From assembly GCA_029209985.1 (NCBI GenBank), contig JARGNZ010000002.1, forward strand, positions 62,001-126,000: a DNA stretch of 64,000 nucleotides, written 5' to 3'. Position numbers and translations under genes: made by a program. Each line of letters begins with the position of its first letter. Position 1 is the stretch's first letter. Source of the stretch: Parvibaculaceae bacterium. GTDB lineage: Bacteria; Pseudomonadota; Alphaproteobacteria; Parvibaculales; Parvibaculaceae. Below the pieces are notes generated by a model, which searched no databases, was not told where the DNA came from, and saw only the letters and a program-made list of their open reading frames with translations. This document shows positions 1 to 64,000 of this stretch, piece after piece.

Positions 1-561
1 GCGCAGGCGCTTGGCCTAGAAAGCGCACTGGCCTTGGCGGTGGTCTATGACAGCCGTATCCATGGATCGTGGCACTTTATTCGTGATCAAGTTTTAGAAC
101 GTCACGGCACCCCAGAAGAGATCGGCGAAGAAGGCTGGATAACCCGGTATGTCATGAGCCGGCGAGACTGGTTGGCGGGCCACGACAATGAATTACTTCA
201 CAAAACGATTTATCGCATGGAAGCCTTCCTAAGCTTGATCGGTGACGGGCGGTGGTCGCTGGCCTTGCCGTTTACGCTGCGCGGGGTACGGTTTGAGGAA
301 GGGGCATTGCAATTAACATCTGGCCCCATTGCATCGGCCGAACCGCAAAACGCCCGCCTTCTGATGCTGACATCCCCGCCTCTTGTGGGAGAGGATATTC
401 GCGCACTTCAGAACGCGCTCGTGGGGGAGGGGTACATAATGAACGTAGACGGCATTTTTGATGAGGCGTTGGCGCGGATGGTGAAAATGTTTCAGCAAGA
501 AAAGGGACTTGTCTCGGACGGTATTGTGGGCGCGGCAACTTGGTCTGCTCTGAACCAGTAA
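1..561 (+). CDS. Chitosanase-like (GH46) protein with C-terminal peptidoglycan-binding domain, 5'-truncated
   Basis: The frame is open from base 1, so the N-terminus lies outside the window; the TTG at 34 is only an internal codon. The visible N-terminal part carries the pattern of the C-terminal half of GH46 chitosanases: a Y-D-S-x-I-H-G-S-W stretch, R-R-D-W-L-A, T-I-Y-R-M-E-A-F and W-S-L-A-L-P. The last ~60 residues form a PG_binding_1 domain (D-I-R-A-L-Q, V-D-G-I-F-D, F-Q-Q-E-K-G-L, D-G-I-V-G-A-A-T-W). The family hydrolyses chitosan; the added cell-wall module suggests action at or on the envelope (inference). The catalytic residues near the N-terminus are not in view. It occupies the place where ccmI is often found upstream of ccmE. 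Confidence 0.72.
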   Translation, partial: AQALGLESALALAVVYDSRIHGSWHFIRDQVLERHGTPEEIGEEGWITRYVMSRRDWLAGHDNELLHKTIYRMEAFLSLIGDGRWSLALPFTLRGVRFEEGALQLTSGPIASAEPQNARLLMLTSPPLVGEDIRALQNALVGEGYIMNVDGIFDEALARMVKMFQQEKGLVSDGIVGAATWSALNQ

Positions 562-747
562 GATAACCAAGCAAAGCCCCCATTTTGGGGTTTGGGCGTG
601 GGGGTTGTCAGAAGAAATCTTGTGAAAACGGCCATTTGGCGCGTCGTTTTGCGCTTTGCGCCCTCGTCCCAACAGTTCTATACAAGAAGCAATTGTCTGA
701 CCGACCGGTCGATTGTTCTACAGCCATAGTTTGGGAATATTCTGACG

Positions 748-1236
748 ATGACAAAAAAGCAAAAGCGTACAAGCTACATTTTGGGAGGGCTCTTACTATT
801 AGGAGCCATCGTGAGCCTCATGCTTTTTGCGTTGAGTGAGAATATCGCCTATTTCAACAGCCCTTCCGATATTGTGGAAAAGGGCGCGGTTCCCGGTGAG
901 CGCATCCGATTGGGCGGGATGGTGGCTGAAGACTCCGTCAAGCGCGGCGAAGATGCCTTGATTACATTCGATGTAACTGATTTTGCAGAAACAGTTTCCG
1001 TTACCTATCGTGGACTGGTGCCTGACCTGTTTCGCGAGGGGCAAGGGGTGATTGTTGAGGGCGCTTTTAATAACAGCAATCTCTTTATTGCCGATACAGT
1101 GCTCGCCAAACACGATGAAAATTACACGCCGCCAGAAGTGACCGACGCGCTGAAACGCGCAGGCGATTGGCAGGGCGAAGGAGACGCCAAAGGGGTGTCG
1201 CATGACAAAAAATATGGAGAGGGCTCCTATCCGTGA
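748..1236 (+). CDS. ccmE: Cytochrome c maturation haem chaperone CcmE (CycJ)
   Basis: CcmE binds haem covalently in the periplasm and passes it to the CcmF/CcmH ligation complex. The 162-residue protein has a single N-terminal membrane anchor (about residues 9-29) and an OB-fold periplasmic domain. The family signature HxxxY is present as H122-D-E-N-Y126; the His is the haem attachment site in known CcmE proteins. The stop codon overlaps the GTG start of ccmF (GTGA), so the two are translationally coupled. First gene of a ccmE-ccmF-ccmH operon. Confidence 0.95.
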   Translation: MTKKQKRTSYILGGLLLLGAIVSLMLFALSENIAYFNSPSDIVEKGAVPGERIRLGGMVAEDSVKRGEDALITFDVTDFAETVSVTYRGLVPDLFREGQGVIVEGAFNNSNLFIADTVLAKHDENYTPPEVTDALKRAGDWQGEGDAKGVSHDKKYGEGSYP

Positions 1237-3230
1237 TTGCTGAAACCGGCCACTTTGCCCTGATCCTCGCGCTTGCGCTTGCATTCATCCAAACCGTTTT
1301 GCCTTTTCTGGGCGCACAATGGAATGACCCTCGGCTTATGGCGACAGGACGACCGGCAGCACAGGGACAGTTCGTTCTTGTTCTGATTTCGTTTCTGGCC
1401 TTGGGCGCGGCCTTTGTGACATCTGATTTTTCTGTGGCCACCGTCGCCGCAAACTCCCACACAGACAAGCCGATGATCTTCAAAATTGCCGGGGTGTGGG
1501 GCAATCATGAAGGCTCAATGCTGCTGTGGGTTTTGATTTTATCCCTCTTCGGTGCGGCCGTTGCTACCTTCGGCAGAAATTTACCGGATACGCTAAAGGC
1601 GCGGGTGTTGTCGGTCCAAGGATCAATCAGCATCGCCTTTCTGCTCTTTATGCTGTTGTCGTCAAATCCATTCACCCGTCTCTTTCCGGCACCGTTTGAT
1701 GGGAATGGCCTCAACCCAATTCTACAAGACCCTGCTTTGGCGTTTCATCCGCCATTTTTATATGCCGGGTATGTGGGTTTTTCGATGGCCTTTTCATTTG
1801 CTGTTGCAGCCCTTTTAGAAGGGCGTGTTGATCCTGCATGGGCGCGCTGGGTGCGCCCTTGGACGCTCGCGGCGTGGTGCTCCCTCACTCTTGGCATTGC
1901 GATGGGCTCGTGGTGGGCTTATTACGAATTAGGTTGGGGCGGTTGGTGGTTCTGGGACCCGGTTGAGAATGCGTCCTTCATGCCGTGGCTACTGGGGACA
2001 GCTCTATTGCATTCCGCCATTGTGGTGGAAAAACGAGGTGCCCTGAAAAGCTGGACAATCTTGCTGGCCATTTTTGCCTTTTCGTTGAGCTTGGTCGGTA
2101 CGTTCCTTGTGCGCTCTGGCGTGTTGACATCCGTGCACGCATTCGCTGTTGATCCTGAGCGTGGTCTCATCATCTTAGGCATTTTGGTGTTGTTCATTGG
2201 GGGCTCTTTGGGCCTCTATGCGTGGCGGGCGCCAGCCTTAAAGGGCGGGGGGCTGTTTGCCCCAATCAGCCGGGAAGGTGCCCTGCTCGTCAATAATCTG
2301 ATATTGGCAACCGGGGCGCTGACCGTGTTTGTGGGCACACTTTATCCCCTTCTGCTTGATGCATTAGATGGTCCTAAAATCTCAGTGGGTCCCGGCTTTT
2401 TCAACATGACATTCGTGCCGCTTATGGTGCCGCTCCTATTTTTGGTGCCCTTTGGTCCCATGTTGAGCTGGAAGCGCGCGGACATTGCCGCAGCGGCTCA
2501 ACGCTTAAGCGTGGCTGCAGGTGTCTCTATTTTCACACTCGCGCTTGTTTTCTATCTGCGGTCCGATGGACCTTGGATGGCCCCTTTCGCGATGGCCTTG
2601 GCCGTGTGGATTATCATAGGCGCCGTCTCTGAAATCAGTTGGCGCATCCGTCTCTTCCGTGGGCCGTTCAAGGACGCGTGGCAGCGAGCAAAGCACTTAC
2701 CACGTTCTGCCTGGGGCAGCGCAATTGCGCACGCAGGTGTTGGCGTGATGGTCGCGGGTATTGTGGGCATTTCAGCTTGGCGCGAAGAAGTGGTCACCGC
2801 CTTGCCTGTGGGGGAGAGTTTTCGGATAGAGCAATATGAGCTGCGGTTTGACGGAGTGGAAACCCACGAAGGCCCGAACTTTACAGCTCAAACGGCTCAA
2901 GTGACCGTGTTCACCCCGGAAGGTGAACAGGTGGCTGTTATGACCCCAGAAAAACGGACCTATACCGTCAGCCAGATGCCAACGACAGAAGCCGCTATTC
3001 GAACCCGCTGGATCGAGGACCTCTATATCGTATTGGGGGATGAGGATGGTACGGGGAGCTGGGTGATGCGCGCTTACGTAAACCCAATTGTGCCGTGGAT
3101 TTGGATCGGCGCTGTGATTATGACGTTCGGCGGCATGGTGTCCTTGTCTGACCGGAGATTACGCGTTGGTGCCCCAAAGGCAGCCAAAGGACGGGTTGGA
3201 AAAAACAGCAAAGCCGGAGCACACCCATGA
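1233..3230 (+). CDS. ccmF: Cytochrome c-type biogenesis protein CcmF (CycK)
   Basis: Multi-spanning inner-membrane protein of 665 residues that forms the haem lyase core joining haem to apocytochrome c. The tryptophan-rich WWD-type motif lies at residues 235-243 (W-G-G-W-W-F-W-D-P) and would hold haem at the periplasmic face. Conserved membrane stretches run along the whole length, with a large periplasmic loop near residues 515-615 before the last helix. Start is the GTG at 1233, inside the end of ccmE. The ATG of ccmH overlaps its 3' end. Confidence 0.96.
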   Translation: MIAETGHFALILALALAFIQTVLPFLGAQWNDPRLMATGRPAAQGQFVLVLISFLALGAAFVTSDFSVATVAANSHTDKPMIFKIAGVWGNHEGSMLLWVLILSLFGAAVATFGRNLPDTLKARVLSVQGSISIAFLLFMLLSSNPFTRLFPAPFDGNGLNPILQDPALAFHPPFLYAGYVGFSMAFSFAVAALLEGRVDPAWARWVRPWTLAAWCSLTLGIAMGSWWAYYELGWGGWWFWDPVENASFMPWLLGTALLHSAIVVEKRGALKSWTILLAIFAFSLSLVGTFLVRSGVLTSVHAFAVDPERGLIILGILVLFIGGSLGLYAWRAPALKGGGLFAPISREGALLVNNLILATGALTVFVGTLYPLLLDALDGPKISVGPGFFNMTFVPLMVPLLFLVPFGPMLSWKRADIAAAAQRLSVAAGVSIFTLALVFYLRSDGPWMAPFAMALAVWIIIGAVSEISWRIRLFRGPFKDAWQRAKHLPRSAWGSAIAHAGVGVMVAGIVGISAWREEVVTALPVGESFRIEQYELRFDGVETHEGPNFTAQTAQVTVFTPEGEQVAVMTPEKRTYTVSQMPTTEAAIRTRWIEDLYIVLGDEDGTGSWVMRAYVNPIVPWIWIGAVIMTFGGMVSLSDRRLRVGAPKAAKGRVGKNSKAGAHP

Positions 3231-3736
3231 TACGAAGATTGGTCGTTTTGCTTTTTCTATGCCTTGCCGTTTCCTCCGGTGCGCACGCGGTAGAGCCGGA
3301 CGAGGTGATGGCCGACCCTGTGTTGGAAGCACGGGCGCGGGCATTGTCTGCAGAGTTCCGGTGTTTGGTGTGTCAAAATCAATCGATCGATGGAAGCTCT
3401 GCCCCTCTCGCCCGTGACTTACGCATTTTGGTGCGCGAGCGGCTGGCGGCAGGGGACACAGACGCCCAAGTCGTCAGCTTTGTGGTGGATCGCTACGGAG
3501 AATTTGTCCTCCTAACACCCCGTTTAAGCGCAGCAACGCTCATTTTATGGGGGGCGCCCATACTGATCCTTCTGATTGGCGGCGCTCTGGTCATGAGGAT
3601 ACTCTTACGTCGCAATACGTTAGAAAGTGCCCTCGTTGAAGAATCGGGCGAGCGACAAGAACACGGCCAGCCGCTGGATGAAGATGAAGCAGATGCATTG
3701 AAACGGCTGCTTAAAGAAGATGTGACCGACAAGTGA
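3227..3736 (+). CDS. ccmH: Cytochrome c maturation thioredox protein CcmH (CycL)
   Basis: 169 residues. A signal peptide or anchor (about 1-21) precedes the family motif R45-C46-L-V-C49-Q-N-Q, whose two cysteines reduce the CxxCH site of apocytochromes. A C-terminal transmembrane helix lies near residues 103-125, followed by an acidic cytoplasmic tail. The ATGA overlap with ccmF shows translational coupling. No ccmG (DsbE) lies between ccmF and ccmH, which matches the rhizobial cycHJKL order; ccmG must be elsewhere. Confidence 0.94.
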   Translation: MIRRLVVLLFLCLAVSSGAHAVEPDEVMADPVLEARARALSAEFRCLVCQNQSIDGSSAPLARDLRILVRERLAAGDTDAQVVSFVVDRYGEFVLLTPRLSAATLILWGAPILILLIGGALVMRILLRRNTLESALVEESGERQEHGQPLDEDEADALKRLLKEDVTDK

Positions 3737-3808
3737 TCTAAAAAGACATGATCCACACGCCGAATTGCTGCAAACTCACGCCAAATTCATTTTGGAATAG
3801 GAAGCAGC

Positions 3809-5035
3809 ATGGCGATCTCTGCACAAAAAGTGACATTCACTGGATCTCTCGGCGAAACACTCGCCGCACGGCTTGAGCGCCCAGAAGGCACCGTGCGCGC
3901 TTATGCGCTGTTTGCTCATTGCTTCACATGCTCCAAAGACATTTTTGCAGCCGCCCGGATTGCCGAGGGGTTGGCGCGCCAAGGCATTGCTGTACTGCGC
4001 TTTGACTTTACTGGTTTGGGGATGAGCGGCGGTGACTTTGCTAATACCAATTTCACATCCAATGTTCAGGACTTGATCACAGCGGCAGAGTTTCTACGCG
4101 AAAATTATGAAGCCCCAGACATTTTGGTCGGGCATTCCCTTGGCGGGGCAGCGGTGCTGGCGGCCGCAGAACATGTGCCAGAAGCCGTGGCTGTGGCAAC
4201 CATCGGCGCCCCATCGAACGCGTCGCATGTGGCGCATAACTTTGCCGACAAAACGATAGACATCGAACGCGACGGTGAAGCGGAAGTTGACCTGAGTGGC
4301 CGTAAATTTGTGATCCGTAAGCAATTCCTAGATGATATCCGAGGCCATACGCTGACCGACAAAATTGGCAGCCTAAAAAAGGCGCTGCTGGTTTTCCATT
4401 CCCCATTGGACAGTCAAGTGTCAGTGACAAATGCCAATGAAATTTTCTCCGCCGCCAAGCATCCTAAGAGCTTCGTGTCATTAGATAAGGCCGACCACCT
4501 TTTGCGCGACAGGGGTGATGCCAATTACGTCGCTGATGTGCTTTCGGCTTGGGCTGAGCGATACATAGATACGCCTCAACCCGCAAAACTCGACCCGTTG
4601 CCCGCAGGCGTTGTCGCAGTGCGCGAAACCCGGACAAGCAAGTTCCAACAGCAAATCAGAGTGGGAGAACACGAGTTTTTCGGCGATGAACCCAAGCGAG
4701 TGGGCGGGCAGGACACAGGCCCTGCACCATATGACTTGTTGCTGGCGGCGCTGGGAACCTGCACGGCAATGACAATGCGCCTCTATGCGGACCGTAAAGG
4801 CATTGCCGTGCCCGCTTTCTCCGTAAAGCTGAGCCACGCGAAAGAACATGCGCAAGATTGTGCCGATTGCGAGGAGGGGTCGAAAGGTCTCTTGGACGTG
4901 ATTCGTCGCGAAATCATCATTGAGGGCGAACATGATGAAGCCACCAGAGCCAAATTATTGGAAATTGCGGACAAATGCCCGGTTCATAAAACGCTGCATA
5001 ACTCTCCCCAAGTCATCACAAAACTAGGGGGATAG
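3809..5035 (+). CDS. Fused alpha/beta hydrolase - OsmC-family protein
   Basis: 408 residues in two domains. Residues 1-255 are an alpha/beta hydrolase with nucleophile elbow G108-H-S110-L-G-G and likely acid D201 and base H230. Residues 265-408 are an OsmC/Ohr-type domain with the two redox-active cysteines of that family, C318 (G-T-C-T-A-M-T) and C390 (D-K-C-P-V-H-K-T-L). OsmC/Ohr proteins are thiol peroxidases for organic hydroperoxides; the fusion suggests a lipid ester or thioester is cut before or after peroxide removal (inference). A further C351-x2-C354 pair sits inside the OsmC part. Start ATG at 3809. It stands alone between ccmH and degP. Confidence 0.88.
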   Translation: MAISAQKVTFTGSLGETLAARLERPEGTVRAYALFAHCFTCSKDIFAAARIAEGLARQGIAVLRFDFTGLGMSGGDFANTNFTSNVQDLITAAEFLRENYEAPDILVGHSLGGAAVLAAAEHVPEAVAVATIGAPSNASHVAHNFADKTIDIERDGEAEVDLSGRKFVIRKQFLDDIRGHTLTDKIGSLKKALLVFHSPLDSQVSVTNANEIFSAAKHPKSFVSLDKADHLLRDRGDANYVADVLSAWAERYIDTPQPAKLDPLPAGVVAVRETRTSKFQQQIRVGEHEFFGDEPKRVGGQDTGPAPYDLLLAALGTCTAMTMRLYADRKGIAVPAFSVKLSHAKEHAQDCADCEEGSKGLLDVIRREIIIEGEHDEATRAKLLEIADKCPVHKTLHNSPQVITKLGG

Positions 5036-5196
5036 GCCGAATTATTTCCCCACCCTTGAGATGCAGGCGGCTGAAAAAAACAAACATTTCCTGCATTACC
5101 AATTTGTAATCTGATGGACAGAAACATGTAAGGCGAGGGGCTTCATTCTCTACTCAAGAACGGGCACGGGGGTGTCTTATACAAAGTGAGTAATGA

Positions 5197-6687
5197 ATGT
5201 CTGAGGACTTTTTTACCAAGATCAAAAACAAACCAAGCACGAAGGACGTTAAAACCTTTGGGCTGGCAGCCTCATTAGCTGCCGCAGGTGTGCTTGCTTT
5301 CGGCCTCACCGGACAACCAGCACCTGTAAGTGCAGCCCCCTTATCAGCACCGTCAATGACACAACAGCGCCCCGGTGGATTTGCAGACCTAGTGGAGGAG
5401 GTCTCTCCAGCGGTGGTGTCTATTCGCGTTTCTCAATTGGCGGCCAAAGCGCCCACCCAAAATGGAACGCAACGCTCTCAACGCGGTATTCCTAAGGGCC
5501 ATCCCTTAGAGCGGTTCTTCCGCAACCGTCCGGGCAGCGGTCAAGACCAGCAACAACCACGTCGGCGCGGAGTATCGCAAGGCTCAGGCTTTGTCATTTC
5601 CGCAGACGGTTATGTGGTGACAAACAATCATGTTGTTGAAGGCGGCGATGAAATTACCGTTGTGTGGAGCGACGGTACAGAACGCGTGGCGACACTGATT
5701 GGGACAGACAAGAAAACAGACTTGGCCCTGATCCGTGTTGAAGCGAAAGAAGACCTTCCTTACGTCGCCTTCGGAAGCTCCGATGGTTTGCGCGTCGGAG
5801 ATTGGGTCGTCGCTGTCGGGAACCCCTTTGGCCTTGGGGGCACGGTGACGGCTGGTATCGTTTCGGCTCGTGGCCGCGACATTGGTGCCGGTCCTTACGA
5901 CGACTTCATCCAGATTGATGCCTCTATCAACCGAGGCAATTCAGGTGGCCCAACATTTGGCCTCGACGGACAAGTTGTTGGCGTGAATACGGCAATTTAT
6001 TCGCCCAGCGGTGGCAATGTCGGCATCGGTTTTGCGATCCCATCGGAACTGGCGCAGAACGTAATTGCCGAGTTGAAAGAAAACGGCAGCGTAGAGCGCG
6101 GCTGGTTGGGTGTGGGCATTCAACCTGTAAGCCCTGAAATTGCCGAGAGCTTGGAGCTTGAGGGTACGAAGGGGGCCTTGGTCGCAAATGTCGCTGAAGA
6201 CAGTCCGGCTGAACGCGCTGGCCTACAGTCGGGAGATATCATTCGCACAATCAATGGTGTGCAAATGGAGGAGCCGAAATCTGTGAGCCGGGCAGTGGCA
6301 GACCTTGACCCTGATGCAGAAGCAAAACTGGGTGTTTGGCGCGATGGGCAGAGCAAGCAACTGACTGTGAAGTTAGGGCGCTCCCCTGACGATCAAGTGG
6401 CAGCCCTTGAGACAGCCCCGTCCGATTTGGATGAATTGGGCCTCGCCCTTGCTTCCTCTGAGGACGGCGTGACAATCAGCGGTGTAGACCCGAGTAGCCA
6501 AGCTGCTGAAAAGGGCCTGCGTCCCGGTGACATCATTGTCAAAGTGGCCGGTAAAGAAGTTTCCTCACCTAAAGACGTATCTCGTGAAATCAACCGGATG
6601 CGAGAGGGAGACCGTAAGGCGGTTCTCCTCTTGGTGAAAAAAGAGAATGGTCAGCGCTTCGTGGCGCTGAGCTTAGAAGACGCATAA
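5197..6687 (+). CDS. degP: DegP/HtrA family periplasmic serine endoprotease
   Basis: 496 residues. An N-terminal hydrophobic signal segment (about 24-47) is followed by a trypsin-like domain with catalytic triad H145 (T-N-N-H-V-V), D175 (T-D-L-A-L) and S249 (G-N-S-G-G-P), then two PDZ domains (about 295-385 and 405-490). It degrades or refolds misfolded envelope proteins. A Q- and R-rich insertion lies at about 84-125, in the LA-loop region. It sits between ccm and a two-component system, as in rhizobia and relatives. The upstream 160 bp holds no other gene; the ribosome-binding site is weak. Confidence 0.94.
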   Translation: MSEDFFTKIKNKPSTKDVKTFGLAASLAAAGVLAFGLTGQPAPVSAAPLSAPSMTQQRPGGFADLVEEVSPAVVSIRVSQLAAKAPTQNGTQRSQRGIPKGHPLERFFRNRPGSGQDQQQPRRRGVSQGSGFVISADGYVVTNNHVVEGGDEITVVWSDGTERVATLIGTDKKTDLALIRVEAKEDLPYVAFGSSDGLRVGDWVVAVGNPFGLGGTVTAGIVSARGRDIGAGPYDDFIQIDASINRGNSGGPTFGLDGQVVGVNTAIYSPSGGNVGIGFAIPSELAQNVIAELKENGSVERGWLGVGIQPVSPEIAESLELEGTKGALVANVAEDSPAERAGLQSGDIIRTINGVQMEEPKSVSRAVADLDPDAEAKLGVWRDGQSKQLTVKLGRSPDDQVAALETAPSDLDELGLALASSEDGVTISGVDPSSQAAEKGLRPGDIIVKVAGKEVSSPKDVSREINRMREGDRKAVLLLVKKENGQRFVALSLEDA

Positions 6688-7014
6688 TAGCGTGAACCAT
6701 GTTCCTTTCTCCAGGGAACGTGTTGGAGACGGTGGCTCGATGTTCCATCCAGTCAACAGGGAACTACGTTTATGATTTTGTACCCCGCGAGGTCAGCAAC
6801 GTAGTTCCCGGCTCCAGCTTTAAGCAAGCCGCCTTTAAGTGGCACTCCCTCAAGAATTTCCGACTGACATTGAGCATTAAGAAGCAACCGTTCGTGGCGT
6901 TTAGAACGAGGGCTGGCGCACGGATATGTAATGCGTTTATGCTGTGCCACAAATTACCCAAATTCCCTAGGCAGGCTGAGCAAGTGGGTATGAAACCGAA
7001 CAAGGGCTTTGCAG
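6688..7014. other. Intergenic region between degP and the response regulator, with a 12-bp inverted repeat
   Basis: 327 bases without a convincing gene; the open frames here have no recognisable domain. It contains a perfect 12-bp inverted repeat, GGGAACTACGTT at 6759-6770 and its complement at 6798-6809, separated by 27 bases, plus an imperfect palindrome at about 6699-6721 (TGTTCC against GGGAACG). These could be a structured 5' leader, a regulator site or the remains of a small mobile element. Confidence 0.5.
6759..6809. repeat. Perfect 12-bp inverted repeat with 27-nt loop
   Basis: Left arm 6759-6770 (GGGAACTACGTT) and right arm 6798-6809 (AACGTAGTTCCC) are exact complements. No T-run follows on either strand, so it is not a classic terminator. 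It lies about 205 bases upstream of the response-regulator start and 70 bases after degP. Confidence 0.75.
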
Positions 7015-7692
7015 ATGCGTATATTGGTAATTGAGGATGATTTAGAAGCCGCTGCCTATGTCACTAAAGGCTTACGTGAAAGTGGCCATGTGGTCGATCA
7101 CGCCGCAGATGGAGAAGATGGGCTTAGCCTTGCCTTGGCGGGAAATTTCGACATGCTTATTGTCGACCGGATGTTGCCTAAACGCGATGGCCTTTCTGTT
7201 GTCCAAACCTTGCGAGAGCAAGGAGCCACAACACCTGTATTATTTTTAAGCGCTTTGGGTGAAGTTGATGACCGCGTTAAAGGCTTGCGGGCGGGAGGGG
7301 ATGACTACCTCACCAAGCCCTTTGCTTTTGTGGAGCTTTTAGCGCGCATTGAAGTGCTGGTGCGCCGCGCCGCGCCCGAGCAAGTGCAAACCAAATTGCA
7401 AGTCAGTGATTTGGAAGTCGATTTGTTAGGCCGCAAAGTGACACGTGATGGACAGGCGATTGATCTGCAACCACGTGAATTTCGGCTGCTTGAATATCTC
7501 ATGAAGCACACCGGCCAAGTTGTGACACGCACAATGCTGCTGGAAAATGTATGGGAATATCATTTTGACCCTCAGACCAATGTGATTGATGTGCACATGT
7601 CCCGATTGAGGGGAAAGATAGACAAAAACTTTGAAACACCATTGATCCATACGATCCGTGGTGCGGGGTATTCATTACGTGCAGCAGGCTAA
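7015..7692 (+). CDS. OmpR/PhoB-family response regulator (FeuP-like by position)
   Basis: 225 residues from ATG 7015, preferred over TTG 7009 because AAGGGC at 7002-7007 is well placed for 7015. The receiver domain (1-115) has acidic pocket E7-D8-D9, phospho-acceptor D51 and conserved K101 (Y-L-T-K-P-F). The C-terminal winged-helix DNA-binding domain (about 125-223) ends in the usual R-G-x-G-Y-S motif. The kinase gene overlaps its 3' end, so they are a cognate pair. The place after degP matches FeuP/FeuQ-type systems of rhizobia; the target genes cannot be read here. Confidence 0.93.
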   Translation: MRILVIEDDLEAAAYVTKGLRESGHVVDHAADGEDGLSLALAGNFDMLIVDRMLPKRDGLSVVQTLREQGATTPVLFLSALGEVDDRVKGLRAGGDDYLTKPFAFVELLARIEVLVRRAAPEQVQTKLQVSDLEVDLLGRKVTRDGQAIDLQPREFRLLEYLMKHTGQVVTRTMLLENVWEYHFDPQTNVIDVHMSRLRGKIDKNFETPLIHTIRGAGYSLRAAG

Positions 7693-9067
7693 GCTTCTCA
7701 ATACCTCGACCTTCAGACTGGCGATCATCTATTTGGTGTTGTTCGTGACGTCGGTCATTGCCTTGTTGGGATATATTTATTGGACAACTGCGGGCAATCT
7801 TAACCGCCAAACTGTGCTGGCGGTGAATACCGAGATGAGCGACCTTGCTCAGCGCTATCGGTCAGGTGGTCTGCCGATGTTGGTCCACACCGTCATTCAG
7901 CGCAGCCGCGACCCGCGTCAAAGCCTTTATCTTGTGATGGATAATCGAGGCAATGTGCTTGCGGGCAACTTGCTCGATATTCCCCAAGCCCGCACCACCC
8001 AAGACGGTTGGCGCGACTTCACCTACATCAGGTTGAATATGGAGGGGCAGGAGCGCCGCCCCGGCATTGGGCGTGAGCAACGACTTCCGGGAAATTTCTA
8101 TCTCCTGGTCGGGCGAGACGTTAAAGAAGTGCGCCAAATTGAAAACCTCATTACTTCCTCCCTTGCATGGGCGGTGGCGTTGACCATTGGATTGGGACTG
8201 ATTGGCGGCCTCATTATGAGCCGGAACATGTTGGCTCGGTTGGACGATATTAACCGGACCAGCCGTGAAATTATGGGCGGCGATCTGGCCCGACGCATAC
8301 CCGTAAGCGGCACCGGGGATGAATTGGACCAACTGGCTGAAAATCTCAATAATATGTTGGAGCAAATAGAAGCCTTGATGATCGGCATGCGCCAAGTAAC
8401 TGATAATATCGCCCATGATTTGCGCTCGCCGCTCAATCGCTTGCGCAATCGTGTTGAAGTGACGCTGATGTCAGAACACAGCACGACCAAAGACTACCGT
8501 GATGCATTGGAGCGGACCATCAGCGAAGCCGACTACCTGCTATCAACGTTTAACGCCCTCCTGTCCATCGCCCGCGCAGAGGCAGGTAATAGCCGGGAAA
8601 GTATGGAGTGGATAAACCTCACAGACTTGGTGGAAACCGCCGCCGAATTATATGAGCCGGTCATCGAAGAGCAGGGGGCGCGGTTCTCCCTTGCGGTAGA
8701 AAAAGACCTCCGTCTGTTTGCCAACAGAGAGCTGCTCTCCCAGGCCATTCTCAACCTCCTTGATAATGCGATCAAACACGGAGGCCTTGAAGGGGATATA
8801 GCGGAAGAGATTGTCCTATCTGCTCAGCGCATAGATGCCCGCGTGATCATCAAAGTTAGCGATCGGGGGCAAGGCATTCCGGTCGAGGAGCGTGCACGGG
8901 TTATGGAACGTTTTATCCGTTTGGAAGCCAGCCGCAACACGCCAGGAACAGGCTTGGGATTAAGTTTGGTTGCAGCGGCAACGCGCCTTCACGGCGGCAC
9001 GGTTGAATTGACGGACAATGAGCCGGGCCTCACAGTTTCTCTTAGTCTGCCGGCCCCGCGCGAGTAA
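7679..9067 (+). CDS. Sensor histidine kinase, partner of the upstream regulator (FeuQ-like by position)
   Basis: 462 residues from GTG 7679; a GTG at 7658 would add 7 residues but has no ribosome-binding site. TM1 about 13-35, periplasmic domain about 36-160, TM2 about 161-181, HAMP about 182-235. The HisKA domain has H246 in I-A-H-D-L-R-S-P, followed by the ATPase domain with N-L-L-D-N-A (N box), D-R-G-Q-G-I-P (G1) and G-T-G-L-G-L-S (G2). All catalytic boxes are intact. It overlaps the response regulator by 14 bp. Confidence 0.93.
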   Translation: MQQAKLLNTSTFRLAIIYLVLFVTSVIALLGYIYWTTAGNLNRQTVLAVNTEMSDLAQRYRSGGLPMLVHTVIQRSRDPRQSLYLVMDNRGNVLAGNLLDIPQARTTQDGWRDFTYIRLNMEGQERRPGIGREQRLPGNFYLLVGRDVKEVRQIENLITSSLAWAVALTIGLGLIGGLIMSRNMLARLDDINRTSREIMGGDLARRIPVSGTGDELDQLAENLNNMLEQIEALMIGMRQVTDNIAHDLRSPLNRLRNRVEVTLMSEHSTTKDYRDALERTISEADYLLSTFNALLSIARAEAGNSRESMEWINLTDLVETAAELYEPVIEEQGARFSLAVEKDLRLFANRELLSQAILNLLDNAIKHGGLEGDIAEEIVLSAQRIDARVIIKVSDRGQGIPVEERARVMERFIRLEASRNTPGTGLGLSLVAAATRLHGGTVELTDNEPGLTVSLSLPAPRE

Positions 9068-9300
9068 ACCTATCACGAACGTGAGACGGTCGAATCAGAA
9101 CGCCCTCCGAATCAAACCGGCGCTAAAAGGAATCAGCGTCCCAATGCGTGATTTTGTCGACGTGTGGGCAGGTGTTTATGTGCATAACGCGCCTTTTACG
9201 CACCAAAACAAGCTGAATTGAAGAAAAAGCCCGTCATAAAGCCGTGCCGTGCACAATTTCGTAGCGACCTCTATTGAGTTTTGTTATGGGTTTTAGGGTT

Positions 9301-9326
9301 AAGAGCCACGATGATGGCTCTCTTTT
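9301..9326 (+). terminator. Small hairpin with T-run in the hup upstream region
   Basis: Arms AGAGCC (9302-9307) and GGCTCT (9316-9321) with an 8-nt loop, then CTTTT. It could end the two-component operon or act as a leader hairpin for hup, whose start is 40 bases downstream. The 230 bases before it hold no gene I can support. Confidence 0.4.
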
Positions 9327-9365
9327 GGGCCACCAAAGCGGCGAATTGGCAAGGAGAATACGGAC

Positions 9366-9650
9366 ATGAGTAAAGCGCTATTCATTGAGAATGTTGCGGA
9401 CAAAGGCGGACTGAGTAAAGCCGAAGCTAAACGTATGGTTGAACTTGTTTTCGGGGAAATTGAAGCAGGTCTGAAGAAAAGCAAGAAGGAAGGCAAGTAC
9501 ACGATCGGTACGTTCGGCACCTTCACAATCTCTCAGCGTAAAGCACGCAAGGGACGTAACCCACAGACTGGCGAAGAGATTAAAATCAAAGCCAAGAAAA
9601 CTTTGCGGTTCCGCCCATCAGCTCAGTTGAAAGCTTCAGCAGGCTGCTAA
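9366..9650 (+). CDS. hup: HU-family nucleoid DNA-binding protein
   Basis: 94 residues, the usual HU length. It shows the HU/IHF core: an N-terminal helical dimerisation part, G-T-F-G-T-F, and the arm region with R-N-P-Q-T-G-E-E-I-K-I before a basic C-terminus (K-K-T-L-R-F-R-P). The R-N-P arm signature is intact. ATG at 9366 follows an AAGGAGAATA ribosome-binding site. Abundant architectural protein that bends DNA. A strong terminator follows, so it is monocistronic. Confidence 0.93.
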   Translation: MSKALFIENVADKGGLSKAEAKRMVELVFGEIEAGLKKSKKEGKYTIGTFGTFTISQRKARKGRNPQTGEEIKIKAKKTLRFRPSAQLKASAGC

Positions 9651-9695
9651 AAATTTACAGTTGTGCGCGCCCTGATGCGCGGCTTCTGAATTGAA

Positions 9696-9726
9696 AGGGC
9701 TTGCCGGGGAGGCGAGCCCTTTTTAT
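9696..9726 (+). terminator. Rho-independent terminator of hup
   Basis: Stem AGGGCTTGCC (9696-9705) with GGCGAGCCCT (9711-9720), one G-T wobble, 5-nt loop, followed directly by a T-run. Confidence 0.85.
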
Positions 9727-9764
9727 TTTGGTCTTCAGCATGTGTAACCAGGTTGGACGATAGG

Positions 9765-12761
9765 ATGAGAAATACAACTTCGCTTCTTGTGGACAATATG
9801 GGCACACTGCCCGTTCCCTTTGATGCTGATAAAGTGCGTCACGCTACAACTGACCTTGTCGCTAAAATCAGTCAAGTGCGCCCCCCACAATTGTCTGCGG
9901 CTCTGCTCACAGCAGTTGAAGACCCCAAAATGATGCTTCTATTGGAAAGCGTCTTCGGCAACTCGCCTTATTTGACGCGCCTTCTGCTGGCACGCCCTGA
10001 GATGCTTCTACCCTTGAGCCGCCAACCTGTGGGGGAGGCCATGGAAGGCCTGCTGACGAGCATGTGGGATCATGGGTTAGCGGCAAATAATGAGGCAGAG
10101 CTAATGAAGGTTCTGCGTCAAGCCAAAGCCGAAGCTGCATTCTTGATTGCCCTTGCCGATATCTCCGAGGCGTGGGGTGTTATTCAAGTGACGGAGACAC
10201 TGTCGCATTTTGCAGATACAGCCCTGTCCGTTTCGGTCGAATGGTTATTGCGCCAAGCCTATAAGGCGGGACGTATTGATCATAAGGGTCTGCCAGACGC
10301 ATTTGACGGGGAGATGGAAAACCAAAACCGCAGACGTGTCCTGTCACCTTTGTCCGGGCTGGTTGTGCTGGGCATGGGGAAATACGGCGCTTTTGAACTC
10401 AACTATTCAAGCGATATCGATATCGTTGTTTTTTATGACCCCGACAAGCTGCCGCTTGTAGATGGTCTGTATCCGTCTGATTTTTTTGTAAAACTCACAA
10501 AGTCACTCGCCCGCATTATGCAAGACCGGACTCAAGACGGTTATGTCTTCCGCACAGACTTGCGCTTGCGACCAGACCCCGGCGGCACAGCGGTTGCAGT
10601 GTCACTGCCTGCGGCAGCGGTGTACTACGAAAGCCGAGGGCAAAACTGGGAACGTGCAGCCTTTATTAAGGCTCGTCCCGTTGCTGGGGATATTGTGGTT
10701 GGGAATGAATTTCTAAAAGACCTTGCGCCCTTTATTTGGCGTAAGAATTTGGACTTTGCCTCCATTGAAGACGTGCATTCGATGAAACGTCAAATCCATG
10801 CCGTCGGTGGGCACAGCAAAATTGCCGTCAGCGGCCACAACATAAAACTGGGTCGAGGCGGCATTCGGGAAATTGAATTTTTCGTGCAAACCCAACAACT
10901 CATTGCTGGTGGCCGCGATGAAGAATTACGTGGTGCCCAAACACTCGTCATGCTGGACATGCTAGCTGGCAAGGGGTGGATTGAAGACGATACGGCCCGC
11001 GAGCTGAAACATGCCTATAAGTTTTTGCGCCGTTTAGAGCATCGGTTGCAAATGATCGAAGACGCTCAAACTCACTCCATCCCGGCGACCCCCGAAGGAC
11101 TGGCACATATTGCCTGCTTCAGCGGTGAGGGGAGCGTAGATAGTTTCAGCGCTTCGGTGATTGCGCAGTTGAGCTGTGTGCAATCTCATTATGCAAATCT
11201 ATTTGAAACAGCCCCGCCCTTAGCAGAAGAAAGTGGCAACCTTGTTTTCACAGGGGCGGATGATGACCCCAGTACACTAGAAACGCTTGCAGAGCTTGGC
11301 TTCAAGCAAACCAAAAGCATGTCGACGACCATACGCAGCTGGCACACGGGACGGTTTGCGGCAACGCGGAACCCACGGAGTAGGGAACGCCTTACCGTGT
11401 TGATGCCACAGTTGTTGAGATGTTTAGGGCGAACCTCTGATCCCGATGCGGCCTTTGCACGGTTTCATGATTTCCTTGTGGGTCTGCCAGCAGGGGTGCA
11501 GCTGTTCTCATTGATTTATTCTAACCCGTGGCTGTTAGACCTCTTGGCTGACATTTGCGGAACAGCGCCCCAATTGGCATTGTATCTGAGTAAAAATTCA
11601 AATGTGCTGGACGCTGTAATTGCACCAGATTTTTTTGAAACGTTAGCCGAGCCTATTGTGCTGCGCGAAGAGGTTGATGCGCAACTCGCCGGTGTCGATG
11701 ATTATGAAACCGCGCTCGATAAGATGCGTATTTGGGCGCGCGAACAACGCTTTAAGCTGGGCACACGTATTTTGATGGGCAGTGCGGATGCCGAAGAGGC
11801 CGGTCCTGCTTACGCGCACCTCGCCAGTGAAATTATTCAGGGGCTTAAACCCATCGCAGAGCGCGAAGTGATGAAACGCCATGGGCGTTTAGCAGCAAGC
11901 TACAGTGCAGTTTTGGCGATGGGAAAATTGGGCAGCGAAGAGATGAGCGCGGAATCCGATTTGGATTTGATTGTAATCTACGATCAAGAAGATCCGGATG
12001 TGCAATCAGACGGTGAAAAACCGGTAGAGGGCGCACAATATTTTGCAAAAACCTCCCAACGGCTCATCAATGCATTAACGGCCCCAACCGGCGAGGGCAG
12101 CCTATATGAAGTGGATATGCGTTTGCGGCCGACGGGCAATGCAGGGCCGATTGCGACACGCTTGGAAAGTTTCGTCGCCTATCAACGCACCAAAGCATGG
12201 ACATGGGAGCACATGGCCCTCACCCGCGCCCGCGTTGTGTGTGGGGCCTCTGACCTCCAATTAAAAATCGAAGCGGCGATCAAAGATATTCTCACCCAGC
12301 AACGGGATGGGGAGATGTTGAGTGCGGACGTGCGGCATATGCGAGACCGTATTGCACGCGAACACTCAAGTAAAAATCCATGGGACTTAAAATATGTGCG
12401 TGGCGGTTTGCTTGATATTGAGTTCATCACGCAATATCTGCAATTACGATACGCCCACGACAATCCAGGCATACTAAAACGTCACACACGCTCAGCATTG
12501 CAAGAGGCTGGCCGAAGTGGGGTGATTACATCGGTAGAAAGCGATGACTTGGTCAGCGCCTTAGATTTGGTGTTGAACCTTACTCAGATCAATAGAATTT
12601 GCATTGCCGGGACGCTGAAACCGGATGAAGCGACAGCCGGTCTGAAGGGGCTTCTCGCGCGCTCAGCTCAGGCACCAAGCTTTGATGTGCTCGAAGCCGA
12701 GCTTGCATCGTCGCAAGCGCGTGTTTTGGAACTTTTCCATAAACTTGTTGTGCCGTATTAA
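9765..12761 (+). CDS. glnE: Bifunctional glutamine synthetase adenylyltransferase/adenylyl-removing enzyme GlnE
   Basis: About 998 residues, normal for GlnE. It carries two nucleotidyltransferase modules: the N-terminal adenylyl-removase with G-K-Y-G-x-F-E and D217-I-D219, and the C-terminal adenylyltransferase with G-K-L-G-S-E-E-M and D732-L-D734. It modifies glutamine synthetase in response to nitrogen status through PII proteins. ATG 9765 is chosen; a TTG at 9753 is possible. The gene follows the degP/two-component/hup block, an order seen in other alphaproteobacteria. Confidence 0.95.
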   Translation: MRNTTSLLVDNMGTLPVPFDADKVRHATTDLVAKISQVRPPQLSAALLTAVEDPKMMLLLESVFGNSPYLTRLLLARPEMLLPLSRQPVGEAMEGLLTSMWDHGLAANNEAELMKVLRQAKAEAAFLIALADISEAWGVIQVTETLSHFADTALSVSVEWLLRQAYKAGRIDHKGLPDAFDGEMENQNRRRVLSPLSGLVVLGMGKYGAFELNYSSDIDIVVFYDPDKLPLVDGLYPSDFFVKLTKSLARIMQDRTQDGYVFRTDLRLRPDPGGTAVAVSLPAAAVYYESRGQNWERAAFIKARPVAGDIVVGNEFLKDLAPFIWRKNLDFASIEDVHSMKRQIHAVGGHSKIAVSGHNIKLGRGGIREIEFFVQTQQLIAGGRDEELRGAQTLVMLDMLAGKGWIEDDTARELKHAYKFLRRLEHRLQMIEDAQTHSIPATPEGLAHIACFSGEGSVDSFSASVIAQLSCVQSHYANLFETAPPLAEESGNLVFTGADDDPSTLETLAELGFKQTKSMSTTIRSWHTGRFAATRNPRSRERLTVLMPQLLRCLGRTSDPDAAFARFHDFLVGLPAGVQLFSLIYSNPWLLDLLADICGTAPQLALYLSKNSNVLDAVIAPDFFETLAEPIVLREEVDAQLAGVDDYETALDKMRIWAREQRFKLGTRILMGSADAEEAGPAYAHLASEIIQGLKPIAEREVMKRHGRLAASYSAVLAMGKLGSEEMSAESDLDLIVIYDQEDPDVQSDGEKPVEGAQYFAKTSQRLINALTAPTGEGSLYEVDMRLRPTGNAGPIATRLESFVAYQRTKAWTWEHMALTRARVVCGASDLQLKIEAAIKDILTQQRDGEMLSADVRHMRDRIAREHSSKNPWDLKYVRGGLLDIEFITQYLQLRYAHDNPGILKRHTRSALQEAGRSGVITSVESDDLVSALDLVLNLTQINRICIAGTLKPDEATAGLKGLLARSAQAPSFDVLEAELASSQARVLELFHKLVVPY

Positions 12762-13014
12762 GTCCACGTTGGCTGCAACAGTCACTAGGGGTGGGGCTGA
12801 TGTGGCGGGATACTTGCAGCATAATCGGGAGAGAAGGCAGCACCGTGTTGTGTCGACGCCTTCCTTTTGGAGATTGGCGGATTTCTGCCAAATATGATTG
12901 ATATATTTTCTCCAAAACATGTGAATGAAAGCGCAGTCCCTTTTTGGGACGTGCTAATATGAGATAGCGGAGTTGCGGATGGGTGCATTCGCAAAATAGA
13001 ACACGCTAAAACGA

Positions 13015-14646
13015 GTGGGTGCTCAAGTGCAGTGTTACGACGCGATTATAATCGGTGCAGGGGTTAATGGCCTCGTTGCAGCCGCGCGTCTATCTCGCAG
13101 GGGCCTTGCTGTTCTTGTGTTGGAGCGCGATGAGCAGCTTGGCGGCATGGCGGCGTCAAAGAACCTTTCGCCGGATGTCATTTCTCCGGGGGCAACTTTG
13201 ACATCAGGCTACATTCCCCCAGCCTTGCTCCATGAATTAGACCTCGGACGCCACGGTTTACGTTTGATGCGTCAGGAGGGGGGCGTCAGCTTCTTTGCCG
13301 GGGAACAAGGAGAACCGGCGCGTTATGTCGCGAGCTACCGAAATCCGCTTGCTCAACGCAAAGAGTTCGCACGCCTTTCCAAACGGGATGGGGATGCTTG
13401 GCAACGGTTTCAACGGGATATGAAAAAGGCTGTCGCAGCTGTAGAGGCCGGATTGCTTCACCAGCCAACAGACCCCATGGCGCGCCGTTTTGGTCGCTTG
13501 AAAGAATTTGGCAACCTTGCGCGGCAGGCTGTATCTCAATCGCCGGAACATCTCTACGAACAATCAAAGCTTTGGACACTGTCCATGGACGATTTGTTGT
13601 CCGAGTATTTTGTGTCCGAAGAAATTAAGGCCCATATTGCTGCCCCCGCGTTGGTCGGTGCCGCAATGAGCCCCTTGGCCCCCACAAGCGCAAGCCTGTT
13701 GGTGCCGCAATGGTTGGGACATCAACAGGCCCACGCCCGTGGTATGCCTGACCAGTTCACAGCTATGGGAGGCCAACCGGCTTTGGTTAAGGCACTGGAA
13801 AGTGTGATTAAAGCGCATCAAGGTGAAATTCGCCTTGAGGCCGAAGTGACAGACGTGCGCCTGAAAGACAAAAAGGCAGACGGTGTGGTGCTGGCAGACG
13901 GTGAAGAAATTTCAGCGCGCGTGATCCTGTCTGACTTGGACTTAAAACGCTCCTATCTCAATTTATTTGAATGGTCTTCTCTGCCTAAAGAATTTGTGGA
14001 AGATGTGGGCAACTTCCGCATGGAAGGAACGTGCGCACGTCTTAATTTGGTGTTGGAGGGAAGTCTGACATTCCCAAGCTTGCCGAGAGGCTGTCCGGCA
14101 ATTGCGGGGGGCTTCCGTCTCCCCGGCAGCCTGTCTCAACTAGACCACGCATTTGATGATTGGTTAGAGAAAATGCCCCCTCGCGAAATTCTTGTGGATG
14201 CAAGCATTCCAAGTCTGAGCGACCCCACACTTGCCCCTGCCGGTCAGCATATTCTCAGTGCCAATGTGCAATACGTGCCCGGTTCTTTGAACGTGGATGA
14301 ATGGACCCCGGCGCGAAGAACAGCCTTAGAGAAACAAATTGTGGAAAAAATGTCGATCGCAAGCCCAGGGATCGCATCTCAAATTGTAGCGTCTGAATTG
14401 TTATTACCGAGCGACTTGGAAGAAAGAACCGGCGTCACCAAGGGTGATTTGACCTATGGCCAAGTGGGTTTAGATCAAATGTTCTTTAACCGTCCGTTGC
14501 CAAATATCGGGCATTATGCAAGCCCAGTGAAACATTTCTATGTTTGTTCGGCGAGCATGCATCCCGGCCCAATGGCGCTGGGGGCAGCGGGTTCTAACGC
14601 GGCGCAGGCCGTTTTACACGCTTTGAAGGTTGGAGAGAGTGCATGA
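13015..14646 (+). CDS. Phytoene-desaturase-like NAD(P)/FAD-dependent oxidoreductase, first of two
   Basis: 543 residues. N-terminal Rossmann dinucleotide site G-A-G-V-N-G about residues 15-20, then L-E-R-D and G-G-M-A-A, typical of the CrtI/COG1233 amine-oxidase fold. A C-terminal FAD motif (H-P-G-P-M-A-L-G-A-A-G) is also present. Substrate unknown: no phytoene synthase or other carotenoid gene lies nearby. Start GTG 13015 (a GTG at 13027 is also possible). The stop overlaps the next start (ATGA), so it is coupled to a second enzyme of the same family and a GcvT-like protein. Leading gene of the operon. Confidence 0.85.
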   Translation: MGAQVQCYDAIIIGAGVNGLVAAARLSRRGLAVLVLERDEQLGGMAASKNLSPDVISPGATLTSGYIPPALLHELDLGRHGLRLMRQEGGVSFFAGEQGEPARYVASYRNPLAQRKEFARLSKRDGDAWQRFQRDMKKAVAAVEAGLLHQPTDPMARRFGRLKEFGNLARQAVSQSPEHLYEQSKLWTLSMDDLLSEYFVSEEIKAHIAAPALVGAAMSPLAPTSASLLVPQWLGHQQAHARGMPDQFTAMGGQPALVKALESVIKAHQGEIRLEAEVTDVRLKDKKADGVVLADGEEISARVILSDLDLKRSYLNLFEWSSLPKEFVEDVGNFRMEGTCARLNLVLEGSLTFPSLPRGCPAIAGGFRLPGSLSQLDHAFDDWLEKMPPREILVDASIPSLSDPTLAPAGQHILSANVQYVPGSLNVDEWTPARRTALEKQIVEKMSIASPGIASQIVASELLLPSDLEERTGVTKGDLTYGQVGLDQMFFNRPLPNIGHYASPVKHFYVCSASMHPGPMALGAAGSNAAQAVLHALKVGESA

Positions 14647-16241
14647 GCACGGTCCAGACCAGTGATGTCCTAATTATCGGTGCAGGCCACAATGGCCTGA
14701 TTGCAGCCGCATATCTGGCACTCGCGGGTTACTCTGTGCGTATTTTGGAAGGGCAAGAGCGTCCCGGCGGGGCCGCTGTGACAGAAGAGTTTGCGCCAGA
14801 TTATTATTTATCCACCTGTGCTCATTTGTTGGATGGCTGGTCACGCCAGATCGAAAAAGACCTCAAACTCCACAAACTTGATTTTGAAATGGCCGCGCGA
14901 ACGACCATGACGACAGCATTGGACCGTGATGGCCGTCATTTGGTTTTACCGGCCCAAAAACGTGAAGACATCCAGTTGCTCGCGGAGCACTCCAGTGCCG
15001 ATGCGCAAGCCTATCCCGCATTCAGAGATCGGATGAACCGTTTTGCCGCGACCTTGGGCCCCTTGTTGACCCAACCGGTTCCCATGTTTGGCGCAGAAAA
15101 CGACAGTGCGGCAAGCCGTAAGCTTGCGTCATCCTTAGCGTGGCGCGTGCAAAAAATGTCCAATGCGGACCGCCACGACTGGTTGCGTTTTCAAGGCAAT
15201 TCAATAGCAAACGAATTGGACCGGAGCTTTGAAAGCGACCTCATCAAAGGGGCGATTGCATTTGATGCCACCTTTAGCCATGCCATGGGTGCGAGCACGC
15301 CGGGCAGCGCCTTTGCTTTGGCCTACAAAGGAGCGGTGCGCCACAATTCAAAAGGTGAGATGGGGAACCCAGCTGGCGGCATGGGCGCTTTTACAGATGC
15401 CTTGATAGAAGCCGCAAGCCAGCACGGGGCCGAACTGCATACAAATTGCCGCGTCACAAAATTGCTGGTGGACGACGAACGTATTGCCGGAGCAGAGCTC
15501 AGCGATGGCACACGTTATGAAGCGAAGGTAGTTCTATCGAGTGCCTCAGCGCGGACAACATATGTTGATATGCTGGGGCCTACCCATGTGCAACCAGCCA
15601 TGCAGCGGCGTTTAACGCGTATCCGCAAAACCGGCACAGTAGCTAAATTACACCTTGCACTTGAGGGGCTGCCTCACATCGAAAATTGCGCCGAGCGTGA
15701 ATATGGCGGTCGGATGATTATCTCACCGTCCGTCGCCCATGTGGATCAGGCATTTGCAGCTTGCAAAAGAGGCCGTATTCCCGATGAGCCTGTGATGGAA
15801 GTGTTTTTACCATCCTTCCATGACTATCGTTTAGCCCCACCGGGACATCATGTGATGTCCATCATTGTGCCCTTTATCCCCTATGAGGTGGAGGGCGGCT
15901 GGGAAGCCCAAGAAGAGGTGTTCACGAAACGTATTGTCGACATCGTGTCGACCTATGCAACGGACTTGAAACTTAAAATCATTGCAGGCGACACATTGAC
16001 GCCGCCAAAAATTGAAAAACAATTCGGCTTAGGCGAAGGTGGGTGGCATCAAGGCGATATGAGTTTCGATCAGGTTTTTGCGTTTCGACCAGCGCCGGGC
16101 CTTGCCCACCAAGCCCCGGTTGAAGGGTTGTTTCTATGTGGCGCAGCGGCCCACCCCGGCGGCGGCATGACTGGCTTGCCCGGTAAACTGGCCGCAGAGC
16201 AAGCGTTGTCCTTTCTAAAAAGGGAGGGCAAAGATGTCTGA
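14643..16241 (+). CDS. Phytoene-desaturase-like NAD(P)/FAD-dependent oxidoreductase, second of two
   Basis: 532 residues, same COG1233 fold as the gene before it but clearly diverged. Dinucleotide site G-A-G-H-N-G (about 13-18), E-G-Q-E-R-P-G-G-A-A after strand 2, and a C-terminal H-P-G-G-G-M-T-G-L-P-G FAD-binding stretch. Overlaps its neighbours on both sides by 4 and 8 bases. Two tandem paralogues in one operon suggest either a heterodimer or two successive oxidations of one substrate (inference). Confidence 0.85.
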   Translation: MSTVQTSDVLIIGAGHNGLIAAAYLALAGYSVRILEGQERPGGAAVTEEFAPDYYLSTCAHLLDGWSRQIEKDLKLHKLDFEMAARTTMTTALDRDGRHLVLPAQKREDIQLLAEHSSADAQAYPAFRDRMNRFAATLGPLLTQPVPMFGAENDSAASRKLASSLAWRVQKMSNADRHDWLRFQGNSIANELDRSFESDLIKGAIAFDATFSHAMGASTPGSAFALAYKGAVRHNSKGEMGNPAGGMGAFTDALIEAASQHGAELHTNCRVTKLLVDDERIAGAELSDGTRYEAKVVLSSASARTTYVDMLGPTHVQPAMQRRLTRIRKTGTVAKLHLALEGLPHIENCAEREYGGRMIISPSVAHVDQAFAACKRGRIPDEPVMEVFLPSFHDYRLAPPGHHVMSIIVPFIPYEVEGGWEAQEEVFTKRIVDIVSTYATDLKLKIIAGDTLTPPKIEKQFGLGEGGWHQGDMSFDQVFAFRPAPGLAHQAPVEGLFLCGAAAHPGGGMTGLPGKLAAEQALSFLKREGKDV

Positions 16242-17502
16242 AGAAAAAACTAAAGAAGGGCACGCGCACGAAGTGTCTCAAACATCCCGGCCGTCGACGC
16301 TATTGGATGAGTATAAGCCCGTGCACGATCCTGCGCTGTTTGAAGCGCCGCGCATGGCCCCTGTTTTTGACCAAACAGTTCAAACCTCTCCTCTCCATCT
16401 TTTTGCGGCGGAACATAGCCAAACGAATGAGTGGGTGAGATGGAATGATTTTAGCTGTGTTGAACATTATCAAGACCTAGATAATGATTATCAGACCATG
16501 CGATACCGCGCGGGAATCTGTGACATTTCAGCTCTCACGAAATATCTCTTTACGGGTCCAGAAGTGGCCCAAGCTCTTAATCGCTTGATGACCATTGATG
16601 TCATGAAAATTGCCGTTGGCCAAAGCGCGCGCACTTTTTACTGTACGGATGAGGGAGCCGTTATTGGGGAGGGCATTCTCTATTGCTTAGAAGAGAATGA
16701 ATATCGTCTCACGACAGAAGGCTATCATCTTGATTGGTTCGTCGATGGCATAGAGCTGTTTCAAGCCGTGGTGGAAGACACCACGCAACAGGTGGCCGGG
16801 CTTTTACTCGCCGGCCCGTCCATCGGAGAAATTCTAAAAACCATGGGGCTTGGAGATGTGCTGTCCTGGCCAAAAGGACAGGGAGCGTGGATCAAGATGT
16901 TTCACGAGCCTGTGTATCTGACCCGGACAGGCAGTCTGGGTGCAGATAGCTTTGAGCTTTGGGTGGATGTTGAGGATGCGCCGTTGATTTGGACACGGCT
17001 TCTAAAGACAGGGAGCCCTCTTGGGTTGGCCCCATTCGGAGAGGGCGCGCGTCGCCTCGCACGCCTTGAGGCAGGGCACCCAAGCTTTGCCATCGATTAT
17101 GTAGGCGCTTTTGCACCTGATGAAGGGGCGGGCACCGTGACCCCCTTTGATCTTGGTTTGGGGAAATTGGTGGACGATGAGAAACCGACCTTTGCTGGCA
17201 AGGCACCCTTAAAAGCGGTGCGACAGCGGGGAGCATCTGTCGCTTTAATTGGTATTGAAGTTCTTGAGCATGGTCCGCTATCACTCTCCACACTCCACGC
17301 CAATGGAAAACGTGCTGGATGGGTCAGCAGTTGCTTGTGGTCACCGGGCCTTAATCGATATCTTGCGCTTGGACACCTTTCCATGGCGGCGTTAGGGACG
17401 GATGGTGACCTTGAAGTTGATGCGGTTTTGGGCGAAAAATGGGCCCAAACCTCAAAACGACTTATTGTGAAAATCGCTCAAAAGCCCTTTATAAGCAATT
17501 GA
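16234..17502 (+). CDS. GcvT-like aminomethyltransferase / folate-dependent demethylase-family protein
   Basis: 422 residues. An N-terminal extension (about 1-60) precedes a GcvT fold: M-R-Y-R-A-G-I-C-D-I-S near 89-99 and a C-terminal barrel domain. The conserved Asp pair of true T-protein (G-G-I-x-D-D-L), essential for glycine cleavage, aligns with G145-E146, so this is unlikely to be GcvT itself. Relatives of the fold include DmdA, LigM and DesA, which move methyl groups from DMSP or methoxy-aromatics to tetrahydrofolate. The reaction here is unknown. It overlaps the second flavoprotein and ends the operon. Confidence 0.75.
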   Translation: MSEEKTKEGHAHEVSQTSRPSTLLDEYKPVHDPALFEAPRMAPVFDQTVQTSPLHLFAAEHSQTNEWVRWNDFSCVEHYQDLDNDYQTMRYRAGICDISALTKYLFTGPEVAQALNRLMTIDVMKIAVGQSARTFYCTDEGAVIGEGILYCLEENEYRLTTEGYHLDWFVDGIELFQAVVEDTTQQVAGLLLAGPSIGEILKTMGLGDVLSWPKGQGAWIKMFHEPVYLTRTGSLGADSFELWVDVEDAPLIWTRLLKTGSPLGLAPFGEGARRLARLEAGHPSFAIDYVGAFAPDEGAGTVTPFDLGLGKLVDDEKPTFAGKAPLKAVRQRGASVALIGIEVLEHGPLSLSTLHANGKRAGWVSSCLWSPGLNRYLALGHLSMAALGTDGDLEVDAVLGEKWAQTSKRLIVKIAQKPFISN

Positions 17503-17668
17503 AATATATAGGCTTTATGGGTGCTATTTGCGCCTTGTTTTCACGTCAAAAATCAAATTCCAAAATAAATCAAATAAGTGCGACGGAACACTCAGCACCT
17601 TGCGTGTAAATAGTAATTCCGCCGCTTAGTCTCGTAGAGTGCCCCATCAAGTCTAAGTCGTCGGAAGT

Positions 17669-17699
17669 GCTGACGGTGGTCCCCTAAACCACCGTCAGC
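17669..17699 (+). terminator. Perfect 12-bp hairpin between the GcvT-like gene and the EF-hand gene
   Basis: Arms GCTGACGGTGGT (17669-17680) and ACCACCGTCAGC (17688-17699), loop of 7, followed by TTT and a C-run. Probably the operon terminator, though it is 167 bases past the last stop and only 38 bases before the EF-hand start, so a leader role is possible. Confidence 0.55.
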
Positions 17700-17736
17700 T
17701 TTCCCCCCAACTAATAATGACGACTGGAGTGACACG

Positions 17737-18267
17737 ATGAAAAATACAACAAAAGTTTTAGCCGGGACCATTTTAGGTACAGCCATTTTGTCCGCGAGTG
17801 TAGTGATGGCCAACCCTATGGGTGGTCCGCGCCATCACAACCCAGATGCCTTCTTTGAACGGTTTGATGCCAATGAAGATGGTGCTGTGACCAAAGAAGA
17901 ATTGACGCAGCACAAAGCATCCCGTGGCAAAAAGCTTGAAGAAGCCGATACCAATAAAGATGGTGTGCTCAGCAAAGCCGAAATGCGGGATCATATGATG
18001 CAGCGTTTTGAAAAGCGGTTCGAAAAGCGGTTTGCTAAGCTTGATACAGACGGCAATGGCAGCGTGAGCAAAGAAGAGCGTGAAGCAATGCACGCGAAAA
18101 TGGAAAAACGCCACGGCGGTTCTGACAAACGTGCCAAACGCATGGAACGCAGGTTCGACCGCATGGACGCCAATGACGATGGTAAAGTAACCAAAGAAGA
18201 AATGGCCAAAATGAAAGATCATCGTAAAGGTCATAAACGCGGATGCGATGAGCCAGATAAAGGCTAA
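17737..18267 (+). CDS. Secreted EF-hand calcium-binding protein
   Basis: 176 residues with a signal peptide (about 1-25, ending V-M-A) and four canonical EF-hand loops: residues 44-55, 71-82, 103-114 and 144-155, each D-x-[ND]-x-[DN]-G-x-[VL]-[TS]-K-x-E. The region between loops 2 and 3 and the C-terminus is rich in K, R and H. A calcium-binding periplasmic or secreted protein. It lies just before an ECF sigma factor, an anti-sigma-like protein and a periplasmic sensor, so it may be a target or input of that system (inference). Confidence 0.88.
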   Translation: MKNTTKVLAGTILGTAILSASVVMANPMGGPRHHNPDAFFERFDANEDGAVTKEELTQHKASRGKKLEEADTNKDGVLSKAEMRDHMMQRFEKRFEKRFAKLDTDGNGSVSKEEREAMHAKMEKRHGGSDKRAKRMERRFDRMDANDDGKVTKEEMAKMKDHRKGHKRGCDEPDKG

Positions 18268-18310
18268 ATCGTGTACCAAGTAGGTAATGCGTAAATACGC
18301 TTGGAAATAA

Positions 18311-18345
18311 AGCTCGGGTGAGTGGTAGGGTGCTACTCTCCCGAG
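18311..18345. terminator. Hairpin between EF-hand gene and ECF sigma gene
   Basis: Arms GCTCGGGTGAGT (18311-18322) and ACTCTCCCGAGC (18334-18345) pair with one mismatch around an 11-nt loop. No strong T-run follows. It covers the first possible GTG of the sigma gene (18318), which argues that the sigma start is further downstream. Confidence 0.5.
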
Positions 18346-18365
18346 CAATTAAGGAACTGGGGCAC

Positions 18366-18935
18366 GTGCAAGATTGGGATGATGACAAATTGCTGGCTAG
18401 TATTGCCGGGGGAGACGAAGCGGCAACACAGCTGCTCGTGGACCGTCATTTGTCGCGTGCTCTTGCATTGAGCTACCGTATGCTGCGAGACCATGGTGAA
18501 GCTGAAGAAGTATCGCAAGATGCTTTTTTGCGGGTTTGGAAAATGGCGCCAAAGTGGGAGCCGGGCCGAGCTAAATTCACAACGTGGCTCCATCGGGTTG
18601 TAACAAACCTATGTATCGACCGGTTGCGCAAACGGCGCACGGTTCAGCTCGATGAAGATTTTGACATGCCAGACGATAGCCCCGATCCGGAGGCAACTTT
18701 GGTGCAAGGCGAATTATCTGGCCGAGTGAAAGAGGCAGTCGATAAACTTCCCGATCGACAGAAAACAGCAATATTGTTGTCTCACTACCAAGGGATGAGC
18801 AATACCGAAACAGCAGAAATCATGGATGTATCGATTGAAGCTGTTGAATCTCTATTAGCCCGTGGACGACGGGCTTTGAAAAAGACGTTGAAACCTGAAT
18901 GGGACGACATTCAAGGCGCAGCGTTTACCACATGA
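18366..18935 (+). CDS. ECF-type RNA polymerase sigma-70 factor
   Basis: 189 residues from GTG 18366; an upstream GTG at 18318 lies inside a hairpin. Region 2 includes A-E-E-V-S-Q-D-A-F-L-R-V-W-K, then T-W-L-H-R-V-V-T-N-L-C-I-D-R-L-R-K (region 2.4). Region 4 has L-P-D-R-Q-K-T-A-I and the helix-turn-helix M-S-N-T-E-T-A-E-I-M-D-V-S-I-E-A-V-E-S. No region 1.1 or 3, as expected for ECF. A membrane anti-sigma candidate and a CnrX-like sensor follow, resembling a CnrYXH-type or other cell-envelope stress system. Confidence 0.9.
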   Translation: MQDWDDDKLLASIAGGDEAATQLLVDRHLSRALALSYRMLRDHGEAEEVSQDAFLRVWKMAPKWEPGRAKFTTWLHRVVTNLCIDRLRKRRTVQLDEDFDMPDDSPDPEATLVQGELSGRVKEAVDKLPDRQKTAILLSHYQGMSNTETAEIMDVSIEAVESLLARGRRALKKTLKPEWDDIQGAAFTT

Positions 18936-18971
18936 ACCAAGCATTATGCTGATGTGAGAGCATAGGAAAGT

Positions 18972-19532
18972 ATGGGGTCCGTCATGGATGGACAAGATGA
19001 TACAAGCACTGGGTCCAACGCGGAAAACCAGTTAGAGCGCATACAAGCAGATCGGCTTGAGCGGTTAGATGATGTGCTGAACATATACGGTGCGCAGTAC
19101 GCGGACTGGCCGGAGGCCGTGCGGCTCGAGTTCCCACGCGATGACCTCGCTCAACCTGCCTTCGCCCAACGGATCGAAGAAGAGCGTGCTTTTGCACAAC
19201 TTCTAAATATGGATACAGCGCCATCACCAACGGCCTCTTTGCGTGCAAGCATTTTGGCCTCAGCCCCGAGCGCAACCAATGCGAAAGCAACTCAGCAACC
19301 TCTAAAGCGTGCAGCGGTGGTGCCAAAATCGCGTGTACGTGTATGGGTGGAGACGCTTTGGTCTGACGGCGCAAATTTAATTCCAGCAGGAGCATTGGCG
19401 GCGTCTATAATGGGCGGTGTGATTTTGGGCAGTACCGGGGTGACCGGCAACCTTGCCACAACAACAACTGATCCGACAGAAGAGCTGATGACGTTGGCAT
19501 TTGCAGATACTCAATATAGCGGTGACTGGTAA
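18972..19532 (+). CDS. Probable membrane-anchored anti-sigma factor (unrecognised family)
   Basis: 186 residues. The cytoplasmic N-terminal part is acidic and helical (Q-A-D-R-L-E-R-L-D-D-V, Y-A-D-W-P), followed by one transmembrane segment near residues 136-158 and a short periplasmic tail. I recognise no named domain. Its place directly after an ECF sigma gene and before a periplasmic sensor, with stop and start overlapping (TAATG), makes an anti-sigma role likely, but this is inference from context. ATG 18972 follows AGGAAAG; ATG 18984 is an alternative. Confidence 0.65.
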   Translation: MGSVMDGQDDTSTGSNAENQLERIQADRLERLDDVLNIYGAQYADWPEAVRLEFPRDDLAQPAFAQRIEEERAFAQLLNMDTAPSPTASLRASILASAPSATNAKATQQPLKRAAVVPKSRVRVWVETLWSDGANLIPAGALAASIMGGVILGSTGVTGNLATTTTDPTEELMTLAFADTQYSGDW

Positions 19533-20152
19533 TGACAGATAATGAAAACAAAGGGGCTTCTGCACCCACAAGCCAAGCTTTTGGTCAAAGCGGGTGGCTG
19601 CGCTGGGTGCTTGTCGGCTCTTTGGCAATCAACTTATTTTTTGGCGGCATGGCCGTGTCACACTTCGTTTTCAACGATCGTATGAAGGATCGCCCCCCAT
19701 CTGGTGCGGCGGACCCTCTAAAGCATGCGTTTCGCGGATATGTTTTTAGTCTCCCGAAAAGCGAGCGTAAAACGATACATTTGAAAATGAGAAAAAGTTT
19801 CCGCGAAATCCGGCCTGAGTTTCGGAAATACAAAACCTTGAATGAACGGATTGCAAGCCTCATAGAAGTAGAGGTCATTGACGAGAAGGCGTTACGGGAT
19901 ACTTTAGAAGAGCTCAGCCTAGTGCGCGGCGATTTAGAATTGCGAGGTCGCATCGCTATCTTTGAGCAAATTTTGACATTCCCTCTGGAAGCGCGTCGTA
20001 AAATTGCGGAGAATATGAGACGCGACCCACGCCGCAAACACAAAGGTGAGCAGGACAAGGAACATCATGGGGGTCGAGCATCTGACGTAGACACAGATGT
20101 GAATGCCAATGATAACATCACGCCGAAGGGAGTGCCCGTCGGTCAGCAATAA
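19532..20152 (+). CDS. Periplasmic heavy-metal-sensor-like protein (CnrX/CpxP type)
   Basis: 206 residues. One N-terminal transmembrane helix (about 25-46), then a periplasmic all-helical domain with long charged helices (about 70-175), and a low-complexity polar tail. The layout and R-K-x-I-H-L-K-M-R-K-S-F-R-E-I-R-P-style helices match the Metal_resist / CnrX family, whose members sense metals or envelope stress and control an ECF sigma factor through a membrane anti-sigma partner. The histidine pair after 175 could bind metal, but this is not shown. Confidence 0.7.
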   Translation: MTDNENKGASAPTSQAFGQSGWLRWVLVGSLAINLFFGGMAVSHFVFNDRMKDRPPSGAADPLKHAFRGYVFSLPKSERKTIHLKMRKSFREIRPEFRKYKTLNERIASLIEVEVIDEKALRDTLEELSLVRGDLELRGRIAIFEQILTFPLEARRKIAENMRRDPRRKHKGEQDKEHHGGRASDVDTDVNANDNITPKGVPVGQQ

Positions 20153-20166
20153 GGCGCCGACGGAGA

Positions 20167-21513
20167 ATGAGATCCAAGCTCTATCACCACTCGATTTTTG
20201 ATGCGACCGACCATGTTCCCAGTTGGTGGGTGCAATCGGCACCAGCCTTCACGGCAACCGATGAGAGCCTTCCCCCTGAAGTGGTTGAGGTTGCCATAAT
20301 CGGCGGGGGCTATACGGGCCTATCGACAGCCTATCACCTTGCAAAGTTCCACAACATTCAATCCCACGTTTTAGAGGCAGGTCCCATTGGTTGGGGGGCG
20401 TCAGGGCGCAATGGCGGCTTCTGTGCGCCTTTTCCAACAGCCCTCGGTTTTCAAGATTTACAGCGCAAATATGGAGATGACGAGACTCGGCGGTTTGTAG
20501 CGTCGCAAGTCGAAGCGGTACACCGCGTCCGAGAGATTGCGCGGGATGAAAATTACAGCATCGACAGTCAAGGAGAGGGGGTGTGGTGTGTTGCCCACTC
20601 CCCAAAAGTATATCGGGCACTGGAAGACGCAGCGGCTGGTTATCAACACTTTGGCATTAAAAGTACCGTGCTATCAGGCGACGCATTTGGCGCGGAAGTT
20701 CATCACAGTACAGAGCAGTTCGGCGGAATGTGGCAGGAGGCGGGTTTTGGCTTGCACCCCATGAAGGCGGCGCGCGGACTGGCGCAAGCGGCCCAAACAG
20801 CAGGGGCAAAACTACACGAAAAATGCACTGTCACTGCATGGCAAAAACAGGGAGCGGTTCACGTTCTGGAAACCGAAAAGGGAGTGATTCGAGCCAATTC
20901 GGTGATTATTGCGACGAATGGGTTTTCACCAGAAGGCTTAATGCCGCCCATAACGAAGAATGTAGTTCCTCTTTTGTCTAATATAATAGTCACGCGACCG
21001 CTGTCAGAGGACGAAGTTGCTGCGCAGAATTGGCAAACTGAAACACCTATTTACAACACCAGAAACCTTCTCTTCTATTACCGTATGCTACCCGGAAACC
21101 GGTTTCTATTTGGCGGGCGGGGCGACATGACCGGGACACCGCGCGCGGGTGAAAAGATGCGCGCGCTGTTAACCCGCCAGCTGGGGGAGGTGTTTCCTGC
21201 GTGGAAAACCGCAGAGATTACCCACTTCTGGCGTGGGCTTGTTTGCATGGCGCGCAACATGACGCCTGCGATGGGGCGGTTGCCGGATGACCCATCGGTT
21301 CTATTCGCATTGGCATATCATGGGGATGGGGTGGCCGCATCCCATGGGGCCGGGCAGCTACTGGCCGACATTTTGGCCGGGCGCAAAATGGAAACAGACA
21401 TTCCGCTGCCCATGCGTGGTCCGCCGCAAAACTTGCCTATTCCCAGTTTGAAGCGCTGGTATTTAAGGGCGTCTCTTGGCTACTATGCTTTTCAGGACTT
21501 CATGTCGAGGTAA
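20167..21513 (+). CDS. FAD-dependent amine oxidoreductase (PuuB/DAO family)
   Basis: 448 residues. DAO-family FAD site G46-G47-G48-Y-T-G51 preceded by a hydrophobic strand, then L-E-A-G and G-W-G-A-S-G-R-N-G-G-F, the motif shared by gamma-glutamylputrescine oxidase (PuuB) and related amine oxidases. The C-terminus carries Y-H-G-D-G-V-A-A-S-H-G-A-G. A glutamine-synthetase-like ligase begins 5 bases after its stop, so the pair may oxidise gamma-glutamylated amines. The substrate (putrescine, other polyamine or alkylamine) is not decided by sequence. Confidence 0.85.
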   Translation: MRSKLYHHSIFDATDHVPSWWVQSAPAFTATDESLPPEVVEVAIIGGGYTGLSTAYHLAKFHNIQSHVLEAGPIGWGASGRNGGFCAPFPTALGFQDLQRKYGDDETRRFVASQVEAVHRVREIARDENYSIDSQGEGVWCVAHSPKVYRALEDAAAGYQHFGIKSTVLSGDAFGAEVHHSTEQFGGMWQEAGFGLHPMKAARGLAQAAQTAGAKLHEKCTVTAWQKQGAVHVLETEKGVIRANSVIIATNGFSPEGLMPPITKNVVPLLSNIIVTRPLSEDEVAAQNWQTETPIYNTRNLLFYYRMLPGNRFLFGGRGDMTGTPRAGEKMRALLTRQLGEVFPAWKTAEITHFWRGLVCMARNMTPAMGRLPDDPSVLFALAYHGDGVAASHGAGQLLADILAGRKMETDIPLPMRGPPQNLPIPSLKRWYLRASLGYYAFQDFMSR

Positions 21514-21518
21514 GTTAG

Positions 21519-22916
21519 ATGAGCGATCGTAGGGCGATGGACACCACAACACAGAATAAGAGCCAAGCCACTCTAGCTGAATGGAAAGCTTTTTTAGCTG
21601 AGAACGGTCCCGTGGAACACCTCGACGCCATCTTCGTTGATATGTGCGGCAAGGTGCGTGGCAAAAGATTGCCGGGGTCAGATTGCGAAAAAGTTTTCAC
21701 GTCAGGTATTCAGATCCCCAAGTCACTTTATTTTTTGGACGTAACGGGCGTGAATGAAGACATCTACGGCATGGGTGTGTCCGACGGTGATCCCGATGGT
21801 CAAGCTTGGCCATTGTCGGGCACCATTGCATTGACCCCGTGGGGGGACGGCCAACACGCGCAAGTATTTATGGGCATGATCGATGAGAAGGGCGCGCCCT
21901 TTTGGATTGAACCCCGTAATGTGCTGCAGGGCGTGTTGGAGCGCTTTACAGAGCTGGGGCTGCGGCCCGTTGTGGCTGCTGAATTTGAATTTTATCTGAC
22001 GGACCCACAACGCGGAGAGGGCGGCGCACCACTGGCTCCCTTAAACCCACGCAATGGACGGCGAGAAACGGCTAATGAGGTCTATTCCATTGATGGCCTC
22101 GACAGCTACGCAGATTTGATTTCAACCATCACACGCTATGCAACCATTCAGAATATCCCCTCCTCGGCAGCAACCGCTGAGTTCGCCCCTGGTCAATTTG
22201 AGATAAACCTCAATCACGAAGATGATGTGCTCAAAGCAGGTGACCATGCGGTGATGCTACGTCATCTCATACGCGCCGCAGCCCGCGAGCATGACTATCG
22301 GGCAAGCTTTATGGCAAAGCCTTTCGTCGATCAAACCGGTAGTGGCTGTCACATGCATGTGAGTATCTTGGACGAAGAAGGTCGCAATATTTTTGATGAT
22401 GGCGGTGAACTCGGTGCCGACGCTCTGCGTCATGCGATTGGTGGATTGCAGCAAACCATGGCCGCCTCAATGGCGCTGGTGGCGCCCAATGTAAATGCAT
22501 TTCGTCGTTTCGAAGCGAACAACTTTGTGCCGGTGAACGGGCAATGGGGATACAACAATCGCTCGGTTGCCTTTCGCGTCCCCACGGGAAGCCCCGAGGC
22601 GCGGCGGGTTGAACACCGGGTTGCCGGGGCGGACGTAAACCCCTATCTACTTTTTGCCACGGTGTTAGCAGGCATACATCACGGGTTAAGCAAAAAAATT
22701 GATCCGGGTGCCCCCTACGCCAACAATGCATCAGAAACACCAGACCCGCGTTTGCCACGCAATGTCCCAACCTCACTAGAGGCATTGCGTGCTTCCGATG
22801 TGATGCGGGATTATTTGGGCTCTCGGTATGTGGATGTTTATACGCGCGTCAAAGAGTTTGAATTTGAAAAACTCTACGAGACAATCAGTAGCAAAGAATA
22901 TCAGTGGTATCTCTAG
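21519..22916 (+). CDS. Glutamine-synthetase family ligase (gamma-glutamylpolyamine/amine synthetase-like)
   Basis: 465 residues. Glutamine synthetase catalytic folds are visible: A-A-E-F-E-F-Y-L near residue 154 and G-S-G-C-H-M-H-V-S near 275, with N-R-S-V-A-F-R-V-P in the substrate-binding part. It is shorter than housekeeping GlnA and resembles PuuA-type gamma-glutamylpolyamine synthetases. It sits 5 bases behind a PuuB-like oxidase, so the two likely act in a gamma-glutamylation route for amine catabolism. ATG 21519 follows GAGG at proper distance. Confidence 0.85.
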   Translation: MSDRRAMDTTTQNKSQATLAEWKAFLAENGPVEHLDAIFVDMCGKVRGKRLPGSDCEKVFTSGIQIPKSLYFLDVTGVNEDIYGMGVSDGDPDGQAWPLSGTIALTPWGDGQHAQVFMGMIDEKGAPFWIEPRNVLQGVLERFTELGLRPVVAAEFEFYLTDPQRGEGGAPLAPLNPRNGRRETANEVYSIDGLDSYADLISTITRYATIQNIPSSAATAEFAPGQFEINLNHEDDVLKAGDHAVMLRHLIRAAAREHDYRASFMAKPFVDQTGSGCHMHVSILDEEGRNIFDDGGELGADALRHAIGGLQQTMAASMALVAPNVNAFRRFEANNFVPVNGQWGYNNRSVAFRVPTGSPEARRVEHRVAGADVNPYLLFATVLAGIHHGLSKKIDPGAPYANNASETPDPRLPRNVPTSLEALRASDVMRDYLGSRYVDVYTRVKEFEFEKLYETISSKEYQWYL

Positions 22917-22947
22917 GTAAGCAACTTAAGGGACCACAGGACGCGGT

Positions 22948-24867
22948 TTAGGGGTTAGCGAAGGGGAGAGTGAAGGACACCTCAGTGCCGACACCTTCTT
23001 CGCTTTCAATGATGAGAATGCCTTCATGCATTTCAATCAGGGAGCGAGACAACGCCAACCCAAGTCCGGTGCCGTTATATGTTTTGCTGTGTTGGTTTTC
23101 CACTTGCTCAAAGGGCCGCCCAAGCTTAGGCAAAGCGTCTGCTGGAATGCCGATGCCACTGTCTTGCACCGTGATACGCGCCCATCCCGGATGGCCCGCA
23201 TAAGGTTCCGCCTTCAATGCAATGTCGCCACCTGCTGGCGTGAATTTGACCGCGTTGGACAGTAAGTTGATGAGCACTTGTTTGACCGCACGTTTGTCGG
23301 CCAAGAGCAATGGGAAGTCGTTAATCTGATTATTGATGCGAACGCCAGCGACTTCTGCGCGCCCACTGATCAAACGCAGGCTCTCTTCTGCAAGACTGTC
23401 CAACTTCAAATCGACAGGCTCTAGGGTTAAGCGCCCGGCCTCAATCTTTGACATATCGAGAATGTCATTGATGACATCCAACAAATGCTGCCCGCTGGCA
23501 TGGATGTCTTGACTGTATTCTTTGTATTTTTCATCACCGAGGGGACCAAAAAACTCCCCATTCATCATTTCAGAAAACCCGATGATCGCATTAAGCGGCG
23601 TGCGCAGCTCATGGCTCATGTTGGCTAAAAACTCAGACTTTGATCTATTGGCAGTTTCCGCACGTGTTTTCTCGATAGAATATTTTTCTGCCAACTCCAC
23701 CAACTGGTGGGCTTGCTCTTCAAGTTTGCCGCGAGAATTTTGCAAATCAGCCACTGTACGCTCCAACACAGATTTATTTTGTGTGAGCTGAGCTTCTGAT
23801 TGTTTAATCGCGGTGATGTCTGTGCCGACACTCACATGCCCGCCGATTTTAGTGTTGCATAAACTGATCTGCAACCAACGCCCATTTGTCAGTTGCAACT
23901 CGCTGACCGCTTGAATGCCTGATGAGGGGAGCGGCCAATTGCCATTCACAGCGGCAGATCGGGCAATCACCTCTTGGAAAGTCGTGCCCGGCGCAATATC
24001 GGCCATGGTGAGTTCGAGCAATTCACGGAATTTGGAATTACACGTGACAAGTTGATCGTGGCTGTCCCACAGCACAAACATTTCGCCGATGCTTTCAATC
24101 GCATCCCGCAAAAACTCAATGGCTTGAGCTTCACGTTCTTCGGCCAATTTCTGTTCGGTGATGTCAATGGTGATGCCGATCAGGCGTTCCCCTTGATGGC
24201 GCGTGTCCTGCCAAACTTGGCCCTTTGCGTGGACCCACACCCAGCTGCCATCTTCATGGGCCAAACGGAAGATCGTGTCATAGGAATGATGCACGCGATT
24301 GGGAGTTGAGAAAATCAAATCGATTTCAGGCACATCGTCAGGATGAACGAGCGACTTGAGTTCGTTGAATGATAAACGTTTGGAAACTTTGCGACGTCCG
24401 AGCATGTCAAACATGGCTTCAGACCAGTAGATCCGGTTTTCACTCAGATCCCAATCCCAAATACCGCACCGCGCCCCAGCAAATGCCATATCGAACCGTT
24501 TATGGCTATCGGCAATGGTGGCTTGAGAGGCGGCGCGACCAGCCATCAAACGCAAAAGCGCATAGCCCAGTCCAATGGCGGCAAAGCTGACAAAGCTAGA
24601 CAGAAAAAGACTGCCGCTAAACCCGTCCGCCATGAACAAATATACATTTGACCCCAAGAGAACAAAGGCCGTGAGGCCAAATACCAAATAGTTCAGAATG
24701 TTGCGCCCATTGCGCTGGGTAGAAGGCATGTCAGTTGTATAGGAGGGCACATCGGCAAGCGGCTGAATGCGAGGCGTGCGACTTTGAACGCGGCGGCGCT
24801 CGCCGGGTTGTGTGTAGACCTCGCGGTCTGTCGCTTGTTCGCGTTGCGTAGTGCCAATGTCCGCCAT
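22948..24867 (-). CDS. Membrane sensor histidine kinase with two PAS domains (PleC/DivJ/PdhS-type core)
   Basis: About 639 residues from ATG 24867, which has an AAGG site upstream; an ATG at 24897 would add 10. Two transmembrane helices (about 59-80 and 87-107), PAS 1 (about 124-240, with a PAC-type end), PAS 2 (about 250-360), a coiled coil, HisKA with H419 in M-S-H-E-L-R-T-P-L-N, and an ATPase domain with N, G1 and G2 boxes. The A-I-I-G-F-S-E-M-M-x-x-E-F-F-G-P-L-G run after the His is typical of kinases that talk to DivK in cell-cycle control. No response regulator is adjacent. It is convergent with the ligase gene. Confidence 0.9.
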   Translation of the reverse strand: MADIGTTQREQATDREVYTQPGERRRVQSRTPRIQPLADVPSYTTDMPSTQRNGRNILNYLVFGLTAFVLLGSNVYLFMADGFSGSLFLSSFVSFAAIGLGYALLRLMAGRAASQATIADSHKRFDMAFAGARCGIWDWDLSENRIYWSEAMFDMLGRRKVSKRLSFNELKSLVHPDDVPEIDLIFSTPNRVHHSYDTIFRLAHEDGSWVWVHAKGQVWQDTRHQGERLIGITIDITEQKLAEEREAQAIEFLRDAIESIGEMFVLWDSHDQLVTCNSKFRELLELTMADIAPGTTFQEVIARSAAVNGNWPLPSSGIQAVSELQLTNGRWLQISLCNTKIGGHVSVGTDITAIKQSEAQLTQNKSVLERTVADLQNSRGKLEEQAHQLVELAEKYSIEKTRAETANRSKSEFLANMSHELRTPLNAIIGFSEMMNGEFFGPLGDEKYKEYSQDIHASGQHLLDVINDILDMSKIEAGRLTLEPVDLKLDSLAEESLRLISGRAEVAGVRINNQINDFPLLLADKRAVKQVLINLLSNAVKFTPAGGDIALKAEPYAGHPGWARITVQDSGIGIPADALPKLGRPFEQVENQHSKTYNGTGLGLALSRSLIEMHEGILIIESEEGVGTEVSFTLPFANP

Positions 24868-25052
24868 GCTGGTTTGCCTTCTGCAAGTGCTGTGCATGTG
24901 ACCCGCTATCCTGCCGAATCAGTCTCCCTATTTTTGAAGCGAGAGCTGATCTCTGTCCAGTAGCTGGGATTCATTAAGGGTCTGAATTGGGCAAAACCGA
25001 TGCAGAATTGACTCACTTTTCTTCAAAGTAAGTCATTCCGTAAAGAAGGCCG

Positions 25053-25104
25053 CAAAGCGGGCCGCAAACAGAACCACAAAGGGCGACGTTCTTGGCCCGC
25101 TTTG
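25053..25104. repeat. 11-bp inverted repeat downstream of pepN
   Basis: CAAAGCGGGCC (25053-25063) and its exact complement (25094-25104), 30-base loop. It lies just past the pepN stop and could act as a long-loop terminator on the minus strand, though no clear T-run follows. Confidence 0.5.
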
Positions 25105-25109
25105 GCAGA

Positions 25110-27755
25110 TTAGGCGAGGGTTTTACTCGCGATCTCATAGACATCTGTTGAAAGGCCCTCATGCTCGCAAATCCGTGCTAACTCGGCTTTCATCAATGCT
25201 TGGCGTCCCGGTTCAAATTGGCGCCAGCTTTTGAAAGCACCCAGCAACCGAGCCGCAACTTGTGGATTGATCGCATTGAGTTCCAGCACTTTGTCCGCAA
25301 CAAATCGATAAGCTGCCCCGTCCTTACCGTGAAAGCGCAGCTGATTGGCACTGGCAAACCCACCGATGAGCGAGCGAACCTTGTTGGGGTTGGTCATTGA
25401 GAAGCCAGCATGGGCGGTCAGTGCTTTGACCTGTGCCAAGGTGTCCGGCAAGCTAGAAAGTGCTTGTAGCGAATACCATTTGTCCATCACCAAATGATCA
25501 TCCTGCCATCGGTCATGAAGCTGATCGAATGCGGTTTGACGCGCTGGTGTGTCCATGTGCGACAGCAAACTGAGAGCGCCGATGGTGTCGGTCATATTGC
25601 TTGCTGTGTTGAAGTGATTGACCACCAGCTCCAGCGCTTCAGGGCGCTCGCTCGCCGCAAGGTAGCTCAAGCATGTCGTTCGTAACGCACGCTTGGCTGC
25701 ATGTTCTGCATCTGGGGAGTAAGGCCCCGTGATTTCGTTGGCGTGATAAGACTGGAGCAACGGCTCCCAGAGCTGAGCGCCTAACGCAACCTTCAAGTTG
25801 GTGCGGGCAGCATGAATGGCATCCACATCAACATGGGTCCCAATCGTTTGGGCTAATGTTTGCTCGGCAGGCAATGTAATCATCTGCGAAACAAATTCTG
25901 GATCAAGTGACGTGTCCGCCAATAATGCGGCAACCGTATCAGCGAAAGCCGTCCCTTTTCGCTGGCTTTCCCCTTTTTGCAAAGCTTCAATGTTATTGGT
26001 CAAAACGGCCGTTGCGTATTTCTGGCATGCCTCCCAGCGATTAAAGGGATCGCTGTCATGTGCCATCAAAAAGGCCCAGTCGCGTTCATTCAAATTGGCG
26101 GCCAACTTTACAGGCGCTGTGAAACCACGCAGGAAAGAGGGGACGGGTTTCTGCTCAACATTGATAAACCGATAGGTTGTCTCTCGTTCTTGGAAGCTGA
26201 GGACCCGCGAGGTTTCGCCTGCAACATCTTCGCCCTCAAGCTGCAACGCAATGTCCTGTCCGTCAGGACCAATAAGCCCCATTTCAATCGGCATATGAAG
26301 CACGTGCTTTTGAGGTTGTCCCGGTGTGGGCTGCGTCACTTGATTAAGGGTCACAGTATAAGATTTGGCCCCAGCATCATATTTGCCAGACGCCAGTACT
26401 TCCGGCGTGCCAGCCTGGCCGTACCAAAGCTTGAACTGGCTGAGATCAAAGTCACCGCCCTGCGCTAGGCTGTCGATGAAATCTTCAACTGTTGCGGCAC
26501 GTCCATCATGTTGCTCGAAGTAAACATCCATGCCTTTGCGGAAACGCTCTGGCCCCATCAAACGATGGATCATCCGCACCAGTTCAGCGCCTTTTTCATA
26601 GACGGTGGCCGTGTAAAAGTTATTGATCTCAATATAACTGTCGGGGCGCACATTATGCGCCAGTGGTCCACCGTCTTCTGGGAATTGATGGGAGCGCAAT
26701 AAGCGCACATCGGAAATACGTTTCACCGGACGAGAGCGCATGTCCGCAGAAAACTCCTGATCCCGAAAAACAGTAAGCCCTTCTTTCAGGCATAGCTGAA
26801 ACCAATCACGGCAGGTAATACGGTTGCCAGTCCAATTGTGGAAATATTCGTGGGCAACGATGGCTTCAATATTGGCGAAATCAATGTCTGTCGCCGTGTC
26901 AGAATTGGCCAAAATGTATTTGTCGTTGAAAACATTTAGCCCCTTATTTTCCATCGCGCCCATGTTGAACGCACTTACGGCGACAATCATGAAAATATCT
27001 AGATCATATTCACGACCAAATTTCTCTTCATCCCACTTCATAGAAGCTTTGAGGGATGTCATGGCAAAGTCGCATCGATCTACATTGCCCGGCTCAACAA
27101 AAATTTTGAGGGCAACATCGCGGCCGGACATGGTGGTGAAGGTATCTTCCAAGGCCACCAAGTCGCCTGAGACCAATGCAAACAAATAGCAAGGCTTGGG
27201 AAAAGGGTCTTCCCATACAGCGAAGTGACGTCCATTTTCCAGCGCACCCGTTTCCACGCAATTGCCGTTGGCCAGTAAAACAGGTTGGGCTTTGACATCC
27301 CCAATAACTTTTGTGCGGTAGGTGGCCATCACGTCTGGCCGGTCCAGCATATAGGTGATACGCCGAAACCCTTCCGCTTCGCATTGAGTGCAAAAAATAC
27401 CATTGGAGAGATAAAGCCCCTCCAATGCGGTATTTGTTTCCGGGGCAATTTTACACACTGTTTCCAGCTCAAACGGTTCTCTTGGCAAATCGTTGAGGGT
27501 CAAATGTGTTTCGCTGACCTGATATTGATTGGCGCTGAGCGTCTCGCCATTGACCCGAACCGATTCCAAGGTCAAAAATTCGCCGTTCAGAGCTAAGGGC
27601 TGGTCTGATTGGTCTTCATTTGGCCGTACAGAAAGCACGCCAGTCACTTGTGTAGCTGTGGCATGGAGGTCGATTGTCAGATCAACAGCATCAACCCAAT
27701 GAGAGGGTGCCGAATATTCTTTGAGGAAAATGGTGCGGGGATCTTCAGTCTTCAT
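25110..27755 (-). CDS. pepN: Aminopeptidase N (M1 family)
   Basis: 881 residues, the usual length of proteobacterial PepN. The substrate-anchoring G-A-M-E-N motif is at 266-270, the zinc site H302-E-Y-F-H306 with third ligand E325 (L-K-E-G-L), and an N-terminal beta domain plus C-terminal helical repeats complete the family architecture. Cytosolic broad-specificity aminopeptidase that trims peptides. Monocistronic by context: the upstream 465 bases hold no gene on this strand. Confidence 0.95.
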   Translation of the reverse strand: MKTEDPRTIFLKEYSAPSHWVDAVDLTIDLHATATQVTGVLSVRPNEDQSDQPLALNGEFLTLESVRVNGETLSANQYQVSETHLTLNDLPREPFELETVCKIAPETNTALEGLYLSNGIFCTQCEAEGFRRITYMLDRPDVMATYRTKVIGDVKAQPVLLANGNCVETGALENGRHFAVWEDPFPKPCYLFALVSGDLVALEDTFTTMSGRDVALKIFVEPGNVDRCDFAMTSLKASMKWDEEKFGREYDLDIFMIVAVSAFNMGAMENKGLNVFNDKYILANSDTATDIDFANIEAIVAHEYFHNWTGNRITCRDWFQLCLKEGLTVFRDQEFSADMRSRPVKRISDVRLLRSHQFPEDGGPLAHNVRPDSYIEINNFYTATVYEKGAELVRMIHRLMGPERFRKGMDVYFEQHDGRAATVEDFIDSLAQGGDFDLSQFKLWYGQAGTPEVLASGKYDAGAKSYTVTLNQVTQPTPGQPQKHVLHMPIEMGLIGPDGQDIALQLEGEDVAGETSRVLSFQERETTYRFINVEQKPVPSFLRGFTAPVKLAANLNERDWAFLMAHDSDPFNRWEACQKYATAVLTNNIEALQKGESQRKGTAFADTVAALLADTSLDPEFVSQMITLPAEQTLAQTIGTHVDVDAIHAARTNLKVALGAQLWEPLLQSYHANEITGPYSPDAEHAAKRALRTTCLSYLAASERPEALELVVNHFNTASNMTDTIGALSLLSHMDTPARQTAFDQLHDRWQDDHLVMDKWYSLQALSSLPDTLAQVKALTAHAGFSMTNPNKVRSLIGGFASANQLRFHGKDGAAYRFVADKVLELNAINPQVAARLLGAFKSWRQFEPGRQALMKAELARICEHEGLSTDVYEIASKTLA

Positions 27756-28220
27756 GGAGGATATCAGCTCTCAATTTACGCGACAGGGAAGGGGAGACGT
27801 CTGTCTCTATCTCTATAGAATTTGGGGCCTCTTGTCGTCTAAATGAAGGCCCGTAGAGCGGTTATTTTTGCTCATTTGGATACAAAAAGAGCACTTGCTC
27901 TAAGGCCGCAGGGCACATCCCTCAAATGAGGCTCGAATCTACCAAAAATGAGCTTTTGTCAAATTTCCATTGAAACAGGGAAAACGACGCGATTGGGCCG
28001 GTTTTGAGGAGTGCAGCATGACGTTGCGGAAACTGGGGAGGCATAAATTGGGTCTTTCCACATGCTTCATAATGGGCTGAAATGCACTTCGAAATGGGCC
28101 CGTCGCATCTGTGGCGACATCAATGAGACCCTAGAAACAAAAGGTGCTGGCCTCAATAAATGAGTTCGGCAAGCCACCAACGAAAGCTGTGCCTACACCC
28201 ACAGCGTAATGGGAGACGTC
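27756..28220. other. Divergent intergenic region between pepN and the first acyl-CoA dehydrogenase pair
   Basis: 465 bases carrying the promoters of both flanking genes. No RNA gene or known site is evident. A 20-codon open frame at 28018-28080 has a well-spaced GAGGA site 7 bases before its ATG; it could be a leader peptide or chance. A small GAGC-acttGCTC hairpin lies near 27890. Confidence 0.45.
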
Positions 28221-29345
28221 ATGAATTTCGACTTTTCAGACGATCAAAAAATGCTCAAAGAGCAGGTTAATAAATTTCTGACCGACAAATGCGGAATGGA
28301 TGTTGCCCGCCGCATCCTCGATGGGGATGAACCTTATGCCAAAGAAGTATGGCAAGGTCTTGTGGACATGGGCCTGATGGGCATTGCCATTCCAGAAGAA
28401 TTCGGTGGCTTGGGTCTGGGCGCTCTTGAACTATGCGTTGTGGCAGAAGAGCTTGGCCGCGTGGCAGCTCCAGTGCCATTCTCCACATCGGTTTATATTG
28501 CGACAGAAGCGATGAAGCTGGCAGGCACGGACGAACAGAAAAAAACATGGTTGCCAAAGCTCGCTGCGGGTGAGGTTATTGGCACCTTGGCGATGTCTGA
28601 AGGGCCGCAAGCTGCTGGACCACGCTCTGTTGAGGTTAGTTTCTCTGGTGGCAAGCTCAACGGAACAAAAATTCCAGTACCCGATGGTTCCGCTGCAGAT
28701 TTCGCAATCGTATTGGCAAACACGGGCGGCAAAGGCGACAAAGCGCTTTCCTTCGTTCTCGTGGATTTGACCGCGAAGGGCGTGACCCGTGAGGACGTCA
28801 AAACAATTGATCCAACACGCCCCCACGCAACAATCAGCTTCGACAATGTGGATGCTGAATTGATGGGTGAAGAAGGCAACGGCTGGGCTTACACACAAGA
28901 AGTGTTTGATGCAGCGGCTGTGTGGATGGCCTTTGAACAAATCGGCGGCACAGAAGCTTCTATGTGGATGGCGCGTGACTATGCGTTGGAACGGTATGCT
29001 TTCGGTCGTTTGATCGGCTCCTACCAAGCCATTAAGCACAAAATTGCGGACATGTACGTCAAGCTCGAATTGGCCCGTTCTAATGCCTATTTCGGAGCGA
29101 TGATGCTGAACGATAAAGGCGCTGAGTTGCCACAAGCAGCAGCTGCAGCACGCATCAGCGCAACGGAAGCCTACCGCTATGCTGCTCAAGAAAACGTGCA
29201 GGTACATGGCGGGATTGGTTACACGTGGGAAGCAGATACCCAATTCTTCTACCGTCGCTCAAAATTGCTCGCCCTTGCTTTGGGATCATCCATTGAGTGG
29301 AAAGACAAACTTGTCGCCCGCCTTGAAGCGCGCAACGCCGCTTGA
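28221..29345 (+). CDS. Acyl-CoA dehydrogenase, short subunit lacking a catalytic Glu (pair 1)
   Basis: 374 residues from ATG 28221 with GGGAG upstream. ACAD fold: F-G-G-L-G-L-G near 61-67, and the C-terminal Q-V-H-G-G-I-G-Y-T. The catalytic Glu of isovaleryl-type ACADs aligns with A232 (V-F-D-A-A-A), and the alternative Glu of the Y-E-G-T type is also absent at the C-terminus. The canonical M-S-E-P-x-x-G-S-D motif is altered to M-S-E-G-P-Q-A-A-G. It is therefore probably the inactive partner of the ACAD encoded 50 bases downstream, as in the alpha2-beta2 steroid ACADs of Mycobacterium. Confidence 0.88.
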   Translation: MNFDFSDDQKMLKEQVNKFLTDKCGMDVARRILDGDEPYAKEVWQGLVDMGLMGIAIPEEFGGLGLGALELCVVAEELGRVAAPVPFSTSVYIATEAMKLAGTDEQKKTWLPKLAAGEVIGTLAMSEGPQAAGPRSVEVSFSGGKLNGTKIPVPDGSAADFAIVLANTGGKGDKALSFVLVDLTAKGVTREDVKTIDPTRPHATISFDNVDAELMGEEGNGWAYTQEVFDAAAVWMAFEQIGGTEASMWMARDYALERYAFGRLIGSYQAIKHKIADMYVKLELARSNAYFGAMMLNDKGAELPQAAAAARISATEAYRYAAQENVQVHGGIGYTWEADTQFFYRRSKLLALALGSSIEWKDKLVARLEARNAA

Positions 29346-29395
29346 TCTTCAACGCAGACGAACGCGACACGATAATTGAATTAAGGATAATACCC

Positions 29396-30622
29396 ATGGA
29401 TTTTAACGACACACCTTCAGAAGCCGCCTACCGCGCCAAAGCGCGCGCATGGTTGGATGCAAATGCAGAGCGTAAAACGGCAAAAAAAGATAGCTTGCCA
29501 GCCCTGTCACTCACAGAAGCACTAGAGCGGGCCCGCACGTGGCAGCGCACAAAAGCCGAAGGCGGCTTTGCGTGTATTACATGGCCAAAAGAATACGGCG
29601 GCCAAGGCGGCAGTTCTTTGGATAATGTTGTCTACTCTCAAGAAGAGTCGAACTATCTTGTTCCCGGTGGCTTCTACGCGATTGGTCTTGGCATGTGCCT
29701 GCCGACCGTATTGGCGTGGGGGACCGACGCTCATAAAGAACGCTATGTAGCTCCGGCTGTGCGTGGTGACGAAATTTGGTGCCAATTATTCTCCGAGCCT
29801 GCGGGCGGTTCCGATGTGGCGGGCTTGCGCACACGGGCTGAAAAAGACGGAGACGAATGGGTCATCAATGGTCAAAAAGTTTGGACCTCAGGTGCTCACT
29901 ATTGCGACTACGGCATCGTTGTGGTGCGGACAGACCCGAATGTGCCAAAGCACAAAGGTTTGACCATGTTCATCATCGACATGAAAGCGCCGGGCGTTGA
30001 AGTGCGTCCGATTAAACAAATGTCGGGTGAAAGCGAATTCAACGAAGTCTTCTTCACTGACGTGCGCATTCCTGACAGCGATCGTTTGGGCGAGCCGGGC
30101 CAAGGCTGGAAAGTTGCTTTGACCACGTTGATGAACGAGCGCTTGGCTGTGGGCGGCGGCGGCGGTGCTGACTGGGAAGAACTTCTCGGTTTGGCGCAAG
30201 AAGCTGAAATGGAGCAAACATTGGCGACAGCAAACTCTGCGGTGCGTGAGCGTATTGCAGACTGGTATGTGCAGACCCAAGGTTTGAAGTACACACGTTT
30301 CCGTACGTTGACTGCCTTGTCGAAAGGCCAAACACCTGGCCCAGAAAGCTCGATCTCGAAAATCGTTTCGGCAACAAAAATGCAGGAGCTAGGGTCTTTC
30401 GCAATGGACCTGCAAGGCCAGCACGGCATCGTGCGTGATCGGGAAATTTCACCAAACGCGGCTGTGTTCCAGAACCAATGGATGGGCGGGGCCGGTTATC
30501 GGATCGCTGGGGGGACAGATGAAATTCTGCGCAACATTGTGGCGGAACGTGTTCTCGGCATGCCGCAAGATATCCGAGTGGATAAAGACAAGCCATTCAG
30601 TGAGATGCCTGCCGGGAAGTAA
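29396..30622 (+). CDS. Acyl-CoA dehydrogenase, long catalytic subunit (pair 1)
   Basis: 408 residues from ATG 29396 with AAGGAT at 29383-29388. F-S-E-P-A-G-G-S-D near 132-140 and the V-x-T-S-G-A-H FAD region are intact. A candidate catalytic Glu is E248 (L-M-N-E-R-L), in the position used by isovaleryl-CoA dehydrogenase. The C-terminus ends with the A-G-G-T-D-E-I-L-R-N-I-V-A-E-R-V-L-G-M type seen in FadE26-like subunits. It follows the short subunit and ends at a strong terminator, so the two form one transcript. Confidence 0.9.
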   Translation: MDFNDTPSEAAYRAKARAWLDANAERKTAKKDSLPALSLTEALERARTWQRTKAEGGFACITWPKEYGGQGGSSLDNVVYSQEESNYLVPGGFYAIGLGMCLPTVLAWGTDAHKERYVAPAVRGDEIWCQLFSEPAGGSDVAGLRTRAEKDGDEWVINGQKVWTSGAHYCDYGIVVVRTDPNVPKHKGLTMFIIDMKAPGVEVRPIKQMSGESEFNEVFFTDVRIPDSDRLGEPGQGWKVALTTLMNERLAVGGGGGADWEELLGLAQEAEMEQTLATANSAVRERIADWYVQTQGLKYTRFRTLTALSKGQTPGPESSISKIVSATKMQELGSFAMDLQGQHGIVRDREISPNAAVFQNQWMGGAGYRIAGGTDEILRNIVAERVLGMPQDIRVDKDKPFSEMPAGK

Positions 30623-30642
30623 TTCTGGCGGTTTTGACGATC

Positions 30643-30670
30643 AAAGGGCTCGCTTCGGCGGGCCCTTTTC
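30643..30670 (+). terminator. Rho-independent terminator after acyl-CoA dehydrogenase pair 1
   Basis: Stem AAGGGCTCGC with GCGGGCCCTT (one wobble) closed by a stable TTCG loop, followed by TT. Confidence 0.85.
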
Positions 30671-30746
30671 TCATGTGCAGCTTTCTGCTATTCTATGCGG
30701 GCTGATGGGTGGCCCGAGAGGCGGCAAAGCAGTGAAATGAGAGCGT

Positions 30747-32201
30747 ATGAACAGCGATCACCGGCGAACAAACTCTAAGCCTCCTAAGCGCTCCCTTTTG
30801 GCACGCTTACGGGCAAACCTATCTCACAAAAAGGAAAGAGCCGTCCATCATACGCGGCTCCGGTTCCCCCATTTTATTTGGTTGGCTTTGGTGGCAGGAG
30901 GCATTTTTGACGCCTTATTCATTCCAACGCGCATTCCCCACGATCTCGCCAGCATCGTGGAAAGCGGCGAATTGGTGATCGCCACCCGCAATGGGTCAAC
31001 GACAGTCTACGAAGGACGCGATGGCCTGACGGGTTTTGAATATGAATTGAGTAAAGCGTTTGCAAAGCACCTCAAGGTTCAACCACGTTATATCTATGCG
31101 GACAGCCTTGAGGGCGTTTTGGAGCTTGTGGAAACTGGACAGGTCAATCTGGCTGCCGCAAGCCTCGCCATAACCGAGCTGCGCGAAACAGAAGTGAACT
31201 TCAGCAGTCCCTATATGCAAGTTAAGGAACTGTTCGTATGCCGGCGCGGGGGGAAAAGGCCGAAAACATTAGAGGAGTTGCTCGACGTAAACCTCGTTGT
31301 CACCGAAGGGTCTTCATACGCGACGCACCTTAAGGCCGCCATGAAGGGCGTCGAGTTGCCAAAACTATCATTTGATGAGGCCGGGCCAGAAGAACTCATG
31401 GTGCAGGTATGGGAGAAGAGCATCGATTGCACCATCGCCGATACACCGATGTTTGATGTGACGCGCCGTATCTATCCGGGGCTCGTGTCCCCCATGGTTC
31501 TCACCCCAAAGCAACCATTGGCGTGGGCGCTTCCTGCCAGTGCCGACGAGCTGGAAGCCGAAGTTGATACGTGGTTGGCATCACAAAAGAAGAAAGGCGA
31601 GATCAAAAAACTGACTTTCCAGTATTTTGATTTTTTCCCCAAATTTAACTTCACCAACATGGTGCAGTTCCGCAAAGACATTAAAAATACTTTTCCAACC
31701 TACAGCAGCACCATCCACGCCGTTGCCGAAGAAAACAATCTGCCATGGGAATTGGTGGCCGCTATTGGGTATCAAGAATCCCATTGGCGTCCTGATGCAA
31801 AAAGCCCAACAGGGGTACGGGGATTCATGATGTTGACGAAAGCCACGGCAAAAGAAATGGGCGTGAAAGACCGCCTTGATGCAGAGCAATCCATTGAGGG
31901 CGGGGCGCGGTATTTCAGTAAACAACTAGCGCGCATCCCAGAAGGTGTCACAGGCAAAGACCGGTATTGGTTTGCGCTTGCCGCCTACAACATGGGGATG
32001 GGGCATGTGTATGATGCACGCGCTTTAGCGGAAAAGTTGGGTTTGAATAAAAATAGCTGGCAAGACATAAGCGCGGTTCTACCAAAGCTCACACAAAAGA
32101 AGTATTTCAAGGACTTGCGTCACGGCTATGCACGTGGCCATGAGGCTAAACGATATGTCGCCCAAGTTCGAAGTTTCTGGCGTATTCTAGATGAGCATTA
32201 A
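30747..32201 (+). CDS. mltF: MltF-like membrane-bound lytic murein transglycosylase
   Basis: 484 residues. A basic cytoplasmic N-terminus, one membrane anchor (about 41-60), a periplasmic SBP_bac_3 domain (about 73-290), then a C-terminal SLT lysozyme-like domain with catalytic E344 in G-Y-Q-E-S-H-W, and S-P-T-G-V-R-G-F-M-M-L plus A-A-Y-N-M-G. It cleaves peptidoglycan to anhydro-muropeptides. The gene symbol rests on the SBP plus SLT architecture. The start of the next gene overlaps its 3' end by 11 bp. Confidence 0.88.
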   Translation: MNSDHRRTNSKPPKRSLLARLRANLSHKKERAVHHTRLRFPHFIWLALVAGGIFDALFIPTRIPHDLASIVESGELVIATRNGSTTVYEGRDGLTGFEYELSKAFAKHLKVQPRYIYADSLEGVLELVETGQVNLAAASLAITELRETEVNFSSPYMQVKELFVCRRGGKRPKTLEELLDVNLVVTEGSSYATHLKAAMKGVELPKLSFDEAGPEELMVQVWEKSIDCTIADTPMFDVTRRIYPGLVSPMVLTPKQPLAWALPASADELEAEVDTWLASQKKKGEIKKLTFQYFDFFPKFNFTNMVQFRKDIKNTFPTYSSTIHAVAEENNLPWELVAAIGYQESHWRPDAKSPTGVRGFMMLTKATAKEMGVKDRLDAEQSIEGGARYFSKQLARIPEGVTGKDRYWFALAAYNMGMGHVYDARALAEKLGLNKNSWQDISAVLPKLTQKKYFKDLRHGYARGHEAKRYVAQVRSFWRILDEH

Positions 32202-32889
32202 CGAGCAGCCGAGGGGGGGAATGAAGAGGCGCTCACTTGGGACGACATCGGTGTTCTCCTATCCATTTGGTGCAGTCAAAGGGGTGTTTCTTGTGGTCTT
32301 TTTGCTTCCTTTTTTGGCTGCAACAGCGGTGATGTTGTTTCTCGCCATGGGGCTGGTCTATGCGGTAGCTGTTAAAGGCTTTGCGGCAATAGGTGTCGGA
32401 CAATTGTTTTTATTCTGTTTTGCCGTCATCTGGTCGTACATCATTATTTCCCGCTTAGTGACAAATTGGTTTGGGGCGCTCCATTATGCAACAATTGTAT
32501 TGGACGATAAGGGCATATCAAGCCGTATTGCTGGGGTGAGGGTGCGGACAATAGCGTGGAGAAATGTTGAAAAAATTTCAAAGCACCGCAAGCTTGCTCG
32601 GCAACAAAATCGATCTCAAAAAAATTCAGACTATTTTACCATCGAAAGCAAAACACAGAGATTGCCTAAATGGCTTTTGGAGAATCTCCTTGGCAACATT
32701 GTTTTTACGGATGAGCTAAATGAACTCCAAGGGCTGGTGAGGCGGATAAATACTCAGGCGAAAAAACGCGGTATTCCATTGTTTTTTCATAATGATGAAA
32801 TATCGGGCATGAGCAGTGCAGAGCGTAGAGCATTGGCAAAAGTAGATAAGAAAATCGACATGGATAGCGATCAAGTGAGTGAGCTTTGA
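32191..32889 (+). CDS. Uncharacterised membrane protein, two transmembrane helices
   Basis: 232 residues. Helices at about 33-56 and 68-90 are followed by a soluble part, about 100-200, with a beta-rich start (T-I-V-L-D-D-K-G-I-S-S-R-I, V-R-T-I-A-W-R-N-V-E-K-I) that resembles a bacterial PH-like domain (YcxB type), and a charged tail. The resemblance is weak and no function can be given. Overlaps mltF, so it may work with it at the envelope. Confidence 0.65.
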   Translation: MSINEQPRGGMKRRSLGTTSVFSYPFGAVKGVFLVVFLLPFLAATAVMLFLAMGLVYAVAVKGFAAIGVGQLFLFCFAVIWSYIIISRLVTNWFGALHYATIVLDDKGISSRIAGVRVRTIAWRNVEKISKHRKLARQQNRSQKNSDYFTIESKTQRLPKWLLENLLGNIVFTDELNELQGLVRRINTQAKKRGIPLFFHNDEISGMSSAERRALAKVDKKIDMDSDQVSEL

Positions 32890-32924
32890 CCGTGCCCCGT
32901 TTGGTGCCACAGAGGGGATAACGG

Positions 32925-33029
32925 ATGAAAACATTTATATTTCCAGCCTTTCTGCTGGGCTTTGTTCTGAGCGCATTCCCTGCTATTAAGGCGAAATGCA
33001 ACGACCTCGCCAAAATAAATTCTCTGTAG
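32925..33029 (+). CDS. Possible small secreted peptide overlapping the dusA start
   Basis: 34 codons with a Shine-Dalgarno-like AGAGGGGATAA just before the ATG. The first ~23 residues look like a signal peptide (M-K-T-F-I-F-P-A-F-L-L-G-F-V-L-S-A-F) ending A-I-K-A. It overlaps dusA by 34 bases in another frame. It may be a real small protein, a translational leader for dusA, or a remnant of a truncated secreted protein. Evidence is only the start context and composition. Confidence 0.35.
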   Translation: MKTFIFPAFLLGFVLSAFPAIKAKCNDLAKINSL

Positions 33030-34015
33030 CCCCCATGATGGAATGGACCGATCGGCACGACCGGTCCTTTCTGCGGATGATCTCCGCACATGCTTTGCTC
33101 TATACAGAAATGGTCACCTCCGCCGCTCTTGTGCGCGGGGGGCGGTTGGATTTGCTCGACTTTAATGCCGCAGAACACCCCATTGCGCTCCAATTGGGCG
33201 GCAGTGAGCCTGAGGAATTGGCGCAGGCTTGCCGGATTGCCCAAGACTATGGCTATGACGAGGTAAACCTAAACGTTGGTTGTCCATCTGATCGGGTGCA
33301 ATCGGGTAGCTTCGGTGCCTGTCTCATGAAAGAGCCGGATCTTGTCGCGCGCTGTGTTGAGGCGATGCAGGCCGCCACGTCGATGCCTGTGACGGTGAAG
33401 TGCCGCATTGGCGTAGATGAGCAAGTGGAACAAGACGCACTTCCCAACTTGATAACCCAAGTACGGGAGGCCGGGTGCACGTCGTTTGCCGTCCATGCGC
33501 GTAAAGCGTGGTTAAAAGGCTTGTCCCCAAAAGAAAATAGAACGGTGCCGCCGCTCAACTACCCCCTTGTTTATGACATGAAAAAACGGTTCGCCGAATT
33601 GGAAATTGTCATCAATGGGGGCATCACCACATTGGATGAGACTGCGGAGCATTTGAGGCACGTCGATGGGGTGATGATGGGGCGGGCAGCCTATGAAACA
33701 CCCTATGTCTTGGCGGAAGTAGATCAGCGCTTTTTTGCGAGCACCGCGCCAGTGCGCACCCGTCACGAAATTATAGAGCGTTTCCTTCCCTATATCGAAG
33801 AGCGCCTGTCTGAGGGCGTGCCGCTTCATGCTATGACCCGCCACATTCTAGGTCTTTTCCATGGGGAGAAGGGCGCGCGGGCATGGCGACGACACTTGAG
33901 CACTTACGCGGTGAAAAAAGATGCGGGCCTTCACACCGTCCGCGAAGCACTCGCCCTGATTGACCCCATAGCCAAGCCAGACGGCGCGGCAACACAACAA
34001 CACGCGAAAGTATGA
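32996..34015 (+). CDS. dusA: tRNA-dihydrouridine synthase A
   Basis: 339 residues. FMN-binding TIM barrel beginning F-S-V-A-P-M-M-E-W-T-D, then catalytic C96 in N-V-G-C-P-S-D-R-V-Q, K-C-R-I-G, H-A-R-K-A-W-L, and I-N-G-G-I / M-M-G-R-A-A-Y phosphate-binding strands. It reduces U20 and U20a in the tRNA D-loop. The W-L-x-G-L-S-P-K-E-N-R segment is characteristic of DusA. ATG 32996 is the only good start; a permease gene follows immediately. Confidence 0.95.
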   Translation: MQRPRQNKFSVAPMMEWTDRHDRSFLRMISAHALLYTEMVTSAALVRGGRLDLLDFNAAEHPIALQLGGSEPEELAQACRIAQDYGYDEVNLNVGCPSDRVQSGSFGACLMKEPDLVARCVEAMQAATSMPVTVKCRIGVDEQVEQDALPNLITQVREAGCTSFAVHARKAWLKGLSPKENRTVPPLNYPLVYDMKKRFAELEIVINGGITTLDETAEHLRHVDGVMMGRAAYETPYVLAEVDQRFFASTAPVRTRHEIIERFLPYIEERLSEGVPLHAMTRHILGLFHGEKGARAWRRHLSTYAVKKDAGLHTVREALALIDPIAKPDGAATQQHAKV

Positions 34016-34019
34016 TTTG

Positions 34020-34856
34020 ATGGATTTGTTGGCAGGATATTCCACAATTGAGTTGGTCATGTTTGCCGTTGGCTTGCTTGCCACGGGCATTATCGCAGGT
34101 GTGATTGCCGGACTATTGGGCGTGGGCGGGGGCATCGTGATCGTGCCTGTGCTTTTCCATATTTTCACAACCTTAGGCATCGATGAATCCATCCGTATGC
34201 ACTTGGCCGTCGGCACATCGCTTGGAACCATCATTCCCACCTCAATCAGGTCAGTGCGGGCGCATCATAAAAAGGGTGCTGTGGACTGGGCATTGCTGAG
34301 ACGTTGGGCGGTTCCGATGTTGCTGGGCGTCTTACTGGGCACTGTGTTGGCCTCCCATGTTGATGGTAAAGTTCTCACAGGCGTGTTTGCTGTATTTGCA
34401 ATTGTTATTGCGGCAAACCTTGTCTTCGGCCGCGAAGAGTGGCGCCTCGGTTCAGAGTTGCCCTCTTTGCCTACCCAGTCGGCAATCGCGACGGTCATTG
34501 GCGGCTTATCGTCTATGATGGGGATTGGCGGGGGGACGTTCGGTGTCACCACAATGACCCTGTTTGGCCGTCCTATTCACCAAGCTGTTGCAACCTCTGC
34601 TGGTCTTGGTCTTATTATATCGGTGCCCGGCGCAATTGGTTTTCTCGTCTCAGGACTGTCAGCAGAAAATTTGCCGCCCTTTAGTGTTGGATACGTTAAT
34701 CTGATTGGCTTGGCATTGATCGTGCCGATGACGGTACTGTCGGCTCCTTGGGGGGCCGCACTCGCGCATAAAATATCGCGCCAAACCTTGGCCCGTGCCT
34801 TTGCCTTTTTCCTGCTTGTCACATCTGTCAAAATGATGATGGGCCTGTTTGCCTAA
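34020..34856 (+). CDS. TauE/SafE family permease (sulfite exporter family)
   Basis: 278 residues with about eight hydrophobic helices in two repeated halves. The family motif G-L-L-G-V-G-G-G-I-V-I-V-P is near residues 32-45, mirrored by the second-half M-G-I-G-G-G-T-F-G-V. Members export or import sulfite, organosulfonates or other anions. ATG 34020 is four bases after the dusA stop; a TTG one codon earlier is less likely. Substrate not determined. Confidence 0.85.
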   Translation: MDLLAGYSTIELVMFAVGLLATGIIAGVIAGLLGVGGGIVIVPVLFHIFTTLGIDESIRMHLAVGTSLGTIIPTSIRSVRAHHKKGAVDWALLRRWAVPMLLGVLLGTVLASHVDGKVLTGVFAVFAIVIAANLVFGREEWRLGSELPSLPTQSAIATVIGGLSSMMGIGGGTFGVTTMTLFGRPIHQAVATSAGLGLIISVPGAIGFLVSGLSAENLPPFSVGYVNLIGLALIVPMTVLSAPWGAALAHKISRQTLARAFAFFLLVTSVKMMMGLFA

Positions 34857-34899
34857 GAAACAAGCCCATCCAAATTTGATGCAGTCTAACGGCGAGCGA

Positions 34900-36399
34900 T
34901 TAGATTTTCTGATCGTATTCGCCAACTTCCGAGTGGGCCGATAGGCGGGTATCAATATCCTCAAACATGGCCCGCATGTTGGCCTCAGCGGTGGGGCTTT
35001 CAACCACAACAACCAGCCCCGGTTTGTTGGACGAGGCACGCACCAGTCCCCATGTGCCATCTTCAAGCACAATGCGAACGCCGTTGACGGTAATCAATTC
35101 AAGGATTTTTTGACCTTGAATGAGAGCGCCGTCTTCATAAAGTTTCTGGTACTCAGCGACCATTTTGTCGACGATCCCATATTTAGTTTCATCAGCGCAG
35201 TAGGGGGACATCGTGGGCGAGCCCCATGTTTTGGGTAGGGCGTTTTTCAGGTCCGCCATCGTCTTGTCGCCTGCACGGTCCAGCATGTCGCAAATGGCGA
35301 TGGCAGAAACCAGCCCATCGTCATAGCCGCGCCCAATAGGTTCGTTAAAGAAATAGTGGCCCGACTTTTCAAACCCAACCAGTGCCCCAAGCTCATGGCT
35401 ACGGCGCTTAATATAGGAGTGACCAGTTTTCCAATAATCGGTCTTCGCGCCATTCGCGATTAAGACCGGGTCAGTCAGGAACAATCCAGTAGATTTCACA
35501 TCCACCACAAATTGCGCATTCTCGTGCTGCGCAGATAGGTCCCGTGCCAGCATGACCCCAACTTTGTCGGCGAAAATTTCTTCGCCCTCATTGTCCACCA
35601 CACCGCAGCGGTCGCCGTCGCCGTCAAAGGCAAGGCCAACATCAGCCCCCGTTTCCAGCACTTTGTCGCGCATGGCATGAAGCATTTCCATGTCTTCAGG
35701 GTTGGGATTGTAGCGGGGGAAATTGTAATCTAACTCACAGTCTAACGGAATAACATCGACGCCGATGCTTTTGAGGACTTGCTCGGCAAACAAACCTGCT
35801 GTGCCATTACCACATGCCGCGACCACTTTAAGTTTGCGACCAATCGGGGCACGGTTTGCAAGGTCCGCCATATAACGCTCGCGCATGTCTGGGACAAAAT
35901 TATAGCTACCGCCAGGGCGGCTTTCATAAGCGCCAGCCAGAACAATTTCTTTCAGGCGGCTCATTTCATCTGGCCCAAAGGTGAGTGGGCGTGACGCACC
36001 CATCTTCACACCAGTCCACCCATTTTCATTGTGGCTGGCTGTCACCATGGCAACCGCAGGCACATCCAATTCAAATTGTGAAAAATAGGCAACCGGAGAG
36101 AGCGCCAAACCAATATCGTAAACTTGTGCACCCGCACTCATCAGGCCAACCATCAAGGCTTGCTGAATAGACCCCGAATAAGAGCGGTAGTCATGCCCCA
36201 CAGAAATACGCGGCTCGACACCCATTTCATGCAGCAATGTGCCAAGGCCCATGCCCAAAGCCTGAATACCGCGCAAGTTAATGTCCTCAGGAAAGAGCCA
36301 CCGTGCATCATACTCGCGAAAACCGGTTGGCTTAACTTGCGGAGTGGTTTCATTGTCAGCGGTATTGGGGACAAGGTCAGCTCGGGGGGTGGGGAACAT
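34900..36399 (-). CDS. Phosphomannomutase/phosphoglucomutase
   Basis: 499 residues, PMM/PGM family of the AlgC type. The phosphoserine loop is T-A-S122-H-N-E-N-G-W-T-G, the magnesium loop D259-G-D-G-D-R264, and the sugar loop E-K-S-G-H-Y near 345 matches phosphomannomutase/phosphoglucomutase specificity. It interconverts hexose-1- and -6-phosphates for envelope polysaccharides. It has a ~25-residue N-terminal extension compared with AlgC. Next to a retropepsin-like gene on the same strand, separated by 67 bases. Confidence 0.92.
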   Translation of the reverse strand: MFPTPRADLVPNTADNETTPQVKPTGFREYDARWLFPEDINLRGIQALGMGLGTLLHEMGVEPRISVGHDYRSYSGSIQQALMVGLMSAGAQVYDIGLALSPVAYFSQFELDVPAVAMVTASHNENGWTGVKMGASRPLTFGPDEMSRLKEIVLAGAYESRPGGSYNFVPDMRERYMADLANRAPIGRKLKVVAACGNGTAGLFAEQVLKSIGVDVIPLDCELDYNFPRYNPNPEDMEMLHAMRDKVLETGADVGLAFDGDGDRCGVVDNEGEEIFADKVGVMLARDLSAQHENAQFVVDVKSTGLFLTDPVLIANGAKTDYWKTGHSYIKRRSHELGALVGFEKSGHYFFNEPIGRGYDDGLVSAIAICDMLDRAGDKTMADLKNALPKTWGSPTMSPYCADETKYGIVDKMVAEYQKLYEDGALIQGQKILELITVNGVRIVLEDGTWGLVRASSNKPGLVVVVESPTAEANMRAMFEDIDTRLSAHSEVGEYDQKI

Positions 36400-36466
36400 T
36401 ATGTTTCCTTAAAGATCAAGTGGTCGAAGGTTTGATGCTGTGATACTGCACACGCAATCAAAAAGT

Positions 36467-37189
36467 TCAATTGCGAAGCGTCAGTCTGTCATCAGATATT
36501 TCAAAGGATGAAAGGCGTCTTAGAAAAGTCATGCCAAGGAGCGAATGATCCAACCCTTCTTTGAGCACAACTGCCCGCACGTCAGGGATGGTAATAGAGC
36601 CAACTTGCACTGCTGCAAGTGTTATAGGCGCACCAAATACGACGCCATTGGCGGTGCTGAATTGGTGCGTGAAGGCGAGGCGCGATCGATCAACGCCCAA
36701 ACGGGACGCATCGAATAGGGTGAGTGAAACAGTTGAGGCACCCGTGTCGACCAAAAACCGGATATGGGACGTTTTGCCAGAACCATTTGTTCTGGATCCC
36801 TCAACAAGCGCATCAACCGAAAAATGACCTAAATGATCTGCTGGTAAACTCACAACGCCGTAAGCTTCGTCATGGGCCACAGTTGGCATCAACTCCCCAC
36901 TGACACGTCGATTGAAGTCTTCGAAATAATCGCGGTAGGAATACCCAATGATGATGACCATCAAAATGGCCAGCCATGTCAGAGCTTGTTTAATGGCCAA
37001 GGTGACGCTGCCACGATAGCCAAACACGCGCCGCCCAGCGATCGCCGCAAGCAAGATCGACAGGTAAATAAAGCGCATAAGATTGTCTGTGGAATCTAAT
37101 GCGCCGGGATAATAGTTGAATAGAAAGAGCAGTAGGACCGTGAGGCCACCAATTACTAACCCTACTATAAGCCATGGATTGTGTCTCAT
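36467..37189 (-). CDS. Membrane-anchored retropepsin-like aspartic protease (TIGR02281/PerP-type)
   Basis: 240 residues from ATG 37189; in-frame codons further upstream lack a ribosome-binding site. Three N-terminal hydrophobic segments (about 8-25, 36-55, 66-83), then a retropepsin fold with F-L-V-D-T-G-A-S-T-V-S as the single catalytic Asp motif and the second flap-and-core strand V-R-A-V-V-L-K-E-G-L. One D-T-G per chain means it should act as a dimer. The Caulobacter polarity protease PerP belongs to this group; whether this protein has a polar target is unknown. Confidence 0.82.
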   Translation of the reverse strand: MRHNPWLIVGLVIGGLTVLLLFLFNYYPGALDSTDNLMRFIYLSILLAAIAGRRVFGYRGSVTLAIKQALTWLAILMVIIIGYSYRDYFEDFNRRVSGELMPTVAHDEAYGVVSLPADHLGHFSVDALVEGSRTNGSGKTSHIRFLVDTGASTVSLTLFDASRLGVDRSRLAFTHQFSTANGVVFGAPITLAAVQVGSITIPDVRAVVLKEGLDHSLLGMTFLRRLSSFEISDDRLTLRN

Positions 37190-37348
37190 AGGTCCAGACT
37201 GTAGTATTGAAAAATTATAGAAACATGAAAAACCGGCGTTGTACCTCATTTTGGAGGCATCTTGCAAAATGTTGGTGACAGTATTATCTACACTATGCCC
37301 TGTGTGTTAGTGCAATACCACACAAATAAAATGCAAATAGGAAGATCT

Positions 37349-38323
37349 GTGACTGGCTCCGACCCAAAAAATAGGACGATAGCCGCCAATGATGCGGCAA
37401 CTGGTGACGACCAGACGGTTGCCACGGCTGCTGATGAAAAAGTAGTTCATTGGCGCAATGCACTCCCGCGCGCGCTGCCAAAAGGGCTGCGGAGCTTGAA
37501 CTTGCCAGAATTCGAGGCGGGCTGGGTTTGGCTGGTTGGGGCAGGGCCGGGCGATCCGGGTCTTTTAACGCTTCATGCGGTCAATGCCATCCAGCAAGCC
37601 GATGTTGTGATTTATGACGCGCTTGTGGGGGAGGAAATTTTAGGCCTAGCTCACGAAGACGCAGAAATGATTTACGCGGGAAAACGGGGCGGGAAACCAA
37701 GCCCGAAACAACGTGATATTTCTGCTCGCCTTGTAGAACACGCGAAACTGGGCAAACGGGTGCTGCGTCTCAAGGGCGGGGACCCTTTTGTTTTTGGGCG
37801 CGGCGGCGAAGAAGCCTTAGCCCTTGTTGAGGCGGGTATACATTTCCGTGTGGTGCCCGGCATCACCGCCGGTATTGGCGGGTTAAGCTACGCCGGTATT
37901 CCAGCCACGCATCGCGATACAAACCATGCGGTGACTTTCGTGACGGGGCATATGGCTGGTGGTAATGTTCCAGAAAACCTTGATTGGACGGCCATCGCAC
38001 AAGGCTCACCAACTGTTGTGGCCTATATGGCTTTGTCCCACTTGCCGCAAATTGCCCAATTGTTTTTAGAGGCTGGGCGTCCCCCCTCACAACCAGTGGC
38101 GCTGGTGCGTAACGCAAGCCTGCCGGATCAAAAGGTTTTGGAAACCACCTTGCGAGACGCCGTCAAAGACGTGGCGAGCAGTGGTTTTACTGCACCGGCA
38201 ATCATTGTGTTTGGCGATGTCGTGCGGATGAGAGCGGGCCTAGATTGGCTGGGCGCATTAGAAGGACGCGCCCTTAATCCCGACCCACTGGGGCACAAAA
38301 ATCAAGACGAAGATACAGCGTAA
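37349..38323 (+). CDS. cobA: Uroporphyrinogen-III C-methyltransferase (SUMT)
   Basis: 324 residues from GTG 37349, chosen because AGGAAG precedes it; ATG 37331 is an alternative. A ~50-residue unstructured N-terminus precedes the methyltransferase: V-G-A-G-P-G-D-P-G-L-L-T (SAM loop), D-A-L-V, G-K-R-G-G-K-P, L-K-G-G-D-P-F-V-F-G-R-G and V-P-G-I-T-A. It makes precorrin-2, the branch point to cobalamin and sirohaem, and there is no CysG-type oxidase domain. Convergent with DUF1289. Active-site residues look intact. Confidence 0.93.
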   Translation: MTGSDPKNRTIAANDAATGDDQTVATAADEKVVHWRNALPRALPKGLRSLNLPEFEAGWVWLVGAGPGDPGLLTLHAVNAIQQADVVIYDALVGEEILGLAHEDAEMIYAGKRGGKPSPKQRDISARLVEHAKLGKRVLRLKGGDPFVFGRGGEEALALVEAGIHFRVVPGITAGIGGLSYAGIPATHRDTNHAVTFVTGHMAGGNVPENLDWTAIAQGSPTVVAYMALSHLPQIAQLFLEAGRPPSQPVALVRNASLPDQKVLETTLRDAVKDVASSGFTAPAIIVFGDVVRMRAGLDWLGALEGRALNPDPLGHKNQDEDTA

Positions 38324-38330
38324 ATCCAGC

Positions 38331-38348
38331 GGGGGCTAAGCGGCCCCC
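38331..38348. terminator. Small GC hairpin between cobA and the DUF1289 gene
   Basis: GGGGGC (38331-38336) and GCCCCC (38343-38348), 6-base loop, between convergent stop codons. No T-run on either strand, so weak. Confidence 0.35.
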
Positions 38349-38351
38349 AGC

Positions 38352-38570
38352 TTATGGGTGGCGTCCGGCCAGTTTGATTTTGTTCGCTTCAAGGCGAGCG
38401 GGCAAGGCGCTCATAATGTCTTTGCGTTCTGTGTCGGAGTAGCCAGACCAGCCAGCAATTTCCTTTAACGTACGCCCACAGCCCACGCAATTATTGGTCA
38501 TACCACTAACCCCACATTTGCTCACGCAGGGGCTTTCGATCGTTAAATGGGGAGCGAGTGTATTTGTCAT
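38352..38570 (-). CDS. DUF1289 small cysteine protein
   Basis: 72 residues with the DUF1289 pattern S-P-C-V-x3-C and N-C-V-G-C-G-R-T-L-x-E-I-A-G-W, four cysteines that could bind zinc or an iron-sulfur cluster. Function unknown in the family. Its start overlaps the stop of the CobS-like gene (ATGA type overlap on the minus strand), so the two are coupled; DUF1289 genes often adjoin cobalamin genes in alphaproteobacteria. Confidence 0.85.
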   Translation of the reverse strand: MTNTLAPHLTIESPCVSKCGVSGMTNNCVGCGRTLKEIAGWSGYSDTERKDIMSALPARLEANKIKLAGRHP

Positions 38571-39466
38571 GCTTTTTCTAATACCATAAAAACAGCGGTA
38601 AGGAAGGCAACTTCACTCACCAGCTCAATTGTGAGCACGTCATAAGGGCGATAGGTGCCACGCGCCGACGTAACCACAAACCCCATAACAATCAAAGCAG
38701 CACACGCAGCCGCAATGGCGAGGGTCGCCAGCAGGGCAGGCAACGTGAGAAAGCAAATCATGCCGGTAAAGATAAGACCTTGTATGACTGTTGCTTCACG
38801 TGGGCGCACATCATGATCGGTATCCACGCCCTCAATGGGGACAAAGTGGCGAAAGAGAAGCCCCGCAATGCCCGCCATGGCTTGGGAGGCAATGAGAGCT
38901 AAGAGCACCATGCCCGGATCGCTGGCCGCCCCAACACCAGCAATAAGCCCAACCTGGACAATCAGCAAAAGAACCAATGCTGTCGCACCAGAAGGCATGG
39001 GAGAATGTGATCGTTCATTCGCAGATCTACGCGCCAGTCGGTTGACGGTTTCAACAAGACCGTCCTCACGTGCGGCCCCTTGGGTGAGGATCATAATGCC
39101 CACAGCCAATGCCGCGCATACAAGCTCCGGCAGATCCGCCGCCGCCAACAGAAGAAAGGCCATGCCGCCGATGAGGCCGATGACAGCCCCCACTAAGGGA
39201 AGGGCGCGGTCGCGTCTCAGGTCGGCCGGTTGGAGAGGGGCAGAGGCAGGGTCGGGAACAGGTTGATCCACTGGCATGCCTGCAAGTTGCGTCCGCGCAC
39301 CCAACACATCTATGAAGTCGGATGAAAGTTCGGTCGGGTTGATGTCGAGCCAATGGTCGCGCGGAGGCAGGACAGGATCGGGTATAACCTTGTTGGACGG
39401 CCAAACCGGATCGCTGAGAGGCGTGCCAGAGGGTTTTTCTTTCTCTGTATTGAAAGATTTAGCCAT
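38567..39466 (-). CDS. CobS (cobalamin synthase)-like membrane protein with altered signature motifs
   Basis: 299 residues from ATG 39466. About five hydrophobic segments and F-I-D-V-L-G-A-R-T-Q-L, L-P-L-V-G-A-V-I-G and G-A-A-R-E-D-G-L-V-E-T clearly place it in the adenosylcobinamide-GDP ribazoletransferase family. The signature H-x-D-G-L-A-D-T-x-D-G reads R133-E-D-G-L-V-E-T-V-N-R, the M-(K/R)-D-S-R-x-G-T motif is replaced by P157-M-P-S-G-A-T, and the C-terminal G-Q-T-G-D is G270-T-Y-R-P-Y-D. A hydrophilic N-terminal extension of about 50 residues is also unusual. Enzymatic activity is doubtful. Divergent from a CobT-like gene. Confidence 0.78.
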   Translation of the reverse strand: MAKSFNTEKEKPSGTPLSDPVWPSNKVIPDPVLPPRDHWLDINPTELSSDFIDVLGARTQLAGMPVDQPVPDPASAPLQPADLRRDRALPLVGAVIGLIGGMAFLLLAAADLPELVCAALAVGIMILTQGAAREDGLVETVNRLARRSANERSHSPMPSGATALVLLLIVQVGLIAGVGAASDPGMVLLALIASQAMAGIAGLLFRHFVPIEGVDTDHDVRPREATVIQGLIFTGMICFLTLPALLATLAIAAACAALIVMGFVVTSARGTYRPYDVLTIELVSEVAFLTAVFMVLEKA

Positions 39467-39740
39467 TTTTTGCCAATCCTTTCTCATGTGCAAGGCGGTT
39501 TGCGCGCTTGCGTCATTTCCTGCCAAAAGATATAGGAGAGCATCAGAGAGAGCCGTGAACGCTCCTGTTCTCTCTTATATGAATATGGCATTCAACATAC
39601 ACCTATTTTCTGCTCATGAATATGACGTAAACACTTGTAAATAACGCTAATCCGCGACCTGCATTTTGCTCAGTGCCTTTTGCGCCGTAACGGTGGCGAT
39701 CGTCAAAATCTACCGCAGACCAAAGACCGAAAGCGATACC

Positions 39741-40724
39741 ATGACCCGCGCAGCCACAGGCCTTCCTTTTGATGACATTCGGAATTTATTGGAGGGCTTG
39801 CCTCATCCAGATACGGACGCGGTGGACCAGCTCAAAGAGCATATCGCAAGCTTGGCAGTGGTGCCGGGCGGTTTAGGTGTGATGGCGCAACACGCCGAAT
39901 GGGTGGCCGCTTGGCAGGGAGATGCAAAACCACAGATTGCACAGCCACTTATTGCTGTTTTTGCGGCAACGCAGGGCATTGCGACCCGTCACCTTCCCCA
40001 AGAGGTGCTCGTTAAAGAAACGCGGACTCAATTGGAGTTGATGGCCGCAGGCGGTGCCCCCGTCAATCAAATCGCTCACGAATGTGGAGCTGGATTGAAA
40101 GTCTTTGATTTGGCGTTGGATATGCCAACGCCTGATATTTGTGAAGAAGACGCATTAGATGAAGCAGCCTGTGCGGCGACCATGGCTTTTGGCATGGAAG
40201 CGATTGCCGGTGGGGCTGATATCTTGTGCGTATCGGATGCTGGTGTGGGCACAGAAGCAACAGCCAGCGCGCTTGCAATGAAGCTTTTTGGTGGGAGTGC
40301 GCAAGAATGGGCAGAAGATCCCGCAGTGCAGGCCGATATTCAAATGGCGATAGAGCGCCACGCAGATACGCCAGAGGATTTGCTGGAAGTTCTCCGCCGG
40401 ATAGCAGGCCGCGATATTGCCGCCATGGCGGGAGCCATTTTGGCTGCCCGGTATCAGCATATTCCTGTGTTGCTTGATGGTTTTGCCAGCACCGTGGCAG
40501 CGGCTTTATTGTTCAAAATCAGCCCGAACACCATTGCCCATTGTATGGCGACTCACAGTGCCCACGCTGCACATGACAAATTATTGGAAAAAATCGGCAA
40601 AAAACCCTTGCTCGGGTGGGGTATTCGCCAAGCTCAGGGCACGGGGGCCGCTCTGGCTATTGGGTTGCTCAAGTCTTCTTTGTCTGCAGTGAGTGGCACA
40701 GCCCGCCGGGATCAACTGTCTTGA
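39741..40724 (+). CDS. CobT-like (nicotinate-nucleotide:DMB phosphoribosyltransferase) protein lacking catalytic Glu
   Basis: 327 residues from ATG 39741. CobT fold signs: P-G-G-L-G near 42-46, I-A-A-M-A-G-A-I-L-A-A-R (226-237) and I-P-V-L-L-D-G-F (241-248). The catalytic glutamate, in R-L-G-E-G-S/T-G-A of known CobT enzymes, aligns with Q299 in R-Q-A-Q-G-T-G-A; the usual A-D-H-G-V strand reads A-T-Q-G-I (76-80); and the S-x-E part of the loop before the last helices reads T271-H-S-A-H. The scaffold is kept but key residues are gone. It faces the CobS-like gene across a 274-base divergent region. Confidence 0.78.
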   Translation: MTRAATGLPFDDIRNLLEGLPHPDTDAVDQLKEHIASLAVVPGGLGVMAQHAEWVAAWQGDAKPQIAQPLIAVFAATQGIATRHLPQEVLVKETRTQLELMAAGGAPVNQIAHECGAGLKVFDLALDMPTPDICEEDALDEAACAATMAFGMEAIAGGADILCVSDAGVGTEATASALAMKLFGGSAQEWAEDPAVQADIQMAIERHADTPEDLLEVLRRIAGRDIAAMAGAILAARYQHIPVLLDGFASTVAAALLFKISPNTIAHCMATHSAHAAHDKLLEKIGKKPLLGWGIRQAQGTGAALAIGLLKSSLSAVSGTARRDQLS

Positions 40725-41033
40725 CGAGGCAGGATTTGGCCCGTTTTGGTTGCTTTCCGTTACGTCTTTCAAGGCTTTTGAAGGCGTTTCGGCTTGCGCT
40801 CTGCGAGGGGATTGCTTTCTAAGCTTGCCAACTGACAGCTTGTCACTATTATCCCCCCAAATAATTTGACGGTGCTTCTGGCTGTGTTTTTTCAAACAGG
40901 CCTGTATGATGCGCCTGAAGACTCAGCACAAGCCGTTGGGGCAGGGGCATTTGCGCCCCGGGGTCTGTGGCTTGCAAAGACAACAAACCGAGTTCAAAGC
41001 TCGAGTATGAGCAAATTGAGAGAGGATGTTCAC
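40725..41033. other. Intergenic region before acyl-CoA dehydrogenase pair 2
   Basis: 309 bases between the CobT-like stop and the ATG at 41034. Open codons extend the ACAD frame upstream to 40866, but the translation there has no ACAD character. I see no terminator or known site; the promoter of pair 2 must lie here. Confidence 0.4.
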
Positions 41034-42227
41034 ATGGATATGAGCTTTTCGCCAGAAGACCTGGCGTTCCGCGACGAAGTTCGCGCGTTCATTGAAGAAA
41101 AATTCCCCCGCGAGATTGCCAATAAGCGTAGTCGTGGTGACATGAGCAAAGAAGACATTCTTGCTTGGCACCGCATTCTGCACGACAAAGGCTGGGTAAC
41201 ACCAAGCTGGCCAAAAGAATATGGCGGCGTTGGCTGGACCATTACACAGCGCTACATCTGGAACGAAGAATGTGCGCGGGCTGAAACCACACCGCTTTTA
41301 CCATTCGGTCTCTCCATGGTTGGGCCTGTGATTTATTCTTTCGGGAACGAAGAGCAAAAAGCCCGCTTCTTGCCGGGCATTCGCTCAGGTGATGATTGGT
41401 GGTGCCAAGGGTATTCTGAGCCCGGTTCTGGCTCTGACCTTGCGTCTTTGCGCACAAAAGCTGAGCGTGTTGGTGACGAATACGTCGTAAACGGCTCAAA
41501 AACGTGGACAACATTGGCTCAATTCGCTGATTGGATGTTCTGTCTTGTGCGCACCGATTCGAGCGTTAAACAACAAGAAGGCATTTCCTTCTTGCTGATC
41601 GACATGAAAACACCCGGCATCACAGTGCGTCCGATCATCACCATGGACGGTGCACACGAAGTGAACGAAGTTTTCTTGGAAGACGTTCGCGTCCCTGCTG
41701 AAAACCTCATCGGTGAAGAAAACAAAGGTTGGACATACGCCAAGTTCTTGCTGGGCAACGAACGCTCAGGCATTGCCGGTGTTGCTCGCTCGAAAAAAGC
41801 TATTGAACGCCTCAAGGTGATCGCAGGTGCTGAGCTTATCGACGGACAGCCTTTGCTGGACGAAGAAGAGTTCTCCCGCAAAATTGCTGAAGTTGAAATT
41901 GACCTTGCAGCTTTGGAAGTAACCGAGCTGCGGACGTTGGCATCTGAAAGTCGCGGGAAGGGCCCTGGCCCAGAATCATCGATTCTCAAAGTGAAGGGAA
42001 CCGAAGTTCAGCAACGCATCACAGAGCTGACAATGGAAGCGGTTGGCAACTATGCCTTCGTATATTCCCCGCACGGTCATGAACAGCCGGGTAACAATTT
42101 TGTACCGGGCCCCGATTATTCTATCGGTGCGTCGCAGAATTACTTTAATATGCGCAAAACATCGATTTATGGCGGTTCGAACGAAATTCAGCACAACATT
42201 ATTGCCAAAATGGTGCTTGGGCTCTAA
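41034..42227 (+). CDS. Acyl-CoA dehydrogenase, long catalytic subunit (pair 2)
   Basis: 397 residues from ATG 41034, which has GAGAGGA 7 bases upstream. Y-S-E-P-G-S-G-S-D-L-A-S (about 128-139), W-T-T-L-A-Q-F-A-D-W (FAD region) and a candidate catalytic Glu, E243, in L-L-G-N-E-R-S. The C-terminus ends in I-Y-G-G-S-N-E-I-Q-H-N-I-I-A, with no Y-E-G-T Glu, so E243 should be the base. Such long subunits form alpha2-beta2 enzymes with a short partner, encoded 108 bases downstream. Substrate likely a branched or ring-bearing acyl-CoA (inference). Confidence 0.9.
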   Translation: MDMSFSPEDLAFRDEVRAFIEEKFPREIANKRSRGDMSKEDILAWHRILHDKGWVTPSWPKEYGGVGWTITQRYIWNEECARAETTPLLPFGLSMVGPVIYSFGNEEQKARFLPGIRSGDDWWCQGYSEPGSGSDLASLRTKAERVGDEYVVNGSKTWTTLAQFADWMFCLVRTDSSVKQQEGISFLLIDMKTPGITVRPIITMDGAHEVNEVFLEDVRVPAENLIGEENKGWTYAKFLLGNERSGIAGVARSKKAIERLKVIAGAELIDGQPLLDEEEFSRKIAEVEIDLAALEVTELRTLASESRGKGPGPESSILKVKGTEVQQRITELTMEAVGNYAFVYSPHGHEQPGNNFVPGPDYSIGASQNYFNMRKTSIYGGSNEIQHNIIAKMVLGL

Positions 42228-42335
42228 CACATACACATAAGCAATTCAGGGAGCTCTCAAGGCTCCGGCTTGTCCACTCCCCAAAAGGGAGTGTGGCCAG
42301 TTTAAGATTTATAGAAAAACAGGGAAGAGAACACG

Positions 42336-43466
42336 ATGGACTTTTCGTTTACCGAGGAGCAAACCTTACTCCGCAATATGGTGCAGGGCTTCCTACAGGA
42401 CAAATACGACTTTGAAACCCGTCGCAAGATTGTATCGAGCGACGAAGGCTGGCGTAAAGATTACTGGCAGGAATGGGCTGAACTCGGCCTTTTGGCAGCT
42501 CCTTTCTCAGAAGAGCAGGGCGGCCTCGGCGGCGGCGCAATCGACACCATGGTCATCATGGAAGAGTTTGGCCGCGCACTCGTTGTTGAGCCTTACATGG
42601 AAACAGTTGTGCTTGCAGGTGGTTTCTTGCGTGAAGGCGCTTCAGAAGCGCAACAAGCTGCACACATTCCAGGTATCGTTGCTGGCGAAAACGTATGGGC
42701 TGTAGCCTATGCGGAGCCACAAGGGCGTTACAATTTGGCTGACTTGGTGACCACCGCTAAGGCGGACGGTGACGGCTTCGTGCTCAACGGCTACAAAGCT
42801 GTTGTGCTTGGCGGCCCATGGGCTGACAAATTGATCGTGACAGCACGGACATCTGGCGGCCAGCGTGACAGCGATGGCGTGTCAGTCTTTATTGTTGATA
42901 AAGGTGCCGCTGGTGTGTCAGCGCGTGACTACCCAACAGTAGACGGACGCCGGGCATCTGAAATCACTTTCGAAAATGTGAAGCTTGGTGCAGACGCACT
43001 GATCGGCGAAGCTGGCAAAGGTTTGCCACTTGTTGAAAAAGTAATCGACCAAGGCATCGGTGCTTTGTGCGCGGAAGCTGTTGGCGGCATGAAAGAGCTG
43101 AACGACGCGACTGTTGAGTATTGCAAAACACGTAAACAGTTCGGCGTACCAATCGGTAAGTTCCAAGTTCTGCAACACCGCATGGTTGATATGTTCATGT
43201 CTTATGAGCAATCCGTTTCTATGACTTATATGGTCAACATGAAAATGGATGAAGGCGATGTGGAACGGACTAAAGCGGCTTCTGGCGCTAAAGTTCAAAT
43301 CGGCAAAGCAGGTCGCTTTGTTGGTCAACAAGCGGTTCAGCTTCATGGTGGCATGGGCATGACAGACGAACTCAACGTCGGTCACTACTTCAAACGCCTG
43401 ACCATGATGGATACGTTGTTCGGTAACGTTGATCATCACCTAAAGCGTTTCACAAACGCTGCCTAA
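42336..43466 (+). CDS. Acyl-CoA dehydrogenase, short subunit lacking a catalytic Glu (pair 2)
   Basis: 376 residues; AGGGAAGAG precedes ATG 42336. ACAD fold: Q-G-G-L-G-G-G-A near 61-68, R-K-Q-F-G-V-P-I-G and L-H-G-G-M-G-M. The isovaleryl-type catalytic Glu position holds G240 (V-I-D-Q-G-I-G), and the C-terminal position (D-T-L-F-G-N) also lacks Glu. The A-E-P-x-G-S motif reads A-E-P-Q-G-R. As in pair 1 it is probably a non-catalytic, cofactor-lending partner. A strong terminator ends the unit. Confidence 0.88.
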   Translation: MDFSFTEEQTLLRNMVQGFLQDKYDFETRRKIVSSDEGWRKDYWQEWAELGLLAAPFSEEQGGLGGGAIDTMVIMEEFGRALVVEPYMETVVLAGGFLREGASEAQQAAHIPGIVAGENVWAVAYAEPQGRYNLADLVTTAKADGDGFVLNGYKAVVLGGPWADKLIVTARTSGGQRDSDGVSVFIVDKGAAGVSARDYPTVDGRRASEITFENVKLGADALIGEAGKGLPLVEKVIDQGIGALCAEAVGGMKELNDATVEYCKTRKQFGVPIGKFQVLQHRMVDMFMSYEQSVSMTYMVNMKMDEGDVERTKAASGAKVQIGKAGRFVGQQAVQLHGGMGMTDELNVGHYFKRLTMMDTLFGNVDHHLKRFTNAA

Positions 43467-43488
43467 GGGCATTACCAATTAAATACGA

Positions 43489-43522
43489 AAAAGGCTGCTC
43501 TTAACCGAGCAGCCTTTTTTTA
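43489..43522 (+). terminator. Rho-independent terminator after acyl-CoA dehydrogenase pair 2
   Basis: Perfect 10-bp stem AAGGCTGCTC (43491-43500) with GAGCAGCCTT (43507-43516), 6-base loop, then a T-run. Confidence 0.9.
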
Positions 43523-43560
43523 TGGGCGCAACTAAATTTATGCCCCACGGGTATGCACAA

Positions 43561-45150
43561 TTATGCAATATCGCGGTGGGTCGGGGTGTCGTGTTGTGTG
43601 ATGGACGTCAAATTTTCTGACATATCAGCACGGCTCATCCGTGTGGGGGGCAGCCAAATTTGTGCAGTGGTTCCTTCACCAAGGGTGCTTTCAATCGTCA
43701 GCTTCCCATCATGCTCGTTGACCAACCCTTTAACGATTGCCAATCCCAAACCTGTGCCTGAGCCAGGTCGCGCAATGCCTTCTGAACCTTGAGAGAAGGT
43801 CTCCAAAATAAGGTGCATTTCATCTGGGGCAATGCCGGGGCCTTGGTCTTGAACAGAGATAAGAAGTCCACCCTCTGCGTCCTGCTCTGCATGGAGGCGG
43901 ACAATGGACTGAGGCGGTGCGAATTTCACCGCGTTGGTGAGCAAGTTGATCAGAATTTGACGTATTGCTCGGCCATCTGCCAAGAGGTCGGGCAGGTTGT
44001 CTTCTATGGTATTTTCCAACTCAACTTTTTGCCCCTGCGCCCGGAGCTCAATGAGATGGATACATTCAGTTCCGATCTCTTTGAGGTTCAAAATATCGGT
44101 AGACAGCTCAAAGCGCCCAGCTTCAATGCGGCTAAGGTCGAGCAGATCATTGATCAATCCGAGCAGCAGTTGACCGCTATGATGGATATCGCCTGAATAT
44201 TGTTTGTAGGAGGGTTGTGTATGTTTGCCAAACAGTTCCAACTCCATAACTTCTGAGAAGCCGATAATGGCATTGAGCGGGGTGCGTAATTCATGGCTCA
44301 TATTGGCGAGGAACAGAGACTTGGCCTTGTTGGCGTCTTCGGCCCGTCTGCGCGACAGCTCAAGCTCAGAAGTTTCATTCGCAAGGGCAACAGCTAAGTC
44401 TTGTTTTTCAATCGCAAGGAATACGGATTGTTGCAGTGAAATATTGACTTGGCGCGCCATGCTATACAAAGCAGGAATGAACAGGGGCACGAGGCACGAC
44501 ATATAGAAGAACATTGGGTCTTCTGCCCGCAACAACATCGCCCATAAGGTGACGATGAGAGGTGTCGTGGACCACCATATAGCCGGCAAGAAGGCGCAGG
44601 CCAAAACAAGGCTTGGTGCAAGAGCAATGGAAATGCCGACCAAGGAGAGGGTGGGTAAGGCGGATTGCGATTGCTGTTGGAACAAGAGAAAAGCACCGCA
44701 CCAACAGACCGTAACAAGAAAGCCGCTGAGGCCAATGTGAGTTGACCATTTGGCGACAATGTGCCGCTCAAGGTTTTGGGTGCTTTGGGTGAAGGCGCGG
44801 AATTGATGCAAAATATACCAATTCAAATTGATCGCAAAAAAGGTGCTGATCGACCAAAGGCCAATTGTAAAAGGGTCTCCTCCTTGCTGTATCAACACGA
44901 AGGAGAATATCGACCATACGAGATGCAGCAGCCCGACAGTTTTGAACTGCAATGCCGCAAACATTTCGATTTGTTTTAAGAGCGCTTGGTCTTGTTGGCG
45001 TTCCGTTATGGTGGGTAAGGGGTCGTCGTGAGGTTGAGAATTTTGGCCCAGAGAGTGAACTAAAAGGCGCATTCTGCCAAATACCGAGGAGGTGTCTGAA
45101 CCCGGTACAGGACCGGTGTTAGACAGCTGTCTCGATTGCTCGCTCGACAT
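43561..45150 (-). CDS. Polytopic sensor histidine kinase with PleC/DivJ/PdhS-type core
   Basis: 529 residues. About six transmembrane helices between residues 75 and 250 (no periplasmic PAS), a coiled coil, then HisKA with H286 in M-S-H-E-L-R-T-P-L-N-A-I-I-G-F-S-E-V-M, and the ATPase domain with N-L-L-T-N-A, D-Q-G-P-G-I and G-S-G-T-G-L-G-L-A. The catalytic core closely resembles the other kinase in this window. No cognate regulator is adjacent, which fits kinases that signal to shared single-domain regulators such as DivK. A short polar tail follows. Confidence 0.88.
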   Translation of the reverse strand: MSSEQSRQLSNTGPVPGSDTSSVFGRMRLLVHSLGQNSQPHDDPLPTITERQQDQALLKQIEMFAALQFKTVGLLHLVWSIFSFVLIQQGGDPFTIGLWSISTFFAINLNWYILHQFRAFTQSTQNLERHIVAKWSTHIGLSGFLVTVCWCGAFLLFQQQSQSALPTLSLVGISIALAPSLVLACAFLPAIWWSTTPLIVTLWAMLLRAEDPMFFYMSCLVPLFIPALYSMARQVNISLQQSVFLAIEKQDLAVALANETSELELSRRRAEDANKAKSLFLANMSHELRTPLNAIIGFSEVMELELFGKHTQPSYKQYSGDIHHSGQLLLGLINDLLDLSRIEAGRFELSTDILNLKEIGTECIHLIELRAQGQKVELENTIEDNLPDLLADGRAIRQILINLLTNAVKFAPPQSIVRLHAEQDAEGGLLISVQDQGPGIAPDEMHLILETFSQGSEGIARPGSGTGLGLAIVKGLVNEHDGKLTIESTLGEGTTAQIWLPPTRMSRADMSENLTSITQHDTPTHRDIA

Positions 45151-45525
45151 AAAAAATTCCTCAAATACACGAGTGCTTTAATGGGGTGAGCGCAGATTGG
45201 TCGAAATGTCTTAACAGGAAATTGTAGGGATGATTCAAATTTGGTCTAATTGGGAAAAGAAATAATGTTTCTCAAAAACAACAAGATTTGAGGATGCCAC
45301 AGGGAGAAAGCGGTGATGCAATGACACAGAATGGGACAGCGCATAGTCACTCCGGTTCTAACCGAAGGTTGGGCCTTGATGACTTCTGAGCAAGTGCGAA
45401 TCAAGTCCGCCAGGAAGATGCAGGAAGATAAAGAGACTTCTGTCGCAAATGCGCCGTACTTTCGGGTATAACTGAACACGCACAACAAGAACGTCCCAGC
45501 TGTGGGGACAGGGAAGGGAAGATCG
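45151..45525. other. Divergent intergenic region, kinase to crotonase
   Basis: 375 bases with promoters for both sides. Short open frames on both strands here (for example 45246-45488 minus) have no domain and poor start context, so I do not call them genes. No clear operator or RNA structure seen. Confidence 0.4.
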
Positions 45526-46326
45526 ATGACCGATCCGCTACTATTCGAGAAAAATGGGCATATTGTTACGTTGACAATGAACCGTCCTGAAAGCCGTAAT
45601 CCACTGGGCGAACCAGAGGATGCGGCGAACTACCAAGCAGCGGCCACGCGCATCAACATGGACCGCGATGTGCGTTGCGTGGTGTTGACCGGGGCTGGGT
45701 CGGCTTTCTCGGCGGGTGGCAATGTGAAGGCGATGAAGGAGCAAGACGGAAACTTTTCCGGGCCGGGAGTGCGTATTGCCGATGGCTACCGTGAAGGTAT
45801 TCATCAAATTGTGCGCGCCATCTGGGGCATTCAAGTGCCAGTGATTGCGGCGGTAAATGGACCAGCCATTGGGTTAGGCAATGATGTCGCTTGTATGTGC
45901 GATACGCGTATTGCTTCTGCAAAAGCTAAGTTTGGCGTCACCTTCTTGAAAATTGGATTGGTGCCGGGGGATGGGGGAGCGTGGCTTCTACCCAAGATTA
46001 TCGGTATGGCGCGGGCCTCTGAATTGTTTTTCACCGGTGATGTGATCGATGCCACCACCGCTGCACAGTGGGGGCTTGTTTCTAAGGTGGTCGAGCATGA
46101 TGAGTTGCTCGTGGAAGCTTATAAGCTTGCTGAACGCATGTGTGTGCAGCCGCCGGATGTTTTGCGGATGACAAAGCGCCTCATGCGTACCGGAATGACC
46201 AATTCATTCGACACTGTCATGGACATGTCAGCTTCATATCAGGCACTGGCTCACCACACAGACGACCATATGGAAGCATTGGATGCCTTTTTTGAGAAAC
46301 GCCCGCCATCATATAGCGGAAAATAA
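45526..46326 (+). CDS. Crotonase (enoyl-CoA hydratase/isomerase) family protein with altered active site
   Basis: 266 residues from ATG 45526, preceded by AGGGAAGGGAAG. Crotonase fold: A-G-S-A-F-S-A-G-G-N-V-K-A-M (oxyanion hole, about 57-70) and G-P-A-I-G-L-G-N-D-V-A. The two catalytic glutamates of classical hydratase align with D120 (in place of E144) and F140 (E164), so plain hydration of 2-enoyl-CoA is unlikely; isomerase, hydrolase or lyase activity is possible. Lies with ACAD genes and a small monooxygenase. Confidence 0.85.
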   Translation: MTDPLLFEKNGHIVTLTMNRPESRNPLGEPEDAANYQAAATRINMDRDVRCVVLTGAGSAFSAGGNVKAMKEQDGNFSGPGVRIADGYREGIHQIVRAIWGIQVPVIAAVNGPAIGLGNDVACMCDTRIASAKAKFGVTFLKIGLVPGDGGAWLLPKIIGMARASELFFTGDVIDATTAAQWGLVSKVVEHDELLVEAYKLAERMCVQPPDVLRMTKRLMRTGMTNSFDTVMDMSASYQALAHHTDDHMEALDAFFEKRPPSYSGK

Positions 46327-46353
46327 CCGCTGTTTTCGCCCCACTTTTGGGGG

Positions 46354-46391
46354 TGTTCAGGGCTGAACAGCCAAAACCACACGCTGAACAG
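46354..46391. promoter_or_regulatory. Palindrome with a third half-site, possible regulator binding region
   Basis: TGTTCAG-GG-CTGAACA at 46354-46369 is a perfect 7-bp inverted repeat; GCTGAACAG recurs at 46383-46391. It lies after the crotonase gene and 160-190 bases upstream of the monooxygenase gene. Confidence 0.4.
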
Positions 46392-46393
46392 AC

Positions 46394-46440
46394 GAAAGGC
46401 CTGCTAAATCCCGACTTTACGTTGCGGTGGCAGGCCTTTC
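46394..46440 (+). terminator. 11-bp hairpin downstream of the crotonase gene
   Basis: GAAAGGCCTGC (46394-46404) and its exact complement GCAGGCCTTTC (46430-46440), 25-base loop. A likely terminator for the crotonase transcript, though the loop is long and the T-run poor. Confidence 0.5.
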
Positions 46441-46547
46441 GGCTTAAATTGCGGCAACGAAATTCGTCTAATACAAATCAGTGAGTCCGAGCGAAGTCTG
46501 TTGGCCAAAAGGTTTGACAGAAAATAGGACCAAATGGGAGATCCGTC

Positions 46548-46844
46548 ATGGGTGTTATTAGTTTAGTTGCAACGATGAAAATTGCCGAAGGCAAGAATGA
46601 TGCTTTCGAAACCGCTTTCAAAGACCTTCAAGCGCAAGTGCGTGCAAACGAAGAGGGTTGCTTGCAGTACGATCTCACCCGTTCAAAAAGTGATCCCCTC
46701 ACATATTTGATCATCGAGAAATACGCGGATGCAGCCGCATTGGATGCCCACGGCAAGACAGACTATTTCAAAGCAGCTGGTGCAGCTTTGGGAGCCGCTC
46801 TTGCGGGCGCGCCAAAACTCGAAATTCTGGACTTTGTGAACTAA
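46548..46844 (+). CDS. Antibiotic-biosynthesis-monooxygenase (ABM) superfamily small protein
   Basis: 98 residues. ABM dimeric ferredoxin-like fold: V-A-T-M-K-I-A-E-G-K (strand 1), N-E-E-G-C-L-Q-Y-D-L-T-R-S, and Y-L-I-I-E-K-Y-A-D-A-A-A-L-D-A-H. Members are cofactor-free oxygenases, quinone monooxygenases or haem-degrading enzymes, but many have no known role. It is followed 54 bases later by an ACAD gene. ATG 46548 has GGGAG upstream. Confidence 0.8.
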   Translation: MGVISLVATMKIAEGKNDAFETAFKDLQAQVRANEEGCLQYDLTRSKSDPLTYLIIEKYADAAALDAHGKTDYFKAAGAALGAALAGAPKLEILDFVN

Positions 46845-46898
46845 CGCCAAATAGTTCCATTATAATTTTGAAACACTAGTAGTTAAGGGAGTTCAGAA

Positions 46899-48107
46899 AT
46901 GGATTTGACCTTCAGCAAAGAAGACGAAGCCTTCCGTCAGGAAGTTAAAGATTTTATTGGTGAGCATTTCACCGAGCAACTTCGTGATAAGCGGTCTCGT
47001 TCTAAGAACGGATACCTCGATAAGGCTGACCACATTCAGTGGCAAAAAGCTTTGGCGACTAAAGGTTGGGCAACACCCAACTGGCCAGTTGAGCACGGTG
47101 GCCCCGGTTTCACCCCTACCCAGAAGTACATCTTCTCTGTAGAAATGGCGCGTGAAGACACACCACACGTGGTGCCTTTCGGCATTACCATGGTTGCTCC
47201 CGTGATCATGAAATTTGGGACGGAAGAGCAAAAGAAACGCTTCTTGCCAGACATCCAAGCAACAAATGTTTGGTGGTGTCAGGGATACTCTGAGCCGGGC
47301 TCAGGGTCTGACCTTGCTTCTTTGCAGATGAAAGCTGAACGCGACGGTGATCACTACGTGCTCAACGGATCGAAAATCTGGACATCTGTTGCACAACACG
47401 CAGACTGGATTTTCTGTTTGGTGCGCACATCGAAAGAAGGCAAACGCCAAGAAGGTATTTCCTTTGTTCTTGTCGATATGAAAACACCAGGCATCACTGT
47501 TGATCCGATTGTTTGTCTCGACAACACACCCGCACCTCACCAAGAAGTAAACCAAGTGTTCTTCGAAGACGTGCGTGTGCCAGTTGAAAACCTTGTTGGT
47601 GAAGAAAACAAAGGTTGGACCTGCGCGAAATACCTGCTCGAATTTGAACGCGGTAATGCGTATTCACCGGGCCTGTATCACGGTTTGAGCAATGTACGTG
47701 AAATCGCATCTGAGCAAATTGTTGATGGCCGTCCATTGATTGAGGACCCCTCTTTCGCAGCCAAGTTGTCGGATGTTGAATCGCAAATCCGTGCAATGGA
47801 ATTCACCGAGCTTCGTATCTTCTCTGCATTGTCTGCAGGCGGTAACGTCGGCCCGGAAAGTTCATTGTTGAAATGCCGTGGTACAGAGCTGCAGCAAGCC
47901 ATCACTGAATTGTCCGTAGAAGCCACTGGGGTGTACGTGAACCTTCACGTTGCAGATCCATTGTTGGACAGCAACGAAGAAGACATCGGTCCATCCTACG
48001 CAAAAGTAACAGCACCACGTTACTTCTCAACGCGTAAAACATCGATCTTTGCTGGGTCTAATGAAATTCAGCGCAACATCATGGCGAAAGCTGTTTTGGG
48101 TCTTTAA
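46899..48107 (+). CDS. Acyl-CoA dehydrogenase, long-type, no adjacent short partner
   Basis: 402 residues; AAGGGAG precedes ATG 46899. Y-S-E-P-G-S-G-S-D-L-A-S near 130-141, candidate catalytic Glu E250 in L-E-F-E-R-G, and I-F-A-G-S-N-E-I-Q-R-N-I-M-A at the C-terminus. It is a close relative of the long subunit of pair 2 (same W-W-C-Q-G-Y-S-E-P and G-E-E-N-K-G-W-T signatures). Its partner, if it needs one, is not next to it; it could pair with a short subunit elsewhere in the window. Confidence 0.9.
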   Translation: MDLTFSKEDEAFRQEVKDFIGEHFTEQLRDKRSRSKNGYLDKADHIQWQKALATKGWATPNWPVEHGGPGFTPTQKYIFSVEMAREDTPHVVPFGITMVAPVIMKFGTEEQKKRFLPDIQATNVWWCQGYSEPGSGSDLASLQMKAERDGDHYVLNGSKIWTSVAQHADWIFCLVRTSKEGKRQEGISFVLVDMKTPGITVDPIVCLDNTPAPHQEVNQVFFEDVRVPVENLVGEENKGWTCAKYLLEFERGNAYSPGLYHGLSNVREIASEQIVDGRPLIEDPSFAAKLSDVESQIRAMEFTELRIFSALSAGGNVGPESSLLKCRGTELQQAITELSVEATGVYVNLHVADPLLDSNEEDIGPSYAKVTAPRYFSTRKTSIFAGSNEIQRNIMAKAVLGL

Positions 48108-48132
48108 GTTCCAAAACACGATGATACAAATT

Positions 48133-48162
48133 AAAAGGCGGTTGCATAGCAACCGCCTTTTT
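48133..48162. terminator. Bidirectional terminator between convergent genes
   Basis: Perfect 12-bp stem AAAGGCGGTTGC (48134-48145) with GCAACCGCCTTT (48149-48160), 3-base loop, with T-runs on both strands. Confidence 0.9.
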
Positions 48163-48164
48163 CG

Positions 48165-50159
48165 TTAGTCATTTGCAAACCGCGCCTTTAAATTTCGCCA
48201 TGCACCACGCGGAATAGGCGAGGTACGGTCTGGCCGCCCATAGGCTTGGGTCACGCGGTCAAAGACAATTGCGAGCGCAACAATAGCGGCCCCCGCAAGC
48301 AAGCCTTGGCCAACGTCTAGCCGTTGAATGCCAAGCAACACTTGTTCCCCTAAGCCACGTGCCCCAATCATAGAGCCGATGACGACCATAGAGAGAGCCA
48401 TCATGATGGTCTGGTTCAACCCTGCCATCAGGTTTGGCAAAGCCAAGGGTAACTCAATGTCGATGAGCTGGCGCCAACGCTCCGCCCCAAGGTCATTGGC
48501 GGCTTCTCTGTAGCGAACATCCACTAACTGTAGGCCAAGGCTGGTGAGGCGGATGAGCGGCGGCGTTGCGTAGATGATGGTAGCAAAAACTGCTGGCACC
48601 ATACCAAGCCCAAACAACATCAGCGCGGGAATAAGGTAGACGAAGCTAGGCAAGGTTTGCATCGCATCCAGAATGGGCATCAGAATGCGGCGTGCGAGCG
48701 GGCTACGAGATAGAAAGATGCCGAACGGAAGTCCAATCAGCACACACAAGAAGACCGAGACGAATGTCAGGGCAAGGGTCTGCACAGCAAGCTCCCAAAG
48801 GCCCAGATAGCCAATGCCAAAGAGCGCCGCCCCAAAGAGCACAGGCGGTAAAAAATGCGCAGTGGCGTGATAGCCAATGGCCATGGCTATCAGAATAAGA
48901 ACCCACCACGGCAAGGCACTCAAGCCCTGCTCTACAGTGAGAATGAACTGAAGCATCACGTCACTGATGGTTTGAAACCCACCCCCAAATTGACCGACAA
49001 ATGCGTCCACGGCCTCGTTGATGTTTTGTTGCAGGGCAGGGCCGACGGTGACAGGAAAAATGGATGTTGTTGCTGTGCGTTCTTGAACCACTTTCGCCGC
49101 AATCTTAGGACTTACCCATTTGCGCCATACCTTAGGGTATCGACCAATAAAATACTCTGCGGCGTCACGCGCTGTACTGCCGGGGCGCGCCTGCATGTAG
49201 GCGAGCGCGTCGCTCACCATTTTACTGGTGGTTTCATAATCGGTGAGGAAGCGAACAACTTCGGGAGCAGAGGCCGCGAACTGACTGTTGGCCCCGACCA
49301 CAATTTTGCTTTCGGGATAGGCGACCGCTGGCGCAGCTTGAGGATTTGCAACAAAGGCCTGCCAAGCTTCAGCTGTATAGGCAGGCTCTTCGAGTTTCAC
49401 CAAATCATATGAGCCTAAAACCCATGTGGGTCCCCAATAATAAGTGAGAAGTGGCGTGCCTTGTTTGAAAGAGGCCGCAATGGCGGCGGCGAGGGCCGCC
49501 CCTGTTCCTGGATGAAAATTGGTGTAGCTATCGGCAAGACCGTAGGAAATCAATTTATTCGAATTGTTGACCTCACAAGACCAACCAGCAATGCAATTAT
49601 AGAAGCGCCCTTTGTCGGGTTGTTCAGGGTCTTGAAAAAGGTGTTTGTATTTGGGCAAATCAAACACCGACTTGAGATCGGGAGCCACCGCCTTAAGGTT
49701 GCGAGAGGGGTCGCCCTCGATTACATATCGCGGAACGTACCAGCCCTGAACCGCATCAGGAAAGTTGACCCCAAGGTCGACAACCAAGCCGTCCTCCAAA
49801 GCTTCTGTCCATGCAACGGTGACATTGTCCTGCCAAACTTCCATCAGGACGTCGATGTCCCCGCGAGCCAAGCCTTGCAAAAGGGGAAGCGACGTACCCG
49901 GCAAGACGTCCGTTTCGCATCCGTACCCGCGCTCTAAAATGATACGTGCCACTTCTGTATGGAAGGCATTGGAATCCCAATCCAATCCACCAAACAAGAT
50001 GGGGCGGTCAACGCCGCATTGGTTAGGGCTCGGTGTTTCTGCAATGCTAGGTGTAGGGGGTAGGCAGAATAAAAGGCAAAATAAGCAAACCCAAACGGTC
50101 TGAATGACAAGCGGCTTGTTTCTGCGACCGATGAGCTGGTGGGGAATATATTTTTGCAT
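48165..50159 (-). CDS. Fused betaine/choline-type ABC transporter: substrate-binding plus permease
   Basis: 664 residues. Signal peptide (1-40), a type-II periplasmic binding domain of the OpuAC/ProX family (about 45-330: W-D-S-N-A-F-H-T-E-V, W-Q-D-N-V-T-V-A-W), then a linker and a ProW-like permease (about 415-640) with the ABC loop A-A-N-D-L-G-A-E-R-W-R-Q. Glycine-betaine or related osmolyte uptake is likely, but the ligand is inferred from family. No ATPase (ProV) gene lies in the window, so it must be supplied elsewhere. A BetI-like regulator is encoded just upstream on the same strand. Confidence 0.85.
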   Translation of the reverse strand: MQKYIPHQLIGRRNKPLVIQTVWVCLFCLLFCLPPTPSIAETPSPNQCGVDRPILFGGLDWDSNAFHTEVARIILERGYGCETDVLPGTSLPLLQGLARGDIDVLMEVWQDNVTVAWTEALEDGLVVDLGVNFPDAVQGWYVPRYVIEGDPSRNLKAVAPDLKSVFDLPKYKHLFQDPEQPDKGRFYNCIAGWSCEVNNSNKLISYGLADSYTNFHPGTGAALAAAIAASFKQGTPLLTYYWGPTWVLGSYDLVKLEEPAYTAEAWQAFVANPQAAPAVAYPESKIVVGANSQFAASAPEVVRFLTDYETTSKMVSDALAYMQARPGSTARDAAEYFIGRYPKVWRKWVSPKIAAKVVQERTATTSIFPVTVGPALQQNINEAVDAFVGQFGGGFQTISDVMLQFILTVEQGLSALPWWVLILIAMAIGYHATAHFLPPVLFGAALFGIGYLGLWELAVQTLALTFVSVFLCVLIGLPFGIFLSRSPLARRILMPILDAMQTLPSFVYLIPALMLFGLGMVPAVFATIIYATPPLIRLTSLGLQLVDVRYREAANDLGAERWRQLIDIELPLALPNLMAGLNQTIMMALSMVVIGSMIGARGLGEQVLLGIQRLDVGQGLLAGAAIVALAIVFDRVTQAYGRPDRTSPIPRGAWRNLKARFAND

Positions 50160-50215
50160 GACGGGGAGAATAGATCATTGCTATAGGAGCGTCAAAGTAG
50201 TCCCCTGCGCTTAGG

Positions 50216-50794
50216 TTATCGCTCAATTAGGCTTTTCAAATGGGCCTGAAGAGTGGCGCGGGCCATTTTCCGGTTAGCCGGTGTCGGGTGCACCGAAGTT
50301 TGCACCACCAATCCATTCATTAGGCCGACAAATATCTTGGCTTCCACCTTTACATCCAGATTGTCGTTGATCTCCGCTAGGATGGGATAGAGGGATTTAT
50401 ACCACTGATGATGGCGTATATCGTTTTCTTTAGCTAGCCGCGGATCGGTGCTGGCGAAATTCCAGAATGCCATCCACACACGACCTTCACGTAGCCTAAG
50501 GGCATCGAGGGGCAAGACCTCATCGACAATGAGTAACATTTTTTCAAGGGCAGGAATGTTTTGTTTCAAAATTTCGTTGGTGCGCTGGTCAATATCATCA
50601 AGAGACGCTTCAATCGCGGCCAAGAGAAGCTCTTCTCGGTTGGCAAAATAATGGGTAATGCGGCCTGTAGCGCACTTGGCAGCAGTGGCTACTTTACGCA
50701 AAGAAAGTCCTTCAACGCCTTGGTCGGATAATACCGTCCAACAGGCTCCAATAAGTTCTCTGCGTCGATCGTCGTGGTTTACTATTTTGGGCAT
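50216..50794 (-). CDS. TetR/BetI-family transcriptional regulator
   Basis: 192 residues. TetR helix-turn-helix (about 28-50: G-V-E-G-L-S-L-R-K-V-A, C-A-T-G-R-I-T-H-Y-F-A-N-R-E-E-L), then a BetI-like ligand-binding region containing W-M-A-F-W-N-F. BetI represses choline/betaine genes in response to choline. A long palindrome at 50817-50868 lies immediately upstream and may be its operator. Divergent from the sterol-desaturase-like gene. Confidence 0.88.
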   Translation of the reverse strand: MPKIVNHDDRRRELIGACWTVLSDQGVEGLSLRKVATAAKCATGRITHYFANREELLLAAIEASLDDIDQRTNEILKQNIPALEKMLLIVDEVLPLDALRLREGRVWMAFWNFASTDPRLAKENDIRHHQWYKSLYPILAEINDNLDVKVEAKIFVGLMNGLVVQTSVHPTPANRKMARATLQAHLKSLIER

Positions 50795-50816
50795 AGCTTG
50801 TTATAGGAAATTTTTC

Positions 50817-50868
50817 TTTACAAAACAATCGTTTCGTGAAAATCTTTGCAAATCGAACGTTTTGTAAA
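50817..50868. promoter_or_regulatory. Palindromic candidate operator between TetR gene and hydroxylase gene
   Basis: TTTACAAAAC (50817-50826) and GTTTTGTAAA (50859-50868) are exact inverted repeats 32 bases apart; AATCGTTT and AATCGAAC half-like elements lie inside. Set in an 85-base divergent promoter region, and the right arm abuts the ribosome-binding site of the + strand gene. Confidence 0.6.
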
Positions 50869-50879
50869 AGGATGTGCCC

Positions 50880-51785
50880 ATGTTGGAGTTTCTTCAAGGT
50901 CTATTGACCATTCGAGATTCTGATCAAACATTTATTTTGATTGCCCTCATCGTTGCTGATGTGGGTTTGACACTGGTGTTGGGCAAAAAATACTACCGCG
51001 CGGCAGATACATTTGTGTCCGTCGTGTTGGGACTAACCTATGCCTTGACCATTGCTGTGCTCTATGGGGTTGTCTTTGCCTTATATAGCTGGGTGCATCA
51101 GTACCGGGTGTTGGATGTGGACTGGCAGGGCAGTGTCATCCTGTTCTTGTTGGCCTACGTGCTCGTGGACCTTGCCTTTTATGTCTATCATTGGGCGATT
51201 CATGTCGTGCGGATCGGTTGGGCAGCGCACGTCAACCATCACTCCAGTCAATATTTCAATGTTGGCACAGCGTTGCGTGCCTCATTTGTTGAAGCGATCT
51301 ATGAGCCGTTGATGATCGCGCCTTTGGCCCTGTTAGGGATTGAGCCGATCATGTTGATTGCGCTCTTGTCGTTAAACCATCTGTATCAATATTGGCTACA
51401 CACCAACCACATTGGAAAGCTGGGGCCGTTGGAATGGGTGTTGAACACCCCCTCACATCACCGCGTACACCACGGCAGCAACATTCAATATTGCGACAAA
51501 AACTTCGGCGGCACTTTTATCATTTGGGACCGTTTGTTTGGCACCTTTGAGGAAGAAAAAGAGCAACCTGTTTTTGGCATCATCCATCAGTTGGAAAGCC
51601 ACAACCCAATTTGGGTGACATTTCATGAGTGGGTGGGGATTGCAAAGGATGTGCGTAAGGCACGGAGTATAAAGGAAGTATTGGGTTATCTCTTTATGGC
51701 ACCGGGGTGGGCACCAGATGGTAAGTCGGAGACAACGCGCGTTATGCAAGCACAGCTAAAACAGCAGAAAGAAAAGTTGGGCTGA
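50880..51785 (+). CDS. Sterol-desaturase/fatty-acid-hydroxylase family membrane enzyme
   Basis: 301 residues from ATG 50880 with AAGGA at good spacing. Several transmembrane helices and the three histidine clusters of di-iron hydroxylases: H-W-A-I-H (about 103-107), H-V-N-H-H-S and H-H-R-V-H-H-G. Family members hydroxylate or desaturate sterols, fatty acids or carotenoids. A TetR-type gene is divergent from it. Substrate not known; nearby lipid-catabolism genes fit an acyl or sterol role. Confidence 0.85.
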   Translation: MLEFLQGLLTIRDSDQTFILIALIVADVGLTLVLGKKYYRAADTFVSVVLGLTYALTIAVLYGVVFALYSWVHQYRVLDVDWQGSVILFLLAYVLVDLAFYVYHWAIHVVRIGWAAHVNHHSSQYFNVGTALRASFVEAIYEPLMIAPLALLGIEPIMLIALLSLNHLYQYWLHTNHIGKLGPLEWVLNTPSHHRVHHGSNIQYCDKNFGGTFIIWDRLFGTFEEEKEQPVFGIIHQLESHNPIWVTFHEWVGIAKDVRKARSIKEVLGYLFMAPGWAPDGKSETTRVMQAQLKQQKEKLG

Positions 51786-51860
51786 GGGCCTCTGCGAGAT
51801 TCCTGAGCTAATGAGACAAAAGTGGCGGCTCTCTGGGGGGAGGAGGCGGCCACAAAAAAA

Positions 51861-51883
51861 GGGAGCCCGAAAGGGCTCCCTTA
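51861..51883. terminator. Bidirectional terminator between hydroxylase and dehydrogenase genes
   Basis: GGGAGCCC (51861-51868), loop GAAA, GGGCTCCC (51873-51880). An A-run precedes it on the plus strand, giving a T-run on the minus strand. Confidence 0.85.
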
Positions 51884-51905
51884 ATTCTGTGCAAGCAGTT
51901 AAAGC

Positions 51906-52811
51906 TTAGCTCTTTTTACCAGCAGCATATTCGAAGAATTTGCCTGTCTGCTCGCCACCCATGAAGTAAGGCTTGGCAGTTGAAAGGTCTGACAGAGCGT
52001 CCCAGTTCTCAGCAATTTTCTCAGCAACATCATCGCCTTTACCCAAGAACTTGCCTTCGGTTTCAACGATTTTGGCAACTGAGAAGTGACCAGCACCGGC
52101 CGCAACAATAACGCCTGTAGGCGCATCTTCAGAAGCCATGAAGGCAACCGCAGGTGCAACGCTGTCAGGGGTGAACATTGCTTCTGCTTCCGGTGGGAAC
52201 AAATCAGAAGTCATATTAGTGAAAGCAACTGGTGCCAAAGCGCTGGCGCGGATGTTGTCTTTCTGGCCTTCAAGTTTCAAGGTGTTGATGAAACCAACGA
52301 GGCCGAGTTTCGCAGCGCCGTAGTTGGTTTGACCAAAGTTGCCGTAAAGACCTGAAGAAGAAGCGGTTACGATGATGCGACCGTAGCCTTGCTCTTTCAT
52401 GATTGGCCAAACAGCTTTCGTTGGCTTGACGGAACCCATGAGGTGCACGTCCACAACCAAGTTGAAGTCTGACATTTCCATTTTGGTGAAGCTTTTGTCG
52501 CGCAAGATGCCAGCATTGTTGACGAGAATGTCAATGCGGCCATAGGCGTCCATAGCTGTTTTGACCAACAGAGCAACGCCTGCGTCGTCAGTTACAGAGG
52601 AACCATTTGCAGTGGCTTCGCCGCCAGCAGCTTTGATTTCAGCAACAACTTTATCCGCTGCTTCGGAACCAGCTGAGCCATCAGCTGCTTTGCCAAGATC
52701 GTTGACAACAACTTTAGCGCCACGACGCGCCAGCTCTAAAGCGTGAGCGCGACCAAGGCCGCCACCAGCGCCAGTAACAATAGCCACTTTGCCATCGAAA
52801 CGAATGCTCAT
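51906..52811 (-). CDS. Short-chain dehydrogenase of the MFE-2 / (3R)-hydroxyacyl-CoA dehydrogenase type
   Basis: 301 residues. NAD site T13-G-A-G-G-G-L-G20, D-L-G, N-N-A-G-I-L-R-D-K-S-F (98-108), catalytic Y164 and K168 with the Ser run at 151-153. The wording V-V-N-D-L-G and G-I-L-R-D matches the dehydrogenase domain of eukaryotic MFE-2 and bacterial steroid Hsd4-type enzymes. It would oxidise a 3-hydroxyacyl-CoA in a beta-oxidation or side-chain-removal step. No hydratase domain is fused. AGGAG precedes the start on the minus strand. Confidence 0.9.
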   Translation of the reverse strand: MSIRFDGKVAIVTGAGGGLGRAHALELARRGAKVVVNDLGKAADGSAGSEAADKVVAEIKAAGGEATANGSSVTDDAGVALLVKTAMDAYGRIDILVNNAGILRDKSFTKMEMSDFNLVVDVHLMGSVKPTKAVWPIMKEQGYGRIIVTASSSGLYGNFGQTNYGAAKLGLVGFINTLKLEGQKDNIRASALAPVAFTNMTSDLFPPEAEAMFTPDSVAPAVAFMASEDAPTGVIVAAGAGHFSVAKIVETEGKFLGKGDDVAEKIAENWDALSDLSTAKPYFMGGEQTGKFFEYAAGKKS

Positions 52812-53133
52812 AAGTAAAACTCCTAGTAGGATGTTTGCGAGATTTGAGGATCTCAGAATTTCGAAGTCCGTATCTCATGCCCCAGTAATTGGGTTTGAGG
52901 ACATGGGTGTACGGCGCTGTACCCAAGCTCAGCCACAGGATGTGACCCAAGGCGAGCTTTAAGCGCTTTTTTTGCCTGAGAGGCGGCTCCGGGTCAAGCC
53001 GAAGCTTCGTTCTGGCGCTGTGCACAGACAATCAGACCTCTTCAGTCTTGAACAGAGGCAAAATCCGTGGGCATATGCCAGTCCCACTATTTGCCGTATA
53101 ATGAGGCTGTTTGGGGAAAACGGGGGATGAAGG
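52812..53133. other. Divergent intergenic region, dehydrogenase to nucleoside transporter
   Basis: 322 bases. Promoters for both genes; an interrupted inverted repeat G-G-G-T-G-T-A-C with G-T-A-C-C-C near 52902-52921. No gene or RNA recognised. Confidence 0.4.
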
Positions 53134-54384
53134 ATGCCTTTAGCGCTTCAATCAGGGGTTGGTGTACTGCTTTTTATCGCCATTGCATGGGCAATGAGTG
53201 AAAACCGGGGCGTTATTGTGTGGCGCACAATTGCTGTGTCTCTGGCAGTGCAAATTGGATTGGCTGCCGTATTCATTAAAATTCCTGAGATAAGACAAGG
53301 ACTTGTCAGCCTCAATCAAATAGTTGAGGCGCTGTCTCAAGCAACCCAAGCCGGCACACAGGTGGTTTTCGGCTATGTGGGAGGCGGGCCTGCCCCCTTT
53401 GAGGTGAGCAAACCGCAAAATGCCTTCGTTCTCGGTTTTCAAGCCTTGCCGCTGGTTTTGGTGATCGCTGCATTGTCGGCCCTATTGTGGCACTGGCGCA
53501 TTCTCGAGTGGGTAACACGGGCCTTTGCATGGGGGCTTGAACGCTTGTTGGGCTTGAGCGGCGCTGTCGGCTTGGGGGCGGCCGCAAATGTTATTTTGGG
53601 CATGGTAGAGTCTCCCTTATTGATTCGCCCGTATTTGGAACGCTTAACCCGCTCTGAGCTTTTTGTGCTCATGTCTGTTGGCCTAGCCACCGTCGCAGGC
53701 ACAGTGATTATTCTCTATGCTCAATTGATTGGAACACTCATTCCAGACGGCTTGGGTCAAATTATGGTGGCATCGCTCATTTCGCTGCCCGCCGCAATTT
53801 TGATTGCCACAGTGATGGTGCCAGAAACAGAAGCCGCCAGCACCGCCGACAATGTGCCGATCGATCACGCGTATGACAGTGCAATGGATGCGGTCACAAA
53901 AGGCACCGGCGAGGGGTTGAAACTTCTCCTCAATATCATTGCGATGCTGTTGGTTTTATCGGCGCTGGTGGAGCTGACAAACATCATATTGAACGGCCTG
54001 CCAGACTTCGCCGGTGCGCCGTTGACCCTCCAGCGTATGCTTGGCTGGGTGTTCACACCATTGGTTTGGGCAATGGGTATTCCCGCCGCTGAGACGCAGG
54101 CGGCAGCAGAGTTGATGGGGGTTAAAACCGCACTCAACGAGTTCCTTGCGTATTTGCAGCTGCTTCAATTACCCCCAGGCACTTTGTCTGAACGCAGTAC
54201 CTACATTATGATTTACGCCCTGTGTGGTTTTGCCAATTTTGCAAGCGTGGGCATTATGATCGGCGGCTTGACCGCCTTGATCCCCACACGCCGCAAAGAA
54301 ATCATCGCGCTATCCTTACGTTCACTCGTTGCCGGAACGCTAGCCACGTCAATGACCGGTGCGGTTGTGGGGATGTTATATTAA
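53134..54384 (+). CDS. Concentrative nucleoside transporter (NupC/CNT family)
   Basis: 416 residues with about ten hydrophobic helices. CNT hallmarks: F-V-L-G-F-Q-A-L-P-L-V near 102-112, M-V-E-S-P-L-L-I-R-P-Y and C-G-F-A-N-F-A-S-V-G-I near the C-terminus (substrate and sodium site). It imports nucleosides with sodium or protons. Start ATG 53134 follows GGATGAAGG. Free-standing unit; an MFS gene converges on it. Confidence 0.9.
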   Translation: MPLALQSGVGVLLFIAIAWAMSENRGVIVWRTIAVSLAVQIGLAAVFIKIPEIRQGLVSLNQIVEALSQATQAGTQVVFGYVGGGPAPFEVSKPQNAFVLGFQALPLVLVIAALSALLWHWRILEWVTRAFAWGLERLLGLSGAVGLGAAANVILGMVESPLLIRPYLERLTRSELFVLMSVGLATVAGTVIILYAQLIGTLIPDGLGQIMVASLISLPAAILIATVMVPETEAASTADNVPIDHAYDSAMDAVTKGTGEGLKLLLNIIAMLLVLSALVELTNIILNGLPDFAGAPLTLQRMLGWVFTPLVWAMGIPAAETQAAAELMGVKTALNEFLAYLQLLQLPPGTLSERSTYIMIYALCGFANFASVGIMIGGLTALIPTRRKEIIALSLRSLVAGTLATSMTGAVVGMLY

Positions 54385-54403
54385 ACGGTGGGGAGCACGC
54401 GCA

Positions 54404-55666
54404 TCAATGCCCGGCTTTGAATAATCGTCCACGCTCCGTTGCGAAAATGATGGCCAAAGCGATGAAGCCGCAGAGCGCATAGCCCCCTGCGACGGGGATG
54501 GTTGTTTCATTGTAGGCTTGCCCAATAAGATACCCCAGATAAGCGCCTAAGGTGGTTGTGACAAAACCGAGAGCAGAAGATCCTGTTCCAGCAATATGGC
54601 CCAGTGGTTCCATGGCCAGAGCGTTGCAGTTAGGAATGATCAAGCCTGCGCAAAAGAGCGTTGCGCATTGAAACGCGATAAACACGGCAAACGTATCCAG
54701 CCCCGCAAGCGCTACAATAAGGTGGGCGGCATTAATCACGGTAAGGGCTAAAAGAGCCCCATGGGAAATGACGCGCATGCCAAGCTGTTCTACAAAGCGA
54801 GAATTCACCAGCGAGGCGATGGCCATAAATGCGGCATTAAAGGCAAAGGCAACGGTGAAAAAGTCTCCCAACCCATAAAGTTCCTCATAGATTGGTTGTG
54901 CTGAATTGAGGAACCCAAAAAAGGCCCCCATGGCAAACCCCATTGCAAGCATATACCCAAGCGATAAGCGGCTGGTGAGTGCAAAGAAATAGTCTTTTGA
55001 AATACGTACAAGAGAGAGGGGAGCTTTATCTTGCGGGTTCAATGTTTCGGGTAACCGCCAAGCAGTCCAGCCGAGCATAATCATGCCGCCAATAACGAGC
55101 ATGAAAAAGATCATAGGCCAAGGCCAAGCCAGCAAGATAAGAGCACCGACCGACGGGGCCATAATAGGTACGGCAATAAAGACGATCATGGCGAGCGACA
55201 TAACGCTCGCCATACGGCGGCCCCCGTAACAATCGCGGACGATGGAAACAGCAATGACCCGAGTAGCGGCAGCTCCAACACCTTGCAAAAAGCGCGCGAC
55301 AAGCAAACTGTCAAACCCAAAAGCGTAGACGCATCCGATACCACTGACGATGTAGAGCACCAGCCCTGGAATCAGAACTTTCTTGCGCCCGAAAGCATCA
55401 GCAAGCGGCCCAAAAAAGAGCTGAGCAATGCCAAAGCCGAACATATAGACGGTTAGAATGGTTTGCCGTTCATGCACATCTGCGCCAAGGCTGGTGCCAA
55501 TGTTGGGCAGCGCAGGCAGCATAATGTCAATTGCCAAGGCATTGAGTGCCATCAGACAAGCGATGAAGACAACAAATTCTTTGAACCCCATTGTCATTTT
55601 TACACTCGCGTCAGCTTCGGTATTTTCATTCTGAGGAGGAGAAAGGTTGGCGCGCGGCGAGCTCAT
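54404..55666 (-). CDS. Bcr/CflA-type multidrug MFS transporter
   Basis: 420 residues from ATG 55666 (an ATG at 55681 is possible but has no ribosome-binding site). Twelve transmembrane helices. Motif A G-P-L-A-D-A-F-G-R-K-K-V between helices 2 and 3 and M-A-L-N-A-L-A-I-D-I-M-L-P-A-L-P in helix 1 are typical of the DHA1 Bcr/CflA drug exporters. Substrate unknown. Transcribed towards nupC-like gene with 19 bases between stops. Confidence 0.88.
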   Translation of the reverse strand: MSSPRANLSPPQNENTEADASVKMTMGFKEFVVFIACLMALNALAIDIMLPALPNIGTSLGADVHERQTILTVYMFGFGIAQLFFGPLADAFGRKKVLIPGLVLYIVSGIGCVYAFGFDSLLVARFLQGVGAAATRVIAVSIVRDCYGGRRMASVMSLAMIVFIAVPIMAPSVGALILLAWPWPMIFFMLVIGGMIMLGWTAWRLPETLNPQDKAPLSLVRISKDYFFALTSRLSLGYMLAMGFAMGAFFGFLNSAQPIYEELYGLGDFFTVAFAFNAAFMAIASLVNSRFVEQLGMRVISHGALLALTVINAAHLIVALAGLDTFAVFIAFQCATLFCAGLIIPNCNALAMEPLGHIAGTGSSALGFVTTTLGAYLGYLIGQAYNETTIPVAGGYALCGFIALAIIFATERGRLFKAGH

Positions 55667-55854
55667 AGGTGTTCCATTCAAAACGATGGTAGGGGGGACT
55701 GAGGAGGCCCCTTATATAACAGGGAATTAGAAAATGCGTAGGGGCAGATCCACATCATCCGCCAGCAATATTGGATTGGCCTTGCGTCGTTTGATGTAAT
55801 GAGCCACTCTTTGCAAAAGTAATAAATAAACTTAACTAATAGCGAGTTCTCAAA

Positions 55855-56463
55855 ATGAAATTATATGACGACAAATATGCGCCCAATCCCCGTCGAGTGC
55901 GCATATTCTTAGCGGAAAAAGGGATTGAGGTGCCAACCCAAGAAGTGACGATTATGAAGGGGGCTCATAAAACCTCAGAATTTCGTAAAATCAGCCCGAT
56001 GTCACAGGTGCCAGCAATTGAATTGGACGACGGCACCTGCTTGACCGAGACATTAGCGATTTGCCGGTATTTTGAAGCGACGAACCCGGAGACACCGCTC
56101 TTTGGGCGCACGCCAGTTGAAATCGGATTGGTGGAAATGTGGCAACGTCGTGCCGAGCTTAATTTGATGATACCGATCGCGATGTTCTTCCGCCATACAA
56201 ATGAAATTATGGCTGGACTAGAAGACCAATTGCCGGAGTGGGGTGAGAAAAACAAACCGCGCATTACGGGTGGGATGAAGTTTTTTGATGCCCATTTGGC
56301 CGGACATGATTTCATCGTGGGAGACTATTTTTCCATGGCCGACATCGTCCTGCTGACCGCAGTTGATTTTGCGATGTTCGCCGGAGTGCCTATCGCCGAT
56401 GACCTTGTGAATTTGCAAGCTTGGTATGACCGCGTATCCGCACGTCCATCAGCAAAAGCTTAG
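55855..56463 (+). CDS. Glutathione S-transferase family protein
   Basis: 202 residues. Thioredoxin-like N-terminal domain (Y-A-P-N-P-R-R-V-R-I-F-L-A-E-K, S-Q-V-P-A-I-E, E-T-L-A-I-C-R-Y-F at the glutathione site) and a helical C-terminal domain with H-D-F-I-V-G-D-Y-F-S-M-A-D-I (N-capping box). No Cys or Ser is seen at the usual catalytic Y/S/C position near residue 10, so the catalytic type is unclear. Confidence 0.88.
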   Translation: MKLYDDKYAPNPRRVRIFLAEKGIEVPTQEVTIMKGAHKTSEFRKISPMSQVPAIELDDGTCLTETLAICRYFEATNPETPLFGRTPVEIGLVEMWQRRAELNLMIPIAMFFRHTNEIMAGLEDQLPEWGEKNKPRITGGMKFFDAHLAGHDFIVGDYFSMADIVLLTAVDFAMFAGVPIADDLVNLQAWYDRVSARPSAKA

Positions 56464-56772
56464 GCGTGGGATAAAGTTCAAGCATCAACCTAAATATAAA
56501 ACGCCGGATGAAACCGGCAAGGCATTAGGGCTTTTCAAAACTCAAAACACGATCAAAAGTTGCTGGAAGATCTGCTTGAAAAAGCAATGGGAGAGAGCAG
56601 GGCAATACCCGGGGGTACGGTAAGAGTAAGGCTCTGACTCTCTCCATCACGTTCCAGAAGAGCTAAAAATGGAACGTGCAGGTCTCACAAGTGACCATGT
56701 CTTATATTCGTGTTTTGAACCTGAACAGAAGCTGAAGGAAAATGCCGGGCACTAATACTTTAGAGGTACACT
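56464..56772. other. Intergenic region between GST and MFS gene, with an inverted repeat
   Basis: 309 bases without a credible gene. A perfect 9-bp inverted repeat, CACGTTCCA (56648-56656) and TGGAACGTG (56670-56678) with a 13-base loop, lies about 95 bases upstream of the MFS start and may be a regulator site. Confidence 0.45.
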
Positions 56773-58191
56773 ATGAGTGAAAAGCCAAAAAAACTGTTAG
56801 CAAAGACTACGTTAATTGCTCATGGGCAGATGGTCATTCCTCTGGCTGTGATTGGCTTGCCAGTCAATATCTATATACCTCCATTCTACGGTGATACCCT
56901 GGGCCTCGACCTTGCACTTGTTGGATTTATTTTATTTGCAGCCCGCTTGACGGACGTTGTGACAGACCCCTTGGTCGGAAGGTTGTCAGACCTGACCAAA
57001 ACACGTTGGGGGCGTCGGCGTCCGTGGGTGCTTGCAGGCGTTCCAATGATGATGATGGCGTCCTACTTGCTTTTCTTCCCCCCCGAAGTGGTCAGCGTTT
57101 GGTATCTTTTAAGCTCAGTCATGCTGATCTATTTGGGCTTCACATTCATTGTCATTCCCTACGGCGCGTGGGGGGCTGAGCTGGCGACAGACTATAATGA
57201 GCGCAGCCGGATCACCGGTTATCGAGAGATATTTTTGCTGGTCGGCGTGATGCTGGCGATTACAGCACCTCTTCTGTCCGGTTTGAGCGACGCAGAACTT
57301 CCCGACGGCGAGCAGCCTAAAACAGCCAGCCGAGAAGCAATGGCGGCATTGGGGTATTTGATATTGGTGTTGATGCCGATTTGTGCCGCGATCTTGTTTT
57401 GGAAAGTGAAAGAACCCAAACCGGTTTTGGTCCATCACCAGCCATTTTTCAAAAGCGTGCGTTCCGTACTGCGCAATGGGCCTTTCCGCATCATTCTCAT
57501 ATCCACAATGTTTTCAGCGCTGGCGGGGTCCTTCAACGGCGCCCTTGCTATTTTGTTTTTTGATCACGTCGCAAAATTGGAGCCCATTCAAGGGCAATTA
57601 CTTATTTTTACAATGATTACGATGGGATTCTTGGGGGCACCTATTTGGATATGGGCCGCGAAGAAATTTCAAAAGCAGAAGGTGCTGGCCTGTGCAGGGG
57701 CAATCAGCCTGTCTTGCTTTGCCTTAGTACCCGTCATCATTTATTGGCTCAGACCTAGTGCGCCAGAAATGGTGTTCTATGCGTTTTTGATCACGTCATC
57801 GCTGCAGGGTTTGTGCATGGCAGCCGGCCCCATTTTATCACAATCTATTTTGGCGGATGTTGTTGATCTTGATACCATCAAAAACGGGGGACAAAGAGCT
57901 GGTTTTCTTTTTGCCTTTCTCGGGATGGTACGCAAGATTTTTGATGCAGCCGGTCTGATCGCTCTTCCGATCATTGCCTATTTTGCTTTCGACCCAGACT
58001 TGCCGGTGAATACCCCTGAATCATTGTTTGCTTTATTGGCGATGTACTGCTTGGCACCCTTAGCGCTATGGATCATTGCGACATATGTAATCTGGAAATA
58101 TCCGATCACGCCAGAACGCCAAGCGCGGTTACGGGCAGGTCTAGATAGGCGAGAGCAACGCCAAGCTCTCACCATGTCGTCTTCTGATTAA
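56773..58191 (+). CDS. GPH/MelB-type cation-coupled MFS carrier
   Basis: 472 residues, about twelve helices. The GPH-family signature D-P-L-V-G-R-L-S-D-L-T-K-T-R-W-G-R-R-R-P is near residues 57-76; this family couples sugar, glycoside or related solute uptake to cations. GAGG sits six bases before ATG 56773. No glycosidase adjoins, so the substrate is open. Its stop overlaps the stop of the convergent luciferase-like gene by 4 bases. Confidence 0.85.
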   Translation: MSEKPKKLLAKTTLIAHGQMVIPLAVIGLPVNIYIPPFYGDTLGLDLALVGFILFAARLTDVVTDPLVGRLSDLTKTRWGRRRPWVLAGVPMMMMASYLLFFPPEVVSVWYLLSSVMLIYLGFTFIVIPYGAWGAELATDYNERSRITGYREIFLLVGVMLAITAPLLSGLSDAELPDGEQPKTASREAMAALGYLILVLMPICAAILFWKVKEPKPVLVHHQPFFKSVRSVLRNGPFRIILISTMFSALAGSFNGALAILFFDHVAKLEPIQGQLLIFTMITMGFLGAPIWIWAAKKFQKQKVLACAGAISLSCFALVPVIIYWLRPSAPEMVFYAFLITSSLQGLCMAAGPILSQSILADVVDLDTIKNGGQRAGFLFAFLGMVRKIFDAAGLIALPIIAYFAFDPDLPVNTPESLFALLAMYCLAPLALWIIATYVIWKYPITPERQARLRAGLDRREQRQALTMSSSD

Positions 58192-59219
58192 GTGAGTTGG
58201 AACGCGTCTGCCAAAAGTTCATAAGAGCGTGTCCGCGCGTCAGCATTATGGGTGATGGTTAGAATGACAAAGTCATCAACACCGTATTCAACACCCATCT
58301 GTAAGAGGCGCCCTCGGACATGTTCCGGGGTGCCTGTGATGCCTCGCTGCTTGATTTGAACCATCATGGTTTCTTCTTCAGTCGTCAGCTTTGTTGCCAA
58401 AGCTTCTTCGTCTGAGACAAAGGGGCCAGCACGGTTTTGCAGAAGGCGTAAGATCCACAAATTGCGACTAGCAGAAATTAATTGTGCTTCTTCCTCTGTG
58501 TCGGCGACAGTGACGGAGACGGCAAGAGACGCATGGGGCGTGGCAAGGGTTCGCGAGGGCCGGAAATGCTCGCGGTAAACCTCAAGCGGCAGGGCACCTG
58601 CATCTTGATTGATGAAGTGCGCAAAGCAATAAGGCAACCCAAAGCGGGCGGCATGTTGGGCACCATCTGTACTTGAACCGAGCATCCACATTTCGGGCAT
58701 CCCCTCTCCCATGGGGCAGGCATGAATGCCGCGATAGGGGTGGTCGGCAGGAAAACCGCCTGCCTCTCCTGACAACCCATTTGAATCCTCAAGGAATTGA
58801 GCCAGCAACTCCACCTGTTGGGGAAAGACTTCCGTGCTGTAGGCTTGCGGCCCAGGTTGGAGGGCGGCGACGGTGCGTTGGTCTGTCCCGGGTGCCCTGC
58901 CTAAACCTAAATCAATACGACCAGGATAAAGCGCTTCTAACATGCGAAATGTCTCTGCAACTTTAAGGGGGCTGTAGTGGGGCAGCATGACCCCGCCGGG
59001 GCCAACTCGAATATGGCGTGTGGCGGCACAAATGGCTGCTGTCAGAATTTCAGGTGTGGCGTCTGCAAAAGAGGTCGAGTTGTGATGCTCCGCAACCCAA
59101 TAGCGTTTATATCCAAACCGCTCAGCAGCTTGCGCAAGCACAATGCTTTCTTGCAGCGCCTGAGCCGCTGTGCCGTTTTTACGAATGGGGGATTGATCTA
59201 AAACACTCAAGCTGACCAT
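58188..59219 (-). CDS. Luciferase-like (LLM class) flavin-dependent monooxygenase
   Basis: 343 residues from ATG 59219, chosen for its CAGGAGAAA site. TIM-barrel flavin fold: L-S-V-L-D-Q-S-P-I (strand 1), Y-W-V-A-E-H-H-N, I-D-L-G-L-G-R-A-P-G-T-D. This is the MsnO8 / YhbW-like subgroup that uses FMNH2 for oxidation of varied small organics. Function in this organism unknown. Confidence 0.88.
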   Translation of the reverse strand: MVSLSVLDQSPIRKNGTAAQALQESIVLAQAAERFGYKRYWVAEHHNSTSFADATPEILTAAICAATRHIRVGPGGVMLPHYSPLKVAETFRMLEALYPGRIDLGLGRAPGTDQRTVAALQPGPQAYSTEVFPQQVELLAQFLEDSNGLSGEAGGFPADHPYRGIHACPMGEGMPEMWMLGSSTDGAQHAARFGLPYCFAHFINQDAGALPLEVYREHFRPSRTLATPHASLAVSVTVADTEEEAQLISASRNLWILRLLQNRAGPFVSDEEALATKLTTEEETMMVQIKQRGITGTPEHVRGRLLQMGVEYGVDDFVILTITHNADARTRSYELLADAFQLT

Positions 59220-59295
59220 AAAATTTCTCCTGCAGGCGGGGTGCACTCTCCCTGTCACATTAGGTTATGAGTGCGGCCCATTGTACCTAATATGC

Positions 59296-59715
59296 TTAAA
59301 CACCGATCCGTTTGATCACGCCATTAAAGGGTAGAATGATCTCATCGCCACAAAAAACCTCACCGCGCACGAAGATCAAACTGCGTGTGTTGCGAACAAC
59401 AGACCCGCGTGCCTCAATTAATTTGTTGGGCCGCCCCGCTGAAACAAAGTCAGAGTTGAAGCTGACCGTTACGCAAGGGCCATTGGTGATATCTTTGGCA
59501 AAAACAAAGAGGGAGTAGTCTGCAAATGTCATCAAACTCCCGCCGTGCAGATATCCACCACCATTGCAATGGTGCGGCTTGCTGACGAAAGCAGATTGAA
59601 TGGTTCCATCGTTCATACGCTTAAAGAAGTATGGCCCGGTATAGTCTTCGAATGGGTCCGTCCCATCCCAAGATTCATAACCTTCAGGAAGTGTCACTGT
59701 GGCGTCGTCGTTCAT
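59296..59715 (-). CDS. PaaI-type hotdog acyl-CoA thioesterase
   Basis: 139 residues from ATG 59715 with GAGG upstream. Hotdog fold with H-C-N-G-G-Y-L-H-G-G-S-L-M-T-F-A-D at the thioester site, and V-S-F-N-S-D-F-V and R-G-E-V-F-C strands. It hydrolyses acyl-CoAs, freeing CoA. It could serve the acyl-CoA catabolism encoded around it; divergent from the PAS_5 gene. Confidence 0.85.
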   Translation of the reverse strand: MNDDATVTLPEGYESWDGTDPFEDYTGPYFFKRMNDGTIQSAFVSKPHHCNGGGYLHGGSLMTFADYSLFVFAKDITNGPCVTVSFNSDFVSAGRPNKLIEARGSVVRNTRSLIFVRGEVFCGDEIILPFNGVIKRIGV

Positions 59716-59860
59716 TGTATGCCTCTTTATTGTTATGCGAACCGTCGCTAACGTAAGCACTTAGGCCCCGAAAACAACCAACTAGCAGTTTATTAACATG
59801 GGACGTGTATTTTCACAGTGTGCTCGGTCCATCTGCTGGCAGTAGCACATTTGTCAAGGT

Positions 59861-59902
59861 GGTTTCAATGAAACTGAGACGGGGGTCTCAAGGGTTGAAA
59901 CC
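59861..59902 (+). other. Nested stem-loop upstream of the PAS_5 gene
   Basis: Outer arms GGTTTCA (59861-59867) and TGAAACC (59896-59902); inner arms TGAGAC (59875-59880) and GTCTCA (59885-59890) with loop GGGG. A third hairpin TGCTGC / GCAGCA lies near 59910-59928. Possibly structured 5' UTR RNA; I cannot match it to a known riboswitch class. Confidence 0.45.
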
Positions 59903-59937
59903 GGGGTGAATGCTGCAGAAATGCAGCAGACAAGGCT

Positions 59938-60570
59938 GTGAAGGACTTTGTGTTACGCATGAAAAATGAACACAAGGAGTCTGCTGAGTTGGCGGGCTTG
60001 CGAAAAATGGCACGCGCGGATGATGAAATTGGGGCATTGATCAATTCCATCGATGTGTCTCCGCTCGTGAATGCCGGGCCGGTTTCATTCCAGACAATAG
60101 AATCTGAGGTGCTGCAGCAAGTGCTGGCCTATTGGCGGGACCTGCGCGACGGTGCTCAACTGCCCCTGATGAACGATCTTGATCCCGTAAAAATGGGACG
60201 GTGGTTAAGCCATATCACCATTGTCGAAGTGCAGCGCGATCCACTTGCTTTTGTGTATAGGCTCACCGGGGAAAAGTTAGAGGTAGCACATGGGGCAGGG
60301 ATTAAAGGGACAGACGTTCGGGCGGTGAATGATATTGTCCCCGGAATGGGCGATGCGCTCCATATCATGTATAAAAAGCTGGTAGAATACAAAAAACCAT
60401 TGGCTTTACGGGGCGACATGGTGATGAAAAATCCAAGCCTAAAGGGCCTTGAGCTTTTTATTCTACCGATATCGCTTGAGGGTGAAAACGTAGACAGGCT
60501 GATGAATGTCGCTCACTACTATAAAGAATCTCTCGTGCCAGACGAAACAGAGCATCTGATGCGGGGGTAA
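59938..60570 (+). CDS. PAS_5-domain protein (DUF-type regulator)
   Basis: 210 residues. The core about 55-190 reads like PAS_5 (PF07310): L-A-Y-W-R-D-L-R, L-P-L-M-N-D-L-D-P and M-G-R-W-L-S-H-I-T-I-V-E, then Y-R-L-T-G-E-K. The family is an alphaproteobacterial set of cytosolic proteins of unclear role. The start is uncertain: GTG 59938, GTG 59950 or ATG 59959, with AAGGA in between. Upstream stem-loops may affect its translation. Confidence 0.75.
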   Translation: MKDFVLRMKNEHKESAELAGLRKMARADDEIGALINSIDVSPLVNAGPVSFQTIESEVLQQVLAYWRDLRDGAQLPLMNDLDPVKMGRWLSHITIVEVQRDPLAFVYRLTGEKLEVAHGAGIKGTDVRAVNDIVPGMGDALHIMYKKLVEYKKPLALRGDMVMKNPSLKGLELFILPISLEGENVDRLMNVAHYYKESLVPDETEHLMRG

Positions 60571-60714
60571 GGGCACCCAACACACGTGCGTTTTGACCTC
60601 AGCCCAACCATGCCTTACATTCTGCAGAAATACCGCTCAGACACACGGTGCACGCGCACAAAGCGCTGAAATAGGCAGCTTTACGTGGTCAAGAAATGTA
60701 AGGAAGATAAATTC

Positions 60715-61869
60715 ATGGCGCTCGATCTTGAAACCCGCGACCAACTACTCTCAACCATTCGGCGGTTTGTGGAGGAGCGTCTGATCCCATTGGAGGCGCA
60801 AGTCTCTGAGAACGACGAGGTGCCCGCCGAAATCGTGCAGGAGATGAGAGAGCTAGGCTTGTTCGGCATTTCCATTCCTGTTGAATATGGGGGCCTTGGC
60901 CTGACCATGGAGGAAGAATGTTTGGTTCTGTTTGAACTTGGCAGAACCTCGCCAGCTTTCCGTTCAGTCATCGGTACAAATGTTGGCATCGGTAGCCAAG
61001 GTATTGTGATGGATGGTCGCCAAGACCAAAAAGACGAATGGTTGCCCAAGCTCGCCACAGGAGAGGCGATCGCCAGCTTTGCCCTAACAGAGCCTGAAGC
61101 CGGTTCCGATGCCGCGTCATTGCGCACGACAGCCATTCGGGATGGGGACGACTACATTATCAATGGCACAAAGCGTTTCATCACGAACGCAACAAAAGCC
61201 AGCATGTTCACATTGATGGCCCGCACGGACCCCGACACACCCGGCGGTAAAGGGGTTTCAGCCTTCATTTGCCCCGCTGATATCCCCGGCATTACGATTG
61301 GTAAGCCGGAGAAAAAGATGGGGCAGCAAGGGGCTCACATCAGCGATGTGATATTTGAGGATGCCCGCATTCCCGCCTCCTGTTTGTTAGGCGATGTTGA
61401 GGGCAAAGGTTTCATCACAGCCATGAAAGTATTGGAGCGCGGACGTCTGCATATTTCTGCCGTTTGTGCGGGGGTAGCAGACCGGCTGTTGGAAGAAAGC
61501 GGACGCTATGCGGCTGAGCGCAAACAGTTTGGGGCACCCATCGGTAATCTGCAATTGGTTCAAGCGATGCTGGCAGATATGAAAACAGAACACTATGCGG
61601 CACGCTGCATGGTGCTAGATGCCGCACGCCGCAGGGATGCGGGCGAGGATGTTGCAACGGAATCATCATGCTGCAAATATTTTGCGTCAGAAATGGTGGG
61701 CCGTGTTGCAGACAAAGCCGTACAAATTTTTGGAGGCGCAGGCTATGTCGCAGATTACGGCATTGAGCGTTTTTACCGTGATGTGCGCATCTTCCGTATT
61801 TACGAAGGCACCAGCCAAGTTCAACAGGTTATCATTGGCCGGAATGTCGTGAAAGAATATGCGGAGTAA
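60715..61869 (+). CDS. Acyl-CoA dehydrogenase, homotetramer (short-/medium-chain) type
   Basis: 384 residues from ATG 60715 with AAGGAAG 9 bases upstream. F-A-L-T-E-P-E-A-G-S-D-A and R-K-Q-F-G-A-P-I are standard; the catalytic base is E364 in I-Y-E-G-T-S-Q, the medium/short-chain and butyryl-type position. Unlike the four paired ACADs it needs no partner. Monocistronic, ended by a strong terminator. Confidence 0.93.
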   Translation: MALDLETRDQLLSTIRRFVEERLIPLEAQVSENDEVPAEIVQEMRELGLFGISIPVEYGGLGLTMEEECLVLFELGRTSPAFRSVIGTNVGIGSQGIVMDGRQDQKDEWLPKLATGEAIASFALTEPEAGSDAASLRTTAIRDGDDYIINGTKRFITNATKASMFTLMARTDPDTPGGKGVSAFICPADIPGITIGKPEKKMGQQGAHISDVIFEDARIPASCLLGDVEGKGFITAMKVLERGRLHISAVCAGVADRLLEESGRYAAERKQFGAPIGNLQLVQAMLADMKTEHYAARCMVLDAARRRDAGEDVATESSCCKYFASEMVGRVADKAVQIFGGAGYVADYGIERFYRDVRIFRIYEGTSQVQQVIIGRNVVKEYAE

Positions 61870-61914
61870 CATCAGTCTCACTTGAGAAACTGGTTCCAGA
61901 ATAGTGTGATGCAG

Positions 61915-61952
61915 AAGAGCTGGTAAATGATTGTATTTACCAGCTCTTGATT
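61915..61952 (+). terminator. Rho-independent terminator after the sixth acyl-CoA dehydrogenase
   Basis: Perfect 14-bp stem AAGAGCTGGTAAAT (61915-61928) with ATTTACCAGCTCTT (61935-61948), 6-base loop, then T-rich. Confidence 0.85.
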
Positions 61953-61987
61953 TGGTTCTTTGTTCTTCCCAACCAAGAGAGTGTCGT

Positions 61988-63019
61988 ATGAGCGTGCGCG
62001 CCTTTTCGTTCATAATATTATTTGCTCTCATGGGGTGCACGCCGCACCGCCAAATGCCGGGTCCTGAGCTTCGTGATCCTGATATTATTCAGTCTGCTGA
62101 GTATGGGGAGATAGCCGTAACGTCTGATGGGGTGCAGTTGCCCTTGAGAAAATGGGGAGCAGAAAGGGCACGTTTTGTGGTTGTGGGCGTGCACGGCTTT
62201 AACGACTATGGGCAGGCATTTTCAGATTTTGGTGTTTGGTTGAAGCCGCGCGGTGGACTTCTGTATGCCTATGACCAGCGAGGGTTCGGGCAAGCCCCAC
62301 ACAAAGGCATGTGGTCAAGCAGCGCTGCCATGCGCCAAGACCTGAGCGAAATTATACAGCTTCTTAAACAACGTCATAGTGATGTTCCAATATATATCGT
62401 GGGATTATCCATGGGTGGGGCTGTGGTGTTGAGCGCAAGCGCAGAAGGCATGGTGCCCGATGCGGCAGGGCTTATTGTGGTCGCCCCAGCAGTGTGGGGC
62501 ATAGAGGAAATGAACCTTCTATATCGCAGCAGTCTATGGTTAGCCGCCCACACGCTTCCCTCTCAAACGCTGACAGGAGCAGGGTTGGAAATTTGGCCGT
62601 CAGATAATATTGAGATGCTTATCAAGCAAAGCCGGGATCCGCTTGTACTGAAAGAAACGCGGATCGACACAATCTACGGCCTGAGCCAATTGATGCAGGA
62701 AGCCCAAGACGGAGCTGAAAAAGTTACGCAGCCGCTCTTGTGGGTGTACGGCGCAAAAGATGCGGTTGTACCGCCTGAGCCGACGGCAAAAGCGTTAGCA
62801 CGGACACAGAAAACGTCAGCCTTTATCTATTATCCTGATGGGTATCATATGTTGCTGCGAGATCGACAAAACGAAAAAGTGTACGAGGATATTTTGGAAT
62901 GGATAACCACGCACTCAAGCACGTCCCCACATCAAATATCGATGGAGCTGGCCGTCTCTGGGGCATGGGTGAAGGGGCACAAAGGCAATACGCCTGTAAA
63001 ACGAGACGTGCGGAAATAA
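61988..63019 (+). CDS. Lipoprotein alpha/beta hydrolase (lysophospholipase/monoacylglycerol-lipase type)
   Basis: 343 residues from ATG 61988. Lipoprotein signal with lipobox A-L-M-G-C17, so likely attached to a membrane on the periplasmic side. Hydrolase core: H-G-F-N-D-Y-G (oxyanion), G139-L-S141-M-G-G elbow, and C-terminal D in Y-G-A-K-D-A-V with His in G-Y-H-M-L-L. It resembles PldB/monoacylglycerol lipases. It converges with the patatin-like gene by 7 bases. Confidence 0.88.
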   Translation: MSVRAFSFIILFALMGCTPHRQMPGPELRDPDIIQSAEYGEIAVTSDGVQLPLRKWGAERARFVVVGVHGFNDYGQAFSDFGVWLKPRGGLLYAYDQRGFGQAPHKGMWSSSAAMRQDLSEIIQLLKQRHSDVPIYIVGLSMGGAVVLSASAEGMVPDAAGLIVVAPAVWGIEEMNLLYRSSLWLAAHTLPSQTLTGAGLEIWPSDNIEMLIKQSRDPLVLKETRIDTIYGLSQLMQEAQDGAEKVTQPLLWVYGAKDAVVPPEPTAKALARTQKTSAFIYYPDGYHMLLRDRQNEKVYEDILEWITTHSSTSPHQISMELAVSGAWVKGHKGNTPVKRDVRK

Positions 63020-63026
63020 CCAAAAC

Positions 63027-64000
63027 TTAAAGGGAAGGGTCGGAACCGCCCGCGTGTTGGGGAGCTTGAGACGCCGTAGAAATTTCCACCCGCAAAGTAT
63101 CAATCAACCCAGTGCTTTTGGGAAGATGTGGCGCTTCAGCATCCAAAATGCTTTGAAACAACTGACGCTTTAGATCAGCGACATCGATGTTGAGCTCTTC
63201 CGTGGCCAAAGGTACCGCACTCAGTACAATATCGACAAGGCGATCGGCCCCATGAAGGCGGCCCCAAAGATAATCATTCTCACGGGCTTCCCGGCTAAAG
63301 AAGGCCCCAAATTTGTTAAGCTCCCAGCCCCGCAATACGCTGTGGGCACCGCCTTGGCGGATCGCACGTGCATCTTCAGGGCTAATCCGATCAACCAAGA
63401 CATCGTCAATTTCATCCAGCCCCTGCGACTTAACCAGCGGAAATGTTAAGACGTCGAAGAATGGAAACCCTACATAGGCATTGAGCAAGTCAGGGCGTAT
63501 CCGTTCGGGGATATGTTCATTCAGCATGGCGCAGAACATAACATCCAATGTGTCATCCAAGGCGCTCAAAGCCATCAATGGGGAGAGGCGTTCGACAATT
63601 GAATTCACTTCAAGCACCGTTAATTCGCCTTTTCGATCTCTCAGAAGCTCAGAACAAAACGTCCCCAAGGCAGCACTGAAAAAGGAACAATGAGTGCGAT
63701 TGGTCACTTGCTCCAATGCTGAATAGAGCATGATTTTGAATTCGTCCAATGCGTCGCTTTCGGCAGCACCATCTGGGGTGTTTTCTGTTTTTTCGTAAAG
63801 CTCGTTTAATCGCCGAATGACAAAGCGCAAGCGGCGCTGACGGAAGGGGAGATCGAAGGATCGCAAAAACTCTACCCAAGGGGTATCGGGTCCGGGCCCA
63901 GAAACACCTTGGGGTAGATCCATGACAATCGGGAAGATTTCTTTTTGCCGGGCCCAAGCCTCTACAGACCGGGTGAGAGCTTGGCGCTCATGAGGGTGCA
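63027..64000 (-). CDS. Patatin-like protein (DUF3376), N-terminus outside window
   Basis: The frame runs open to base 64000, so only the C-terminal ~324 residues are seen; the ATG at 63923 is internal. The visible part matches the DUF3376 region found after the patatin lipase domain in alphaproteobacterial proteins: W-V-E-F-L-R-S-F-D, R-R-L-R-F-V-I-R-R-L-N-E-L-Y and D-Y-L-W-G-R-L-H-G-A-D-R-L. The Gly-x-Ser-x-Gly active site is not in view. A phospholipase A-like role is inferred from the family. Confidence 0.75.
   Translation of the reverse strand, partial: HPHERQALTRSVEAWARQKEIFPIVMDLPQGVSGPGPDTPWVEFLRSFDLPFRQRRLRFVIRRLNELYEKTENTPDGAAESDALDEFKIMLYSALEQVTNRTHCSFFSAALGTFCSELLRDRKGELTVLEVNSIVERLSPLMALSALDDTLDVMFCAMLNEHIPERIRPDLLNAYVGFPFFDVLTFPLVKSQGLDEIDDVLVDRISPEDARAIRQGGAHSVLRGWELNKFGAFFSREARENDYLWGRLHGADRLVDIVLSAVPLATEELNIDVADLKRQLFQSILDAEAPHLPKSTGLIDTLRVEISTASQAPQHAGGSDPSL

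Follow-up and report, generated by a model that had tools for sequence, protein, structure and literature searches.

In Salmonella enterica CobT (SeCobT), Glu317 is the catalytic base. Glu174 makes the 2'-OH contact in the same enzyme, and the base of the M. jannaschii enzyme (MjCobT) is Asp52 (PMC9561151). Alanine at D82, D86, D89 or D229 kills the function of S. enterica CobS, and a membrane-anchored late B12 complex of CbiB, CobU, CobT, CobC and CobS has been proposed (PMC8092220). Among CobT relatives, a new substrate range is represented by the phenol-activating ArsAB, which is almost entirely restricted to Negativicutes (PMC6461909). Our literature search found nothing on CobT pseudoenzymes, nor on CobT of Parvibaculum or Kordiimonas.

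Here we describe a divergently oriented gene pair from a Parvibaculaceae bacterium. It lies in the window, by which we mean the whole 64,000-nucleotide stretch of contig JARGNZ010000002.1 that was analysed. The products are termed CobS' and CobT', and the locus comprises the following features:

37262-38323, plus strand: SUMT/CobA-like tetrapyrrole methylase (PF00590), syntenic in nearly all family members
38352-38570, minus strand: DUF1289 protein, 3' of cobS' with a 4-bp overlap (PF06945, 63 bits; synteny)
38567-39466, minus strand: CobS', a CobS-derived membrane protein of 299 aa without the CobS active-site motifs (Pfam CobS, 31.6 bits)
39041-39070, minus strand: REDGLVETVN (R133 to N142), replacing the HxDxxxDxxD loop-2 motif of CobS (alignments)
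39467-39740, no strand: divergent cobS'/cobT' intergenic region, with no Rfam riboswitch at gathering threshold
39741-40724, plus strand: CobT', a CobT-fold protein of 327 aa without the CobT catalytic residues (Pfam DBI_PRT, 210 bits)
40092-40229, plus strand: hyperconserved scaffold segment 1, aa 118-163, GLKVFDLALDMPTPDI...MAFGMEAIAGGADILC (identity, pN/pS)
40236-40238, plus strand: codon of Asp166, aligned with SeCobT Glu174 (alignments)
40308-40335, plus strand: remnant of the NaMN-phosphate loop (canonical GxGTGxDxxGxxRK), about 9 residues deleted (alignments)
40377-40487, plus strand: hyperconserved scaffold segment 2, aa 213-249, core LLEVLRRIAGRDIAAMAGAILAARYQHIPVLLDGF (identity, pN/pS)
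40635-40637, plus strand: codon of Gln299, aligned with SeCobT Glu317 (alignments)

CobT' clears the gathering score of the CobT fold superfamily PF02277 by a wide margin (210 versus 22.6 bits) and lies below the cut-offs of the CobT equivalog TIGR03160 (176.7 versus 319.3 bits) and of NF000996 (214 versus 306 bits). TIGR03160 is passed both by a canonical CobT encoded on another contig of the same genome, C28 (422.9 bits), and by the native CobT of a sister genus (G002, 395 bits). The listed open reading frame opens earlier, at 39666; the conserved N-termini of relatives point to the ATG at 39741 as the likely true start (MTRAATGLPFDDIR). As reference we used the 330-residue SeCobT sequence from the PDB alignment, in which E174 and E317 were checked. 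Alignment to this sequence bears out the first-pass annotation, which had read a glutamine (Q299) at the position of the catalytic glutamate and changes in the ADHG and SAE loops. The arginine aligned with SeCobT R314 is retained in the window protein. The exchange of E317 for glutamine does not by itself prove inactivity, because MjCobT uses Asp52 as its base (PMC9561151). The other losses, of the phosphate loop and of E174, are independent of the identity of residue 317.

CobS' likewise clears the gathering score of its Pfam family (PF02654, 31.6 versus 23.2 bits) and falls below the CobS equivalog TIGR00317 (22.8 versus 110 bits). Its likely start, again based on N-termini that relatives share, is the minus-strand ATG at 39466. 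Alignment confirmed the earlier reading of R-E-D-G-L-V-E-T-V-N without the MKDSRIG-type and GGQTGD motifs: H80, D86 and D89 are gone while D82 is retained, the MKDSRIG segment is absent, and loop 6 reads ARGTYRPYDVLTIE in place of GxxGDxxG. Nine helices are predicted, of which eight are long and lie within the CobS region. The AlphaFold2 model is a multi-helix bundle (pLDDT 83); a fold search with this model gave no significant match, solved CobS structures included.

For CobT', AlphaFold2 predicts a CobT fold with pLDDT 93.8 and pTM 0.92. The nearest solved structures are those of T. thermophilus CobT, ArsAB and SeCobT (TM 0.81-0.87), with the E174A and E317A mutants of SeCobT among the matches. 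This agreement is partly expected, because the input alignment included true CobTs.

Comparison with relatives (Parvibaculum, Tepidicaulis and Rhodobiaceae MAGs) establishes that the pair is the family's native cobS-cobT locus. The order DUF1289-cobS<>cobT is usual in Phyllobacterium, Rhizobium, Microvirga, Kaistia and other Hyphomicrobiales, and the Parvibaculaceae order SUMT> <DUF1289 <cobS cobT> ACAD> ACAD> is largely maintained. A coupled DUF1289 gene, which had been counted as an addition to the set, is indeed present at 38352-38570, but its linkage is ordinary synteny, since this order is common in Hyphomicrobiales. An Rfam search of the locus found no cobalamin riboswitch or other RNA at gathering threshold. 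Adjoining the SUMT gene, the window also encodes a membrane-anchored retropepsin-like aspartyl protease (36467-37267, minus strand; PF13975/PF13650), which is conserved in most Parvibaculaceae.

In the sister genus g2 (G002), the native locus encodes intact CobS (170 bits) and CobT (398 bits). G002 alone in the family has the ring gene CbiJ above its cut-off. CobT' is degenerate in all other genera and forms one clade (100/99 support), inside which a divergent protein from another family (G083) also falls on a long branch. Degenerate CobS' persists in the window genus (g1) and in Tepidicaulis (g4) and has been lost from g3 and from Parvibaculum (g5). Tepidicaulis and every Parvibaculum genome but one are without CobU (over cut-off) and CbiB, with CobT' still present. 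CobT' occurs mostly in family genomes without CobS, CobU or CbiB, and more than 25 genomes have its frame at full length. It coexists with a canonical CobT in g1, g3 and one further genome (G020); in most Parvibaculum and Tepidicaulis genomes CobT' occurs without a canonical copy. At the former active site, most Parvibaculum proteins retain Glu at position 317, and E174 is replaced by Asp in g1 and g3. A Parvibaculum genome that is 99% complete (G015) has no CobT of any kind, so the function of CobT' is dispensable there.

Intact cobS and cobT, sought elsewhere in the genome of the window, are both found on contig C28, which holds a complete canonical cobT-cobC-cobS-cobU-cobQ cluster (CobT 431 bits, CobS 156 bits). 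The identities of CobT, CobS, CobU and CbiB on this contig rest on Pfam matches. It also carries what we take, for several of the names from reading translations, to be a cobC-like phosphatase, cobQ, an ABC importer, cobO and a CobD-like aminotransferase. Because of this full canonical set, the window pair is not the genome's working nucleotide-loop enzymes. The tree places the C28 CobT far away from the native clade of Hyphomicrobiales-type CobTs (100/100), which suggests that the C28 cluster was acquired. In the genome of the window, a tRNA-His gene precedes the canonical cluster (L005:10057-13266) by about 50 bp; both g1 genomes, and not g3, show this adjacency. We rejected this adjacency as proof of an island because it is limited to g1, and the case for a foreign origin is therefore that made by the tree.

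A second g1 species shares the changes, at 92% protein identity for CobT' and 91% for CobS' (range 90-92%). The two g1 genomes give a dN/dS of 0.027 for CobT' and 0.049 for CobS', below the values of their canonical copies (0.066 for CobT, 0.079 for CobS); these absolute values are rough because synonymous sites are near saturation, and the contrast with protein identity is still clear. Other CobT' pairs in the family give 0.05-0.18. Because the motif changes are common to a second species under strong purifying selection, they are not due to chance or sequencing error.

Conservation is distributed unevenly along CobT'. Identity among CobT' proteins exceeds that in canonical CobT for segment 1 (0.85 versus 0.76) and segment 2 (0.82 versus 0.78), whereas it drops from 0.88 to 0.52 in the E174 loop, from 0.87 to 0.47 in the E317 loop and from 0.56 to 0.23 in the phosphate loop; as the boundaries were chosen after viewing the alignment, this contrast is a description and not a blind test. 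The catalytic and pocket loops vary freely from genus to genus. For both segments together, pN is 0.016 and pS 0.78 between G000 and G001, and across pairs the core segments show a low pN of 0.005-0.035 at a pS of 0.27-0.78, so the constraint acts on the protein. Constraint at the DNA level was considered and rejected: synonymous change in the segments is about the same as elsewhere in most pairs.

Stripped CobTs occur in about ten other alphaproteobacterial families. We sought low-scoring CobTs in a sample of 387 alphaproteobacterial genomes and found them in f121 (4/4 genomes), f70, f86, f28, f57, f85, f37, f14, f90 and f47, and in f11 from a separate search. Several of these genomes are without any CobS, and members of f14, f37 and f85 carry a canonical CobT too. 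Across 25 degenerate CobTs, E174 and T180 are retained in none (0/25), E293 and R314 in 4% each, K213 in 16% and E317 in 24%, while G240, A245, G248, R254, P259 and G264 are present in 100% and D263 in 92%. Eight degenerate CobTs of other families form a second clade, with support (99/89) that long branches could exaggerate and with higher dN/dS (0.18-0.35). In the Hyphomicrobiales sample, CobTs with an adjacent CobS retain the signature, g1 and g4 being the exceptions. Neighbour clustering, which was noisy, found no recurrent neighbour common to all degenerate CobTs outside Parvibaculaceae; the neighbours are scattered, some CobTs having a CobC-like phosphatase nearby, those of one family psp-like genes, and those of G083, Agaricicola and Mesorhizobium DUF1289.

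The parallel loss of signatures in both partners, reported for the window by the first-pass annotation, is supported, and is seen likewise in Tepidicaulis and in the unrelated genome G127. This 2.3 Mb genome of another family has an independent, divergently oriented pair of diverged CobS and CobT (L218:5873-7815), its CobS with the motifs KHEKELGFLTDK and EGCTEEVLGG and its CobT with GDLGITSN and without the GTG loop. Bartonella grahamii and B. tribocorum (L152 and L161) have a CobT and no CobS in the fetched neighbourhood; E174 and E317 are retained and the phosphate loop is altered (xNGMESEGDF versus GPGTGS in relatives), which may be an early step in this process. Agaricicola taiwanensis (L140) and Mesorhizobium sp. 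LSJC280B00 (L173) have DUF1289 next to CobT with no CobS between, and partly lost CobT signatures; these are apparently separate origins. Three f14 loci (L081, L224 and L225) encode a shortened, stripped second CobT away from any cob gene. It adjoins what is presumably a phage-shock (psp)-like cluster, as named from reading translations.

We conclude that the catalytic motifs have been lost, that the genes derive from the native locus and evolve under purifying selection, and that they are independent of the nucleotide-loop pathway. CobT' is probably a CobT-fold pseudoenzyme, joined in two genera by a membrane CobS-fold partner, and kept for a non-catalytic role. A pseudoenzyme is the most economical reading because the phosphate site is deleted, the pocket loops vary and the codon data contradict decay. 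A constrained core with relaxed loops could also arise if selection acted on folding alone, with an unrecognised substrate. Slow decay would make both proteins functionless relics of a native B12 locus after the loss of de novo synthesis. It would account for CbiJ being over the cut-off only in the family member with intact native enzymes, for the outright deletion of CobS in g3 and g5 and for the variation of active-site residues between genera. The earlier suggestion that the genes are decaying is nevertheless contradicted by their dN/dS of 0.03-0.05. Such decay is also improbable because dN/dS stays at 0.027-0.18 in all the family pairs compared, more than 25 genomes have a full-length frame, the core segments are better conserved than those of working CobTs, and stripped CobTs recur in many families.

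A different phosphoribosyl or lower-ligand reaction had also been proposed; on such a reading, CobT' would still bind a ribotide or base and catalyse another transfer, with CobS' taking the product. The predicted intact fold, Glu at 317 in most Parvibaculum, Asp at 174 in g1 and g3 and the window's Arg at 314 are compatible with such an enzyme; an alternative base residue of the CobT type is known in MjCobT Asp52 (PMC9561151), and ArsAB sets a precedent for a new substrate range (PMC6461909). We consider it unlikely, since the phosphate loop is deleted, E174, T180 and E293 are lost, usually with K213 and R314, and the pocket loops differ by genus, which would not be expected of a selected active site. 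Most genomes have no CobS', and either reaction is further disfavoured by the complete absence of CobS, CobU and CbiB from most family members. CobT' might instead be a regulatory subunit or heterodimer partner for the canonical CobT in its own genome, as ArsB is for ArsA, a structural precedent that g1, g3 and G020, with both proteins, could follow. CobT' occurs without any canonical CobT in most Parvibaculum and Tepidicaulis genomes, and CobT' and the C28 CobT belong to distant clades, which makes the C28 copy probably a later acquisition and a subunit role very improbable.

If CobT' is a pseudoenzyme, the native cobS-cobT locus would have outlived the loss of cobamide synthesis. In CobT', the CobT fold would have been kept after loss of the catalytic base and the NaMN site, and the conserved core segments would let the protein serve as a scaffold or binding subunit without catalysis. 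CobS' would have lost its active-site loops and kept a CobS-type multi-helix membrane architecture, perhaps holding CobT' at the membrane in g1 and g4. The model for such an arrangement may be the membrane complex proposed for the late B12 enzymes (PMC8092220), put to another use. We are evenly divided on a broader proposal, that the alphaproteobacterial CobT core (SeCobT approximately 107-172 and 231-266) has a second, non-catalytic function and that pseudoenzymes arose from it several times, sometimes with a CobS pseudoenzyme as membrane partner. The active site would then erode once cobamide synthesis was lost, and the core function would preserve the protein.

CobT' genes pass the Pfam CobT cut-off well and can be annotated cobT; B12 and lower-ligand predictions drawn from such annotation would therefore be wrong for them. 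A hidden second role of CobT, if true, would also matter for cobT knockouts made in genuine B12 producers. Any deletion phenotype of CobT' in Parvibaculum could not stem from cobamide assembly, because CobS, CobU and CbiB are absent.

Compared with known systems, CobT' is homologous to S. enterica CobT (TIGR03160) over its full length, with a shared predicted fold and the native cobS<>cobT locus, but is without E317, E174, the phosphate loop and the SAE glutamate. CobS' shares with CobS (TIGR00317) the locus and a predicted multi-helix membrane architecture, and its N-terminal segment is common to the intact CobS of G002; it differs in being without H80, D86, D89, MKDSRIG and GxxGDxxG. Like CobT', ArsB is a diverged CobT homologue, is among the structure matches (4hdk_B and others) and works in partnership. 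ArsAB, however, are tandem genes, whereas CobT' is a single gene with the canonical CobT on another contig, and CobT' persists without any CobT partner. The late B12 complex likewise combines a CobS-type membrane protein with a CobT-type soluble protein; in contrast to its members, CobT' and CobS' are without catalytic residues, and CobU and CbiB are often absent.
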